55,039 bases of DNA from Desulfovibrio sp. (lineage in GTDB: Bacteria > Desulfobacterota > Desulfovibrionia > Desulfovibrionales > Desulfovibrionaceae): positions 1-55,039 of the forward strand of contig JAISMY010000076.1 in the NCBI GenBank assembly GCA_031276485.1, read 5' to 3'. Shown one piece after another: positions 1 to 55,039 of this stretch. The translations under genes and the position numbers were made by a program. Below the pieces are notes generated by a model, which did no database searches, was not told the DNA's origin, and saw only the letters and a program-made list of their open reading frames with translations. Numbering within the stretch: the stretch's first letter is position 1; each line of letters opens with the position of its first letter.

Positions 1-224
1 CAGCAATTCTAATTTTAGACTTTTTTGAAAAAATTTTCCCACCTGAGCCGATTGTACCGAAAAAAAAAGTCCGTTATTCCCACAGAATCGGCTTTTTGTC
101 CCGCCGGACAATGCTGCAAAACCACAGCCAGGGCCATAATGAGAACTGCTGTGCTTCGGGCATGGTCATTGACGCCCGGCGCGCAAAGGCATATACTTGA
201 AAAATAACGGTGATGGAAGCTTCC

Positions 225-270
225 CGCAGTCTGTGACCGCAGTCTGTGACGGATTCCCGCAGTCTGTGAC
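225..270 (+). repeat. Three direct repeats CGCAGTCTGTGAC upstream of the T1SS operon
   Basis: Identical 13-mers at 225-237, 238-250 and 258-270. Confidence 0.85.
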
Positions 271-342
271 GGAGCCTTGACGGCATTCGGCACAAGCGGA
301 TTCCGAAACAGCCTGTGCTAATTTTTTTTCAGGATTCATTAC

Positions 343-3300
343 GTGAGCGATACCACAGCGGTTACCGGCTCGGGCGCTGCGCGGGCAGGCGCCGGTTCCG
401 CACGCAAGTCCTCCGCTGCGTACTCCGACTCGGTTGATGTCCATGACGTGATAGGCGCGGACAAAGTATACTCCGCCGCCGCTTTGGCCGCGCTCTCGGG
501 CGTATCTCCCAGGGAGCCGGCGCGCGGCCGGGAAAGCCTTGCGGTATGGCGTCCGGCGGTCGAGTCGTTCGCGCCGGATATATTTGAAACGGCACAGGTG
601 CAAAAGATCGGACGGGGCTACTTTCGCGGTATTTCCGGCGAAGTCTCGGCCCCCCCGCTTCAGGAAAAAAAAGCGGACGCCCCGGCCCCAAAGCCGGGCA
701 AGCCGCCCGCCGCCTCACGCGCGCCCGAACGCAATGCCGCCCTTTCCCCAGCCGCTGAACCGTCGAACAGGACCGCCGCCTCGCGCGCGCCCGAACGCAA
801 TGCCGCTGCCGGGAACGCGCTCCGGCAGGATGCCCCGGCGACAGCCGCCGGCGCTGAAGCGCCTGTTTCCGCAGCAGCCCCCAACGCGCCGGGAACCGGC
901 GGGCAGAAAAGATCAACCCGCGCGCCGGACGCAGCCCCGGACAAAAAGAGCGCGGGAGCGAAGCCCCCGGCAACCGTTGCCGCCGGAGCCGGCAGGCAGG
1001 ACGACCCGGCACTGGCCGCCCTGGAAGAACCCTCCTCAGCCCGTCCGCATCCGCGCGCACCGGAACTCCCCGACGCCAAGGCGCTGGACCCCAACGCCGA
1101 CGACCGCCTGGCGGCCGGCCTGCGCGCGCCCGACCCCGCCGACAATCTGGTCGCCGGATCCTCCGTGCCCGATCCCGCCGATGTCGATTACGACCCGCCG
1201 CTCATCCAGTGCCTGGCAGGGCTGTTCAAACTCTTCGGCAAACCCGTATCCACCCGCCTGCTCATAGCGGGATTGCCGAAAACCTCCGGCCCCCTGCACC
1301 CTTCCGCCGCCCTGCGCGCGGCGCGATCCGCGGGCATGCAGGCCAAAACGGTCTTCAGGCCGAGCCTGTCCTCCATTTCCAACCTCACCTTGCCCTGCAT
1401 CCTGCTGCTGCGCGGCGACAAGGCCTGCATACTCAAGGCGCTGGAAGAAAAAACGGCCGAAGTGCTTTTCCCGGAAAACAGCATGGAGCCGCGCAGCATA
1501 GCGCGCAACGCCCTGGAAGACGAATACCTGGGCTACGCGGTGTTCGCCAAGCCGGAGCCGAAACTGGATAAACGGGCCGGGAGCATCAAGCTGCTGGACG
1601 ACAAACGCTGGTTCTGGGGAACCCTTTTCCACTTTCTGCCCATTTACAAGCATGTCTTCGGGGCGAGCATTCTTGTCAACCTGCTGGCCATCTGCGGTCC
1701 CCTGTTCTTCATGAACGTCTATGACCGCGTGGTGCCCAATCATGCCGTGGATACGCTGTGGATGCTGGCGCTGGGCATAATCATAGCCTATGTGTTCGAT
1801 TTCCTGCTCCGCAACCTGCGCAGCTATTTCGTGGACGTGGCCGGACGCAACGCCGACATCGTCCTGGCCAGCAGGCTCATGCAGCACCTGCTGGCCATGC
1901 GCCTTGACGTGAAACCCGATTCCACAGGCTCTCTGGCGAACAACCTGCGCGAATTCGAATCCCTGCGCGACTTTTTCGGCTCGACGACCCTCATGGCCCT
2001 GGTAGATCTGCCCTTTCTCGTCTTCTTCATCGTGCTGGTCGTGATCATAGGAGGCCCCATAGCCGTCATTCCCGTAACCGCCGTGCCCATTGTGGTCTGC
2101 GCGGGCATTTTCATGCAGTTCCCCCTGCAGCAGGTGACGGAAAAGGGCTTTAAGGAAAACATGCAGAAGAACGCGCTGCTGGTGGAAATCATCAACGGAC
2201 TGGAGACCATCAAGACCACCATGGCCGAAGGACGCATTCAGCACGCCTGGGAACGGGTGGTGGGCATGAGCGCCTCTTCCAACAATCACACCAAGCGCAT
2301 GTCCAACCTTTCCGTGACCCTGACCATCATCATTACCCAGTTGGTGAGCGTACTCGTCATCGTCTGGGGCGTCTACCTCATACAGGACGGTTCGTTGAGC
2401 ATGGGCGGGCTTATCGCCTGCAACATGCTGGCCGGGCGCGCCATGGCCCCGCTTTCCCAGGTGGCCTCCATGCTGACCAGACTGCAGCAGAGCCGGATGG
2501 CCCTTAAATCCCTCGACCTGCTCATGAACCTGGAAACCGAGCAGCCCGAAGCCGGCCAGTATGTAGACTTCGGCTATCTTGAGCATTCCCTGACCCTGGA
2601 AGACATAAGCTTCAAGTACCCCGGCACGGAGCGTTTTGCTCTGGAAAAAGTCAACATATACATCAAGCCGGGCGAGAAGGTGGGCATCATAGGGCGCATG
2701 GGTTCGGGAAAAAGCACCTTGGGACGCATGTGCGTCGGCCTCTATAAACCGACAGACGGAGCGGTGAAACTCGGCGGCGTGGACATCCGGCAACTCGACA
2801 TGGTGGACCTGCGCTCACGCATAGGCTATGTGGGACAGGACAACTACCTGTTTTACGGCACCGTGGGTGAAAACATCTCCTTCGGCGTGGTCAACGCCGA
2901 CGACCGGATGGTGCTGCGCGCCGCGAACATCGCCGGGGTCACGGACTTCGTGCGCGCCCACCCGGCCGGTTTCGGCATGCCGGTGGGCGAACGCGGCATG
3001 AGCCTTTCCGGCGGGCAACGCCAGTCCGTTGCCATCGCCAGGGCTCTGCTTCAGGACCCGGACATATTGATTCTGGACGAACCGTCAAGCAACATGGACA
3101 ATTCTTCCGAACTGGCCATGAAACAGCGACTGGCCGCGGGCCTCGGCAACAAGACTCTGGTGCTGATTACCCACCGCCTGAGCATGCTCGACCTGACGGA
3201 ACGTCTGGTGGTTATGGACAGCGGACGCATCGTGGCGGACGGTCCCAAAAACGCCGTACTCAGCGCCCTGCGCAACGAACAGCTCAAGGGAGGCGCCGCG

Positions 3301-3417
3301 CCGAGGCCGCAACCGGGCAGACCGCCCGCCGGCTCCCAAGCCGGCTCGCCCCAGGCGGACAAAAACGCGGCGGGCAGGCAGGCAGGCCCGCCCAGGGAGC
3401 AGTGGGCGCGGGCGTAA
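343..3417 (+). CDS. Type I secretion ABC transporter (LapB-like): long Ala/Pro-rich N-terminal extension, C39-like domain, TM domain, ATPase
   Basis: Walker A GRMGSGKST, signature LSGGQRQSVAIARALL, Walker B ILILDEPSSNMD; C39-like region DPPLIQCLAGLFKLFGKPVS; GTG start. Confidence 0.92.
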   Translation: MSDTTAVTGSGAARAGAGSARKSSAAYSDSVDVHDVIGADKVYSAAALAALSGVSPREPARGRESLAVWRPAVESFAPDIFETAQVQKIGRGYFRGISGEVSAPPLQEKKADAPAPKPGKPPAASRAPERNAALSPAAEPSNRTAASRAPERNAAAGNALRQDAPATAAGAEAPVSAAAPNAPGTGGQKRSTRAPDAAPDKKSAGAKPPATVAAGAGRQDDPALAALEEPSSARPHPRAPELPDAKALDPNADDRLAAGLRAPDPADNLVAGSSVPDPADVDYDPPLIQCLAGLFKLFGKPVSTRLLIAGLPKTSGPLHPSAALRAARSAGMQAKTVFRPSLSSISNLTLPCILLLRGDKACILKALEEKTAEVLFPENSMEPRSIARNALEDEYLGYAVFAKPEPKLDKRAGSIKLLDDKRWFWGTLFHFLPIYKHVFGASILVNLLAICGPLFFMNVYDRVVPNHAVDTLWMLALGIIIAYVFDFLLRNLRSYFVDVAGRNADIVLASRLMQHLLAMRLDVKPDSTGSLANNLREFESLRDFFGSTTLMALVDLPFLVFFIVLVVIIGGPIAVIPVTAVPIVVCAGIFMQFPLQQVTEKGFKENMQKNALLVEIINGLETIKTTMAEGRIQHAWERVVGMSASSNNHTKRMSNLSVTLTIIITQLVSVLVIVWGVYLIQDGSLSMGGLIACNMLAGRAMAPLSQVASMLTRLQQSRMALKSLDLLMNLETEQPEAGQYVDFGYLEHSLTLEDISFKYPGTERFALEKVNIYIKPGEKVGIIGRMGSGKSTLGRMCVGLYKPTDGAVKLGGVDIRQLDMVDLRSRIGYVGQDNYLFYGTVGENISFGVVNADDRMVLRAANIAGVTDFVRAHPAGFGMPVGERGMSLSGGQRQSVAIARALLQDPDILILDEPSSNMDNSSELAMKQRLAAGLGNKTLVLITHRLSMLDLTERLVVMDSGRIVADGPKNAVLSALRNEQLKGGAAPRPQPGRPPAGSQAGSPQADKNAAGRQAGPPREQWARA

Positions 3418-3528
3418 AGCATATTCGCCTGGAATTGCTCCGAAGAAATCAGTAATGTCGACGTACTCTCAATACACCTGCGGCATGACGCAACCCGTCC
3501 GCAACAACCGGCCGACCGCGGCGCACAG

Positions 3529-5019
3529 GTGACGTTTATGGGCTTTTTTCGCAACAGGCGACCCGCTCCGGATCCGCTCGACCTGCAATTCATGTCCGAG
3601 GTGGAGGCCGCCATGCGTTTCAAGGGCGGCCGATGGGCCTACGTACTCTCTACGACGCTGTTTTGCGCGTTCTTCGTAATCCTTTTCCTGATAGCCACAA
3701 CGGATCGCAACGAGGTTACGCGCGGCGAGGGCCAGATTACGCCCTCCCTCGGCGTACAGCCCATTCAGAGCGAACAGGGCGGCATAATTAAGGAAATCTT
3801 CGTGCTGGAAGGACAGGAAGTCAAAAAGGGCGACCGTCTGGTGCAAATGTCCAATATCGAAGCCGTTTCCGAATACCAGGATCTGATGAACAAGCAGGCG
3901 GAATGCGTCCTTTCCCTGAAGCGGCTGGAAGCCGAAGCCGCGGGAACTCCGCTTGTCTACACGGAAGAAGAAACGGCGGCGCACCGGGAAATGGTCGGCG
4001 ACCAACTGCGCCTGTATGCGGCGCGCAAGGAAAAATTGCTGTCCGGCACCAGGGAACTGGAGGCGGGCATACAGCAGAAGCGCGCGTCCGTGGCCGAAGC
4101 CATGTCGCGCAAAAGCCAGTACGAACAGAACCTCATCCTGCTCAAGGAGCAGGTGGAGCGCGTGCGCCCGCTGGTACAGCAAAGGGTTTACTCGGAAGTG
4201 GAATACCTGAACCTGCGCCAGCGCGTCATCAGCCAGGAGGGCGACCTGCACTCGCTGGCGGAAACCATCTCCAGGACGCAGAGCGAAGTGCGCGAAGAAG
4301 AAGCCCGGCTGGCAAACCGCGACTCCGAATGGCAGGCGGCCATAGCCGCGGAGAACAACACGTACCGCCGTCAGCTCGACAGCATCAACCAGAAATCGGC
4401 GGCCGGCAGCCACAGGGTTAATGTTTCCGAACTACGCGCCCCTATGAACGGCGTGATCCGGCGCATCCTCCTTAAAGAAGAAAATGTCGTCCAGCGCGCC
4501 CAAGCCATCATGGAACTGCTGCCCACGGACGATGCCCTGGAAGTGGACGCCCGCTTCAAGCCTGCCGACCGGGGGTACCTGGAAGTCGGCATGACGGCCA
4601 CGGTACAGGTGGATGCTTACGATTCCACCGTATACGGCGGCCTGCCGGCTTCGGTCACGCGCATCAGCGCGGACACCATTGAAGACAGCAGGGGGCAGGC
4701 CTGGTATGAAGTCCGCCTGCAGACCGAATCCTCGCGCCTGCGCCACGGAGACCAGTCCCTGGACATCAAGCCGGGCATGACGGTCAAGGTGGACGTCATC
4801 TCCGGCGAAAAAAGCATTTTCGACTATCTTATGAAGCCCATACTCAAGTCGCGCCAAAAGGGCACGGCCAGATCGACCGCGGACGAGCGGGCAGGCGCCC
4901 CGCCGGCCCGGACGGACGACGCGGCGGGCAGGGCGGCCTCACCTTCGGAACCAGGAGGCGCTCGCGCCGGGCAAAAACCGGCAGTACCCGGCAAAGCGCG
5001 CGGGGACAATCCGGCATGA
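3529..5019 (+). CDS. HlyD family membrane fusion protein (LapC-like), copy 1; ATG at 3538 is an alternative start
   Basis: Single N-terminal TM, GVQPIQSEQGGIIKEIFVLEGQEVKKGD lipoyl-like half, coiled coil, ELRAPMNGVIRRI second half; follows the ABC gene. Confidence 0.9.
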   Translation: MTFMGFFRNRRPAPDPLDLQFMSEVEAAMRFKGGRWAYVLSTTLFCAFFVILFLIATTDRNEVTRGEGQITPSLGVQPIQSEQGGIIKEIFVLEGQEVKKGDRLVQMSNIEAVSEYQDLMNKQAECVLSLKRLEAEAAGTPLVYTEEETAAHREMVGDQLRLYAARKEKLLSGTRELEAGIQQKRASVAEAMSRKSQYEQNLILLKEQVERVRPLVQQRVYSEVEYLNLRQRVISQEGDLHSLAETISRTQSEVREEEARLANRDSEWQAAIAAENNTYRRQLDSINQKSAAGSHRVNVSELRAPMNGVIRRILLKEENVVQRAQAIMELLPTDDALEVDARFKPADRGYLEVGMTATVQVDAYDSTVYGGLPASVTRISADTIEDSRGQAWYEVRLQTESSRLRHGDQSLDIKPGMTVKVDVISGEKSIFDYLMKPILKSRQKGTARSTADERAGAPPARTDDAAGRAASPSEPGGARAGQKPAVPGKARGDNPA

Positions 5020-6350
5020 GCGTATTCGCCGATTCCACAGACAAACAACTGCTCGACATGCAGTACATGCACGACGTGGACCTCGCCATGAACCGGCGCG
5101 GCCACCCCTGGGCCTTTACGCTGTCGGCCTCCTGTCTCGTCTTTTTCGCGGTCTTTTTCCTTTGGGCGAACAGCGCCATGATCGACGACGTGACGCGCGG
5201 ACAGGGGCAGGTCACCCCGGCCCAGGGCACACAGCCCATCCAGAGCGAGCGCGGCGGCACCATAACGGATATTTTTGTCTCGGAAAACGAGCAGGTGGAA
5301 CGCAATCAGCCCCTGCTGACCATCTCCAACGTGCAGGCCATAGCCGGCCTCAAGGACCTGAAAACCCGCTACGTTGAACTGGCGCTGGCCCTCAGGCGTC
5401 TGGCTGCGGAAGAAGAAGGCGCTGTACCGGTCTTTACGGACGAGGAAAAAGAACTGTACCCGGAAGCTGTGAACGCACAAATGCGCATCTACTCCACGCG
5501 CAAGGAACAGCTTGACGGGCAGAGCGCCATGCTCCAGTCCCAGATTGAGCAGCGAAAACGGGAAGTAGCCGAGGCGCGCGAACGCAAGGAAGCCTACGAA
5601 GGCGCGTTGTCCGTACTCATGGAAGAGGAAAACACCGTGCGTCCGCTGGTCGGACGCTCGTATTCCCAGATTCAGTATCTGCAACTTCGCCAGCGCATCG
5701 TCGCCCAGGAAGGCGAATTGAACAGTGTGGCCCAGACCATTGCCAGGGTCGAAAGCGGCGTCAACGCAGCGGAACAGCGCCTGCAGGGCCTGAAAGCCGA
5801 ACGACAGGCAAGCATCGCCGATGAAATCAACAAGACCCGGAACGAACAGGCGAACGTGGAACAGTTGATCATATCCGGGGACGAGCAGGTCACGCGTACG
5901 GAACTGCGTTCCCCGGTGCGCGGCAAGGTGGTGCGCATTCTGCTGAAAAAAGAAGGCGTGGCGAAACCGGCCGAAACAATCATGGATATCATTCCCACGG
6001 ACGGCGCACTTGAAGTGGAGGCCAAATTTTCTCCCCAGGACCGGGGTTTCCTTTTCGTAAACCAGCCGGCCATGGTCAAGGTCAGCGCTTACGAATTTTC
6101 CATTTACGGCGGACTTGAGGCCACCGTAACCAAAATCAGCAACGACACGATTGAGGATAAAAAAGGCCAACCCTGGTACGAGGTGCGCTTTCTGACCAAG
6201 CGCAACAGCATCCTGTACCGCGGGGATGAACTGCCTATCCTTCCCGGCATGACGGTTACCGTGGATGTGCTTACGGACAAGAAGTCCGTGCTCAACCATA
6301 TCATGGGCCCCCTGCGCAAAGCCGTACAGAACGCCATGACCGAACACTGA
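5016..6350 (+). CDS. HlyD family membrane fusion protein (LapC-like), copy 2
   Basis: Colinear similarity to the preceding CDS (GTQPIQSERGGTITDIFVSENEQVERNQ, ELRSPVRGKVVRILLKKEGV); start overlaps the preceding stop. Confidence 0.9.
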   Translation: MSVFADSTDKQLLDMQYMHDVDLAMNRRGHPWAFTLSASCLVFFAVFFLWANSAMIDDVTRGQGQVTPAQGTQPIQSERGGTITDIFVSENEQVERNQPLLTISNVQAIAGLKDLKTRYVELALALRRLAAEEEGAVPVFTDEEKELYPEAVNAQMRIYSTRKEQLDGQSAMLQSQIEQRKREVAEARERKEAYEGALSVLMEEENTVRPLVGRSYSQIQYLQLRQRIVAQEGELNSVAQTIARVESGVNAAEQRLQGLKAERQASIADEINKTRNEQANVEQLIISGDEQVTRTELRSPVRGKVVRILLKKEGVAKPAETIMDIIPTDGALEVEAKFSPQDRGFLFVNQPAMVKVSAYEFSIYGGLEATVTKISNDTIEDKKGQPWYEVRFLTKRNSILYRGDELPILPGMTVTVDVLTDKKSVLNHIMGPLRKAVQNAMTEH

Positions 6351-6417
6351 CGCGGCCGGGACCGGATCGGTGTTCATCAAACTTTCCTTTATGGTCTGAA
6401 ACCTCTCCCTTCAGGGA

Positions 6418-6455
6418 GATTCCCGCTTGACGCCCGGCGAAGCCGGGCCTACCTT
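6418..6455 (+). repeat. 38-bp dispersed repeat, family 2 copy 1
   Basis: GATTCCCGCTTGACGCCCGGCGAAGCCGGGCCTACCTT; 33/38 identical to 12630-12667. Confidence 0.6.
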
Positions 6456-6586
6456 CCCGGTAACCCCTTCATTCAGGGAGGGTGCAATCCACCCGGCTCC
6501 TATCGCCGGGACGGAGTCGGTCGGCGGATGGAGTCGGCCGTGGATTGAAACATATGCGCAGTCCACGCGGAAAGGCCGGAACGGGC

Positions 6587-7696
6587 ATGACTTCGAACAC
6601 GCCGTCGCAGGGAAGCATCCGGGCTTTGTCCTGCGCGGCCCGGGCCTGTCCGCAGCCGGCACGGCTTCCCGGTAATATTCCCTGCCGCGGACGGGTGCGC
6701 GTCCTCCTCGTCCTGCTGCTTCTCCCGACCCTGTTCAGCCCCTGCCCGGACGGGGCGGCCGAAGCGTTCAGCCGTTCCGGAGACGGCGTTGCTTCATACG
6801 CGGAAAACGCGGGCGGCGAGGCCGCGCCGGCTGAGGCTCTCCCAAACGGAACTGCGCTGCGCTCCGATCTTCCGGCGGTAACCCCGCTCACTGCTGCGAC
6901 AGTACCCGGCAACGCAGCGTCCCCGGAAAACGCGAATGCAGCCGCCGCTCCGGCAGGGGCGGATGTTGACGCCCCGCGCGCGACGGAGCCTGCCCCTTAT
7001 CCCCCGCCGGCAGTCCCCGGCAACGCGCCTGCACCGGAAAACGCGAATGCGCCGGCCGCAGCGGCGGGAGAAGGCGAAGCAGCGAAAAACATCAGCGCCG
7101 CGGCAGTCCCGGCCAAGCCGCCCGTGCGCCTGGTCGGCACTGTGGAATTCCGCAGTCTGATTAAAAACCTGCCCAAGTGGGAACGGGTCATGGGCGAGGA
7201 AGAAACCCGTCCGACCTTTGCCGGCGATGATCTGGACATCGACAATCCGCAGCTTCGTGAACGCTGGAAAAAGCTCAGGGCAAAATTGCTGGACGCCCCG
7301 CTCCTCGAAAAAATCAGGGGAGTCAACAATTTTTTCAACCAGTGGCCGTACAAGCTGGACAATGAAGCCTGGGGAGTTGAAGATTACTGGGCGACGCCGC
7401 GCGAATTCATGCAGAAGTCCGGAGACTGCGAGGATTACGCCGTTACCAAGTTTTACGCCATGCTCAACCTCGGCGTGCCCAAAGAACAGATGCGCATCGT
7501 TGCGGTCAAGGACGGGATACGCGGGCTGGGGCATGCCGTGCTGGTTGTTTTTATGGATGACGACGCCTATCTCCTTGACAATTTGACGAACTTGGTTTTG
7601 TCTCATAAAAAGCTGACGCACTACACGCCGCTGTACTCCGTCAACAAAGACTACATGTGGCGGCACGTCAAACCCAAGCCCGGCACCGGCAAGTGA
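6587..7696 (+). CDS. Periplasmic transglutaminase-like cysteine peptidase (LapG-like); start uncertain
   Basis: Signal-peptide-like VRVLLVLLLLPTLFS; Cys-His-Asp motifs SGDCEDYAVTKF, GLGHAVLVV, LLDNLTN. Confidence 0.88.
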   Translation: MTSNTPSQGSIRALSCAARACPQPARLPGNIPCRGRVRVLLVLLLLPTLFSPCPDGAAEAFSRSGDGVASYAENAGGEAAPAEALPNGTALRSDLPAVTPLTAATVPGNAASPENANAAAAPAGADVDAPRATEPAPYPPPAVPGNAPAPENANAPAAAAGEGEAAKNISAAAVPAKPPVRLVGTVEFRSLIKNLPKWERVMGEEETRPTFAGDDLDIDNPQLRERWKKLRAKLLDAPLLEKIRGVNNFFNQWPYKLDNEAWGVEDYWATPREFMQKSGDCEDYAVTKFYAMLNLGVPKEQMRIVAVKDGIRGLGHAVLVVFMDDDAYLLDNLTNLVLSHKKLTHYTPLYSVNKDYMWRHVKPKPGTGK

Positions 7697-7789
7697 CCAA
7701 GTGACGCCGCGGCGGCCGGCCGGGCGCGGGCGCGCCCCGTCCGCGCGCTCTGGGAAGGCGGCGGATGCAGACTATAAAAGGAAGTTTTC

Positions 7790-9907
7790 ATGAGTGACGC
7801 AAAAGCGGCGAACGGTCAGGCTGCGGGCATGGCCGGGTTCGAAAAACACGGAAAACGTTTTTTATGGATCGGCTTTGTGCTTGCCGCCGTCCTGACCGGC
7901 GTCGTCTTCACCCTGGCCTGGCGCACGCTGCACGAAACGCGCAGAATCATGGAAAGCGAGATACTTCAGCGCCAGAAGACCCTGACGGCGGCCCGCGCGG
8001 AGATGACCGATTCCTGGCTGGAATCCCTCGTTGAAAAAAGCGCCCGGCTCGTCGGTTCCGATCTTTTCCAGATTTTCGCCGCGGAAATGGACAAGCTGCC
8101 CGGCAACATTCCCCTGCTGTTCACTCCCGACGGCGACGCCGGAGACAGCGCCGCTCCTCCTTCAGCCGGCGGCGGGACGGTTGAACAGCTCCGCTCCCAG
8201 CTCCCGCTCATGCGTACCATGCTCGCCGAGTTCGTGTCCTACTCGGGCTATGCCGCAGCCCGCATAGTCAACAGCCGGGGAGAAACGTACATGTCCACCG
8301 AGGCCTCCGTCGCCCCTCTCAGCAACGCGCAGCGGCGGACAGTGCAACAGGTGGTGAACGGCGGCAGGCTGGTTTACGCGCCCCTTGAACTCCAGCCCAG
8401 GGGCATAGTTCTGGACATTTACCTGCCGATCATGCCGCCGAGTTATCAGGGTTCCGCGGGCAAACCTTCGGCCGTCATGATTCTCTCCCAGGTGGCGGAC
8501 GGCAAGCTTGCCGAGGTGCTCTCTCCCGGCGTGGTGGACGAACGGGGCCGCAAGCTGAAAATAGTGCAGAAAAACGGCGATATTTTCCAGAATATCGCGC
8601 CGGGATCCACCTTGTTGCGTCAGGTGCAGGATTTCACGGTTGCTGCCGACAATACGCTGCCCTTCGGCATCCGCAACGCCTTCGGCGAGAACACGGAGGT
8701 CTATTCCTCCGGCCTGCGCCTGCGTTCAGCGGAATGGTGGATAGTCGCCGAGCACGATGCCTCCATAGTCAAAGAAACCATGAGCGACCGGGCCAAAACG
8801 ATATACAGCATCGCGGGTCTCATTTCCCTCGCCCTGGTGCTTCTGGTGGCGGCAGGCTGGTGGCGCTTCGTCGGACGCGAGCAGTCCGACATCAATACCA
8901 GAATTACCGGTCTGCTCTCGGTCATCGACGAACAGAAAAAACTTCTGGACGGCATCAACAGCGCCATCACCGATCCCATCTCCCTGACCGACGGCAAGGG
9001 GATCTACCGTTATGTGAACGCGGCCTTTGCCGCGGCCGTGGGCCGCGTCGCGGACGACGTGATCGGTCTGGACGGCCCCGCCGTCTTCGGTTTCGACACG
9101 GCCAAGCGTCTGAACGCCTCCGACCAGCATGTGCTGATGACCGGCGAGAGCGTTTCCGTAACCGAAGTACTCTGGCTGATGTCCAAGCGCTATCACTTCC
9201 AGATTTCCAAGACCCCGCTCAAGGAACCCGGCTCGCGCGCCGTACAGGGCATTGTCTCCGTGTTCCGCGACATCACCAGGCTTGTCGAAACGCAGGAACG
9301 CAGCAGGCGCGTCGTGCAGCAGACCATCGACGCTCTGGTGCGCACCATTGAAGAAGCCGATCCCTTTCTGGGCGGGCACTCGCGCATCATGGGCGGCATA
9401 GCCTCGCTCATGGCCAAGCAACTGCGGCTTTCGGAAAAAGATACCGCTACCATAGACGCCGCGGCGACCCTTTCGCAAATCGGCAAGATGTTCGTGCCGC
9501 GCGAAATTCTGCTCAAACCCGGCGCCTTGACCCCCGAGGAAAAGTCGGAAATGGAAATGCACGTCGAATATGCCCGCAACGTGCTCAAAGGCATCGAATT
9601 CGACCTGCCCGTCGTGGAAACCATCTACCAGATGAACGAACGGCTCGACGGCAAGGGCTATCCCAAGGGCCTGGCAGGCGACGAGATTTCCATGCAGGCC
9701 AAGGTGCTGGCCGTGGCCAATGCCTTTACCGCCATGGCCAAACCCAGATCCTACCGCCCCGCCTTGTCCGTCGACGATGCCGTCGCTATTCTGGAAAAGC
9801 AGACGGGCAGCTACGACCCGGATGTGGTGGCGGCCCTGCGCGAGGTATTGGCCACGCCGGCGGGCGAGCGTCTTACGGCCCAGGCGGCTGCGGCCAAAGC
9901 CATGTGA
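7790..9907 (+). CDS. Membrane sensor with large periplasmic domain, PAS-like domain and degenerate HD-GYP domain
   Basis: TM near N-terminus and at IYSIAGLISLALVLLVAAGWW; PAS-like ITDPISLTDGKGIYRYVNAAFAAAVG; HD-GYP scaffold DGKGYPKGLAGDEISMQAKVLAVANAFTAMAKPRSYRPAL with catalytic positions substituted. Confidence 0.85.
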   Translation: MSDAKAANGQAAGMAGFEKHGKRFLWIGFVLAAVLTGVVFTLAWRTLHETRRIMESEILQRQKTLTAARAEMTDSWLESLVEKSARLVGSDLFQIFAAEMDKLPGNIPLLFTPDGDAGDSAAPPSAGGGTVEQLRSQLPLMRTMLAEFVSYSGYAAARIVNSRGETYMSTEASVAPLSNAQRRTVQQVVNGGRLVYAPLELQPRGIVLDIYLPIMPPSYQGSAGKPSAVMILSQVADGKLAEVLSPGVVDERGRKLKIVQKNGDIFQNIAPGSTLLRQVQDFTVAADNTLPFGIRNAFGENTEVYSSGLRLRSAEWWIVAEHDASIVKETMSDRAKTIYSIAGLISLALVLLVAAGWWRFVGREQSDINTRITGLLSVIDEQKKLLDGINSAITDPISLTDGKGIYRYVNAAFAAAVGRVADDVIGLDGPAVFGFDTAKRLNASDQHVLMTGESVSVTEVLWLMSKRYHFQISKTPLKEPGSRAVQGIVSVFRDITRLVETQERSRRVVQQTIDALVRTIEEADPFLGGHSRIMGGIASLMAKQLRLSEKDTATIDAAATLSQIGKMFVPREILLKPGALTPEEKSEMEMHVEYARNVLKGIEFDLPVVETIYQMNERLDGKGYPKGLAGDEISMQAKVLAVANAFTAMAKPRSYRPALSVDDAVAILEKQTGSYDPDVVAALREVLATPAGERLTAQAAAAKAM

Positions 9908-10021
9908 ACCCCGTACGCCGCGGCCGATAGAGGCGGCGCGGACGTTCCCGCAACTCTGCGGCAAAAGCCGCCGTTGCATGAAACACAACCCTGTAAATAC
10001 CATTTCGTGAGGTTACGCGCC

Positions 10022-10537
10022 ATGTTACGCACCGGCATCATCACCTTTCAAGGAACCCCGCTGACCCTGCTCGGCAGTGCGCCTTCACTCGGGAAACCAG
10101 CACCGGACTTCAGTCTGCTGGACAATGCGCTGCAAAAGCGCACGCTGGCCGACTACAAAGGCAAGGTCCTGATTTTTTCCGTGGTTCCCTCTCTGGATAC
10201 CCCGGTCTGCGACATGCAGACGCGGCATTTCAACAACAAAGCAGCCGCGTTGGGAGAAAAGGTCCGGATCCTTGCCGTATCCTGCGATCTGCCCTTTGCG
10301 CAGGCACGCTGGTGTGGAGCGGCCGGGATCAGTCAGGTACAGACCCTGTCCGACCATTACGACCTTTCCTTCGGCCTTGCTTACGGTACGGCGATCAAGG
10401 AACTCAGGCTGCTCGCCCGCTCCGTCTTCGTCGTGAACGGCGACGGCGTGCTGACCTATCAGCAGATCGTGCCCGAGGTAACGCACGAGGTGGATTTCGC
10501 AGCCGCTCTGGCCGCTGCCGAAGCCGCCTTGAAATAA
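10022..10537 (+). CDS. tpx: Thiol peroxidase (Tpx-type peroxiredoxin)
   Basis: SVVPSLDTPVCDMQTRHFN peroxidatic Cys and DLPFAQARWCGA resolving Cys motifs. Confidence 0.95.
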   Translation: MLRTGIITFQGTPLTLLGSAPSLGKPAPDFSLLDNALQKRTLADYKGKVLIFSVVPSLDTPVCDMQTRHFNNKAAALGEKVRILAVSCDLPFAQARWCGAAGISQVQTLSDHYDLSFGLAYGTAIKELRLLARSVFVVNGDGVLTYQQIVPEVTHEVDFAAALAAAEAALK

Positions 10538-10547
10538 GGAGGAGATC

Positions 10548-11273
10548 ATGCCGGAAGCTCAAGCGCTTCTTTACCCCGGTCTTTTTCTACCGCCCTCACT
10601 CTTTGCCCTTGCCGCGGTTCCGCTGTTTTCGGCCGGATGCGCGCTCAGTCGGCGCGGCGCGCACGCCCTTCCCGTACGCCTGCTCTATTACCTGGGCGGC
10701 CTCTGCCTTACGGCAGCCCTGGTCGCGCTGCTCACGGTGCTGCGCAGAGCGGGTGTTCCCCCTGCGACCGTTGCCGCCCTGCCCCTGCTCTTCACCGTGT
10801 TCTACCTCGGCCTGGGTCTGCTGTTGCGCAAACCGGCGTTGTTCACGCTGGGGCTGATCCTGCCTCCGGCCTGGATGCTGTTGATGAAGACGGGTGAGGC
10901 GCTCTCCGGCCTGCGTTATACCCTGTACAACCTGCCCGAGGAACCTTTCTGGTATCTGCTCGCCGCCCCGGTCATCTTCGGACTGCGCAAGCTGAAAAAA
11001 CCGGCCGGGTTCTGGGAGGATGCGGAGTGTTCTCTGACCGTCGTGAGCGCCTGCTGCCTGATGTGTTCCTTCTGGCTCGCGGCAACAGGCAGACCGAGCC
11101 TGCTTACCGCGCTCGGCCTGCCTGTCCATGCCTGGGCGCTCGCGCTGGCGGCCGCTTCCGCCCTGTTTCTGTGGTGTTCCAGATACCTGGAGGATATTGT
11201 GTTCGGCGCATGCAGTATCGCCGGCCTGGCAGCGGGCATATACACTCTGGTAGTTTCCTGGCCGTGGAAATGA
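10548..11273 (+). CDS. Hypothetical polytopic membrane protein
   Basis: Multiple hydrophobic segments, no recognised family; follows tpx closely with an upstream AGGAGG. Confidence 0.75.
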   Translation: MPEAQALLYPGLFLPPSLFALAAVPLFSAGCALSRRGAHALPVRLLYYLGGLCLTAALVALLTVLRRAGVPPATVAALPLLFTVFYLGLGLLLRKPALFTLGLILPPAWMLLMKTGEALSGLRYTLYNLPEEPFWYLLAAPVIFGLRKLKKPAGFWEDAECSLTVVSACCLMCSFWLAATGRPSLLTALGLPVHAWALALAAASALFLWCSRYLEDIVFGACSIAGLAAGIYTLVVSWPWK

Positions 11274-11367
11274 CACGTCGGACGCAGGCGTTCCCGATGC
11301 CGCCGACAAGTCAAGAATGCGCGGACGCTGTTTTGCTTTGGAAATCGGATAAGGACAAGGAAACCCT

Positions 11368-12489
11368 GTGGCCGTAAAAGGCTCTCCGCAAAAAAAGACC
11401 GCGGGCGGCAGGGATGTGGACGATATTCTGCCGGGGCAGGAGGAGGCGGAAAAATTCCTTGCGCCCCTGCGCGTCTTCATGAGCGGGGAAAAAACGGAAC
11501 AGACCCGCGCCGGCCTGAAGCGACTGGCCGGAGAGCCTCCGCAGGTGTTGCTTCTGGAGGGCGGCACGGCGGGAGAACGTCTGGCCGCCGCTTTATATTG
11601 GGCCCTGCTGCTCAACTGCGCGGGCGCGTCGCCCCCCGCTCCGGCAAAGCGGAGTGTTCCCGCGCAGGCGCTGTCCCTGTTCGACTCTCCGGCTCCCGAA
11701 CCCGAACCTCCGGCAGTGGAAACGCGCAATGTGGAGCGCCCCTGCCTTGCGTGTTCCTCCTGCCTGCGTATTGCGGCGCGCATGCACAGGGATTGCTTTT
11801 TGTTCGACGGCACGGCCGGGAGCATCAAGATTGACGAGGTGCGGGCTCTGAAAAGCGTCCTCGGTGAAGCGCCGCGTGAGGCGCGCTGCCGCGCGGCGCT
11901 GTTTTACGAGGCGCAGGCCATGGCCGAGCCGGCCGCCAACGCCCTGCTTAAATCTCTGGAAGAACCGCGCGCGGCGAGCGTTTTCGTACTCACCGCCCCG
12001 CAGCGCGAACGCCTGCTGCCGACCCTGGTGTCGCGTTCCTTCATCCTGACCCTCCCCTGGCCGCGCGGCGCCGACCCGGAGCGGGAAGAAGCCCTTGCCC
12101 CCTGGGAAGCAGCCCTTTGTTCCTTCGCGCTTACCGGCAGCGGACTTTTCGAGAAAAGCGCAGTCAAAGGCGGTCTTGATTCCCGCACGGTCCACGCGCT
12201 GGTCGACTTCTGCACCCGCGCCCTGATTGATGCGGCTCTTGCGCGGCAAGGCGGCACGGAGCGTTGGGAAGCACACGCCTTTCGGACGGCCTCCGCCGCA
12301 AAGGCGGCGCGCCTGTTCGCTTCCGTTCCGGAAACGCGCCTTCCCATGCTCTACGAAGCTCTGGCCGAATGCCGCGAAAGCCTGGATTACGCCGTCAATC
12401 CGGCGCTGGTCTTGGAATGGCTGGCTACGCGCCTCTACTTTCTGCTCCCCGGAGAGCGCGGCGGCAAAGCGGCCGGCGTTGATTCCTGA
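11368..12489 (+). CDS. holB: DNA polymerase III delta-prime subunit, with expanded zinc module
   Basis: CLACSSC zinc module, FYEAQAMAEPAANALLKSLEEPRAASVFVLTAPQRERLLPTLVSRS. Confidence 0.85.
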   Translation: MAVKGSPQKKTAGGRDVDDILPGQEEAEKFLAPLRVFMSGEKTEQTRAGLKRLAGEPPQVLLLEGGTAGERLAAALYWALLLNCAGASPPAPAKRSVPAQALSLFDSPAPEPEPPAVETRNVERPCLACSSCLRIAARMHRDCFLFDGTAGSIKIDEVRALKSVLGEAPREARCRAALFYEAQAMAEPAANALLKSLEEPRAASVFVLTAPQRERLLPTLVSRSFILTLPWPRGADPEREEALAPWEAALCSFALTGSGLFEKSAVKGGLDSRTVHALVDFCTRALIDAALARQGGTERWEAHAFRTASAAKAARLFASVPETRLPMLYEALAECRESLDYAVNPALVLEWLATRLYFLLPGERGGKAAGVDS

Positions 12490-12629
12490 GAAAATCTTGT
12501 TTTTTTCACTTCGAGAAACTGCTTTATCCATATTTAAGCAAACTATCTCAGAACAAATTCCTGGAAATATCCGGATATTTACGAATAAGTTCTTATTTCG
12601 GTCATATCGTCTGCTCCCGACGCAGGCGC

Positions 12630-12667
12630 GATTTCCGCTTGACGCACGGTAAAGCCGGGCATACCTT
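12630..12667 (+). repeat. 38-bp dispersed repeat, family 2 copy 2
   Basis: GATTTCCGCTTGACGCACGGTAAAGCCGGGCATACCTT. Confidence 0.6.
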
Positions 12668-12763
12668 TGCGCGGCCCTGTCGTTGAGCGCGCGCCGCGCG
12701 GTACAGGTAAACATATCGACTCATCACAGATTCATCGTACTCTGAAACGAAGGTGAGGGTGCA

Positions 12764-14059
12764 GTGAACCGCTATCAGCCTGAAATTGAATGCGCTTCCG
12801 AGGACCGTCTGCGCGGCTTGCAGTCCGAAAGACTGGTGCGCACGGTAAAGCACGCCTACGACAACGTCGCCTTTTACAGGCGGAAAATGGACGAACATAA
12901 AGTAAAGCCCGCCGACGTCAAATCAATGGACGATTTGCCCAAATTGCCCTTTCTCTGCAAAGACGATCTGCGCGATGCCTATCCTTACGGTTTTCTGGCC
13001 GTGCCGCGCTCGGAAGTGGTCCGTATTCAGTCCACAAGCGGGACCACCGGGAAGCGGGTGGTCGCGTTTTATACGCAACAGGACATCGACGTGTGGGACG
13101 AATGTTGCGCCAGGGCCATTGTAGCCGCCGGCGGCGGCAAGGACGACGTGGTGCATGTGTGCTACGGCTACGGACTGTTTACGGGCGGGCCGGGGTTGAA
13201 CGGAGGCTCGCACAAGGTAGGCTCCATGACTCTGCCCATGTCCTCGGGCAACACGGAGAGACAGATTCAGTTCATGTGCGACCTCGGGTCCACTATCCTG
13301 TGCTGTACGCCTTCCTACGCCGCCTTCCTGGCCGAAGCGATCCTTGAACAGGGTATGGCGGACCGCATCAGTCTGAAGGCAGGCATATTCGGCGCCGAGG
13401 CGTGGAGCGAGGAAATGCGCAGAGACATTGAGGACAAACTGCGCATCAAGGCTTACGATATTTACGGGTTGACGGAAATTTCCGGCCCCGGCGTCTCCTT
13501 TGAATGCTCGGAGCAGACGGGCATGCATATCAACGAAGACCATTTCGCGGCCGAAATCATCGACCCCGCCACGGGCGAAACGCTGCCTTTGGGATCCAAA
13601 GGCGAACTCGTTTTTTCCTGTCTCAGCAAAGCCGCCTTTCCCCTGCTGCGCTACAGGACGCGCGACATCTGCGTACTCAGCCGTAAAGCCTGCTCCTGCG
13701 GCAGAACCCTGGTCAAGATGTCGAAACTCATGGGCCGCAGCGACGACATGCTCATTATCCGCGGGGTCAACGTGTTCCCTTCACAGATCGAAGCCGTGCT
13801 GCTCAAGTGCGGCTTACCTCCCAATTATCAGATTATTGTGGACAGGGTGAAGTATACGGATACCTTCGACGTGCAGGTTGAGATGACCCCGGAAATGTTT
13901 TCGGATACGGTCAGACAGGTTGCCGCGCGAGAGAGCGAACTGGTGAGCGCTCTGCGCTCCATGCTCGGCATTTCTCCCAAGGTTACGCTGGTCACGCCGC
14001 GCAGCATCGCCAGAAGCGAAGGAAAGGCCGTGCGGGTGGTGGACAAACGTACAATCTGA
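12764..14059 (+). CDS. paaK: Phenylacetate-CoA ligase family protein
   Basis: STSGTTGKRVV AMP-binding motif, YDIYGLTEISGPGVSFEC, LLRYRTRDI. Confidence 0.9.
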   Translation: MNRYQPEIECASEDRLRGLQSERLVRTVKHAYDNVAFYRRKMDEHKVKPADVKSMDDLPKLPFLCKDDLRDAYPYGFLAVPRSEVVRIQSTSGTTGKRVVAFYTQQDIDVWDECCARAIVAAGGGKDDVVHVCYGYGLFTGGPGLNGGSHKVGSMTLPMSSGNTERQIQFMCDLGSTILCCTPSYAAFLAEAILEQGMADRISLKAGIFGAEAWSEEMRRDIEDKLRIKAYDIYGLTEISGPGVSFECSEQTGMHINEDHFAAEIIDPATGETLPLGSKGELVFSCLSKAAFPLLRYRTRDICVLSRKACSCGRTLVKMSKLMGRSDDMLIIRGVNVFPSQIEAVLLKCGLPPNYQIIVDRVKYTDTFDVQVEMTPEMFSDTVRQVAARESELVSALRSMLGISPKVTLVTPRSIARSEGKAVRVVDKRTI

Positions 14060-14102
14060 CGCGCCGGCGCGGCGCAGCACCTGTGTTTGCGGGGAAAAAG
14101 CA

Positions 14103-14531
14103 ATGATTATAGACCAAATCTCCGTGTTTGTGGAAAACAACCCCGGCCGTCTGGCGGACATTGCAGGTATTCTCGGCAAAGCCGGCATCGACATGCGGGC
14201 CATGTCCATTGCCGACACGGCCAAATTCGGCATCCTGCGCCTGATCGTCGACAAACCGCGCGAAGCTTTGGAATTGTTGCGCGCCGCCGAATGCGTGGTG
14301 TCGGTGACGCCGGTTCTGGCGGTGAGCATCAAAGATCTTCCCGGCAGCCTGGCTGTCGTGCTGCGCGTTCTGGCCGAAGCCGGGATCAATGTCGAGTACG
14401 GCTATGCGTTTGTTTCCAGAAAACAGGGCAACGCCTACGTCGTCATCCGCGTGGAAGACAACCGGCGCGCGGTGGAGTGTCTGGCGCAAAACGGCATCAA
14501 AGTTGCGGACGGCAAAGAAATTTACGAATGA
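14103..14531 (+). CDS. Tandem ACT domain protein
   Basis: ISVFVENNPGRLADIAGILGKAGIDMRAMSI and DLPGSLAVVLRVLAEAGINVEYGYAF; downstream of paaK. Confidence 0.88.
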   Translation: MIIDQISVFVENNPGRLADIAGILGKAGIDMRAMSIADTAKFGILRLIVDKPREALELLRAAECVVSVTPVLAVSIKDLPGSLAVVLRVLAEAGINVEYGYAFVSRKQGNAYVVIRVEDNRRAVECLAQNGIKVADGKEIYE

Positions 14532-14546
14532 GCGAAGGCCTTTCAA

Positions 14547-15701
14547 GTGAAGTATTGCGAAGTCCCCATGATTCCCGGGCCGACTTTCGTGCCCGAACGC
14601 ATTTTGTCCGCCATGTGCCGGGATTACGGGTCCGGTCAGGGAGACCCCGAGTTCCTTGAGCTTTACGCCCGGACGGGCCGACGCCTGGGCGCGCTGATGG
14701 GCACGCGCAACGATGTGGTCTTTATGACCGGCGAAGGCATGCTGGCCCTGTGGGCGGCCCTGAAAAGCTGCCTGAAAAGCGGCGATGGCGTGCTGTCCGT
14801 GGTTACCGGCATCTTCGGGGACGGCATTGCCGATATGGCCGCATCCATAGGCTGCCGCACGGAAAAGGTGCTGTTCCCCTACAACGCCTCGGTTGACGCC
14901 GGGGACGGGCTGCAACGCATTGAGGACGCCGCCGGGCGCGTCAAACCCGTCATGCTTACGGCCGTACACTGCGAAACGCCCTCCGGTACGCTGAATCCCC
15001 TGGAAGGCATAGCGGAAATAAAACAGCGTCTGGGCGTACCGCTTTTCTATGTCGACGCCGTGTCGAGCCTGGGGGGCGTTCCCGTCGAGGCCGACGCCCG
15101 GCACATTGATCTGCTTCTCGGCGGTTCCCAGAAGTGCCTGTCCGCGCCTCCGTCCATGAGTATGCTGGCCGTGAGTCCCGCAGCCTGGGAGCGCAGCAGG
15201 CGCGTCGGATACCGGGGCTATGACGCCCTGCTGCCCTTCCGCACCGTGCAGGAGGACGGTCGCTGCCCCTATACGCCCTACCGGCACGGTTTGGCGGCCT
15301 TGGCGGCGGCTCTGGACGGCATTGAGGAAGCGGGGATCGCCGCGACGTTTGCCCGGCATGAGCAGGCGGCCGCCTTGTGCCGTAACGGATTGACGGACCT
15401 GGGCATTGAGCTTTTCCCCGCGCCGGACGCCGTGCCTTCCCCGACGGTCACTGCGGCCCTGGCGCCGCCCGGCACGGAGTTCGCGCGCCTGCAGGCGGCT
15501 CTGCGCGGGCGCGGATTGGCTGTGGCCGGGAGTTTCGGCCCCATGGCGGGCAAAGTCTTCCGCCTCGGGCACATGGGCAGCCAGGCCGACCCTATTCTGG
15601 TGCAAAAAGCCCTGAGGATCATTGCCGAGGTCACAGACGACCTGCGGCGCGCGCAGCCGGGAAGACGGCATGAGCCTGAAGACCGGGGTCTCAAACCATA
15701 A
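14547..15701 (+). CDS. Class V aminotransferase (serine-glyoxylate/alanine-glyoxylate type)
   Basis: MIPGPTFVPERILSAM, DAVSSLGGVPVEADARHIDLLLGGSQKCLSAPPSMSMLAVS (PLP Lys context); GTG start. Confidence 0.88.
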   Translation: MKYCEVPMIPGPTFVPERILSAMCRDYGSGQGDPEFLELYARTGRRLGALMGTRNDVVFMTGEGMLALWAALKSCLKSGDGVLSVVTGIFGDGIADMAASIGCRTEKVLFPYNASVDAGDGLQRIEDAAGRVKPVMLTAVHCETPSGTLNPLEGIAEIKQRLGVPLFYVDAVSSLGGVPVEADARHIDLLLGGSQKCLSAPPSMSMLAVSPAAWERSRRVGYRGYDALLPFRTVQEDGRCPYTPYRHGLAALAAALDGIEEAGIAATFARHEQAAALCRNGLTDLGIELFPAPDAVPSPTVTAALAPPGTEFARLQAALRGRGLAVAGSFGPMAGKVFRLGHMGSQADPILVQKALRIIAEVTDDLRRAQPGRRHEPEDRGLKP

Positions 15702-15712
15702 GGGAAGCTTCG

Positions 15713-16201
15713 ATGAGCGGGCACGGCGCGGCAAACGGGGCCGCGGAAACTTACGGGTTGAGCAGGCTCGGCGCGCGTACGACTCCGCGCTTCGACAGTC
15801 CCGATGCGGCGATTCTGGAAGCCTTTCCCAACAGAAATCCCGAAAGGGATTATGTCGTCGTCTTTGACTATCCGGAATTCACCTCCCTGTGCCCCGTCAC
15901 CGGCCAGCCCGATTACGGCGCGATCCGCGTAACCTATGTGCCCGACGCCTGTTGCGTCGAGTCCAAGTCCTTCAAACTGTACATGACGGCTTTCCGCAAC
16001 AGCGCGGCGTTTATGGAGGAACTGACCAACAGGATAACCGGCGACCTGATCCTGCTGCTCAAACCCCGGCGCATGACCGTGGAAGGACGCTTCAACGCCC
16101 GAGGCGGCACGTCTATTACCGTGCGCGTGGAACATTTCGACAGCGAACTTCCTCCGGAAAGGCAGGAACGTCTCAGCCGGCTGGTGGGGAGACTCACATA
16201 A
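15713..16201 (+). CDS. queF: PreQ1 synthase (NADPH-dependent 7-cyano-7-deazaguanine reductase)
   Basis: FTSLCPVTGQPDYGAIRVTYVPDACCVESKSFKLYMTAFRNSAAFMEE. Confidence 0.93.
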   Translation: MSGHGAANGAAETYGLSRLGARTTPRFDSPDAAILEAFPNRNPERDYVVVFDYPEFTSLCPVTGQPDYGAIRVTYVPDACCVESKSFKLYMTAFRNSAAFMEELTNRITGDLILLLKPRRMTVEGRFNARGGTSITVRVEHFDSELPPERQERLSRLVGRLT

Positions 16202-16549
16202 CAATGATATTATGTTGAATTTTTAGCATTTATCACCTTAATCCGTAAAATATTATAGAGATTATTACATTGATTGACCATTATAGTCTTGCAAATTATC
16301 AATGAATATTGTAAAAAATATAATTTACGATACGAATAATTTGAGGTAAGAAATGAATATGTCATAAGTTCGCGCCTAATGTTCTTATTTTAGTTATAAA
16401 CGATGCCATTATAGCGCTGAGGCAGTAGATTATTTGTTCCAGAAGCTGAAAAAATACCGATATGCTGCATACAAATGCCACGGGACTTCTATAACGCAAA
16501 GCAAAATGATTCCGGGAAGACTCTATCTTGTTCCTGAAGGTTTGGAACC

Positions 16550-17440
16550 ATGAACAATAATAACGAACTGACAATTTTAGCGGAAGATATTCTTGATGAA
16601 GCTTCCGATATCGCCATGACTGTTCTTGGATATGCACAAAAATTTCGCATACAGCTCGGCTGGCATTACCTCCTTGATTTGACGTGGATTCTTTGCAAAC
16701 TGAAAGGATTGTCCGTTCCATCTCGTATTATGGATGCAGGAGCCGGGAATGGTCTTTTACAGTTTATTTTGGCCGCTGCGGGACATTGCGTTGTCAGTGT
16801 AGATGCTTTTCAACGCACTGCTCCGCAGGAAGCAGGGGCCTGCATCCAGATTCGATACTCCAGCGCCCCGTCTTTGAAGGACACTTCCTACATGGCCCAC
16901 CAGAACGTCGCGCATCGCGCTGTAGACAAGGCGCTGCCGCGTCGTTCGGAAATCAGGACAGGGGAAATAGAATATCATTGCGCAAATCTGGACGAATTAT
17001 CTTTGTTGGACTCCAGTGAATTCGATGCGGTTGTCTCAGTTTCCGCTCTCGAACACAATTCTCCGGATAATATTCCCTTGATTATGAGCGAACTGCGGCG
17101 TACGGCAAAAGACGGCGCACCCATGTTGCTGACTATAAGTACATCGGCAGAGGGTGGGATACACAGGCCGAGCCATAGTTGGCTGCTGACGGAGAAAGAA
17201 ATAGTTGCCGCCTATGGAATTCCCGAAGGGTATCAGACAAATTTTGACGATATGCCGCTTCTCGCCGCGAAACTGGTCGCATCTCCCCGTTTAAGGCGGT
17301 GGCTTCCCTCATTTTATTACATGGGAGGAGCCAATGGAATGCCGTGGGGGGTGTGGGCACCGCAATACCTCCCTGTGGGGCTGGCTATATGCAATGCCCG
17401 CCCCTTCTCCGGAACTTGCCGCCGTCCGCCGGCGGCATAA
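16550..17440 (+). CDS. SAM-dependent methyltransferase
   Basis: IMDAGAGNGLLQFILAAAGHCVVSVDAF motif I; FDAVVSVSALEHN. Confidence 0.75.
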   Translation: MNNNNELTILAEDILDEASDIAMTVLGYAQKFRIQLGWHYLLDLTWILCKLKGLSVPSRIMDAGAGNGLLQFILAAAGHCVVSVDAFQRTAPQEAGACIQIRYSSAPSLKDTSYMAHQNVAHRAVDKALPRRSEIRTGEIEYHCANLDELSLLDSSEFDAVVSVSALEHNSPDNIPLIMSELRRTAKDGAPMLLTISTSAEGGIHRPSHSWLLTEKEIVAAYGIPEGYQTNFDDMPLLAAKLVASPRLRRWLPSFYYMGGANGMPWGVWAPQYLPVGLAICNARPFSGTCRRPPAA

Positions 17441-17451
17441 GGATTATTCGC

Positions 17452-18489
17452 GTGATTCTCAAAAAAATCGAGCAAAAATATCCCCGTTACGCGGCGGACA
17501 ATATTGTACCGATCAAGCCGCAGCGCGAACCCAAACTCTCCGTCCTCACCCTCACATACAACCACGCGGACTTCATTGCCCAAAACATTGAGAGCGTCCT
17601 CGCCCAGCAGGTCAATTTCCCCCTGCAGCACATCATCGCCGACGACAGTTCAGATGACGGCACACAAGACATCATTCTGGACTATGCCGCCAAACACCCG
17701 CACATTGTGCCGGTATTTCAGGAAAAGCGCACTTACGGTCCCGGCAACGTCCGGGCCCTGTTTGACAGGTGCCGCACGGAATACGCCGCCCTGTGCGACG
17801 GTGACGATTACTTCACCGACCCGGCCAAACTGCAAACGCAGGTTGATTTTCTAGACCGCTGCAAAGACTGGGGCCTGTGCTTCCATCTTACGCGCGTAAC
17901 CTACGAAAACCAGCCGGAACGTGAACACCTGTACCCGCCGATTGATAAACTGCCGCGCGGAGTGCGGCCTTTTTACTATCTGAGCGATCTCATTAAATGG
18001 AATATGCTCCAGACCAGTTCCGCCGTGTACCGCTGGCGCTTTAAAAACGGCCTGCCGGACTGGTATCGTTCCGATTTATATCCCGGAGACTGGTACTGGC
18101 ACCTTCTGCACGCGGAAACAGGAAAAATCGGCTTTATCAATAAAGAAATGAGCGTCTACCGCAGACAGAAAAAAGGAGTGTATTACCTCTCGACAGTTGA
18201 TCGGCTCAGACACAGGGCCGAGGTGGGGCTGAAAAAAATTGAAGCCTATGACGCCATAAATAAACATTTCTCCGGCAAATACGCGTCAATCATGCTGGAT
18301 TTGATTAACGGAGTTTTCGCGGACTGCCTGTTCTATGACGTGGAACGGGCGGAAAAAGAAGGCAAGGAGCCGGTACTGAATAAATTGTGCGATAAATATC
18401 CGGATTTTGCCCGGCATTTTTTGAATTCGCTGAAATTGGACAACGCCGGCAAGAATGGTCGTGTCCAGAGTTTTTCGCACTTTCGGTAG
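17452..18489 (+). CDS. Family 2-type glycosyltransferase
   Basis: KLSVLTLTYNHADFIAQNIESVLAQQ, DDSSDDGTQDII, CDGDDYFTDP; GTG start at 17452. Confidence 0.88.
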   Translation: MILKKIEQKYPRYAADNIVPIKPQREPKLSVLTLTYNHADFIAQNIESVLAQQVNFPLQHIIADDSSDDGTQDIILDYAAKHPHIVPVFQEKRTYGPGNVRALFDRCRTEYAALCDGDDYFTDPAKLQTQVDFLDRCKDWGLCFHLTRVTYENQPEREHLYPPIDKLPRGVRPFYYLSDLIKWNMLQTSSAVYRWRFKNGLPDWYRSDLYPGDWYWHLLHAETGKIGFINKEMSVYRRQKKGVYYLSTVDRLRHRAEVGLKKIEAYDAINKHFSGKYASIMLDLINGVFADCLFYDVERAEKEGKEPVLNKLCDKYPDFARHFLNSLKLDNAGKNGRVQSFSHFR

Positions 18490-18564
18490 CAGCAAGTCCT
18501 ATCATCTGCTCTCGACACTTTCGGAATCTTCCTTGTCAATGCTTCCGCTCTCTGCTAAAGAACC

Positions 18565-18596
18565 CCGACCTGAACTGCTTCAGGAATTTTTGTCGG
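18565..18596 (+). promoter_or_regulatory. Hairpin-forming rpsA leader element
   Basis: CCTGAA-CTGC-TTCAGG then AATTTTT, nested in outer CCGAC/GTCGG, ending about 14 nt before the ATG. Confidence 0.4.
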
Positions 18597-18610
18597 TTTG
18601 GAGGACACGC

Positions 18611-20365
18611 ATGTCGACAACTTCGGAACTGGAAACAGCCCTTGATGCGGAAATGAATTTCGAGACGGCTCTGGAAAGCTATCTTAACCCTGATTTCGGC
18701 GATTTGGAGGAAGGCTCCATCGTCAAGGGTGAAGTGGTGCGCATCGGCGACGAGCATGTGCTGGTCGACGTGAATTTCAAGTCGGAAGGACAGATTCCGA
18801 CCGCCGAATTTCGTGACGCGTCGGGAAAAATCTGTGTGAAAACCGGCGATAAGGTGGATGTCTACGTCGCCCGCAAAAACGAATCGGAAGGCACCATCAC
18901 CCTGTCCTACGAGAAAGCCAAACGCATGCAGCTTTTTGACCAGCTTGAAGAACTGCAGGAAAACAACGGCACTTGCAAAGGACGCATCCAGCGCCGCATC
19001 AAGGGCGGCTATACCGTGGATCTGGGCGGGGTGGAAGCCTTCCTGCCGGGTTCGCATGTGGATCTTCGCCCGGTGCCCGACATGGACGCCCTGGTCAACC
19101 AGGAATACGACTTCCGTGTGCTCAAGATAAACCGCAGGCGAAGCAACGTTATCGTTTCCCGCCGTGTGCTGCTGGAAGAAGAGCGCGACGCCAAACGCAA
19201 GGAACTGCTCGGCACCCTGAACGAAAACCAGAAGGTCCGGGGCCGGGTCAAAAACATCACGGAATACGGCGTGTTTGTGGATCTCGGCGGCCTGGACGGC
19301 CTGTTGCATATCACGGACATGTCCTGGAAACGCATCCGCCATCCCAAGGAAATGGTCAGCATCGGGCAGGAACTGGATCTCAAGGTGCTTTCCTTCGACC
19401 GGGAGAGCCACAAGGTTTCTTTGGGGTTGAAGCAGCTTATCGAAGATCCCTGGCAGGGCATCACGCAAAAATTCCCGACCGGCGCGCTCCTTTCCGGCAA
19501 GGTTACCAATCTTGTGGATTACGGCGCTTTCATTGAGCTGGAGCCGGGCGTGGAAGGTCTTGTGCATATTTCCGAAATGTCGTGGACGCGCAAGCTGCGC
19601 CATCCCTCGCAGATGGTCAAGGCCGGCGACGAGGTGCAGGTGCTTATCCTCGGCGTTGACCAAGATAAAAAGCGTATCTCCCTGGGGATGAAACAGGCCA
19701 GGCCCAACCCCTGGGATATCGTGGCCGAAAAATTCCCTGAAAATACCGTACTTGAGGGCACCATAAAGAACATCACCGAATTCGGCATGTTTATAGGTAT
19801 TGAAGACGGCATAGACGGCCTCATTCACGTATCCGACATAAGCTGGACCAAAAAAATCCGCCATCCCGGCGAGGCGTACCAGGTCGGCGACGTGGTGCAG
19901 GCCAAGGTGCTCACTGTGGATCAGGCCAGTGAAAAATTTACCTTGGGCATCAAACAGCTCACCGACGACCCCTGGTCCTGTGTGCCGGACCGTTATCCCG
20001 TCGGCACGCTGGTCACCGGACTGGTGACCAATATCACGGATTTCGGCGTCTTTGTGGAAGTGGAAGAAGGTATTGAGGGGCTGGTGCACGTTTCGGAAAT
20101 AAGCGGCAAAAAAGTCAAGACACCTTCCGAATTGTTCAAGGAAGGTGTGCATATTCAGGCCAAGGTCATTCATGTCTCCGCCGAGGAACGGCGCTTGGGC
20201 CTTTCCGTAAAGCAGCTCAGGGACGAGGAAGAACGCCGTAAGAACAGGGAACCGCGGGCCTCGGCCGGAGATCCGGGCGGACGGACCCTCGGCGACATCA
20301 TGAAAGCGGCTGAAGAAACGCGGGACGGAGAGGAAGGGCAGGACGACGGACAGGAAGAGGAGTGA
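18611..20365 (+). CDS. rpsA: 30S ribosomal protein S1, six S1 domains
   Basis: Six S1 repeats, e.g. GRVKNITEYGVFVDLGGLDGLLHITDMSWKRIRHP; TTGGAGGA upstream of ATG. Confidence 0.96.
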   Translation: MSTTSELETALDAEMNFETALESYLNPDFGDLEEGSIVKGEVVRIGDEHVLVDVNFKSEGQIPTAEFRDASGKICVKTGDKVDVYVARKNESEGTITLSYEKAKRMQLFDQLEELQENNGTCKGRIQRRIKGGYTVDLGGVEAFLPGSHVDLRPVPDMDALVNQEYDFRVLKINRRRSNVIVSRRVLLEEERDAKRKELLGTLNENQKVRGRVKNITEYGVFVDLGGLDGLLHITDMSWKRIRHPKEMVSIGQELDLKVLSFDRESHKVSLGLKQLIEDPWQGITQKFPTGALLSGKVTNLVDYGAFIELEPGVEGLVHISEMSWTRKLRHPSQMVKAGDEVQVLILGVDQDKKRISLGMKQARPNPWDIVAEKFPENTVLEGTIKNITEFGMFIGIEDGIDGLIHVSDISWTKKIRHPGEAYQVGDVVQAKVLTVDQASEKFTLGIKQLTDDPWSCVPDRYPVGTLVTGLVTNITDFGVFVEVEEGIEGLVHVSEISGKKVKTPSELFKEGVHIQAKVIHVSAEERRLGLSVKQLRDEEERRKNREPRASAGDPGGRTLGDIMKAAEETRDGEEGQDDGQEEE

Positions 20366-20459
20366 CGCCTCCGCGCGCATGCCCGCGCTGTTGCCCGTTC
20401 CGATGCCGGGCAAGACGCGGCGCCCGGCCCCGGCATGAGGCGCGGGTAGCGCGGCGGAC

Positions 20460-21797
20460 ATGAACGACGACAGGATACTGTCGGTCACGGCGCTTACGGA
20501 AGCCGTACGAAAGCGTCTGGAAGGGACTTTCCCCTTCGTCTGGGTGCGCGGGCAGGTAACGGATCTTTCCCGGCCCGCATCCGGGCATGTTTTTTTCGCC
20601 CTGCGCGACGAACACAGCAGGCTTGCGGCTGTCTGGTTCAAGGGCGACATGCGGCCCGCGGAACATTTCGACCCCCTGACCGGCGAAATCTATGAGGACG
20701 GCCCGCGTCCCGGCCTTGCCGCGAGTCTGGAAAACGGGGTGGAGATCGTCTGCGCGGGCAGGCTTTCCCTATATGCTCCGCGCGGCGCCTACCGCCTGGT
20801 GGTGGAATACGCGTCGGAACAGGGCACGGGCAGACTGCATGAAGAATTTCTGCGTCTGCGGGCCAAACTGGCGGCCGAAGGACTTTTCGCGCCCGAGAGA
20901 AAACGGCCTCTGCCCGTCCTCCCGCGCCGCATAGCCTTGGTCACCTCGCCTAAGGGCGCGGCCGTGCATGATTTCCTGCGCCTTTCCGGCCGGCGCGGCC
21001 CCGGCGCGGAATTCCGCATTTATCCCGTGCCGGTGCAGGGCGAGGGCGCGCCGCCCAAAATCATTGAAGCCGTGCATCGCATAGCGGCTGAAGGTTGGGC
21101 CGAGGTGCTGGTCTTGCTGCGCGGCGGCGGCTCCCCGGAAGACCTCCGCGCCTTCAACGATGAAGAACTTGCCAGGGCCGTGTGCCGTTCCCCGGTTCCG
21201 GTGCTGGCGGGCATCGGGCACGAAGTTGATTTTACCCTGGCGGACCTTGCGGCCGATGCGCGGGCGGCGACGCCCAGCCACGCAGCCCAGATGCTGCTCC
21301 CGGAACGCGCCGAACTCTACCGGGCGCTGTCGGAACTACGCGCCGCCCTGCGGGAAACGGCCGAACGTCGCCTGGAACGGGCGTCCGGACGTTTCGCCGA
21401 CTTGGCGAACGGCCTGCGCAGGCTTTCACCGCGCAGAACGCTGGAAGCCCGCCGCGAACGCCTGACCGCCGAACTCCGGCTGCTGCTCGGCGCGGGCAGG
21501 CTGGTCCTGCAGCGCGAGGAAGCGCGGCTCAAACGGGCCTGCGCCGAGCTTGCCGTCCGGCCGGAAAAACTCAAGCTCCGGGCCGCTTCCCTGGAACATC
21601 TGGTTTTGCGTCTTGAGGCCCTGAACCCGTATGCCCCACTGCGACGCGGTTATGCGCCGGCGCGCAAGGCCGACGGCAGCTTCGTCCGACGCATAGGCGA
21701 TGTCCTGCCGGGCGACGCGCTGACCATCATGGTCACGGACGGCGACATCGCCGTCCGCGTCGAAGGAATACAGGCAGGGGAACATGCCGGCGCCTGA
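20460..21797 (+). CDS. xseA: Exodeoxyribonuclease VII large subunit
   Basis: FPFVWVRGQVTDLSRPASGHVFFALRD, RGGGSPEDLRAFNDEELARAV, GIGHEVDFTLADLAADARAATPSHAAQ. Confidence 0.96.
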   Translation: MNDDRILSVTALTEAVRKRLEGTFPFVWVRGQVTDLSRPASGHVFFALRDEHSRLAAVWFKGDMRPAEHFDPLTGEIYEDGPRPGLAASLENGVEIVCAGRLSLYAPRGAYRLVVEYASEQGTGRLHEEFLRLRAKLAAEGLFAPERKRPLPVLPRRIALVTSPKGAAVHDFLRLSGRRGPGAEFRIYPVPVQGEGAPPKIIEAVHRIAAEGWAEVLVLLRGGGSPEDLRAFNDEELARAVCRSPVPVLAGIGHEVDFTLADLAADARAATPSHAAQMLLPERAELYRALSELRAALRETAERRLERASGRFADLANGLRRLSPRRTLEARRERLTAELRLLLGAGRLVLQREEARLKRACAELAVRPEKLKLRAASLEHLVLRLEALNPYAPLRRGYAPARKADGSFVRRIGDVLPGDALTIMVTDGDIAVRVEGIQAGEHAGA

Positions 21798-22836
21798 CAC
21801 ACCGGGCAAAACAATGATGATTTCCGGAAAAAACAGCGTTATGCGGCGTTTCCCGCTCCCGATCCTGCTTTGCCTGCTGCTGTCCGTCGCGGACGGCTCC
21901 GTAACCCTCCGGGCGGCCGCGCGGGCGGCGCCTCCCGTCGATCCGGCCGCTCCCGACGTCGCCGCAGCCGCCGCGGAGCGCCCTGCGTCCGGAGCCGCTA
22001 AGGCGCGGACAGGCGTCCGTCGGCAGGAAGGGCGCAGACCCTTTACCCTGGACATCCCCAAATCCGTCGGCGACGGAGAAGCCTTTGCGTTGCGCTTCGG
22101 GGCGGAAGGCGCGCAGGCGCTGGACCTGGATCTGGACGGCAAAAAACTGCATATAGGAGCGCCTTCTCCGGCTTCGGGCTTTTTTGAGGCCCTTCTGCCC
22201 GTTCCCCTGGATACCGGGAAAAAACGTTTGCGCCTGGCCCTGACCATACAGTGGAAGGGAGGGGGAAAAGAGGTGCTGACCCGCATCGTGGCGGTGAAAA
22301 AGCGTGACTATCCCGTGCAGAAACTGACCGTGGACAGCAAATTCGTCAGCCCGCCGCCGGAAGCGGCGGAGAAAATACGCCGCGACCGGGCGGAAATGCG
22401 CGCCGCAGTCACGTCCACAAGCCCCGTGCAATACTGGCGTCTGCCCCTCGCCCGCCCCGTGCCGGGCGAAGTGACCAGCCTCTACGGGTCGCGCCGCGTG
22501 TTCAACGGGGTTCCCAAAAACCCGCACAAGGGCGTGGATTTCGACGCCGCCGCGGGCGAACCCGTTGCCGCCGTCGAGGCCGGCGAAGTTGTGCTGGTTT
22601 CGGAGCATTACTACGGCGGCAACACGGTGGTCGTGGACCACGGCCTGGGTGTCGCGAGCGCCTACCTGCACCTGTCCGGATTCAACGTGCGCAAGGGGCA
22701 TCGTATTGCCCGCGGGGACATTATCGGCTTTGCGGGCGATACCGGGCGGGTGACCGGACCGCACCTGCACCTTTCTTTCTATGTCCTGGGCGAAAGCGTC
22801 AACGCGGAGCCATGTCTGGAAGCAGAACGCCGGTGA
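21784..22836 (+). CDS. M23 family metallopeptidase
   Basis: TSLYGSRRVFNGVPKNPHKGVDFDAAAGEPVAAVEAGEVV and GPHLHLSFYV; N-terminal signal-like segment. Confidence 0.92.
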   Translation: MPAPDTPGKTMMISGKNSVMRRFPLPILLCLLLSVADGSVTLRAAARAAPPVDPAAPDVAAAAAERPASGAAKARTGVRRQEGRRPFTLDIPKSVGDGEAFALRFGAEGAQALDLDLDGKKLHIGAPSPASGFFEALLPVPLDTGKKRLRLALTIQWKGGGKEVLTRIVAVKKRDYPVQKLTVDSKFVSPPPEAAEKIRRDRAEMRAAVTSTSPVQYWRLPLARPVPGEVTSLYGSRRVFNGVPKNPHKGVDFDAAAGEPVAAVEAGEVVLVSEHYYGGNTVVVDHGLGVASAYLHLSGFNVRKGHRIARGDIIGFAGDTGRVTGPHLHLSFYVLGESVNAEPCLEAERR

Positions 22837-22845
22837 GGATGAACT

Positions 22846-23088
22846 ATGGCGGAACAGAGTTTTGAACAACATATGCGGCGCCTGGAAGAAATCGTGCGCG
22901 AACTGGAAAGCCTGGACCTGCCCCTGGAAAAAAGCGTCGCCCTGTACCGCGAAGGCCGCAGCGCGGCAAGCGCGTGCCGGGAACTGCTGGACAAGGCCGA
23001 GCATGCCGTCCTGCTCTGCGACGAGGAAGGAGAACATCCGTTTGTTCCCGCATCAATGCCGCCCGAAGCCGGCGACCGGGCGGAGTGA
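22846..23088 (+). CDS. xseB: Exodeoxyribonuclease VII small subunit
   Basis: SFEQHMRRLEEIVRELESLDLPLEKSVALYREG. Confidence 0.95.
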   Translation: MAEQSFEQHMRRLEEIVRELESLDLPLEKSVALYREGRSAASACRELLDKAEHAVLLCDEEGEHPFVPASMPPEAGDRAE

Positions 23089-23091
23089 GCG

Positions 23092-24171
23092 GTGAACGCG
23101 CAGCGCGCGGCAAGCGCCGAAGAGGTCGGCAAAGCCCTGCGGACCGAAGCCGCCCGCATCGAAGCGCGCCTTGACGCCTGTCTGCGCGCCGGGGCCTGCC
23201 CTGCCGGACTGCTTGACGCCATGCGTTACAGCCTTTTCGCGGGCGGCAAGCGCGTCCGTCCCGTGCTCTGCGTGCTCTCTGCGCGCGTCCCCGTCCCTCC
23301 GGACCCGGACCTTGCCGATGCCGTTCTGACCTTTGCCTGCGCCCTGGAATGCATCCATACCTATTCGCTGATCCACGACGATCTTCCGGCTATGGACGAC
23401 GACGACTTCCGGCGCGGCAAACCCTCCTGCCACAAACAGTTCGGCGAGGCCGCGGCGATCCTGGCCGGCGACGCGCTGCTGACGGAGGCCTTTGCCCTCG
23501 CGGCCGGTTGCGCCGGACCTGCGCTTCCCGCCGGGCGGGTGCTGCGCGCCGTTGCCGCGACGGCAAAGGCGGCGGGGCCGGCGGGCATGGTCGGCGGCCA
23601 GTTTCTGGATATGCTGTACACGGGAGCAGCGAATCCCCGCCTTGGGCAAGCGGCCGGCGCGCGGGCCGTACAAGGCGGGATCCTGCCGGGACGGGCGGCG
23701 GCGGGTACACGGTCCGGGCAAAGCGGTGCCGCGCCGCGTTTTGCGCAACCTGCCTCCGTGCGGGCCGGGCAAAACGGCGACGGGCCGGGCCTTGAAGATT
23801 TGGCCGCCATGCAGGCCATGAAAACAGGAGCCATGCTGCGCCTGCCCTGCGAGGTCGGGGCGGTGCTGGCCGGGGCTTCGCCGGAGACGGCCGGGGCTCT
23901 CGCGCGCTACGGGACGGCCTTGGGCGCGGCCTTTCAAATCACCGACGACATTCTGGATATAGCCGGGGATGCCGCCCTGCTCGGCAAGCCGGTGGGCAGC
24001 GACGGCGCGGCGCGCAAATGCACCTATCCCGCCCTGCTCGGCCTGCAAAAAAGCAGGGAAAGCGCGGAACAACACGCAGAAACGGCCGTTACGGCCCTGG
24101 ACGGACTGGAGGGCGAAAGCGCCGCCCTGCTCAGAGGACTTGCCGCCTATGTCGTCAACCGCGTTTCCTGA
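23092..24171 (+). CDS. ispA: Polyprenyl (farnesyl) diphosphate synthase with internal low-complexity insertion
   Basis: GGKRVRPVL, LIHDDLPAMDDDDFRRGKPSCHK, FQITDDILD; between xseB and dxs. Confidence 0.93.
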   Translation: MNAQRAASAEEVGKALRTEAARIEARLDACLRAGACPAGLLDAMRYSLFAGGKRVRPVLCVLSARVPVPPDPDLADAVLTFACALECIHTYSLIHDDLPAMDDDDFRRGKPSCHKQFGEAAAILAGDALLTEAFALAAGCAGPALPAGRVLRAVAATAKAAGPAGMVGGQFLDMLYTGAANPRLGQAAGARAVQGGILPGRAAAGTRSGQSGAAPRFAQPASVRAGQNGDGPGLEDLAAMQAMKTGAMLRLPCEVGAVLAGASPETAGALARYGTALGAAFQITDDILDIAGDAALLGKPVGSDGAARKCTYPALLGLQKSRESAEQHAETAVTALDGLEGESAALLRGLAAYVVNRVS

Positions 24172-24196
24172 TTCCGTCCGGTGCGAAGGCCGGGCC

Positions 24197-26140
24197 GTGA
24201 TCCGCCGCAGGCAGCGGGAAGCCCGGGCCGCCTGCCCGGCGCAGATCACCGGCCGCCGCCTGTTGTCGGAAATCCGCAGTCCTTCAGATGTCGCTTCCTT
24301 GAACCTTGAAGAATTGCAGGCTCTGGCGAGCGAGTTGCGCGAAACCATGGTGCGCACCGTGTCGCGCACCGGCGGCCATCTTGCCGCCTCTCTCGGAGTG
24401 GTTGAACTGACCCTGGCCATGCTCTCCGTCTTCGACGCCCGGCAGGACAAAATCATCTGGGATGTCGGACACCAGACTTACGCATGGAAGCTCTTGACCG
24501 GGCGGGCGGACAGGTTCCACACCCTGCGGCAGACCGGAGGCCTCAGCGGGTTTCCGAGCCGCGCCGAAAGCCCGTACGACCATTTCGGTACCGGGCATTC
24601 CTCCACCTCCGTGTCCGCCGCCTTGGGGCTGGCCGCGGCGCGGGACCTCGCAGGCGGAAATTACCACGTCGTTTCGGTGATAGGCGACGGTTCGCTCACG
24701 GCCGGGCAGGCCTACGAAGGGCTGAATCAGGCCGGCGCCACGGCCGGGCGCTTCATCGTTATTCTCAACGACAACGAAATGTCCATCGCAAAAAACGTCG
24801 GCGCCCTCTCCCTGTTTATGAGCCGCAACCTGTCGGCCCGCTGGGTGCGCCGCGTCAAGCGCGAAGTGGAAGAGTTCCTCTCCGGCATACCCGGCATAGG
24901 CGCGGATCTGCTGGAAATCGCAAGACGCAGCAAACACAGCTTCAAAAATTTCTTTACCCCGGGCATTCTTTTCGAGGCCCTGCGCTTCAATTACATAGGC
25001 GCGGCAGACGGGCACAACATCGAGGAACTGCAGAAAACCCTGCGCCTGGCGGCCGCCCAGGACCGGCCCGTCCTGGTGCATGTCCTGACCCGCAAAGGCA
25101 AAGGCTATGCCCCGGCCGAGGCCGACCCCGAACTGTTCCACGGCATCGGCCGCTTTGAAGCGGAAACCGGCCTGCCCCGCAAGGCCGACCCCGGCGCGGC
25201 CGTGAGCTGGACTGAAGCCTTCAGTCAAGGGCTGTGCCGGCTTGCGGCAAAGGATGAGCGCATCTTCGCCGTTACCGCCGCCATGCCGGAAGGAACCGGC
25301 CTGAAAAAATTCGCGGAGCTTTTCCCCCGGCGTTTCGCCGACGTCGGCATCTGCGAACAGCACGCCGTGACCTTTGCCGCAGGGCTGGCAGCCGGTGGCC
25401 TGCGCCCTTTTGTCGCCGTCTATTCCACCTTTCTGCAGCGCGCCTACGACCAGATTGTGCACGATGTGTGCCTGCAAAAGCTGCCCGTCACCTTCTGCAT
25501 AGACCGCGCCGGTCTGGTGGGCGAAGACGGCCCTACGCACCACGGGTCTTTTGATCCGGCCTTTCTGCGCCACATTCCCGGAATGACGATTTTTGCGCCC
25601 AAGGACGAGGCCGAGTTGCAGCACGGCCTGGCTACGGCCCTGGCCGCGGACGGTCCCTTTGCCCTCCGCTACCCGCGCGGGCCGGGTGCCGGCGTACCGC
25701 TGCCGGACTTCCCGGTCCCCCTGCCCGCGGGCCGGGGCGAATACCTGGACAGGGGCGATGCCGGCGCAGCCGTCGTGGCCCTGGGCAACCGCGTCCTGCC
25801 CGCCCTGTACGCCGCGCAGCGGCTGCGGGAGGAAGGCGGGCCGCGCGTCACCGTGTTCAACGCGCGCTGGGTCAAACCCCTGCCCGAAGAAGAATTGCGC
25901 GAGATTATCGCCGCACACGATACCGTCGTCATCGTCGAAGAAGCTTCCCTGGCCTGCGGATTTTCTTCTGCCGTTCTGGAATTTTTCAACGACAACGCTC
26001 TGACGGCAGGAAAAAGGATACTGCGCATGGGGTTGCCGGATGCCTTTGTGGAGCACGGCGCCCTCGCGGACCTGCGCCGTCTGCTGAAACTGGACGCGGC
26101 CGCCGTATACGAAAAACTGCGCGAACTGCCGCGGTCCTGA
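24197..26140 (+). CDS. dxs: 1-deoxy-D-xylulose-5-phosphate synthase (start approximate)
   Basis: GHLAASLGVVELTLAM, FGTGHSSTSVSAALGLA, GDGSLTAGQAYEGLN, DRAGLVGEDGPTHHGSFD. Confidence 0.96.
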   Translation: MIRRRQREARAACPAQITGRRLLSEIRSPSDVASLNLEELQALASELRETMVRTVSRTGGHLAASLGVVELTLAMLSVFDARQDKIIWDVGHQTYAWKLLTGRADRFHTLRQTGGLSGFPSRAESPYDHFGTGHSSTSVSAALGLAAARDLAGGNYHVVSVIGDGSLTAGQAYEGLNQAGATAGRFIVILNDNEMSIAKNVGALSLFMSRNLSARWVRRVKREVEEFLSGIPGIGADLLEIARRSKHSFKNFFTPGILFEALRFNYIGAADGHNIEELQKTLRLAAAQDRPVLVHVLTRKGKGYAPAEADPELFHGIGRFEAETGLPRKADPGAAVSWTEAFSQGLCRLAAKDERIFAVTAAMPEGTGLKKFAELFPRRFADVGICEQHAVTFAAGLAAGGLRPFVAVYSTFLQRAYDQIVHDVCLQKLPVTFCIDRAGLVGEDGPTHHGSFDPAFLRHIPGMTIFAPKDEAELQHGLATALAADGPFALRYPRGPGAGVPLPDFPVPLPAGRGEYLDRGDAGAAVVALGNRVLPALYAAQRLREEGGPRVTVFNARWVKPLPEEELREIIAAHDTVVIVEEASLACGFSSAVLEFFNDNALTAGKRILRMGLPDAFVEHGALADLRRLLKLDAAAVYEKLRELPRS

Positions 26141-26311
26141 AAGACACGGAAGGAGAAAATCGTCGGCGCGCGCTGTTTGTGCTTTTCTTGTGATAAAAAA
26201 CGTGATACTTATAATCATCTTGCTGTGCCTGGTCCGCGCAGCTCGCTGCAGCCGGGTCTACCTGGTTGATTTTTCACGAAAATCAGAATTTCTCTGCAGA
26301 GGATTATCAAG

Positions 26312-27157
26312 GTGTTTGTTCTTATCGGGTTCATTATTGTTCTCGGTTCGGTATTGGGCGGCTATGCCATACACAGCTCAAATTTCGCCGTTCTGGTGCA
26401 GCCCAACGAGTTGCTGATCATCTTCGGGGCGGGTGTCGGCGCGCTTATCGCCTCCAACTCTTCTTTTTCGATCAAGCTGACGGCGGGCGGTCTCAAGCAC
26501 GTTTTCAGCAACGGCCCCTCAAAGGCCAAGTATATGGATATGCTGGCCCTGCTCTACGGGCTGTTCGCCAAGATGCAGCGCGAGGGCATAATCAGCGTGG
26601 AAAAGGATATTGAGCAGCCGGAATCCAGCGCCCTGTTCCAGCGTTTTCCGAACATGGCCAAGGATAGGCACGCCTGTTTTTTCATAGGCGACACCCTGCG
26701 CATTTACCTGACCACGGGCAACGCCGGGGAGCTGGACAAACTCATGGGCGTGGACATGAGCTCCATGCACGATGAGGAACTGATGCCGGCGCACGGGCTG
26801 TCGCACATGGCCGACTCGCTGCCCGGCCTGGGAATCGTCGCCGCCGTGCTCGGCATCGTCGTAACCATGGGCCACATCAACGACGGCGCCGACGTTCTCG
26901 GGCGTTCGGTGGCCGCAGCCCTGGTGGGCACCTTTCTGGGCATCCTGCTGTGTTACGGTTTTGTCGGCCCTCTGGGTTCAAAGCTGGAAGTGCTGGCGCA
27001 CGAAAATCACCTGTTCTATCGCGCCATGCGCGAGGCGCTGGCCGCCTCGGTGCGCGGCTCATCGCCCATCGTGGCCTTGGAATACGGGCGCCGCGCCATC
27101 CCCTTGACGTTCCGTCCCACCTTTCTGGAGATGGAGCAGAAGCTCAAGGGTTCATAA
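26312..27157 (+). CDS. motA: Flagellar motor stator protein MotA
   Basis: VFVLIGFIIVLGSVLGGYAIHSSNFAVLVQPNELLIIFGAG; GLGIVAAVLGIVVTMG; followed by motB. Confidence 0.93.
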   Translation: MFVLIGFIIVLGSVLGGYAIHSSNFAVLVQPNELLIIFGAGVGALIASNSSFSIKLTAGGLKHVFSNGPSKAKYMDMLALLYGLFAKMQREGIISVEKDIEQPESSALFQRFPNMAKDRHACFFIGDTLRIYLTTGNAGELDKLMGVDMSSMHDEELMPAHGLSHMADSLPGLGIVAAVLGIVVTMGHINDGADVLGRSVAAALVGTFLGILLCYGFVGPLGSKLEVLAHENHLFYRAMREALAASVRGSSPIVALEYGRRAIPLTFRPTFLEMEQKLKGS

Positions 27158-27166
27158 TAATGCTGA

Positions 27167-27345
27167 GGAAACGCCGATTAAATGCGGAAAAGGCAAAAGA
27201 CGGCAAGCCGGATTCTTCGCCGGACGACGAATGTTCGGCCTTTCGCCCTGCTCAGGCGGAGGCTCGGAATGACCGCGCTTTTATCATTCTGAGCGCAGCG
27301 AAGAATCCGTCCCCATGCCTTTCAAAAGAATAAATCAGCGTTTCC
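27167..27345 (+). repeat. Inverted-repeat (MITE-like) element, family 1 copy A, between motA and motB
   Basis: Left end GGAAACGCCGATTAAATGCGG; right end reverse complement GGAAACGCTGATTTATTC; internal CATTCTGAGCGCAGCGAAGAATC; matches 30392-30587 and 39440-39618. Confidence 0.8.
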
Positions 27346-27392
27346 CCAAGTCAAAAGTGTAACCGCAATAACGGTTTCGGACGGAGGTTATA

Positions 27393-28106
27393 ATGGCAGG
27401 TTCATCCTGGAAAGTTGCTTACGCGGACTTCATGACCGCCATGATGGCGTTTTTTCTGGTCATGTGGCTTTTAAACGCGGCGCCGAAGGAAACGCTTCAG
27501 GGGCTTTCCGGCTATTTTCAAGCCGATGCGCGCAACCTTTCCAACACAATTTCGCCTTACGGCATGTCCAACAACTCGCTTATCCAGTATGTGGACAAGC
27601 TGGATACGCGCCCGCCGATGAGCGAAGCGGAAGAATCCAATTACGCCATAGCCCAGAGTCTCAAGCAGTATCTGCTCAAGGACGCCGTGCCTTCAGCCGC
27701 GAGCGGGCTGACTTCGGACAGCGTGGGTGTGCTGTTGCAGTTGACCTCGGACCTCATGTTCCGGCCCGGCTCGGTCGAATTTTCCGCTGAAGGCGAAAAG
27801 GCGATGCAGGAAGTCCTGAAGGTTATGCAAAAGTACAAGGTATTCCTGGTGGTGCGCGGGCATACGGACAGTTCGGAAAGCGGCGCGCCGAACTTTCCTT
27901 CGAAATGGGAACTGTCAGCGGCCCGGGCCTCCGCCGCCGTCCGTTACCTGATTGCGCGCGGCATTGACGCGAAGCTGATGCGCAGCGTTTCCTATGCGGA
28001 CACCCGGCCGCTCGCCCCGTCCGGACCGGGGGCCGTTGCCCGCAACGCGAGGGTGGAATTCAATTTTCACAGGCCGGAAGTCATGTCCACCATTGTCGGC
28101 TACTGA
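27393..28106 (+). CDS. motB: Flagellar motor stator protein MotB (OmpA-like C-terminus)
   Basis: WKVAYADFMTAMMAFFLVMWLLNA plug/TM region; VRGHTDSS and ELSAARASAAVRYLIARGID peptidoglycan-binding motif. Confidence 0.95.
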   Translation: MAGSSWKVAYADFMTAMMAFFLVMWLLNAAPKETLQGLSGYFQADARNLSNTISPYGMSNNSLIQYVDKLDTRPPMSEAEESNYAIAQSLKQYLLKDAVPSAASGLTSDSVGVLLQLTSDLMFRPGSVEFSAEGEKAMQEVLKVMQKYKVFLVVRGHTDSSESGAPNFPSKWELSAARASAAVRYLIARGIDAKLMRSVSYADTRPLAPSGPGAVARNARVEFNFHRPEVMSTIVGY

Positions 28107-28118
28107 GGAAAACCCGCC

Positions 28119-30290
28119 TTGAACCAAAAAAATTATGTGGTCTGGGCGCTGGTGGGCATGATCCTGCTGGTGGCCTTTAATGTTTTCTACCAACAGCCGG
28201 TACACAACAGTGAAATTTCCTATACGGATTTTCTCGACCGGGTCAAAAAACAGCAGGTAGCGGAAGTCCTGGTGCAGAGTACCAAATTTTCCGGCAGCAG
28301 GCTCTCGGGGCGGTTCACCGACGGCGGCATCTTTTCGAGTTACGCCCCGGACGATCCCTCACTGGTGGAAACCATGCTGCAGAACGGGGTGACCATCAAG
28401 GCCGGACCGGCCGAGGAGTCGCCCTGGTATGTGATTTTCCTGACCTCATGGGCGCCCATGATTCTGCTCATCCTGTTCTGGGTCTTTTTTATGCGCCAGA
28501 TGCAGGGAGGCGGGGGAAAAACCATGAGCTTCGGGCGGGCAAGGGCGCGCATGCTTTCGCAGGAGTCGGCCAAGGTCACTTTCGAGAGTGTGGCCGGAGT
28601 GGACGAAGCCAAGGAAGAACTGAGCGAGGTCGTGGATTTTCTGTCCAACCCGAAAAAGTTCACGCGCCTGGGCGGGCGCATTCCCAAGGGAGTATTGCTC
28701 ATCGGGCCTCCCGGCACCGGCAAGACCTTGTTGGCCAAGGCCGTTGCCGGCGAGGCCGGGGTGCCCTTTTTCTCCATTTCCGGTTCGGATTTTGTGGAGA
28801 TGTTCGTGGGCGTCGGAGCGTCGCGGGTGCGCGACCTGTTCGCGCAGGGCAAGAAAAACGCGCCGTGCCTCATTTTCATAGACGAGATCGACGCTGTGGG
28901 CCGGCAGCGCGGCGCGGGCCTCGGCGGTGGACACGACGAGCGCGAACAGACCTTGAACCAGCTCCTGGTGGAAATGGACGGCTTTGAAGCCAACGCGGGC
29001 GTCATCCTCATTGCCGCCACCAACCGTCCGGACGTGCTGGACCCTGCCTTGCAGCGCCCCGGCCGTTTCGACCGCCAGGTGGTCGTGCCGCCTCCGGACA
29101 TCCGCGGGCGCAAGCAGATCCTTGAAGTGCACAGCAAACGCACGCCGCTGGACAAAGACGTCAATCTCGAAGTGCTGGCCAAGGGTACGCCGGGCTTCTC
29201 CGGGGCCGACCTGGAAAACCTGGTCAACGAAGCGGCGCTTGCCGCTGCGGGGCAAAACAAGGAAGCCCTGAATATGGCCGATTTCGAGAACGCCAAGGAC
29301 AAGCTGCTCATGGGCAAGGAGCGGCGTACCATGGTCCAGACCCCCGAGGACCTCAAAAACACGGCCTATCATGAGGCCGGGCATGCCATACTCAACCTGC
29401 TCCTGCCTGAAACCGACACCCTGCACAAAGTGACCATTATTCCGCGCGGACGCGCCCTGGGCGTGACCATGTACCTGCCTGAGGAGGACAAGAACACTCT
29501 CAGCAAGGTCGAGCTGCAAAGCAAAATCACTATGGCCTTCGGCGGACGCGCGGCCGAGTTGATTATCTTCAATAAGCAGACGACCGGCGCGGCCAACGAC
29601 ATCAAGCGGGCCACGGATACGGCGCGGGCCATGGTCTGCAAATGGGGCATGAGCGACGTTATCGGTCCCATGGCCGTAGGCGAACAGAACCAGGAAGTGT
29701 TCATCGGCCGCGAATGGATATCCAACCGCGAGCACAGCGAGGAAACGGCACGCATGGTGGACGCGGAGGTCAAGCGCATTATCGACCAGGCCGTTCAGGA
29801 AGCCGACCGCCTGTTGCGTGAACACATAGACAGCCTGCATCGCGTGGCGGAGGCGTTGCTGGAGCGCGAAACGATCACCGGCGAGGAGGTTGCGAAGCTG
29901 ATGCGCGGCGAGAGTCTTCCCCCTCTCGACTTGAAGAGCAATCCGCGCAAACTGACGACCACCAAGGATTTGGAAGAGCAGAATAAGCGTAATGGCGACG
30001 CTTCCGGGAGCGGGGCAAAGGGAACGCGCTCCCGCCAGACTTCTTCGGGCCGCTCCGGACGGGGCGTGAAGGCGTCAGGGGGACCGAAGGGCGACCAATC
30101 CGTTGCCGCGGACGCGCAGGGAACCGCCCCTTCAGGACGGGAGCAACGCGCGGAGTCAGCGGCCGGAGACGAAGACGAGCAAAGCGCGCTGCCGACCTAC
30201 GACAAATCCGGAAAAACGCAGAAAAAGGCTTCGTCGCCGCTCGGTGCGGCCCTGTCACCCGACGACTCGGACAACGGGAAGCAAGGGTAG
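28119..30290 (+). CDS. ftsH: ATP-dependent zinc metalloprotease FtsH with long disordered C-terminal tail
   Basis: [51 protein letters not shown] zinc motif; TTG start. Confidence 0.97.
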
Positions 30291-30391
30291 CGGGGATGCC
30301 TGCAACGCGTGGGGGTCGGAGTAGGGCATTGATATTCGCGGGGCTGTTACGGTAAGCCGGGCGGCAAGGCGGGTCCGGCGCATCAATTTTA

Positions 30392-30587
30392 GGGAAACGT
30401 GTTTAATGCTGGAAAGGCACAATGCATGAAGCCGGCTTCTTCACCTGACGGAGAATGTTAGGCCTTTCGTCCTGCTCAGGCCGAGGCTCAGAATGGCTAC
30501 GTTTTTGTCATTCTGAGCGAAGCGAAGAAGCCGGCTTTATACCTTTCGAAGCCGGGAAGATAGAGTCTTCGCTTCGCTCAGATTGAC
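30392..30587 (-). repeat. Inverted-repeat element, family 1 copy B (degenerate right end)
   Basis: GGGAAACGTGTTTAATGCTGGAAAGGCAC plus GGCCTTTCGTCCTGCTCAGGCCGAGGCTCAGAATGGC and CATTCTGAGCGAAGCGAAGAAGCC, colinear with copy A; strand arbitrary. Confidence 0.7.
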
Positions 30588-30817
30588 GGAGGGGGGTGTA
30601 GGCTCACTCCTCTCTCCCTGAAATTGAACAGGTTTTCGAGGTGTTCAGAACGTTGACCAGCGTCTCGGGGGATCAGTATTTTACCAAAAAAAACTGTATG
30701 GTAAATAAAATAAATATCTTACAGATAGTTATACATCGAACCTGACGAATATGGGCTTGACGGCAAAGTGAATTCGCCTTGCGGCAATCTTGCGGCAGGG
30801 ATTTGCAGGCAAAATCC

Positions 30818-30847
30818 GCAAAAAACAGAGGGGGCCGAAGCCCCCTC
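30818..30847 (-). terminator. Rho-independent terminator of the acyl-CoA dehydrogenase operon
   Basis: Minus strand: GAGGGGGC-TTCG-GCCCCCTC then TGTTTTTTGC, just past the CDS stop at 30872. Confidence 0.85.
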
Positions 30848-30871
30848 ACAACAGGTTTATTCTTTGTTTCC

Positions 30872-32008
30872 CTAGGCAAGGATATTGCCGGCAATGACCA
30901 TGCGTTGCACTTCGCTGGTGCCTTCATAGATTTCCGTAATCTTCGCATCGCGCATGAAGCGCTCCACAGGATACGAACGGGTGTAGCCGATGCCGCCGTG
31001 AACCTGGACGGCCTTGGTCGTCACCCACATGGCTGCTTCGGAGGCGAAAAGCTTGGCCTGCGCGGCTTCCAGGCTGTATCTGGCGCCGGAATCCTTGACC
31101 TTGGCAGCCTTGTAGACGAGCTGGCGGGCGGCTTCGGTCTGAGTGGCCATATCAGCCAGCATCCACTGGATGCCCTGGTTGGCTGAAATGGGCTTGCCGA
31201 ACTGCTGACGCTGTTTGGCATACTCAATAGCCGCTTCCAGCGCGCCCTGAGCGATGCCGAGAGCCTGGGCGGCGATGCCGATGCGTCCGCCGTCCAGGGT
31301 CTGCATGGCGATTTTGAAGCCGTCGCCTTCTTTGCCGAGCAGGTTGGCCTTGGGTACTATACAATCCTTCAGAATTATTTCCGTTGTCGAAGAAGCGCAA
31401 ATGCCCAGTTTATCTTCGGTCTGCCCCACGGAGAATCCGGGGAAACCCTTTTCGACGATAAAGGCGGAAATGCCCTTCAGACCTTTGCTCTTGTCGGTCA
31501 TGGCGAAATAAATGAAGGTTTCCGCCACGGCGCCGTTGGTGATGAACACCTTGGAGCCGTTAATCACATAGTTGTCGCCCTTCAGTTCGGCCACGGATTT
31601 CTGCGATGCGGCATCCGTGCCCGCGCCCGGCTCGGTGAGGCAGAAGGCTCCCAATTTGCGGCCGGTGGCCAGATCGGGCAGATACTTCTTTTTCTGTTCT
31701 TCCGTGCCGAATTTGAGAATCGGGAAAGAACCCAGCGAGATGTGCGCGGAAAGAATAACGCCGTGCGTGCCACACACCCGTGAAAGCTCTTCGACAGCGA
31801 TGCTGTAGCTGACGTTGTCTCCGCCGCCGCCTTCGTATTCCTCAGGAATGGTAAGTCCGAAAAAGCCCAGTTCCGCCATGCGTTTTACCGTTGCCGCGGG
31901 GAAGCTGTGCTTTTTGTCAATTTCGGAAGCGATAGGTTTGACTTCTTTTTCCGCGAATTCCCTGACCGAGTTTTTAATCAGTTCTTGATCTTCCGTAAGC
32001 AGACTCAT
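30872..32008 (-). CDS. Acyl-CoA dehydrogenase (short-chain/butyryl-CoA type)
   Basis: FCLTEPGAGTDAASQKSVAELKGDNYVINGSKVFITNGA; YTRSYPVERFMRDAKITEIYEGTSEVQRMVIA. Confidence 0.95.
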   Translation of the reverse strand: MSLLTEDQELIKNSVREFAEKEVKPIASEIDKKHSFPAATVKRMAELGFFGLTIPEEYEGGGGDNVSYSIAVEELSRVCGTHGVILSAHISLGSFPILKFGTEEQKKKYLPDLATGRKLGAFCLTEPGAGTDAASQKSVAELKGDNYVINGSKVFITNGAVAETFIYFAMTDKSKGLKGISAFIVEKGFPGFSVGQTEDKLGICASSTTEIILKDCIVPKANLLGKEGDGFKIAMQTLDGGRIGIAAQALGIAQGALEAAIEYAKQRQQFGKPISANQGIQWMLADMATQTEAARQLVYKAAKVKDSGARYSLEAAQAKLFASEAAMWVTTKAVQVHGGIGYTRSYPVERFMRDAKITEIYEGTSEVQRMVIAGNILA

Positions 32009-32142
32009 TTTTCCCTCCAGACTGTTTGTCCGTTGTGTAGGTGGCAGCACAGGTTTCGCATCCGCGAATCCTGCACAGGGGGAGACACAGCAGGCGGCGG
32101 GGGACGCGGTCCGCGCCCCGCCGTACCGAAAAAAGGCAACCG

Positions 32143-32556
32143 CTAGACATCGAACAGAAGTACGCCTTCGCCCTCTACGACGACTTCGCCCTTCTGATTT
32201 TCGACCTTGTTTTTCATAATTACGCGTTTTTTTGCGTCGTCTTTCTCCTGCACCTCGGCCCAGGCGGTCAGGGTATCGCCCAGAAAGACCGGACGGCGGA
32301 ATTTCAGGCTCTGGCTGATGTATATGGCGCCCTGGCCGGGAATAATCGTGCCGTGCACCGCGCTGATCAGCCCGGCGCTGATCATGCCGTGAGCGATCCT
32401 CTGCCCGAAGCGGGTGCTTTTGGCAAATGCCTCGTCAAGGTGCAGAGGGTTTTTGTCGTTGCTGACATCGGCGAATTTTTCCACAACCTCGCTCGTAATC
32501 AGCTTGCTTGTACTGTCTTTGTCGCCCACCTTCAAGGTGTTGTAGGTCCACGCCAT
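32143..32556 (-). CDS. MaoC-like (R)-specific enoyl-CoA hydratase
   Basis: FADVSNDKNPLHLDEAFAKSTRFGQRIAHGMISAGLIS hydratase motif. Confidence 0.9.
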   Translation of the reverse strand: MAWTYNTLKVGDKDSTSKLITSEVVEKFADVSNDKNPLHLDEAFAKSTRFGQRIAHGMISAGLISAVHGTIIPGQGAIYISQSLKFRRPVFLGDTLTAWAEVQEKDDAKKRVIMKNKVENQKGEVVVEGEGVLLFDV

Positions 32557-32625
32557 GTGCTTCTCCTGGTTTTTTCGGAAGCAGCCGGCCGGGAACAGGC
32601 CGGCTGCGCTTCAGTTCGGGGTTTG

Positions 32626-34020
32626 TCAGAAATTGAAACCGAACACAGTCCAGATCAGGATCAAAAGCAAGGTCGTGGCAAAGGGAACCACCACGGAAAC
32701 CATGCCGATGTCCGGATAGGAAGTTTTATGGGTAAGTCCGCAGATAGCCAGCAGGGTGATGACTGCGCCGTTGTGCGGCAGCGTGTCAAAGCCGCCCGAA
32801 GACATGGCCGCCACGCGGTGCAGCAGCCCCGGATCCATGCCGACGGCGTTGCCCCATTCAAGGAAACGCGGGCCCATGGCTTCCAGCGCGATGCTCATGC
32901 CGCCGGACGCGGACCCGGTGATGCCCGCCAGCACGTTGACCGTCAGGGCTTCGGACAAGAGCGGCGTGCCGGGGTCGATGCTCAGGAGGAAGTCGCGCAC
33001 CGAGCCGAAGCCGGGCAGGGAACTGACCACATTGCCGAAGCCGGTTTCGGACGCCGTATTCATGATGGCCAGCAGGGAGCCTATGGCGCCGCCGTTGAGC
33101 GCCGCCTGCAGGTTGCCGCGGGCTTTGAACTGTCTGCCCGCGAAGATGATGCTCAGGACAATGCCCACGATGAGGGAGATGACCAGTGCCCAGTTGGCCA
33201 CCGGTATCGTCGCCGAGGCCAGGGGAACCTTGCCGTAGGGCTGCATGATGGAGGCGTCCCAGCCGCCGATCACCTTGGTCAGGATGAAATTGAGCACCAG
33301 GACCACGACCAGGGGCAGAGCGGCCACGGCCGGGGGCAGTTCGGGAACGCCGTCGTCGAAGTTGATCTGCGCGCGGGTGTCTTCCGGGCCGAAGTCTTCT
33401 CCGGCGGCGAGCATTTTCTTCTTGCGCCATTCAAGCCAGGCAACGCCGACTAAGAAGATGATCAGCGCGCCGCATGTGCCGAAAACGGGCGCCGCAAAGG
33501 ATGTGGTGTTGAAGTACTTGGCCGGGATGATGTTCTGAATCTGCGGTGTGCCGGGCACGGCCGTCATGGTGAAGCCGAACGCGCCGAGCGCTATGCAGCC
33601 GGGCAGCAGACGGCGGGGAATGCCGCCCTCCTTGAACAGGGCGTTGCCGAAAGGATACACGGCAAAGGCCACCACAAAGAGGCTGACGCCGCCGTAGGTC
33701 AGAACGGCGGCGGCCAGCACTACGGCCAGAATGCCGCGTTCAGGCCCCAGTTTTTCGGCAATGAAACGGGCCACGGACCGGGCCGCGCCGCTTTCTTCCA
33801 TAACTTTGCCGAACACGGCTCCGAGGAGGAAGACGGGAAAGAAGTTTTTCACATAGATTACGGCTCTGGCCATGAACAGTTCGCTGTATTCCGGAAGCAG
33901 GTGGTGTCCTGCCGTTGCGGCGGCGACCAGCGCGCATACGGGCGCGAAAAGGATCACCGAGTAGCCTTTGTACGCGATGTACGTAAGCAGCAACAGCGCG
34001 ATAATGATGCCGATAACCAT
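32626..34020 (-). CDS. GntP family permease
   Basis: Polytopic; YGGVSLFVVAFAVYPFGNALFKEGGIPRRLLPGCIALGAFGFTMTAVPGTPQIQN. Confidence 0.85.
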   Translation of the reverse strand: MVIGIIIALLLLTYIAYKGYSVILFAPVCALVAAATAGHHLLPEYSELFMARAVIYVKNFFPVFLLGAVFGKVMEESGAARSVARFIAEKLGPERGILAVVLAAAVLTYGGVSLFVVAFAVYPFGNALFKEGGIPRRLLPGCIALGAFGFTMTAVPGTPQIQNIIPAKYFNTTSFAAPVFGTCGALIIFLVGVAWLEWRKKKMLAAGEDFGPEDTRAQINFDDGVPELPPAVAALPLVVVLVLNFILTKVIGGWDASIMQPYGKVPLASATIPVANWALVISLIVGIVLSIIFAGRQFKARGNLQAALNGGAIGSLLAIMNTASETGFGNVVSSLPGFGSVRDFLLSIDPGTPLLSEALTVNVLAGITGSASGGMSIALEAMGPRFLEWGNAVGMDPGLLHRVAAMSSGGFDTLPHNGAVITLLAICGLTHKTSYPDIGMVSVVVPFATTLLLILIWTVFGFNF

Positions 34021-34229
34021 ACTCTCTCCTCTCTGTAAAATTGTTCCTGTCTTCGTTTGCCGGCCGGGGCGCAAGGTTCCCTTCTTCCGCCCTGCAACGA
34101 CATCGGGCCGCGTGGCGCCGCAGCCCGGCGTCCAAGACTTTTTGCATATTCCGCAACGTAAATCAAGCCCCTTAACGCAAAGATATTTGTGGCAGGTATA
34201 CCGGGGTGCGCTGTGCCCCAGGGATAAAA

Positions 34230-36158
34230 TTACAGTGTGCCGCGCTGTTCATGAGCTTCGTCCGGTCCGGCCGGAGAGAAATTTTTCAGCGACGGCGCAT
34301 CGGTCGCGCCCAGCGCCCGTTTTTCCAGAAAAGCTCCGTAACGGTCCAGCACCAGGTCCGCAGGCCCGCTTTCCACAAGTTTTCCGTCGTCAATCCAGAG
34401 CATGACGTCGCAGTTGCGCACCGTACTCAGGCGGTGCGCGATCACCACGGTGGTGATGGACGCGGGCAGGGCGTAGATGGTGTTCATTATCGCGGTTTCC
34501 GTGGCGGAATCCAGCGCGCTGGTCGCCTCGTCGAGAATCAGCAGGGAGGGGCTCGCATACAGCGCCCTGGCGATGGACAGACGTTGCGCCTGACCGCCGG
34601 ACAACCCCGCACCTTTCTCGCCGACGGGCATGAGGATGCCCTGCGGATGCTTTTCGGCAACGTCCAGCGCGGCGAGCCGGCAGACGTGCAGAACGCGGTC
34701 CGGGTCGTATTCCCTGCCCCAACTGCTGAAGGCGACGTTTTCGGCCAGGGTGCCGGGCATAATGTAGGGGGATTGCGGCACATAGCCGACCTGCAGGGAA
34801 TAGGCGACGAGTTCGGACGGGGAGAGTTCCCTGCCGCCGACCGTCATCACGCCGGAATCGGGTCGCAAAAGACCGCTGAGAATGCTCACTATGGTGCTTT
34901 TACCCGCGCCGGATACGCCGACTATGCCCGTGCATCTGCCGCATGCCGCGGTAAAGGTCAGGTCGTGCAGGCAGTCTTCGCTTGCCGCCGGGTAGCGGAA
35001 GCACACGTTTTGAAAAACGATGTCGCCGTTCAGGACGAAATCCGGGTCCGGCGCGACAGACGCCTCAAGGGGGTTGTCCCTGACGTATTCCACTTTGGCG
35101 AGACACTCCATGGCCGCGTGCCGTACTCCGCGCGCGGCGACCAGGCAGGACAGGGAGCGGTTCAGGATGGGCAGTATGCGCCAGGAGGCCAGCATGATCA
35201 TGGTCAGCACCCCGGTGATGCGCGCCATGGACGCATCGTAAAAGCGCAGCATCAGGTACAGGGTGACGGGGATGACCGTGAACCCCACGACTTCCAGTAT
35301 CCAGGCCGGAATGGGCGATGCCGTGGTCAAAAAGGCGCGGCTCGGCAGACCTCCCAGGCAGGCCTCCCGGAATTTCTCGAAAAATACCGGCTGCTGCCGG
35401 TAAATAAGCACCTCCCGTATCCCCTGCATGGCGTTCATGGTCGCCGAGCTTTCCCTGCGGCTGAACTCGGCGGACACCGTGCCGGCTTCGTCCACGGCCT
35501 TCTTGATGCTTTTGTACACGGAAGCCGCGATGATCGCCGTACATGCTATGGTGAACAGCAGCACTTCGGGCGTGGCCGAAATCATGACCAGAAACAGGCC
35601 GAGGGAGATGACGGTGTAGGTATACACCATCATGATGTTGATGATCAGCGATCCGAGTTGTCCGCGCCACGCCAGAGCCTGGTACACCGAATGGCTGTCG
35701 CCGGAAATATGCATGATATACGGGCTGTACAGGTAATGCCGGAACACCGTTTCGCCGGCGAACAGGGAAATTTCCTCGCCCAGACGGGCGGTGGCCAGAC
35801 CGGTAAAGGCCGACATGGCGTTTTTGGCAAGGGCCAGCAACACTACGGAACTGGAGGCGGCCAGCGCAAAAAAGCGCGGGTCGTCGGACAAGGCGGCAAA
35901 GGATGGAAACAGGGCGAATATTTTCGGCATGAAACTGAAATCAAGCAGTTTTTCCGGGGAGGCGATGCTCAACGCCAGAAAAGAAATCGACAGGATGCTC
36001 ATGACCTCCAGACAGGCCAGAAGCACGATGCATCCGAACACGCGCAGGGTGCGCAGGCGCAAGGCCGGAGGCAATACGCGAAAAACGCGCAGGAAGTCGT
36101 CGACCAGTCTGCGCCGCATCTGATCCATAAACTGCGTGACAGCCATCGCGCCGTTCAC
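34230..36158 (-). CDS. ABC exporter, fused TM and ATPase domains
   Basis: GVSGAGKSTIVSILSGLL, LSGGQAQRLSIARALYASPSLLILDEATSALD. Confidence 0.93.
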   Translation of the reverse strand: MNGAMAVTQFMDQMRRRLVDDFLRVFRVLPPALRLRTLRVFGCIVLLACLEVMSILSISFLALSIASPEKLLDFSFMPKIFALFPSFAALSDDPRFFALAASSSVVLLALAKNAMSAFTGLATARLGEEISLFAGETVFRHYLYSPYIMHISGDSHSVYQALAWRGQLGSLIINIMMVYTYTVISLGLFLVMISATPEVLLFTIACTAIIAASVYKSIKKAVDEAGTVSAEFSRRESSATMNAMQGIREVLIYRQQPVFFEKFREACLGGLPSRAFLTTASPIPAWILEVVGFTVIPVTLYLMLRFYDASMARITGVLTMIMLASWRILPILNRSLSCLVAARGVRHAAMECLAKVEYVRDNPLEASVAPDPDFVLNGDIVFQNVCFRYPAASEDCLHDLTFTAACGRCTGIVGVSGAGKSTIVSILSGLLRPDSGVMTVGGRELSPSELVAYSLQVGYVPQSPYIMPGTLAENVAFSSWGREYDPDRVLHVCRLAALDVAEKHPQGILMPVGEKGAGLSGGQAQRLSIARALYASPSLLILDEATSALDSATETAIMNTIYALPASITTVVIAHRLSTVRNCDVMLWIDDGKLVESGPADLVLDRYGAFLEKRALGATDAPSLKNFSPAGPDEAHEQRGTL

Positions 36159-36264
36159 TCGCGCGGCGGGGCGGCGCTCACGCGGGAGTCTGCCGCCGCC
36201 TGCCGAAAATCGGACAGGGTAAGCTCATGTATCGTGAGGGAAGCATTGAGGAACCGGGCCTCCG

Positions 36265-36336
36265 CCCCAACCCCCGCAGGGGCAGGTCCGAGCCGGCGAA
36301 AGGCCGATGATTTCCCCCGGGTCCCCTCAATTGCAG
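36265..36336 (+). repeat. 72-bp dispersed intergenic repeat, copy 1 (family 3)
   Basis: 55/72 identical by eye to 47419-47490, no gaps; shared GGCGWAAGGCYGATGATTTC. Confidence 0.6.
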
Positions 36337-36398
36337 CAGGGCGTCGGATCATAAAAATTCCCGGTCACAATGTTTTCTTTCCCCTCGGGAAGAGGACG

Positions 36399-36971
36399 TC
36401 AAGGGCACAGCAGACGCAGGGTGCCGTCTTCGACGACGAACAGCGTACCGTTGTTTTGCCGCAGGTCAAGCAGTTCTTTCGGCGTCATGCCCGCCAGCGC
36501 GCCGGCGAGGCAGGCGTTGAGCCTGGCGTGGGCGATGATCAGACAGGGTTCAGGTTTGAGTTCGGCGGCAAAGGACGCCGCGCGGGCAAAGACCGCGCTG
36601 TAGGATTCGCCGCCGGGCCAGGGCGTGGTCCAGACGTCGCCGCCGGCGGCGACAAGTTTGCCGAAACAGTCCAGGGCGGCGGGAATAGTCATGCCTTCGC
36701 AGGTTCCGTGGTCGCATTCCAGAAGGCGTTTATCCGTTGTATAGTCAAGGCCCAGGACGCCGCATACGATGTCCGCCGTTTCCACGCAACGCGGCAGCGG
36801 GCTGACGAAAACCGCGCCGAGCTCCTTGTCGCGGAAAAATTCGGCCATAGTCGCGGCCGCGGCCCGGCCTTCGGCGAGCAGGGGGCTGTTTTTGCGCCCC
36901 TGCACGCGTTGCTCCGCGTTCCACCGGGTCCTGCCGTGGCGCATTATGTAAACTGCAGGCATGGCGCTCAC
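36399..36971 (-). CDS. Histidine phosphatase family protein
   Basis: YIMRHGRTRWNAEQRVQG RHG motif; LECDHGTCEGMT; LIIAHARLNACL. Confidence 0.92.
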   Translation of the reverse strand: MSAMPAVYIMRHGRTRWNAEQRVQGRKNSPLLAEGRAAAATMAEFFRDKELGAVFVSPLPRCVETADIVCGVLGLDYTTDKRLLECDHGTCEGMTIPAALDCFGKLVAAGGDVWTTPWPGGESYSAVFARAASFAAELKPEPCLIIAHARLNACLAGALAGMTPKELLDLRQNNGTLFVVEDGTLRLLCP

Positions 36972-37361
36972 TGCTCCTGATAAGTGGAGCCGGCCGGAGC
37001 AGGCGCAAGGCCGGATATTTTCCCGGCCGGGCTTCCGAATTAAGCAAATTTATCCTGTTATTCCTCTCCTGCCGACTCTTCCTACAAAAAACCGCCGTTA
37101 CGATACATCATTCCCGCGTTGATATCCATGAAAAAAACAACCTCTCCTGTTTGTAACGGACAAACTGGAAAAACCGGACAATCTTACTGCGTCCAGAAGC
37201 AAATATTACGAACCGGATGAACCGGACAAAGGGCATCCGGTGTCACCTGCTCGGACGAAAACCCTACACCGATCCAGTCCTGACTGCGCGGCTTGAAGCG
37301 GGATTATGTTTCACGGCCGGAAATTTCGGCAGGGGAAGGTCTTGCCTGCCTGCACGGCCTG

Positions 37362-38153
37362 ATGTACACCCGCCGCATGCTGCAGTTCCCGCACATAGCC
37401 CCCGAGATAGTGAGCATCGGTCCTTTGGCTGTCCGCTGGTACGGGGCCATGTACGTGCTGGCCTTTGCCGCGGCGATGCTGCTCGGCCGTCTGCGCGCCG
37501 CCCGCGGCGGCGCGTTCACGCGCGCGCAGTTCGACGATGTGATTATCTTCGGTTTTCTGGGGGTATTGCTGGGGGCGCGGTTCGGATACGCGCTGTTTTA
37601 CAACCCCGCCTATTATTTTCGGCATCCTTTGGAAATCCTGCTGATCTGGAAGGGAGGCATGAGCTTCCACGGCGGCTTTCTGGGGGTGCTGCTGGCGCAG
37701 TGGGCGGCGGGCCGGCGTCTGGGCAAAGGTTTTTTCACGACCATGGATTTTATGGCGCCTTTGGTGCCGCCAGGTCTTTTTTTCGTGCGCATCGGCAATT
37801 TCATCAACGCCGAACTGTGGGGAAGGGTGACGGACGTGCCCTGGGGCATGGTGTTTCCCGGAGCGGGGTCTTTGCCCAGACATCCTTCGCAGCTTTACGA
37901 GGCGTTTCTGGAGGGAGCGGTGCTGTTCGTCGTTGTCTGGATCTTTTCCGCCAAACAGCGGCCGACGATGGCTGTAAGCGGCGTTTTCGCCCTGGGCTAC
38001 GGGGTGTTCCGCTGTTTTGCGGAGATGTTCCGGCAGCCGGACGCGCATATCGGCTTTGTGGCCTTTGATTTTCTGACCATGGGTATGCTGCTTTCGCTGC
38101 CCATCGCGCTGACCGGGGCCGTGTTGCTGTTTCTGGCCTACCGGCGGAAGTAA
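37362..38153 (+). CDS. lgt: Prolipoprotein diacylglyceryl transferase (start 37362 or 37377)
   Basis: GPLAVRWYGAMYVLAF, GGMSFHGGFLGVLLA, RIGNFINAELWGRVTDVPWGMVFP, HPSQLYEAFLEG. Confidence 0.96.
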   Translation: MYTRRMLQFPHIAPEIVSIGPLAVRWYGAMYVLAFAAAMLLGRLRAARGGAFTRAQFDDVIIFGFLGVLLGARFGYALFYNPAYYFRHPLEILLIWKGGMSFHGGFLGVLLAQWAAGRRLGKGFFTTMDFMAPLVPPGLFFVRIGNFINAELWGRVTDVPWGMVFPGAGSLPRHPSQLYEAFLEGAVLFVVVWIFSAKQRPTMAVSGVFALGYGVFRCFAEMFRQPDAHIGFVAFDFLTMGMLLSLPIALTGAVLLFLAYRRK

Positions 38154-38328
38154 CGGCCGGGCGCGGGCGTACCCGTTTGCATCAGATTATGCACGTTCCG
38201 GTAGTGTCCGGAGTTTCAGCACTTTTTTGATGTAGCCGCCAAGCCGTGGTTTTGGCGCGTTGGAGCCGGAGCGGAGCGAAGGCGAAGCGGCCGTCAGAAA
38301 ACAGAAAAAAATATCATCAGGGCAGAAA

Positions 38329-39393
38329 TCACGGCGTACGCGCGAAGTCTTGAGCTGCTTTGACAAAGAGTTCCTTGAGCGACGGGTCGAAGCTGGTCCC
38401 CATGCCCGCGAGGATAATGCCGATTGCATTTTCGTGGCTCAACGCCTTTTTATAGGGTCGGTCCGAGGTCAGGGCGTCATATTCGTCGACGATGGCCATG
38501 ATGCGCCCGAGCAGGGGGATATTCTCGCCCGCCAGGCCGTAGGGATAGCCGCTGCCGTCCCATTTTTCGTGGTGGAAGGCGGTAAAAATTTTGGCGTACT
38601 GCAAAAACCTGCTGTCCTCTTCACCGTCTTCCAACCTTTCGAGAAATCCCACGCCGACGAGCACATGCTGCTGCATTTCCTTAAATTCATCGCTGTTCAG
38701 TCTCCCCGGCTTTTTCAAAATATCATCTCTTATGCCTATTTTGCCGACATCGTGCAATTGGGAAGATTGGATGAGGAGATCGACATCCCATGTTGAAAAC
38801 TGTTCCGGCCGGATTCCCGATTTGATGATTTCGTTCAGAAATATCCTCAGATAGCGTTGCGTATTTGCTATATGGACGCCGGTCGACCCATCGCGGCTTT
38901 CCACCATTTCGGCCATGGCAGCCAGAATTTTATTTTGGAGCTTGACGATGGTTTTTGCCTTGGCTTCGATCATATCTTGAAGGTTTTCATTGTAATTCAG
39001 AAGTTCGCGCTTTTGGTTTTCCAGCAGCATGTGCAGGGCGACACGTTTGCGCAACAGGGGCGGGGAAAAGGGTTTTGTGATGTAATCGACGGCGCCGAGC
39101 TGCAGACCTTTCAGCTCGTAGGTGCTTTCTTCCATGGCGGTAAGGAAGATAACGGGGATATCGCGCGTTTCCCGATTTTCCTTGAGGAGGTTGATGGCTT
39201 CGAAACCGTCCATTTCCGGCATGTCCACATCCAGGAGGATGAGTTCCGGTTTGCGCCATTCCAGGGCTTGCAGCATTTTTGAGGCGGAGGGCACGGTGAG
39301 CACCGTGTAGTCTTCCGACAAGGCTGTTTTCCCGGCAAGAAGGTTGGTGCGGTTGTCGTCCACCAGCATGACCAGTTTGCGCGGATATTCCAT
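38329..39393 (-). CDS. Response regulator with intact HD-GYP phosphodiesterase domain
   Basis: REC: MLVDDNRTNLL, LILLDVDMPEMDGFEA; HD-GYP: LHDVGKIGIRDDILKKPG, FHHEKWDGSGYPYGLAGENIPL, AIVDEYDALTSDRPYKK. Confidence 0.95.
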   Translation of the reverse strand: MEYPRKLVMLVDDNRTNLLAGKTALSEDYTVLTVPSASKMLQALEWRKPELILLDVDMPEMDGFEAINLLKENRETRDIPVIFLTAMEESTYELKGLQLGAVDYITKPFSPPLLRKRVALHMLLENQKRELLNYNENLQDMIEAKAKTIVKLQNKILAAMAEMVESRDGSTGVHIANTQRYLRIFLNEIIKSGIRPEQFSTWDVDLLIQSSQLHDVGKIGIRDDILKKPGRLNSDEFKEMQQHVLVGVGFLERLEDGEEDSRFLQYAKIFTAFHHEKWDGSGYPYGLAGENIPLLGRIMAIVDEYDALTSDRPYKKALSHENAIGIILAGMGTSFDPSLKELFVKAAQDFARTP

Positions 39394-39439
39394 AAGTGCA
39401 AACTCTCTTTTATTAATATATGCGTTAGAGCATTTCTAA

Positions 39440-39618
39440 GGCAACGCTGCTTTATTCTTTTGAAAGGCATGAGGATGGATTCTTCGCTGCGCTCAGAATG
39501 ACAAAAGCGTGGTCATTCCGAGCCGCAGCAAGCGTGGTCATTCTGAGCCGCAGCGAAGCGAAGGCGAAGAATCCATCTTGATGTCTTTTGTCCTTTCCGC
39601 ATTTAATCAGCGTTTACC
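39440..39618 (-). repeat. Inverted-repeat element, family 1 copy C
   Basis: GCAACGCTGCTTTATTCTTTTGAAAGGCATGAGGATGGATTCTTCGCTGCGCTCAGAATGACAAAAGCGTGGTCATTCCGAGCC matches the reverse complement of copy A; right end ATTTAATCAGCGTTTACC; strand relative to copy A. Confidence 0.8.
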
Positions 39619-39788
39619 TGGAATTCATTTTACACTCGAAAATGCCGAAGCATGCTTTGAAAGTTGTGGATACTTGCATATTTGAAATGCTCTAAAAAGT
39701 AAACTTTTTAACTCCGGATCACCGGCCGTAAAGCGTGGTTTTCGGCCGGCTCACGCCCTTGCGCGGCGCATCGGCCTTACGTCCGCGG

Positions 39789-39812
39789 TACTGATTTCCG
39801 CGGAAATCAGTA
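39789..39812. repeat. 24-bp perfect palindrome beyond the glnS stop codon
   Basis: TACTGATTTCCG|CGGAAATCAGTA read directly. Confidence 0.85.
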
Positions 39813-39815
39813 TGT

Positions 39816-41570
39816 TCAGCGCGCATCGGCGCGGCTTAGGGATTTTTTTTCCAGCTTGGCCCAGGTATCTTTGAGCGTCACGGTGCGGTTGAAGACCGGC
39901 CGGTCGGGACTGCCGTCGCTGTCGGCGCAGAAATAGCCCAGGCGCTCGAACTGTACGCTCTCGCCCGCCTTGAGCGCACGCAGGCTCGGGTCGACGTATC
40001 CCTTCACGACAACCAGTGACTCCGGGTTGATGCAGTCCGGAAAGGTGTTTCCAGGATCCGCATCCGAAGGATCGTCCTTGAGAAAAAGATGGTCGTACAG
40101 CCGCATTTCAGCTTCCACGGCGTGGGCCGCCGAGACCCAGTGCAAAGTGCCCCTGACCTTGCGTCCGTCCGGGCTGCCGCCCCCCCGGCTTTGCGGGTCA
40201 TAGGAACAGATGAGGGCGCGGATCGTGCCGTCCGGGTTCTTCAGAACTTCTTCGCAGGTTATGTAGTAGGCGCAGCGCAGGCGCACTTCGCGCCCCGGTG
40301 CGAGGCGGTGGAATTTCGCCGGCGGGTCTTCCCGAAAATCATCTCTCTCTATGAACAGCTCGCGTGAAAACGGGATGCGGCGCACGCCCTTTTCCGGCTC
40401 ATCCGGGTACAGGGGCAGTTCCGGCCATTCCACCTGCCCTTCCGGATAATTGCGGAGTATCACTTTCAGAGGGTTAAGCACGGCCAGGGCGCGCGGCGCC
40501 GTCGCGTTGAGACGCTCGCGGATGCAGAACTCCAGCACGGCATAGTCCACGATGTTGTCCGCCCTGGAAACGCCGATGCGCGCGACGAATTCCCGCACGG
40601 CTTCGGGAGGTGCCCCGCGCCGGCGCAGACCGGACAGGGTCGGCATACGCGGGTCGTCCCAACCCCGCACAAGACCTCCTTCCACAAGTTGAATGAGTTT
40701 GCGCTTGGAAAGCACCGTGCGCGTGAGATTCAGACGCGCGAATTCCGTCTGCCGGGAACGGAATATGTCCAGAGTCTCCAGAACCCAGTCGTACAACGCG
40801 CGATTGTCGGCAAATTCCAGGGTGCACAGCGAATGGGTGATGCCTTCCAGCGAATCGCAGATGCAGTGCGTGTAGTCGTACAGGGGGTAGATCGGCCAGG
40901 CGTCGCCCGTGCGGTGGTGCGGGGCGCGGCGTATGCGGTACAGCACGGGGTCGCGCATGACTATGTTGGGCGAGGCCATATCTATCTTGGCGCGCAGCAC
41001 ATGCGCGCCGTCTTCGAATTCCCCGGCGCGCATGCGCCGGAACAGGTCGAGGTTCTCCTCCACGCCGCGCTCCCGGTACGGCCCGGCGCGGCCCGGCTCG
41101 GTCAACGTCCCCCGGCAGGCGCGGATCTCCTCGGCCGACAGGCTGTCCACATAGGCCTTGCCCATGCGGATGAGCTGTTCGGCAAACACGTAAAGACGCT
41201 CGAAATAATCCGAGGCGTAATATTCACGGTCTCCCCAGTCCCCGCCCAGCCAGCGCACGTCTTCGCGTATGGCGTCCACGTATTCGCGGCTTTCCTTCGT
41301 CGGGTTGGTGTCGTCGAAGCGCAGGTTGCACAACCCGCCGAATTCTCCGGCTACCCCGAAGTTCAGACAAATGGATTTGGCATGGCCGATGTGCAGGTAT
41401 CCGTTCGGTTCCGGAGGAAAACGGGTGTGGACCGTGTCCCGGCGCTTTTCCGCAAGATCCGCCGCGATCATGGCCCGGATGAAATCCCTGCCTCCCCGTT
41501 TTTCGGCACCTGTTTCCGTTGCGCTTGCCTCCGTTGCGGGGCGCGCAACGGGCTCTTCGGCGATCGTCAT
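39816..41570 (-). CDS. glnS: Glutaminyl-tRNA synthetase
   Basis: [40 protein letters not shown] (KMSKS-like). Confidence 0.95.
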
Positions 41571-41597
41571 GCTGTTCCTCGACGCGAAAGGGTTGTG

Positions 41598-42491
41598 TTA
41601 CTGCAGGCGCACCGGATAAGTGCCGCGGTAGACCGTATCCGCGACCTCGATGAGGATGTCTATTGATGCGATGCCGTCCGGTTTCAGACCGGGGGGCAGA
41701 CGAACCATATTCTGCATTGCTTTCATGCGGGCTATGGAGAAACGTGAATTTTCCGGGTCCTGCATGGGCAGGTCCACCCGTGTGCCGTCGGCCGTCACGG
41801 CCGCATACCTGGCCGCGCCGGTGACTGTGCGTTGCCCGTCGGTCACGGTGGACAGTTCGTAGTTGATGCGCAGGCGCAACGAACCGGAATTTCTCGCGCT
41901 GAATTCATTGACGCGCAACGGGCTTCCCTCTCCGGCCAGAGGAGCGAAACCGTCGTCCGTCTTTGCCGGGGCCGCGGCCGGCTTTGCGGGGGGAGGCAAT
42001 GCCGTCTCGCCCGAGGGATCTTCAGCCGGTCTTTCGCTTGTATCCTCGGTCGCGGTCGGCGCGGCCTGCACAACGGCCGGCGACGCGCCGGCAGAAAGGA
42101 CGCGCACGCCCGGGCCGGCGGGAGCGGGAGGATTCGCCGCGGCCGTGCCTCTGGCGGGCAGGTCCGGCGTGCCCACCTCTGTGTGCGTGGCCTGGGGGGG
42201 GCTCTCGTTGCCGGCTTTCAGCAGGCTTTCCAGATTGACCAGACGTTCAAGCTGCAGGCGCAGCCCGGCGTTTTCCCTTTCCCTGCTTTCCTGCGCCGCG
42301 GCCAGTTCCCGGTACTTGGTGAAGAAATGCAGGCCGCCGTATATGCCGCCTCCACCGAACAGCAGCAACACGATAAACAGGCCGGCGCAGAAGTGCAGCA
42401 CGTTGCAACGGATGCTGAAGGTCCTGGATTCCTTGTCGTCGCGCATCAGCAGAACATGGTAGTGCGTCTGTTTTTTAATGACCGGCTTCAA
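41598..42491 (-). CDS. Hypothetical single-TM protein with coiled coil and Pro/Ala linker
   Basis: TM VLHFCAGLFIVLLLFGGGGIYGGL; coiled coil ELAAAQESRERENAGLRLQLERLVNLE; overlaps the upstream L,D-transpeptidase CDS. Confidence 0.75.
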   Translation of the reverse strand: MKPVIKKQTHYHVLLMRDDKESRTFSIRCNVLHFCAGLFIVLLLFGGGGIYGGLHFFTKYRELAAAQESRERENAGLRLQLERLVNLESLLKAGNESPPQATHTEVGTPDLPARGTAAANPPAPAGPGVRVLSAGASPAVVQAAPTATEDTSERPAEDPSGETALPPPAKPAAAPAKTDDGFAPLAGEGSPLRVNEFSARNSGSLRLRINYELSTVTDGQRTVTGAARYAAVTADGTRVDLPMQDPENSRFSIARMKAMQNMVRLPPGLKPDGIASIDILIEVADTVYRGTYPVRLQ

Positions 42492-44682
42492 TGCCCCTCC
42501 ACTCTTCCCGCGTGATCAGCCACACGCCGTTTATCTTTTCAAAGGTCAGGGTCTTGATGCCCGTGTCGCCGCCGCCCGCCCGGTCGGCGTATTCCTGATG
42601 CATGTCCGCTACCGGCCGGCTCCTGTGCAGTTGTACCCGGACATCGGTCAGGCGCACACTGACGGGCGGATTTCTGCGCCAGAGCGCAGCCTTGTGCCTG
42701 CTGATCTCGGCTGCTCCTCTGCGTTCGCCCTGTATCGCGCGGGGGGCGTAAAAGCTCGCATAGTCCTTCAAATCCCCGCGCTCCCAAGCCGCGCGCCAGG
42801 CCTCTATGCGCTCCGTAACTGCGCCGGCCGCATCGCGCAACGGGTCCGTCCGCGCGGAGCGCCGCGCGTCTTCCGCCTTGCCGGACTCCGCCGCCGGGAC
42901 AGTAAGAGTGTCGGAAACCGTAGCGGTATCCACCCCGTTGAGTTCAACTTCGCGCGCGGCTTGCCGGCCGCGCGCCGGGCGCTGCGCATCCGTCGGACTA
43001 CCCTCGTCCGCGGCGTTTCCCGAGCTCACGGCACGCGCCGGGTCCGGCCGGGCCGCCTGTCCTCCGGCTCCCGCGGACGCCGCCGTTGCTCCGGACGCGT
43101 CTCCGCTTCGGGAAAGCTGTTGAGCCGGCGGCTCATTTCGCTCCTTTACGGCGCGCTCGCGTTCCGCAACCCGGCGGGCGGCCAGCCTGAAGGCTGCTTC
43201 AGACGGACGGGGCATGGGGCCGAAGGCCGGGTCTTCAATATGATCCGGCGTACTGAGCACGGACTGCCCCGCCGTGTCGATCGGGTCGCTTGCGTCCGAA
43301 GCGTAGGAAACCCGGCCGGCCGCGGAGGACGCCGGCGGTGCAGCGTTTGGGAAAGCGCGGCGGTTCGCGCCTGCAGGAGTAATTGCTCCCGCAGTCGGGG
43401 AAAAAGCGCTGCCGGCATCGGGAGCGGTCTCCGCTGCCGCCGCTTCCGTCTGAGTCCCCGCGGGAGGGCGCGCCCCGCCTGCAACCTCGCCGGCGGCAGA
43501 GACTGACGCCGACGCTCCGGCATCGTGCGCGGAATATCCGGAAGCCCCCGCAGCCGAGGCCACGTACGACGCATCGTCCGGCGCCCGCCAGACCGCGTCC
43601 AGCAGCGCCAAGGGATCGTCCTGCTCAGAAGGCGGCATCAATGATGCCGCCGAAGCCGTCAGAGGCGCGTCCACCAGGCCGGGTTCCCATTCCATGCCGA
43701 CGATTTTGAAGTCCGTCCCCGTTTTTTCCCAATACAGGCGACGTGTGCCGCGCGTACTCAGGTTGGGCGCCTGGTAGTCCTGGTGAAACCAGGTTACCCA
43801 ATAATCGGGGCCGGCAAGAATCCTGACGTCCCTGACCGTGGTGCGTATCCACGGCAACAGCGTGAACAGGCGTTCCTTTTGGGCGCGGAAGGCGGAAAAA
43901 TTCTCACCCTGCGCCGCACTGTACGCTTCCCGGTCGTAAAAGTCGAAAAAACGGCGCGAACGCCCCGACCATGCCTCAGCCCAGTCCCGTACCTTCTGCT
44001 CCAGTCTGCGCAGGTCGTCGTCACTGCCCGCCCCGGACGCGCCGAACGCGAAGGAGCGGGTCAGGGCCACCGGCGCGCCGGGCAGCAGCGCCTTGCCGAG
44101 TATGGACAGGTCGTCGTTGTTCATGGCAACGCAGCCTTCGGTCTGCAACGGCACGAGAGGTTCGCCCCGGCCGTGGATCCATATGCCGAAGCCTGTTTTC
44201 CCGCGCATTCTGTCCACGGGATTGGGATAATTCAGCGTATAAGCGCGCGGGCCGTACTTGATAAAATCCAGGCCGGAGTCGATGCGGCGCACGACAAAAT
44301 ACACGCCCTCGGGAGTTTTAAGATCCCCCTCCACCGCCTTGTCCCCTTCTTTCTGCCCGGTGGTGCAGATAAAAACCCGCGCAATGCGCAACGGACTCTG
44401 TTTTTCAAAAAACGCAAGCTTCTGCCGCGTCTTGTCCACGGCAACGAAATAGGAAGGATGGGCGAACTGTTCGGAAATAACCGCATCCCAGACCGCACTG
44501 GCCGGGTACGGCAAAAGCGGGACAAGGCAGACGGCAAACGCGAGCGCCTTAGGAATGACGGTATTCAAGAAAACGCGAGCCGTGGAAAAAAGAAAAAACA
44601 GACGCGTCCGCAAAGCTGCCGGCGTGTGTTGACGCCGGGATGCGCCGGGTTTCCGGGTATACCTGTCGCAACAGTAAGCCAT
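42475..44682 (-). CDS. L,D-transpeptidase (YkuD) with two NTF2/Cds6-like domains separated by a disordered linker; start uncertain
   Basis: GIWIHGRGEPLVPLQTEGCVAMNNDDL catalytic motif; related segments KVRDWAEAWSGRSRRFFDFY... and RIEAWRAAWERGDLKDYASFYAPR. Confidence 0.85.
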   Translation of the reverse strand: MAYCCDRYTRKPGASRRQHTPAALRTRLFFLFSTARVFLNTVIPKALAFAVCLVPLLPYPASAVWDAVISEQFAHPSYFVAVDKTRQKLAFFEKQSPLRIARVFICTTGQKEGDKAVEGDLKTPEGVYFVVRRIDSGLDFIKYGPRAYTLNYPNPVDRMRGKTGFGIWIHGRGEPLVPLQTEGCVAMNNDDLSILGKALLPGAPVALTRSFAFGASGAGSDDDLRRLEQKVRDWAEAWSGRSRRFFDFYDREAYSAAQGENFSAFRAQKERLFTLLPWIRTTVRDVRILAGPDYWVTWFHQDYQAPNLSTRGTRRLYWEKTGTDFKIVGMEWEPGLVDAPLTASAASLMPPSEQDDPLALLDAVWRAPDDASYVASAAGASGYSAHDAGASASVSAAGEVAGGARPPAGTQTEAAAAETAPDAGSAFSPTAGAITPAGANRRAFPNAAPPASSAAGRVSYASDASDPIDTAGQSVLSTPDHIEDPAFGPMPRPSEAAFRLAARRVAERERAVKERNEPPAQQLSRSGDASGATAASAGAGGQAARPDPARAVSSGNAADEGSPTDAQRPARGRQAAREVELNGVDTATVSDTLTVPAAESGKAEDARRSARTDPLRDAAGAVTERIEAWRAAWERGDLKDYASFYAPRAIQGERRGAAEISRHKAALWRRNPPVSVRLTDVRVQLHRSRPVADMHQEYADRAGGGDTGIKTLTFEKINGVWLITREEWRGIEAGH

Positions 44683-44718
44683 CTGCGTCTTTGCGCGTTG
44701 CGCTGTTCAACGGCGAAC

Positions 44719-45402
44719 TCAACCGGCGGGCCGCGCTCCGTCGCTTCCGGCAGAGCGCGCCAGTTCAAGCAGTTCACAACGAGTGAAAAGAGAGCGCAGT
44801 TCCCTCCCGGCCGTTGCAAAAGCCTCCGCGCCGCCCGCTTCTTCCCTGTTCAGGATGCAGAACACGGCAAGCACCCTCAGTCCTTCCGCCTCGACGATAT
44901 TTGCGGCTTGTAACACAGAAGCGCCGGTGCTGACAACATCTTCAAGCATGATTACCTTGTCGCCGGGGCGCACGTTGGCCAAGCCCTCCACCCTGCGTCC
45001 CGCGCCGTGCCCTTTGGTTTCCTTGCGCACAATCAGCGCGGGCAGCCGCCTGCCCTGCGCAAGCGCCGCCAACGAGGTTGCCGTCAGCAGCGGATCCGCC
45101 CCCAAGGTCATACCGGCCACGGCCTGCGCCTTCGTGTCGCGCAGCATGTGCGCGAACAGCATGCCGATCAGCCGCGCTCCTTCCGGGTCCAGCGAACTCT
45201 GACGACAATCAAAATAATAGGAAGCCTTGCGCCCGGAACTCAGCGTGAAGTCGCCTTCCATGTATGAACGGGCGTACAAAAGCCTCGCCAAATCCACCCT
45301 GTACGCTTTCATATCGCCGGACTCAAGCTCGGCCGGCTCCGCCCCGCGCGCTTCCGTGCCGCCGGAGCCAGGCACGGTCGATTCCTGGCGTTTGTCGGGC
45401 AT
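44719..45402 (-). CDS. pyrE: Orotate phosphoribosyltransferase
   Basis: GDFTLSSGRKASYYFDCRQ, VRKETKGHGAGRRVEG, VIMLEDVVSTGASVLQA. Confidence 0.94.
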   Translation of the reverse strand: MPDKRQESTVPGSGGTEARGAEPAELESGDMKAYRVDLARLLYARSYMEGDFTLSSGRKASYYFDCRQSSLDPEGARLIGMLFAHMLRDTKAQAVAGMTLGADPLLTATSLAALAQGRRLPALIVRKETKGHGAGRRVEGLANVRPGDKVIMLEDVVSTGASVLQAANIVEAEGLRVLAVFCILNREEAGGAEAFATAGRELRSLFTRCELLELARSAGSDGARPAG

Positions 45403-45403
45403 T

Positions 45404-46714
45404 TCAGGCCGGCTCGAAAAGTCTGTTATAGATCTCATCCTCATAACGCAGAAAGTACGCCGGGTCGAAGAGGGCCGCCATGCGCGCCTCGGGCAGATGT
45501 CCGCGCATGAACCGGTCGGCCCGCACAAGATTCGGGAATGATGCCCCTTCCTCCCAGCTCCGCATGGCCAGGCGCTGCACTTCCTCGTACGCCTTCTGCC
45601 GGGGCAGGGCCGCCTCTTCCACGAGGGCCAGGAGCACGCGCTGCGAAAAAAACAGGCCGTAGGACCCTTCCAGATTGCGCGCCATGCGTTCCGTGTCCAC
45701 CTTCATCCCGCACAATAAGGTGTTCAGCCTCGTCAGCATATAGTCCGCAAGAATGGTGGAATCCGGCATGATTACCCGTTCCACAGAGGAATGGCTGATG
45801 TCGCGCTCGTGCCAGAGGGCCGTGTTTTCCATGGCCGCCAACGCGTCCGCGCGCAGCAGCCGGGACAACCCGCTCAGGTTTTCCGCGGAGATGGGGTTCT
45901 TCTTGTGCGGCATGGCCGAAGAACCTTTCTGCCCCTTCGCGAAGTTTTCCTCGACCTCGCCTACTTCCGTGCGCTGCAGATGGCGCAGCTCCACGCACAG
46001 GCGTTCCACGCCGCCTCCCGCCAGCGCCAGAGCGGTAAAATACTGCGCGTGGCGGTCCCGCTGCAGGATCTGCGTGGAAACCGGGTCCGGCTCAAGGCCG
46101 AGCATGGCGCAGGCCAGACGCTCCACCTCCGGCGTCAGGGCCGAATACGTACCCACCGCCCCGGAAATTTTGCCGACGCGCATGTTCTCGACAGCCGCCG
46201 CAAAGCGGGCGCGATGCCGCGTGAACTCCGCATAAAACCCCGCCAGCTTCAAGCCGAAGCTCGTGGGTTCGGCATGCACGCCGTGCGTCCTCCCCATGCA
46301 CAACACACCCTTCCAGCGCAGCGCAAGTTCCTTCAGCGTGCCGAGCAGCGCATCGAAATCCCCCAGGATGATCCGCCCCGCCCGCACCAGCAGCAGGGCG
46401 TCGGCCGTGTCCACAATGTCCGACGAGGTACAGCCCAGATGAATAAAGCGCGCGGCGGGACCGACCTTTTCCTCGACGGCCGTAAGAAAGGCGATGACAT
46501 CGTGCCGCGTCTCTTCTTCAATTTCCCGCACACGCCGCACGTCCACATCCGCGCGCAAACGGATTTCCGCCATGCTCGCCGCGTCAATCACCCCGAGACG
46601 CGCCCACGCCTCGCAAACCGCCGTCTCCACCTCAAGCCAGGCCGCCAGACGGCGCTCCTGCGTCCACAGGGCGCCCATTTCCGGGCGGGTGTAGCGTTCT
46701 ATCACGGCGCGCAC
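45404..46714 (-). CDS. purB: Adenylosuccinate lyase
   Basis: HLGCTSSDIVDTADALLLVRA, GRTHGVHAEPTSFGLK, GSSAMPHKKNPISAENLSGLSRLLR. Confidence 0.96.
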   Translation of the reverse strand: MRAVIERYTRPEMGALWTQERRLAAWLEVETAVCEAWARLGVIDAASMAEIRLRADVDVRRVREIEEETRHDVIAFLTAVEEKVGPAARFIHLGCTSSDIVDTADALLLVRAGRIILGDFDALLGTLKELALRWKGVLCMGRTHGVHAEPTSFGLKLAGFYAEFTRHRARFAAAVENMRVGKISGAVGTYSALTPEVERLACAMLGLEPDPVSTQILQRDRHAQYFTALALAGGGVERLCVELRHLQRTEVGEVEENFAKGQKGSSAMPHKKNPISAENLSGLSRLLRADALAAMENTALWHERDISHSSVERVIMPDSTILADYMLTRLNTLLCGMKVDTERMARNLEGSYGLFFSQRVLLALVEEAALPRQKAYEEVQRLAMRSWEEGASFPNLVRADRFMRGHLPEARMAALFDPAYFLRYEDEIYNRLFEPA

Positions 46715-46724
46715 TCCCTACGGC

Positions 46725-47132
46725 TCACGGCGCGGCAGGAGCCTCTTTGCGCGCCGGTACCGCCTTCTGCTCCGAAGCTGCCGCTTTCCGCCCGGAAGCC
46801 TCCGCCCCTGCCTTGGCCGCGGCGCATGTTCCCGCCTCGGAACACGGTGATTTGCCGGAACCCGCCCCGGAACAGGGCGCGCCGCCCGACTCCGCCTCGG
46901 GGCCGGCAGCCGCGCAGCCGCCTTCCTCCTTGCGGCAACGGTCCTTGCGCGAACCGTACTCCGTCACGTACCAGCCGCCGCCCTTGAGCGCGAAACTGGT
47001 GTTGGAAATGATCCTGCGGGCCTTGCCTCTGCACAGGGGGCAGGAACGCTCCCCCATCCCGTCGTCCACCTGCCTCGTCCATTCTTCAAAAAGTTGTCCG
47101 CAGCTTCCACAACGGTACTCGTAAATCGGCAT
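46725..47132 (-). CDS. FmdB-type zinc ribbon protein with Ala-rich tail
   Basis: MPIYEYRCGSCGQLFEEW ... RSCPLCRGKARRIISNTSFALKGGGWYVTEYG. Confidence 0.92.
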   Translation of the reverse strand: MPIYEYRCGSCGQLFEEWTRQVDDGMGERSCPLCRGKARRIISNTSFALKGGGWYVTEYGSRKDRCRKEEGGCAAAGPEAESGGAPCSGAGSGKSPCSEAGTCAAAKAGAEASGRKAAASEQKAVPARKEAPAAP

Positions 47133-47184
47133 CACTGTTCTCCTTGAGATTTCCGCTTCACACGGAATTTCCGCACCCGCCGCT

Positions 47185-47292
47185 TCAGGACACGGCGGCG
47201 CGGGCATCGCGAACACGCTGCTTGATCCGCTCATGGCGGCGTCTGCGCTTGCGCTGCAGTTCTTTCATACGTTCAATCTTCTTTTGGGCCAC
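47185..47292 (-). CDS. Small highly basic protein (35 codons), absent from the ORF track
   Basis: GTG start; (V/M)AQKKIERMKELQRKRRRRHERIKQRVRDARAAVS*; AAGGAG about 8 nt upstream on the minus strand. Confidence 0.65.
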   Translation of the reverse strand: MAQKKIERMKELQRKRRRRHERIKQRVRDARAAVS

Positions 47293-47418
47293 AGGAAAAC
47301 TCCTTCGCTGGTGAAACATGATGTAGCAGGGACTCCGCCCGGTCGGCCCTGCATCCGTTCAGACCGACTCCGCCGGGGATAATCTGGGGCGCTGCTCCCC
47401 AACCCCGTCGGGGATCCG

Positions 47419-47490
47419 CCCCGAACCTCGCCGGGGTCAGCCTGAGCAGGCGTAAGGCTGATGATTTCCTCCGGACCCCCTCATTTACAG
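47419..47490 (+). repeat. 72-bp dispersed intergenic repeat, copy 2 (family 3)
   Basis: 55/72 identical to 36265-36336. Confidence 0.6.
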
Positions 47491-47615
47491 GCAGCGCACG
47501 GGATACGCGGGCGTTGTCGTATATCCCCGGTTGCCGAGATTGTAAAGCCCCGGTTCCCCGCCGCAGCGACGCTCATGCGGGCGCTTATAGCAAGAACGCT
47601 GCGTCAGGGCCGGAG

Positions 47616-49748
47616 TCATGCTCCGTGCGGACCGGTGCAAAGGGAAAGGGCTTTTTCCAGAAATTTCAGCCCCCGGTCCGCCGCAAGCTGCGGATCCTTC
47701 AACGTCCCGTCCTGAAGCAGCACATTGTCGCACAGAATGAGCGCCGCTTCGGGGATGCGCCCGTCCTCGGGGTTCTTGAGGTACAGGCGCAGCAGGGAAC
47801 GGATCAGCGGGTGATCCGGATTCACTTCAAGAATGCGCGGCGGCGTTTCTTCCTTCTGCTGCACGGCGCGCATGAGCTTTTCCATGGCCGAGGTCATGCC
47901 CTCGGGCGCGGCAAGTAAGGCCGGACCGCCCGCAGGGCGGGAGGACAGGCGGACGTCCTGGACCTTTGCCGCCAGTACGGCGCGCAGCAAACCGAGCAGC
48001 TTGTCCAGGCCGGCTTTTTCGTCGTCGCCCAGAGCCTCCGCTTGCGGCGCGGATTCCCCGATGTCCGGAAAGGCGTCGAGCGCCCCTGCTTCCGCCTGCT
48101 CCACGGACTTGAACGCATGCTCCTTGTATGTGCCCAAGGCGTCAAGGGCAAGCTCGTCCACGGCGTCAAAAAGGTACAGCACCTCTATGCCCTTGCGCCG
48201 GAAGCTCTCCATGTACGGACTGACCTCCGCCGCCTCGGGTGAGGGCGCGACAAGGTGCCAGATTTCCTTTTGGCCTTCCTTGGCCCGTTCCAGATAGTCG
48301 TCAAGTCCGGTCAGACCGCCGGGGGATGAGGACGAGGCAAAACGCAGCAGGGTCGCCGCCCGCCCGCGGTTCACATAGTCGTGAAAGGCAAAACGCAGGT
48401 ATTTGCCGTGCAGTTTCCAGAACTTCGCGTACTTTTCCTTGTCTGAAGCCGCCGTTTTTTCCAGATGATCCAGCACCCGGCGCGTGATTGTCCCGGATAC
48501 GGCGCGGAGCAGGGCATTTTCCTGCAGGGTTTCCCGCGAAATGTTCAACGGCAGGTCTTCGGCGTCCACCACTCCGCGCAGGAATCCCAGGTAATCGGGG
48601 ACAAGCCCGGCGGCCGATCGCGCGATCAGCACACGCCGCGCGTAAAGGTCCGGACCCCGGCGCTCGCGCAGTGCGAGAAAGGGGTCCTGCTCCGTGCCGG
48701 GGATGAACATCAGGGCATTGAACTGTATGGGCGCATCGGCGGAAAAATGGACGAAGTCCAGAGGCTCCGCCGTATCATACGTCAGCTGCTTGTAAAACTC
48801 CGCATACTGCTGCGGAGTCACGGAAAATTTCGGCTCCCGCCAGAGCGCGGGGCTGGTGTTGATCAGCTCGCCTTCCAGGTAAATCGGGAAAGGCAGAAAA
48901 TTCGAATGCTTGCGGATAACGGCTTCAATCCGGTATTTTTCCAGAAATTCTTTATCTTCCGCCTTGAGTTTTGCCCGGACAACGGTGCCGCGTTTGTAGG
49001 GCGCGGCTTCTTCGCCTTCCAGGGCGCGGATGGTAAAGCCGCTCCGGCCGTCGGAACTCCAGATGTGCGGGCTTTCGTCGCCCTGAGCGGGTACGGAAAC
49101 GACCTCCACAAAGTCGGCGACCATGAACACCGAATAAAAGCCTATGCCGAAGCGGCCGATGATCTGTGTTCCGCCGGCGGCCGCCGCCGTCCGTCCGGAA
49201 TCGTCGTCCGCCCTGCGCGAAGTTGCCTCACCGGCATCGCCGGTGCCGCGCGCGGAGTTCTCTTTGTCCGTATCCGGAGCCTCCTCCGTTCCGTCCACGC
49301 CTCCGAAGCCGTCCGTACCCTCTGCCGGCCTCGGCGTCCCATCCGGAGATTCAGTAGAGGCCGGCGCGTCCCCGTCTGCCGGAGGAGTATCTTTATTCGC
49401 CGTTGCGCCGGCGGCCGCTTCCAAGCCCCGAACAAAGTCTTCCGAGCCGGATTTGGCGATGGTTCCCAGGTTGTCGGCCAGTTCCGCGGCGTTCATGCCC
49501 ACGCCGCTGTCCTGAATTTGCAGGACGCCGGCGATCTTGTCCACCGTGATGCGGATTTCCGGGGCTTGCCCGTCGTCGCGCGTACTCTCGCCCCTGCTCT
49601 GCAGGAAGCGCAGTTTGTCCAGGGCATCGGACGCGTTGGAAAGCAGCTCACGCAGGAAAATCTCCCTGTCCGCGTATAGAGAATGCGTAAGGATATTAAG
49701 GACTTTTGCTGTTTCTGCCTGAAATGTGCGTTGTGTGGTCGCAGCCAT
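47616..49748 (-). CDS. htpG: Molecular chaperone HtpG (Hsp90) with internal acidic low-complexity insertion
   Basis: FQAETAKVLNILTHSLYADREIFLRELLSNASDALDKLRF, QDSGVGMNAAEL, IIGRFGIGFYSVFMVAD. Confidence 0.95.
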   Translation of the reverse strand: MAATTQRTFQAETAKVLNILTHSLYADREIFLRELLSNASDALDKLRFLQSRGESTRDDGQAPEIRITVDKIAGVLQIQDSGVGMNAAELADNLGTIAKSGSEDFVRGLEAAAGATANKDTPPADGDAPASTESPDGTPRPAEGTDGFGGVDGTEEAPDTDKENSARGTGDAGEATSRRADDDSGRTAAAAGGTQIIGRFGIGFYSVFMVADFVEVVSVPAQGDESPHIWSSDGRSGFTIRALEGEEAAPYKRGTVVRAKLKAEDKEFLEKYRIEAVIRKHSNFLPFPIYLEGELINTSPALWREPKFSVTPQQYAEFYKQLTYDTAEPLDFVHFSADAPIQFNALMFIPGTEQDPFLALRERRGPDLYARRVLIARSAAGLVPDYLGFLRGVVDAEDLPLNISRETLQENALLRAVSGTITRRVLDHLEKTAASDKEKYAKFWKLHGKYLRFAFHDYVNRGRAATLLRFASSSSPGGLTGLDDYLERAKEGQKEIWHLVAPSPEAAEVSPYMESFRRKGIEVLYLFDAVDELALDALGTYKEHAFKSVEQAEAGALDAFPDIGESAPQAEALGDDEKAGLDKLLGLLRAVLAAKVQDVRLSSRPAGGPALLAAPEGMTSAMEKLMRAVQQKEETPPRILEVNPDHPLIRSLLRLYLKNPEDGRIPEAALILCDNVLLQDGTLKDPQLAADRGLKFLEKALSLCTGPHGA

Positions 49749-49807
49749 AGAGCCTCCTGAAAGCGTTTTTCGGGAGAACAGTTAAGTCGCTTACGGCGCA
49801 TGTCAAC

Positions 49808-49833
49808 ATATTGCCGTGCAATATTGCCGTGCA
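49808..49833. repeat. 13-bp tandem repeat (x2) in htpG upstream region
   Basis: ATATTGCCGTGCA twice (49808-49820, 49821-49833), flanked by CAACATATTGC. Confidence 0.7.
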
Positions 49834-49914
49834 ACATATTGCTCCACCGAATAAACATTGCCGGAGAGTTTTTACCTATGGATAGATACAATCAGAGTAT
49901 CATATAAAAATTAC

Positions 49915-50013
49915 GGGAACCTCTAAAAACCCTTTTCCAGACGGGATTGAGTGTTGTAAATTCAGTATTTGTCAGGTCGGCATATGACATAAATTTAGTT
50001 TTTAGAGGTTCCC
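49915..50013. mobile_element. 99-bp MITE-like element, perfect 16-bp TIRs and TTAC target duplication
   Basis: GGGAACCTCTAAAAAC (49915-49930) and GTTTTTAGAGGTTCCC (49998-50013); TTAC at 49911-49914 and 50014-50017. Confidence 0.88.
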
Positions 50014-50274
50014 TTACGAGAGTTTTTACCTATAGATAGATAACATCATAGCAACATAGCAACATCACAAAATTACAAGTTTTTCCGAGCTGTGTCGAGG
50101 CGTTGAGAAACATCCTGACAACATGCTTATTTTATAATATTTTTGTGCAGAAAATCTATCCGTTGATGTACACTCTCGGCATTTTACTTGAACACATTAC
50201 AGGAGGCGCAGGCTTGAGAGGCATGCGAGAACCAATTTCCGCCGGAAAAGCATGTTCAAGCACATCAGACCGCT

Positions 50275-51519
50275 TTAATAAGTTACGGCAGTAAGCCTGT
50301 TTATGTCTTCTTCGGACAAAGAGGGCCTTCTTTGTTGTACAAAGTCGGTCGCCTCAGCGCAGCGCGGTATGAGGAGCCGGGCAGCCTCAAGAAGCACATC
50401 AAGGCCCCGTGTCATATCTGTTCCGTCAATAACGGGAATAAGCCAATGTTCTATGTAGCGCCGGCTCACAGCCAGAGAGAGCATCGCTCCATGTCCGGGC
50501 CACATCCCTCCGTTACCCGCATATTGATGAATTGCGTTGGTCATGAAAATGCTTCCCCCCATATCTTCGCTGACAAGTTTTGCGAGCGATGCGGCAAGTT
50601 CAATCTTTTCGGCGGCCCCCTGAGCGGCGGCATAAGAAGTTCCAAGACGGACAATTGCCTCACCCGCTTCTCGTGTGCTTTTTTTCAGCGCGCCGTCCAT
50701 ACGCGGGTAGGTATCATCTTGGACAAGGCAAGGGTACCCGCTGTGCCTGGCGGCTTCCACGCAGCATTCTCCCACAACGGGATTGTCGAATTCCTTGTTC
50801 CAGCGCACGAGCAAAACCGTCTCCGATATGCGGTCCGCAAGCGGGGGAATAAACGCCTTTCCTTCCAGCATGATTATGGGCGCGCTGTCCATGCCGAGGG
50901 CGCGCATGATCCTCCCCTTGTTTCCCGCGGGAATACAGCCTTCAGCATCCTCGTTTGGGCCAATGCCGTCTCTTGAAGCATTAATGGACAACAACCAGCA
51001 GACCTTGGCGCCGCCGATCAAAAAACTCCCTCCCAAAAATTCGCCGCAGGTTCCGGAGAGGTTCTCTTCTTCGTAGAGAACGCCGTGGGGCCATGTTTTG
51101 CGCACCGTATCCAGAAGAGCCTTGGCAATTGCCAGGCAAAATGCTGCTGCGGACTCCATAACCCCTTGCCCGTAAATACGTCCGAATGCGTATGTCGCAA
51201 CAGTCTGCGGAGCATAGGAGCGCATGCCGACGGCACGCTGCATGAGAGACTCCTCGAAAGGGCTGAAGCCCCTTCTTGCGCTGGCCTCGCCGATACCGCC
51301 GCCCGATGTGGTCACCCGGACTCTTTCACGGCTCAGTAGCCGCGCCGACGAAATCGTGACTTCAAATGGGCATGCTTTATCGAGCAAAGCCAGAAGCAGC
51401 GCGAAACCCCCAGAATCCTCCTGGACAAAACCAGAATGGCTGTAAGCGTGGGCAATTCCCGCATGCCCGGCTATACCAAAAATACCGCGCACAATGGGAG
51501 AAGGAACAATTTCGTTCAT
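50275..51519 (-). CDS. Conserved-looking protein of unknown function, adjacent to the TRAP operon
   Basis: Long ORF, same strand as dctM; motifs AHAYSHSGFVQEDSGGFALLLALL and YEEENLSGTCGEFLGG; family not recognised. Confidence 0.8.
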   Translation of the reverse strand: MNEIVPSPIVRGIFGIAGHAGIAHAYSHSGFVQEDSGGFALLLALLDKACPFEVTISSARLLSRERVRVTTSGGGIGEASARRGFSPFEESLMQRAVGMRSYAPQTVATYAFGRIYGQGVMESAAAFCLAIAKALLDTVRKTWPHGVLYEEENLSGTCGEFLGGSFLIGGAKVCWLLSINASRDGIGPNEDAEGCIPAGNKGRIMRALGMDSAPIIMLEGKAFIPPLADRISETVLLVRWNKEFDNPVVGECCVEAARHSGYPCLVQDDTYPRMDGALKKSTREAGEAIVRLGTSYAAAQGAAEKIELAASLAKLVSEDMGGSIFMTNAIHQYAGNGGMWPGHGAMLSLAVSRRYIEHWLIPVIDGTDMTRGLDVLLEAARLLIPRCAEATDFVQQRRPSLSEEDINRLTAVTY

Positions 51520-51572
51520 AGAATCTCCGCGAATTACCGGTTCAGATGCGTTCGCCTTTTACGTAAACAGCG

Positions 51573-52844
51573 CTACAGCAACATAAGCGAAATGAAGGGC
51601 ACATATGCCAGCACAAGCAAACCTATAATCATAATGCCCAAAAAAGGAAGCACCGCAAGACTCAACCGCTGAATGCTCAAACCACTGATGCCGCAAGTTA
51701 CGAAAAGGTTGACCCCCACCGGAGGAGTGAGGAAACCAAGGGAAACGCCAACTATCATGATAATACCGAAGTGCGTAAGATTGATGCCAGACGTTTTAAT
51801 AATGGGAAGAAGCAAAGGAGTCAGGATAAGAATATTGGCAAGAGCGTCCATAAATGTGCCCAAAATCAAAAGAAGGATAACGATGACGAACAATAATAGA
51901 TAAGGGTTGCCGCTGACTCCCGACAAAAGATGCACAACAGCGTCCGGAACGTTGTGAATCATCAATATTTGACCGAGCGCCGTAGCAGCCGCCACCACCA
52001 GAAAAATAGCGGCGTTGGTGATGCCGGCACTTCTGAAAATGTCTTTCAGTTTGGCCCAGTCCAGAGTCCGCAGCACCAAACCCTCAATCAGGAAAGCATA
52101 ACAGACCGCAACGGCGCCTGCCTCCGTTGGTGTGGTAACTCCCCCATAAATGCCGCCCAATACAATAAGCGGGACACACAGCGCATATTTTGCGTTATTG
52201 AGGGAAGAGAGCGTTTCCCGCATTGAAGCGCGTTTGCCGCCCCCCTTGTATCTAAGACGTTTTGCCAGAAAATAGCTGAGCAACATAAGCAGAATGCCTA
52301 TGAAAACACCCGGCATGATTCCGGCTATGAACAGATCGCCAACGGAAACATTGGCTGTTGTGCCGTAAATTATAAGAGGCACGCTGGGCGGGATCATCAC
52401 CCCCAGGCATCCGGCGGCGGTATTCACAGCGGCCGAAAAGTCCTTGCTATAGCCTTCTTTTTCCATGGCAGGAATCATGATCCCCCCGACCGCCGCAACC
52501 GTAGCCGGGCTGGAACCACTGAGGGCGCCGTAAAACATGCAGGTGAGTACAGAAACATGGGCCATGCCCCCGGTAATGTGCCCTACGAGGCAACGAGAAA
52601 CTCTCAGCAGCGCATCGGCCATGCTCCCTTTTTGCATAATTTCTCCGGCAAGGACAAAAAAAATAACAGCTACCAAGGGAAAACTATCCAGTGAAAGGAG
52701 CATTTTCTGCATGAGAAATTCCGGCGGCAAACCGCTTGCCAGAATGCCTACGATGACGCCCAGGCAGAGAGAAACACCGATGGGGGTGCCAAGCAGCAGC
52801 AGCACTATTAATGTCACTGCGATGCATATGACAGGAAAGTCCAT
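51573..52844 (-). CDS. dctM: TRAP transporter large permease (DctM type)
   Basis: GTPIGVSLCLGVIVGI, SGSSPATVAAVGGIMIPAMEKEGYSKDFSAAVNTAAGCLGVMIPPSVPLIIYG. Confidence 0.96.
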   Translation of the reverse strand: MDFPVICIAVTLIVLLLLGTPIGVSLCLGVIVGILASGLPPEFLMQKMLLSLDSFPLVAVIFFVLAGEIMQKGSMADALLRVSRCLVGHITGGMAHVSVLTCMFYGALSGSSPATVAAVGGIMIPAMEKEGYSKDFSAAVNTAAGCLGVMIPPSVPLIIYGTTANVSVGDLFIAGIMPGVFIGILLMLLSYFLAKRLRYKGGGKRASMRETLSSLNNAKYALCVPLIVLGGIYGGVTTPTEAGAVAVCYAFLIEGLVLRTLDWAKLKDIFRSAGITNAAIFLVVAAATALGQILMIHNVPDAVVHLLSGVSGNPYLLLFVIVILLLILGTFMDALANILILTPLLLPIIKTSGINLTHFGIIMIVGVSLGFLTPPVGVNLFVTCGISGLSIQRLSLAVLPFLGIMIIGLLVLAYVPFISLMLL

Positions 52845-52916
52845 AAAAATACTCCAGAATCCGGCTGGTTATGCCTGCCCTGCTCCCCCGTAAGAAGCAT
52901 GTGCTTCCGGGGCAAT

Positions 52917-53399
52917 TTACGTCCGTGGTTGTCGTCGCAGTATGCCCATTTCCTCGCCAAGACGAACTGAGGCATGGATCCCCATAAGAAAGGCGCCCAG
53001 AGGGATTACCGCATACACGAAAAACATGGGAAACCCCATGGCCGGCGCAATCTGTTGCGTTTCATAGACAAAAAAAGTCATCTGAATCCCCCAGGTCACC
53101 ATAATCACGCTGAATATCACCGTGAAAAATGAACCGGCCAGACGCCCGATTTTTGAGAGATAAGGATTTTTGCTTTCGCGCAGAACGGTAACAGCCAGAT
53201 GTCTGTCAAACCGTTCGGCATATCCGGCTCCAAGATAAATGCTGACAATAAACAAATATCGCCCCAACTCCTCCGGCCAGTCCAAGGAATAGGCTACGAC
53301 ATAGCGGAAAAAAACTTGGGCGATGGTGACAATGCTCATAAGCGCCACAACAACAGGGACGACAACGGCTTCAAAGACATTGATCCAACGCAAAAACAC
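52917..53399 (-). CDS. dctQ: TRAP transporter small permease (DctQ type)
   Basis: Four hydrophobic segments; FRYVVAYSLDWPEELGRYLFI; between dctM and dctP. Confidence 0.93.
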   Translation of the reverse strand: MFLRWINVFEAVVVPVVVALMSIVTIAQVFFRYVVAYSLDWPEELGRYLFIVSIYLGAGYAERFDRHLAVTVLRESKNPYLSKIGRLAGSFFTVIFSVIMVTWGIQMTFFVYETQQIAPAMGFPMFFVYAVIPLGAFLMGIHASVRLGEEMGILRRQPRT

Positions 53400-53500
53400 C
53401 GCGAAACTCCTTCCCTCACCTTCCAGCGGGTTACATGAAGGGGCCCCCCGAAGTGAACCCCAAACCAGCAGTAAATACCTTTCGTCGGAACAGGCCCTAC

Positions 53501-54511
53501 TTATTTCCTGCTTTCGGCTATGGTGTTCTTTATGGCCTCAATAACGCCTGGGGGCACCGCATCGGCAAACTGGGGGATGATCGCTGAAGCCGCTTTGATC
53601 CAGCGTTGACGTTCTTCAGGATCAAGCTGTATGACCTCGCCGCCGCCGGCGACAATTTTTTCAAGAATTATGGCCTCATTAGAGCGAATGAGATCTCGTT
53701 CGAATTTCTGCATGACAAGAAAGGATTCTCGGATCCATGACTGTTGTTCAGGAGTGAGTTTACTGAAAAAAGGTTGAGAAACAAGGACCAGATGGGGACT
53801 GTAAAAGCTCCGCGTCAAAGTGACATACTTCGTAATTTCTGGAAACTTGTTGAACCAGGCGAGATTCAAATCAATATCCACGGCATCCACAGTCTTCTGC
53901 TGCAAGGCCGTATATACTTCGCCCCAGGCTACAGGAGTTGGATTCATACCGAATGCTTTAAGGATAGCTATATGAGCCTTGGAATGGGTAGCTCGGATTT
54001 TGAGATTTTTTGCATCCTTGAGCGTTCGTACAGGCCGGCTGCTGAATACGTTGCGGAAACCGATATCAATATAGCCAAGCCCGACGATTTTGTTCTTTTC
54101 CAACGATTTTGCCAATTCCTGTCCGATGGGTCCATCAGTGATAAGGTCGGCTTCATCATAGCTGTTGATAATAAACGGCATATCGAACAGCATCAGTTTG
54201 GGATTAAACACTGATAAATTGGTGGTGGAATCCGATCCCACCTGCAAGGCTCCCATTTGGAGGCCCTGAACAACGGCATCAAAGTTTCCGTATTTTGAGC
54301 TGTCGTAAATATCAACTCTGAAAGAACCGTTTGAGCGCCTTTCAAGTTCTGCCCTGAACAGTTCATACCCTTGTCCCATTGGATGCGATGGCACGTTGGG
54401 ATGAGCAAGCTTGATGACAACAGGCGCGGCGAGCAACGTGCCGGCGCATGCGATTACGCTCAGGAGGGTGAAGCAGACAACGATGCGGATTTTTTTCATT
54501 TTTGTCTCCAT
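53501..54511 (-). CDS. dctP: TRAP transporter substrate-binding protein (DctP type)
   Basis: Signal peptide; KLAHPNVPSHPMGQGYELFRAELERRSNGSFRVDIY; LKDAKNLKIRATHSKAHIAILKAFGMNPTPVAWGEVYTALQQKTVDAVD. Confidence 0.95.
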   Translation of the reverse strand: METKMKKIRIVVCFTLLSVIACAGTLLAAPVVIKLAHPNVPSHPMGQGYELFRAELERRSNGSFRVDIYDSSKYGNFDAVVQGLQMGALQVGSDSTTNLSVFNPKLMLFDMPFIINSYDEADLITDGPIGQELAKSLEKNKIVGLGYIDIGFRNVFSSRPVRTLKDAKNLKIRATHSKAHIAILKAFGMNPTPVAWGEVYTALQQKTVDAVDIDLNLAWFNKFPEITKYVTLTRSFYSPHLVLVSQPFFSKLTPEQQSWIRESFLVMQKFERDLIRSNEAIILEKIVAGGGEVIQLDPEERQRWIKAASAIIPQFADAVPPGVIEAIKNTIAESRK

Positions 54512-55039
54512 CGGCTATGTAATTACAGGATGAGTCTGCGGTGCGCTCTTAGGCCCTACAATCAGCCTACAATCATGGCGCATTCTGCGCGTCCGAAAGC
54601 ATGTCCGGAAATATGTTGCTTATCCGCCCTTCGTGAACTAATTATTTTGCATAAGCATATCTGAAAACAGAGTTATCAGCCTGTTATGGTTCACCCTCTG
54701 TCGGCGCCGGCGCTCTTCCACGTTTTCATATTTCATACCAAGTTGGCGGCAATAGGCAGTTATTTTATAAAAATATGCTAAATTTATCAGTATAATACGA
54801 TGGATATTTCATCGAATTTACACTGTATTGATTGCAACTTGGTATCACTTGGCAGGCAAGTCCTTCTCCGGTTGCGAGCATGTCCCGCCTGACCTTGGCG
54901 ACCCTGAAAAACGGCGCAAACCCGAGAGGAGACGTGTGTCAAAAAAACCGGAAAATCGTCGAAAATCGACAGGAAGGGCATCCGAACGCGAAGTAACGGC
55001 ATAAAAAATCACCAATGGAGCAAAAGAGCATCCTGAAAA

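Follow-up and report, generated by a model that had tools for sequence, protein, structure and literature searches.

Structure and setting of the MITE

We identify the 99-bp element at 49915-50013 of the window (the whole stretch of 55,039 nucleotides analysed here, from a Desulfovibrio sp. genome assembly) as an IS5-type MITE that is most likely mobilised by a full-length, transposase-encoding IS5-type element with which it shares its ends, a reading to which we assign a probability of about 0.93. The element, designated family 1, is one of several repeats in this part of the window, and the features referred to below are as follows.

49864-49914, plus strand: first 51 bp of a family 2 repeat, which is cut off precisely at the MITE and whose final four bases form the left TTAC
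49911-49914, plus strand: left copy of the 4-bp target-site duplication, TTAC
49915-50013, plus strand: 99-bp non-coding MITE of family 1 (20 near-complete copies in the genome)
49915-49930, plus strand: left terminal inverted repeat (TIR), GGGAACCTCTAAAAAC
49998-50013, minus strand: right TIR, the perfect complement of the left one
50014-50017, plus strand: right copy of the 4-bp target-site duplication, TTAC
50018-50177, plus strand: near full-length family 2 repeat (160 bp; family about 152-166 bp)
54736-54844, plus strand: MITE-like family 3 copy of 109 bp with ends TACCAAGTTG...CAACTTGGTA and a 3-bp duplication, TCA

The window sequence at 49911-50017 reads TTAC-GGGAACCTCTAAAAAC...GTTTTTAGAGGTTCCC-TTAC, and the two terminal 16-mers are perfect inverted copies of each other. 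The GGGAACCTCTAAAAAC 16-mer has two sites with zero mismatches in the window, against a chance expectation of 0.32 at up to 3 mismatches. The 99 bp are free of ORFs, so that the element has no coding capacity and lies, without a transposase, within the 50-500 bp of MITEs. It is situated about 170 bp upstream of the start of htpG (47616-49748, minus strand), its left neighbour, in the gap before a minus-strand ORF of 414 aa on the right that is followed by TRAP transporter genes. An earlier note, written from the letters of this DNA, had described a non-coding 99-bp element with perfect 16-bp TIRs and a TTAC duplication between htpG and the TRAP region; on rereading, the element agreed with this description exactly, and the neighbouring ORFs bear out the placement. 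The note had described these gene surroundings correctly and missed the two family 2 repeats that flank the MITE directly. In the simplest history, a truncated and a near-complete family 2 copy would already have been adjacent, and the MITE would have inserted where they met, between ...AAAAATTAC and GAGAGTTTTT....

Copies in the genome

Copy numbers were derived from DNA searches of the element's own genome, a draft of 2.23 Mb in 116 contigs that is about 87% complete. The GGGAACCTCTAAAAAC 16-mer, with up to 2 mismatches, occurs at 45 sites genome-wide, compared with 1 site for a reversed-pattern control. The search with the family 1 element gave 22 matches, i.e., 20 near-complete dispersed copies and two partial ones (a copy without one end beside a full copy on contig C26, with which it forms a partial tandem pair at 68414-68595, and a single fragment). 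Both ends could be resolved for 19 copies. Of these, 18 have a length of exactly 99 bp and one of 98 bp; the 4-bp duplication is exact in 13, matches at three of four positions in five and at two of four in one. The six copies without an exact duplication count against the proposed model. The targets are AT-rich (TTAC, TACA, ATAA, TAAA, TGAA, TTTA and others), and the TIR arms of the other copies differ from each other by 0-3 mismatches.

No base differs between the window copy and the one on contig C83 (100% identity), while pairwise divergence within the family ranges from 0 to 22%, a spread which indicates that family 1 has moved both over a long time and recently. Two sub-groups were apparent in the alignment, CCCTTTTCC...GGGATT and CTCTTTTCC...GGAATT. 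Two further species of the genus carry relatives of family 1 with 72-85% identity; in GTDB genome contigs there was one exact match, from the Desulfovibrio sp. MAG Nc350_bin1 (element and flanks correspond to G013:C84), and no family 1 copy was found in the viral contigs searched.

A complete IS of IS5 type with matching ends

In a sister species (G008, contig C16) we found a complete IS of 1,308 bp that begins with GGGAACCTCTAAAAAC, ends with ATTTTTAGAGGTTCCC, is bordered by TAAA left and right and codes for a protein of 353 aa. This protein scored 292 bits against NCBIfam NF033581 (IS5 family transposase, transpos_IS5_4; curated cut-off 140) and also matched PF01609 (99.6 bits) and PF05598, which places the IS, with its DDE transposase above the curated cut-off, in the IS5 family. 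A PDB sequence search with the transposase returned weak matches to PPR repeats alone, which we judged to be chance.

The ends of the same IS are present in the genome that carries the MITE: right ends with 98% identity over 117-118 bp run off contigs C13 and C30; on contig C45 the same happens with a left end (87%) that includes the first 27 codons. No complete transposase ORF of this 353-aa IS5 type is contained in the assembled genome, a point against the proposed model. IS ends located at contig ends are the picture usually given by a multicopy IS that has been collapsed in a short-read assembly, and we infer that intact copies are present in this genome. Pieces of the IS were detected in 7 of 15 genomes of the genus. 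One further IS copy in the sister species (G008:C81:8435-8721) has an internal deletion (bases about 117-339 are absent) and is possibly a step from an IS to a miniature element.

MITE and IS have the 15-16 bp of their ends and the length of the 4-bp duplication in common, apart from position 16, where the IS right end has T and the MITE end C. Because of these shared ends and duplications, mobilisation in trans by this IS5-type transposase is the probable route. The transposase of the full-length element would most likely bind the two 16-bp ends of the non-autonomous, IS5-family-type MITE, and would then mobilise it and insert it at 4-bp AT-rich targets, duplicating them (here TTAC). The earlier note had proposed recent transposition in trans by an IS with the same TIRs. 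Recent movement is supported by the two identical copies at different sites (the window and C83), and the trans step is suggested by the shared ends and duplications. Two of the checks it had named, for an IS with matching TIRs around a transposase ORF and for other 99-bp copies genome-wide, gave the former in the sister species (with its ends in the own genome) and the latter in 20 near-complete copies.

Beyond the ends, the resemblance between MITE and IS is weak and restricted to one side (CTTTTCCAGACGG against the IS right end, CTCTTCCAAACCGG); the best test of internal similarity gave p of about 0.015-0.02, uncorrected for eight comparisons, and being marginal it does not establish descent of the MITE from the 1,308-bp IS in particular. 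The MITE is best placed either among elements that have mostly the TIRs in common with the IS (type II as defined in PMC10969869) or among derivatives that arose long ago by deletion from a related IS.

Empty sites

The joined flanks of the other family 1 copies were searched against the 15 genomes of the genus. For the copy on contig C17, an uninterrupted counterpart (90% identity) was recovered in three sister species: the own genome has TTTA-element-TTTA, two of the sisters have a single TTTA, and one has GTTA. The copies on contigs C83, C56 and C21 are nested within a family 3 repeat. When the MITE and one TAAA are removed from the C56 sequence, the result, TTTTTATAAAATAACTGCC, is the sequence of an uninterrupted family 3 copy in the window (54755-54778, minus strand). 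The family 3 copy at 54736-54844 is an uninterrupted counterpart of the C56 insertion site.

For the window copy itself, no empty site was found among relatives. Homology to the closest relatives stops at about 49806, and since synteny is lost just upstream of htpG, there is no orthologous site with which it could be compared; the empty sites that the earlier note had looked to were therefore obtained for the C17 copy and not for the window copy. The combination that the note had named as fatal to its reading, a single copy with neither an IS bearing these ends nor an empty site, does not apply.

Alternative explanations

The alternative that weighs most is that another, unseen transposase (e.g., of an IS5-type element with CTCTTTTCC inner ends) moves the MITE, the 1,308-bp IS sharing its terminal bases only. 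The marginal resemblance of the inner sequences speaks for this, as do the several end variants of such elements in the genus (GGGCACC, CTACAAAC, CTATAAAC), whereas the match to the IS comprises the first 15-16 bp of both ends together with the duplication length, and no second full-length element with the MITE ends was found in the 15 genomes of the genus, which are fragmented drafts. We regard this explanation as unlikely, and the 1,308-bp IS type as the better candidate.

The strong predicted fold of the element (-37.6 kcal/mol, z -5.5) and its position between two genes of the same strand, upstream of htpG, could also suggest a dispersed structured RNA or a regulatory hairpin (terminator, REP-like) that is kept for its fold. 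A strong single-strand hairpin is, however, what inverted ends produce, and among 18 distinct copies there were 0 compensatory changes in the 16 TIR pairs, pairing being no better than in column shuffles, which implies that the hairpin is not maintained as an RNA structure. Moreover, the element matched no Rfam family, the terminator scan gave no terminator-like site, and the precise 4-bp duplications and the empty site do not fit such an origin. On the pair counts and the two scans we rejected this explanation, whose probability we consider very small. Smaller still, to the point of being negligible, is the probability that duplication or recombination, and not transposition, dispersed the copies as remnants: the partial tandem pair on C26 and the repeats flanking the window copy would agree with it, but the flanks of the copies are unrelated, most copies have their own 4-bp duplication, and the clean empty site is at odds with it, so that it is refuted for most copies. 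An IS5-type MITE moved by the transposase of an IS with the same ends remains our preferred reading of family 1.

Comparison with known elements

The partner IS is, like other members of the IS5 family, an element with a single ORF for an IS5-type DDE transposase, whereas the MITE is a 99-bp element without a transposase. The best matches to the partner transposase include IS1168/IS1169 of Bacteroides (51% identity to an IS1169-type protein), elements whose ends are only loosely similar to those described here. An IS5 transposase on a Roseovarius plasmid, 47% identical, is flanked by GGGCACCTCTAAAAATTG on one side and, on the opposite side, by GGGCACCTCGAT, an imperfect counterpart of it.

That IS transposases move MITEs is well known for bacteria (PMC10969869). 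Chunjie of Geobacter uraniireducens and QMITE1/QMITE2 of Coxiella (PMC10969869) are likewise short and non-coding, with TIRs and direct repeats, and are present in tens of copies; family 1 differs from them in TIR sequence and host, and compared with the QMITE and Chunjie families, both of variable size, it is shorter, at 99 bp, and its copies vary unusually little in length. REP/REPIN sequences are also short, dispersed inverted-repeat DNA, REPs being described as palindromes of 20-40 bp (PMC3733652); in contrast, the 99-bp unit of family 1 makes 4-bp target duplications and has its ends in common with an IS5 element. A search of the open literature found no paper describing MITEs in Desulfovibrio. 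Family 1 is a new family of IS5-type MITEs, of a kind of element that is already known; in other respects it is an ordinary mobile element, and nothing points to a new mechanism. Its value lies in providing a clean and checkable MITE-IS pair with empty sites in Desulfovibrio-type MAGs.

Neighbouring and nested repeat families

Family 2 occupies about 41 places in the genome and has the ends GAGAGT...ACTCTC; no target duplication was visible in its copies. Within one family 2 copy there is a 97-bp insertion (L229, G000:C45:5087-5183). Family 3 comprises about 21 near-complete copies, with an exact 3-bp TNA duplication in 17 of 20. Within the IS5 family, elements of the IS1031-type branch usually make a duplication of this sort.

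What is mildly interesting in these observations is that three to four miniature families are nested in a single small genome; from the position of family 1, within family 3 copies and next to family 2, the order of miniature-element bursts could be worked out. More tentatively, the Desulfovibrio lineage may be a hotspot in which several unrelated miniature families multiplied at the same time and inserted into each other time and again through the action of a few transposases; we consider this conceivable, with the odds somewhat against it. The assembly shows few complete IS elements. If the lineage is such a hotspot, family 1 would belong to a MITE community of several families, and the order of the expansions would be preserved in those of its copies that lie within other MITEs.

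A fourth inverted-repeat element, whose ends resemble GGGAAACGCTGATTAA and which contains an inner ATTCTGAGC...GAAGAATCC palindrome, occurs twice in the window, at 27166-27346 and at about 39441-39618; one of its copies interrupts a family 3 copy on contig C41 (L231, G000:C41). Another sister species (G005) has a MITE family of its own, 137-142 bp long with ends GGGAACCTCTACAAAC / GGGAACCTCTATAAAC (e.g., C97:8859-9000 and C10:5892-6028), for which 43 end sites were counted in all.
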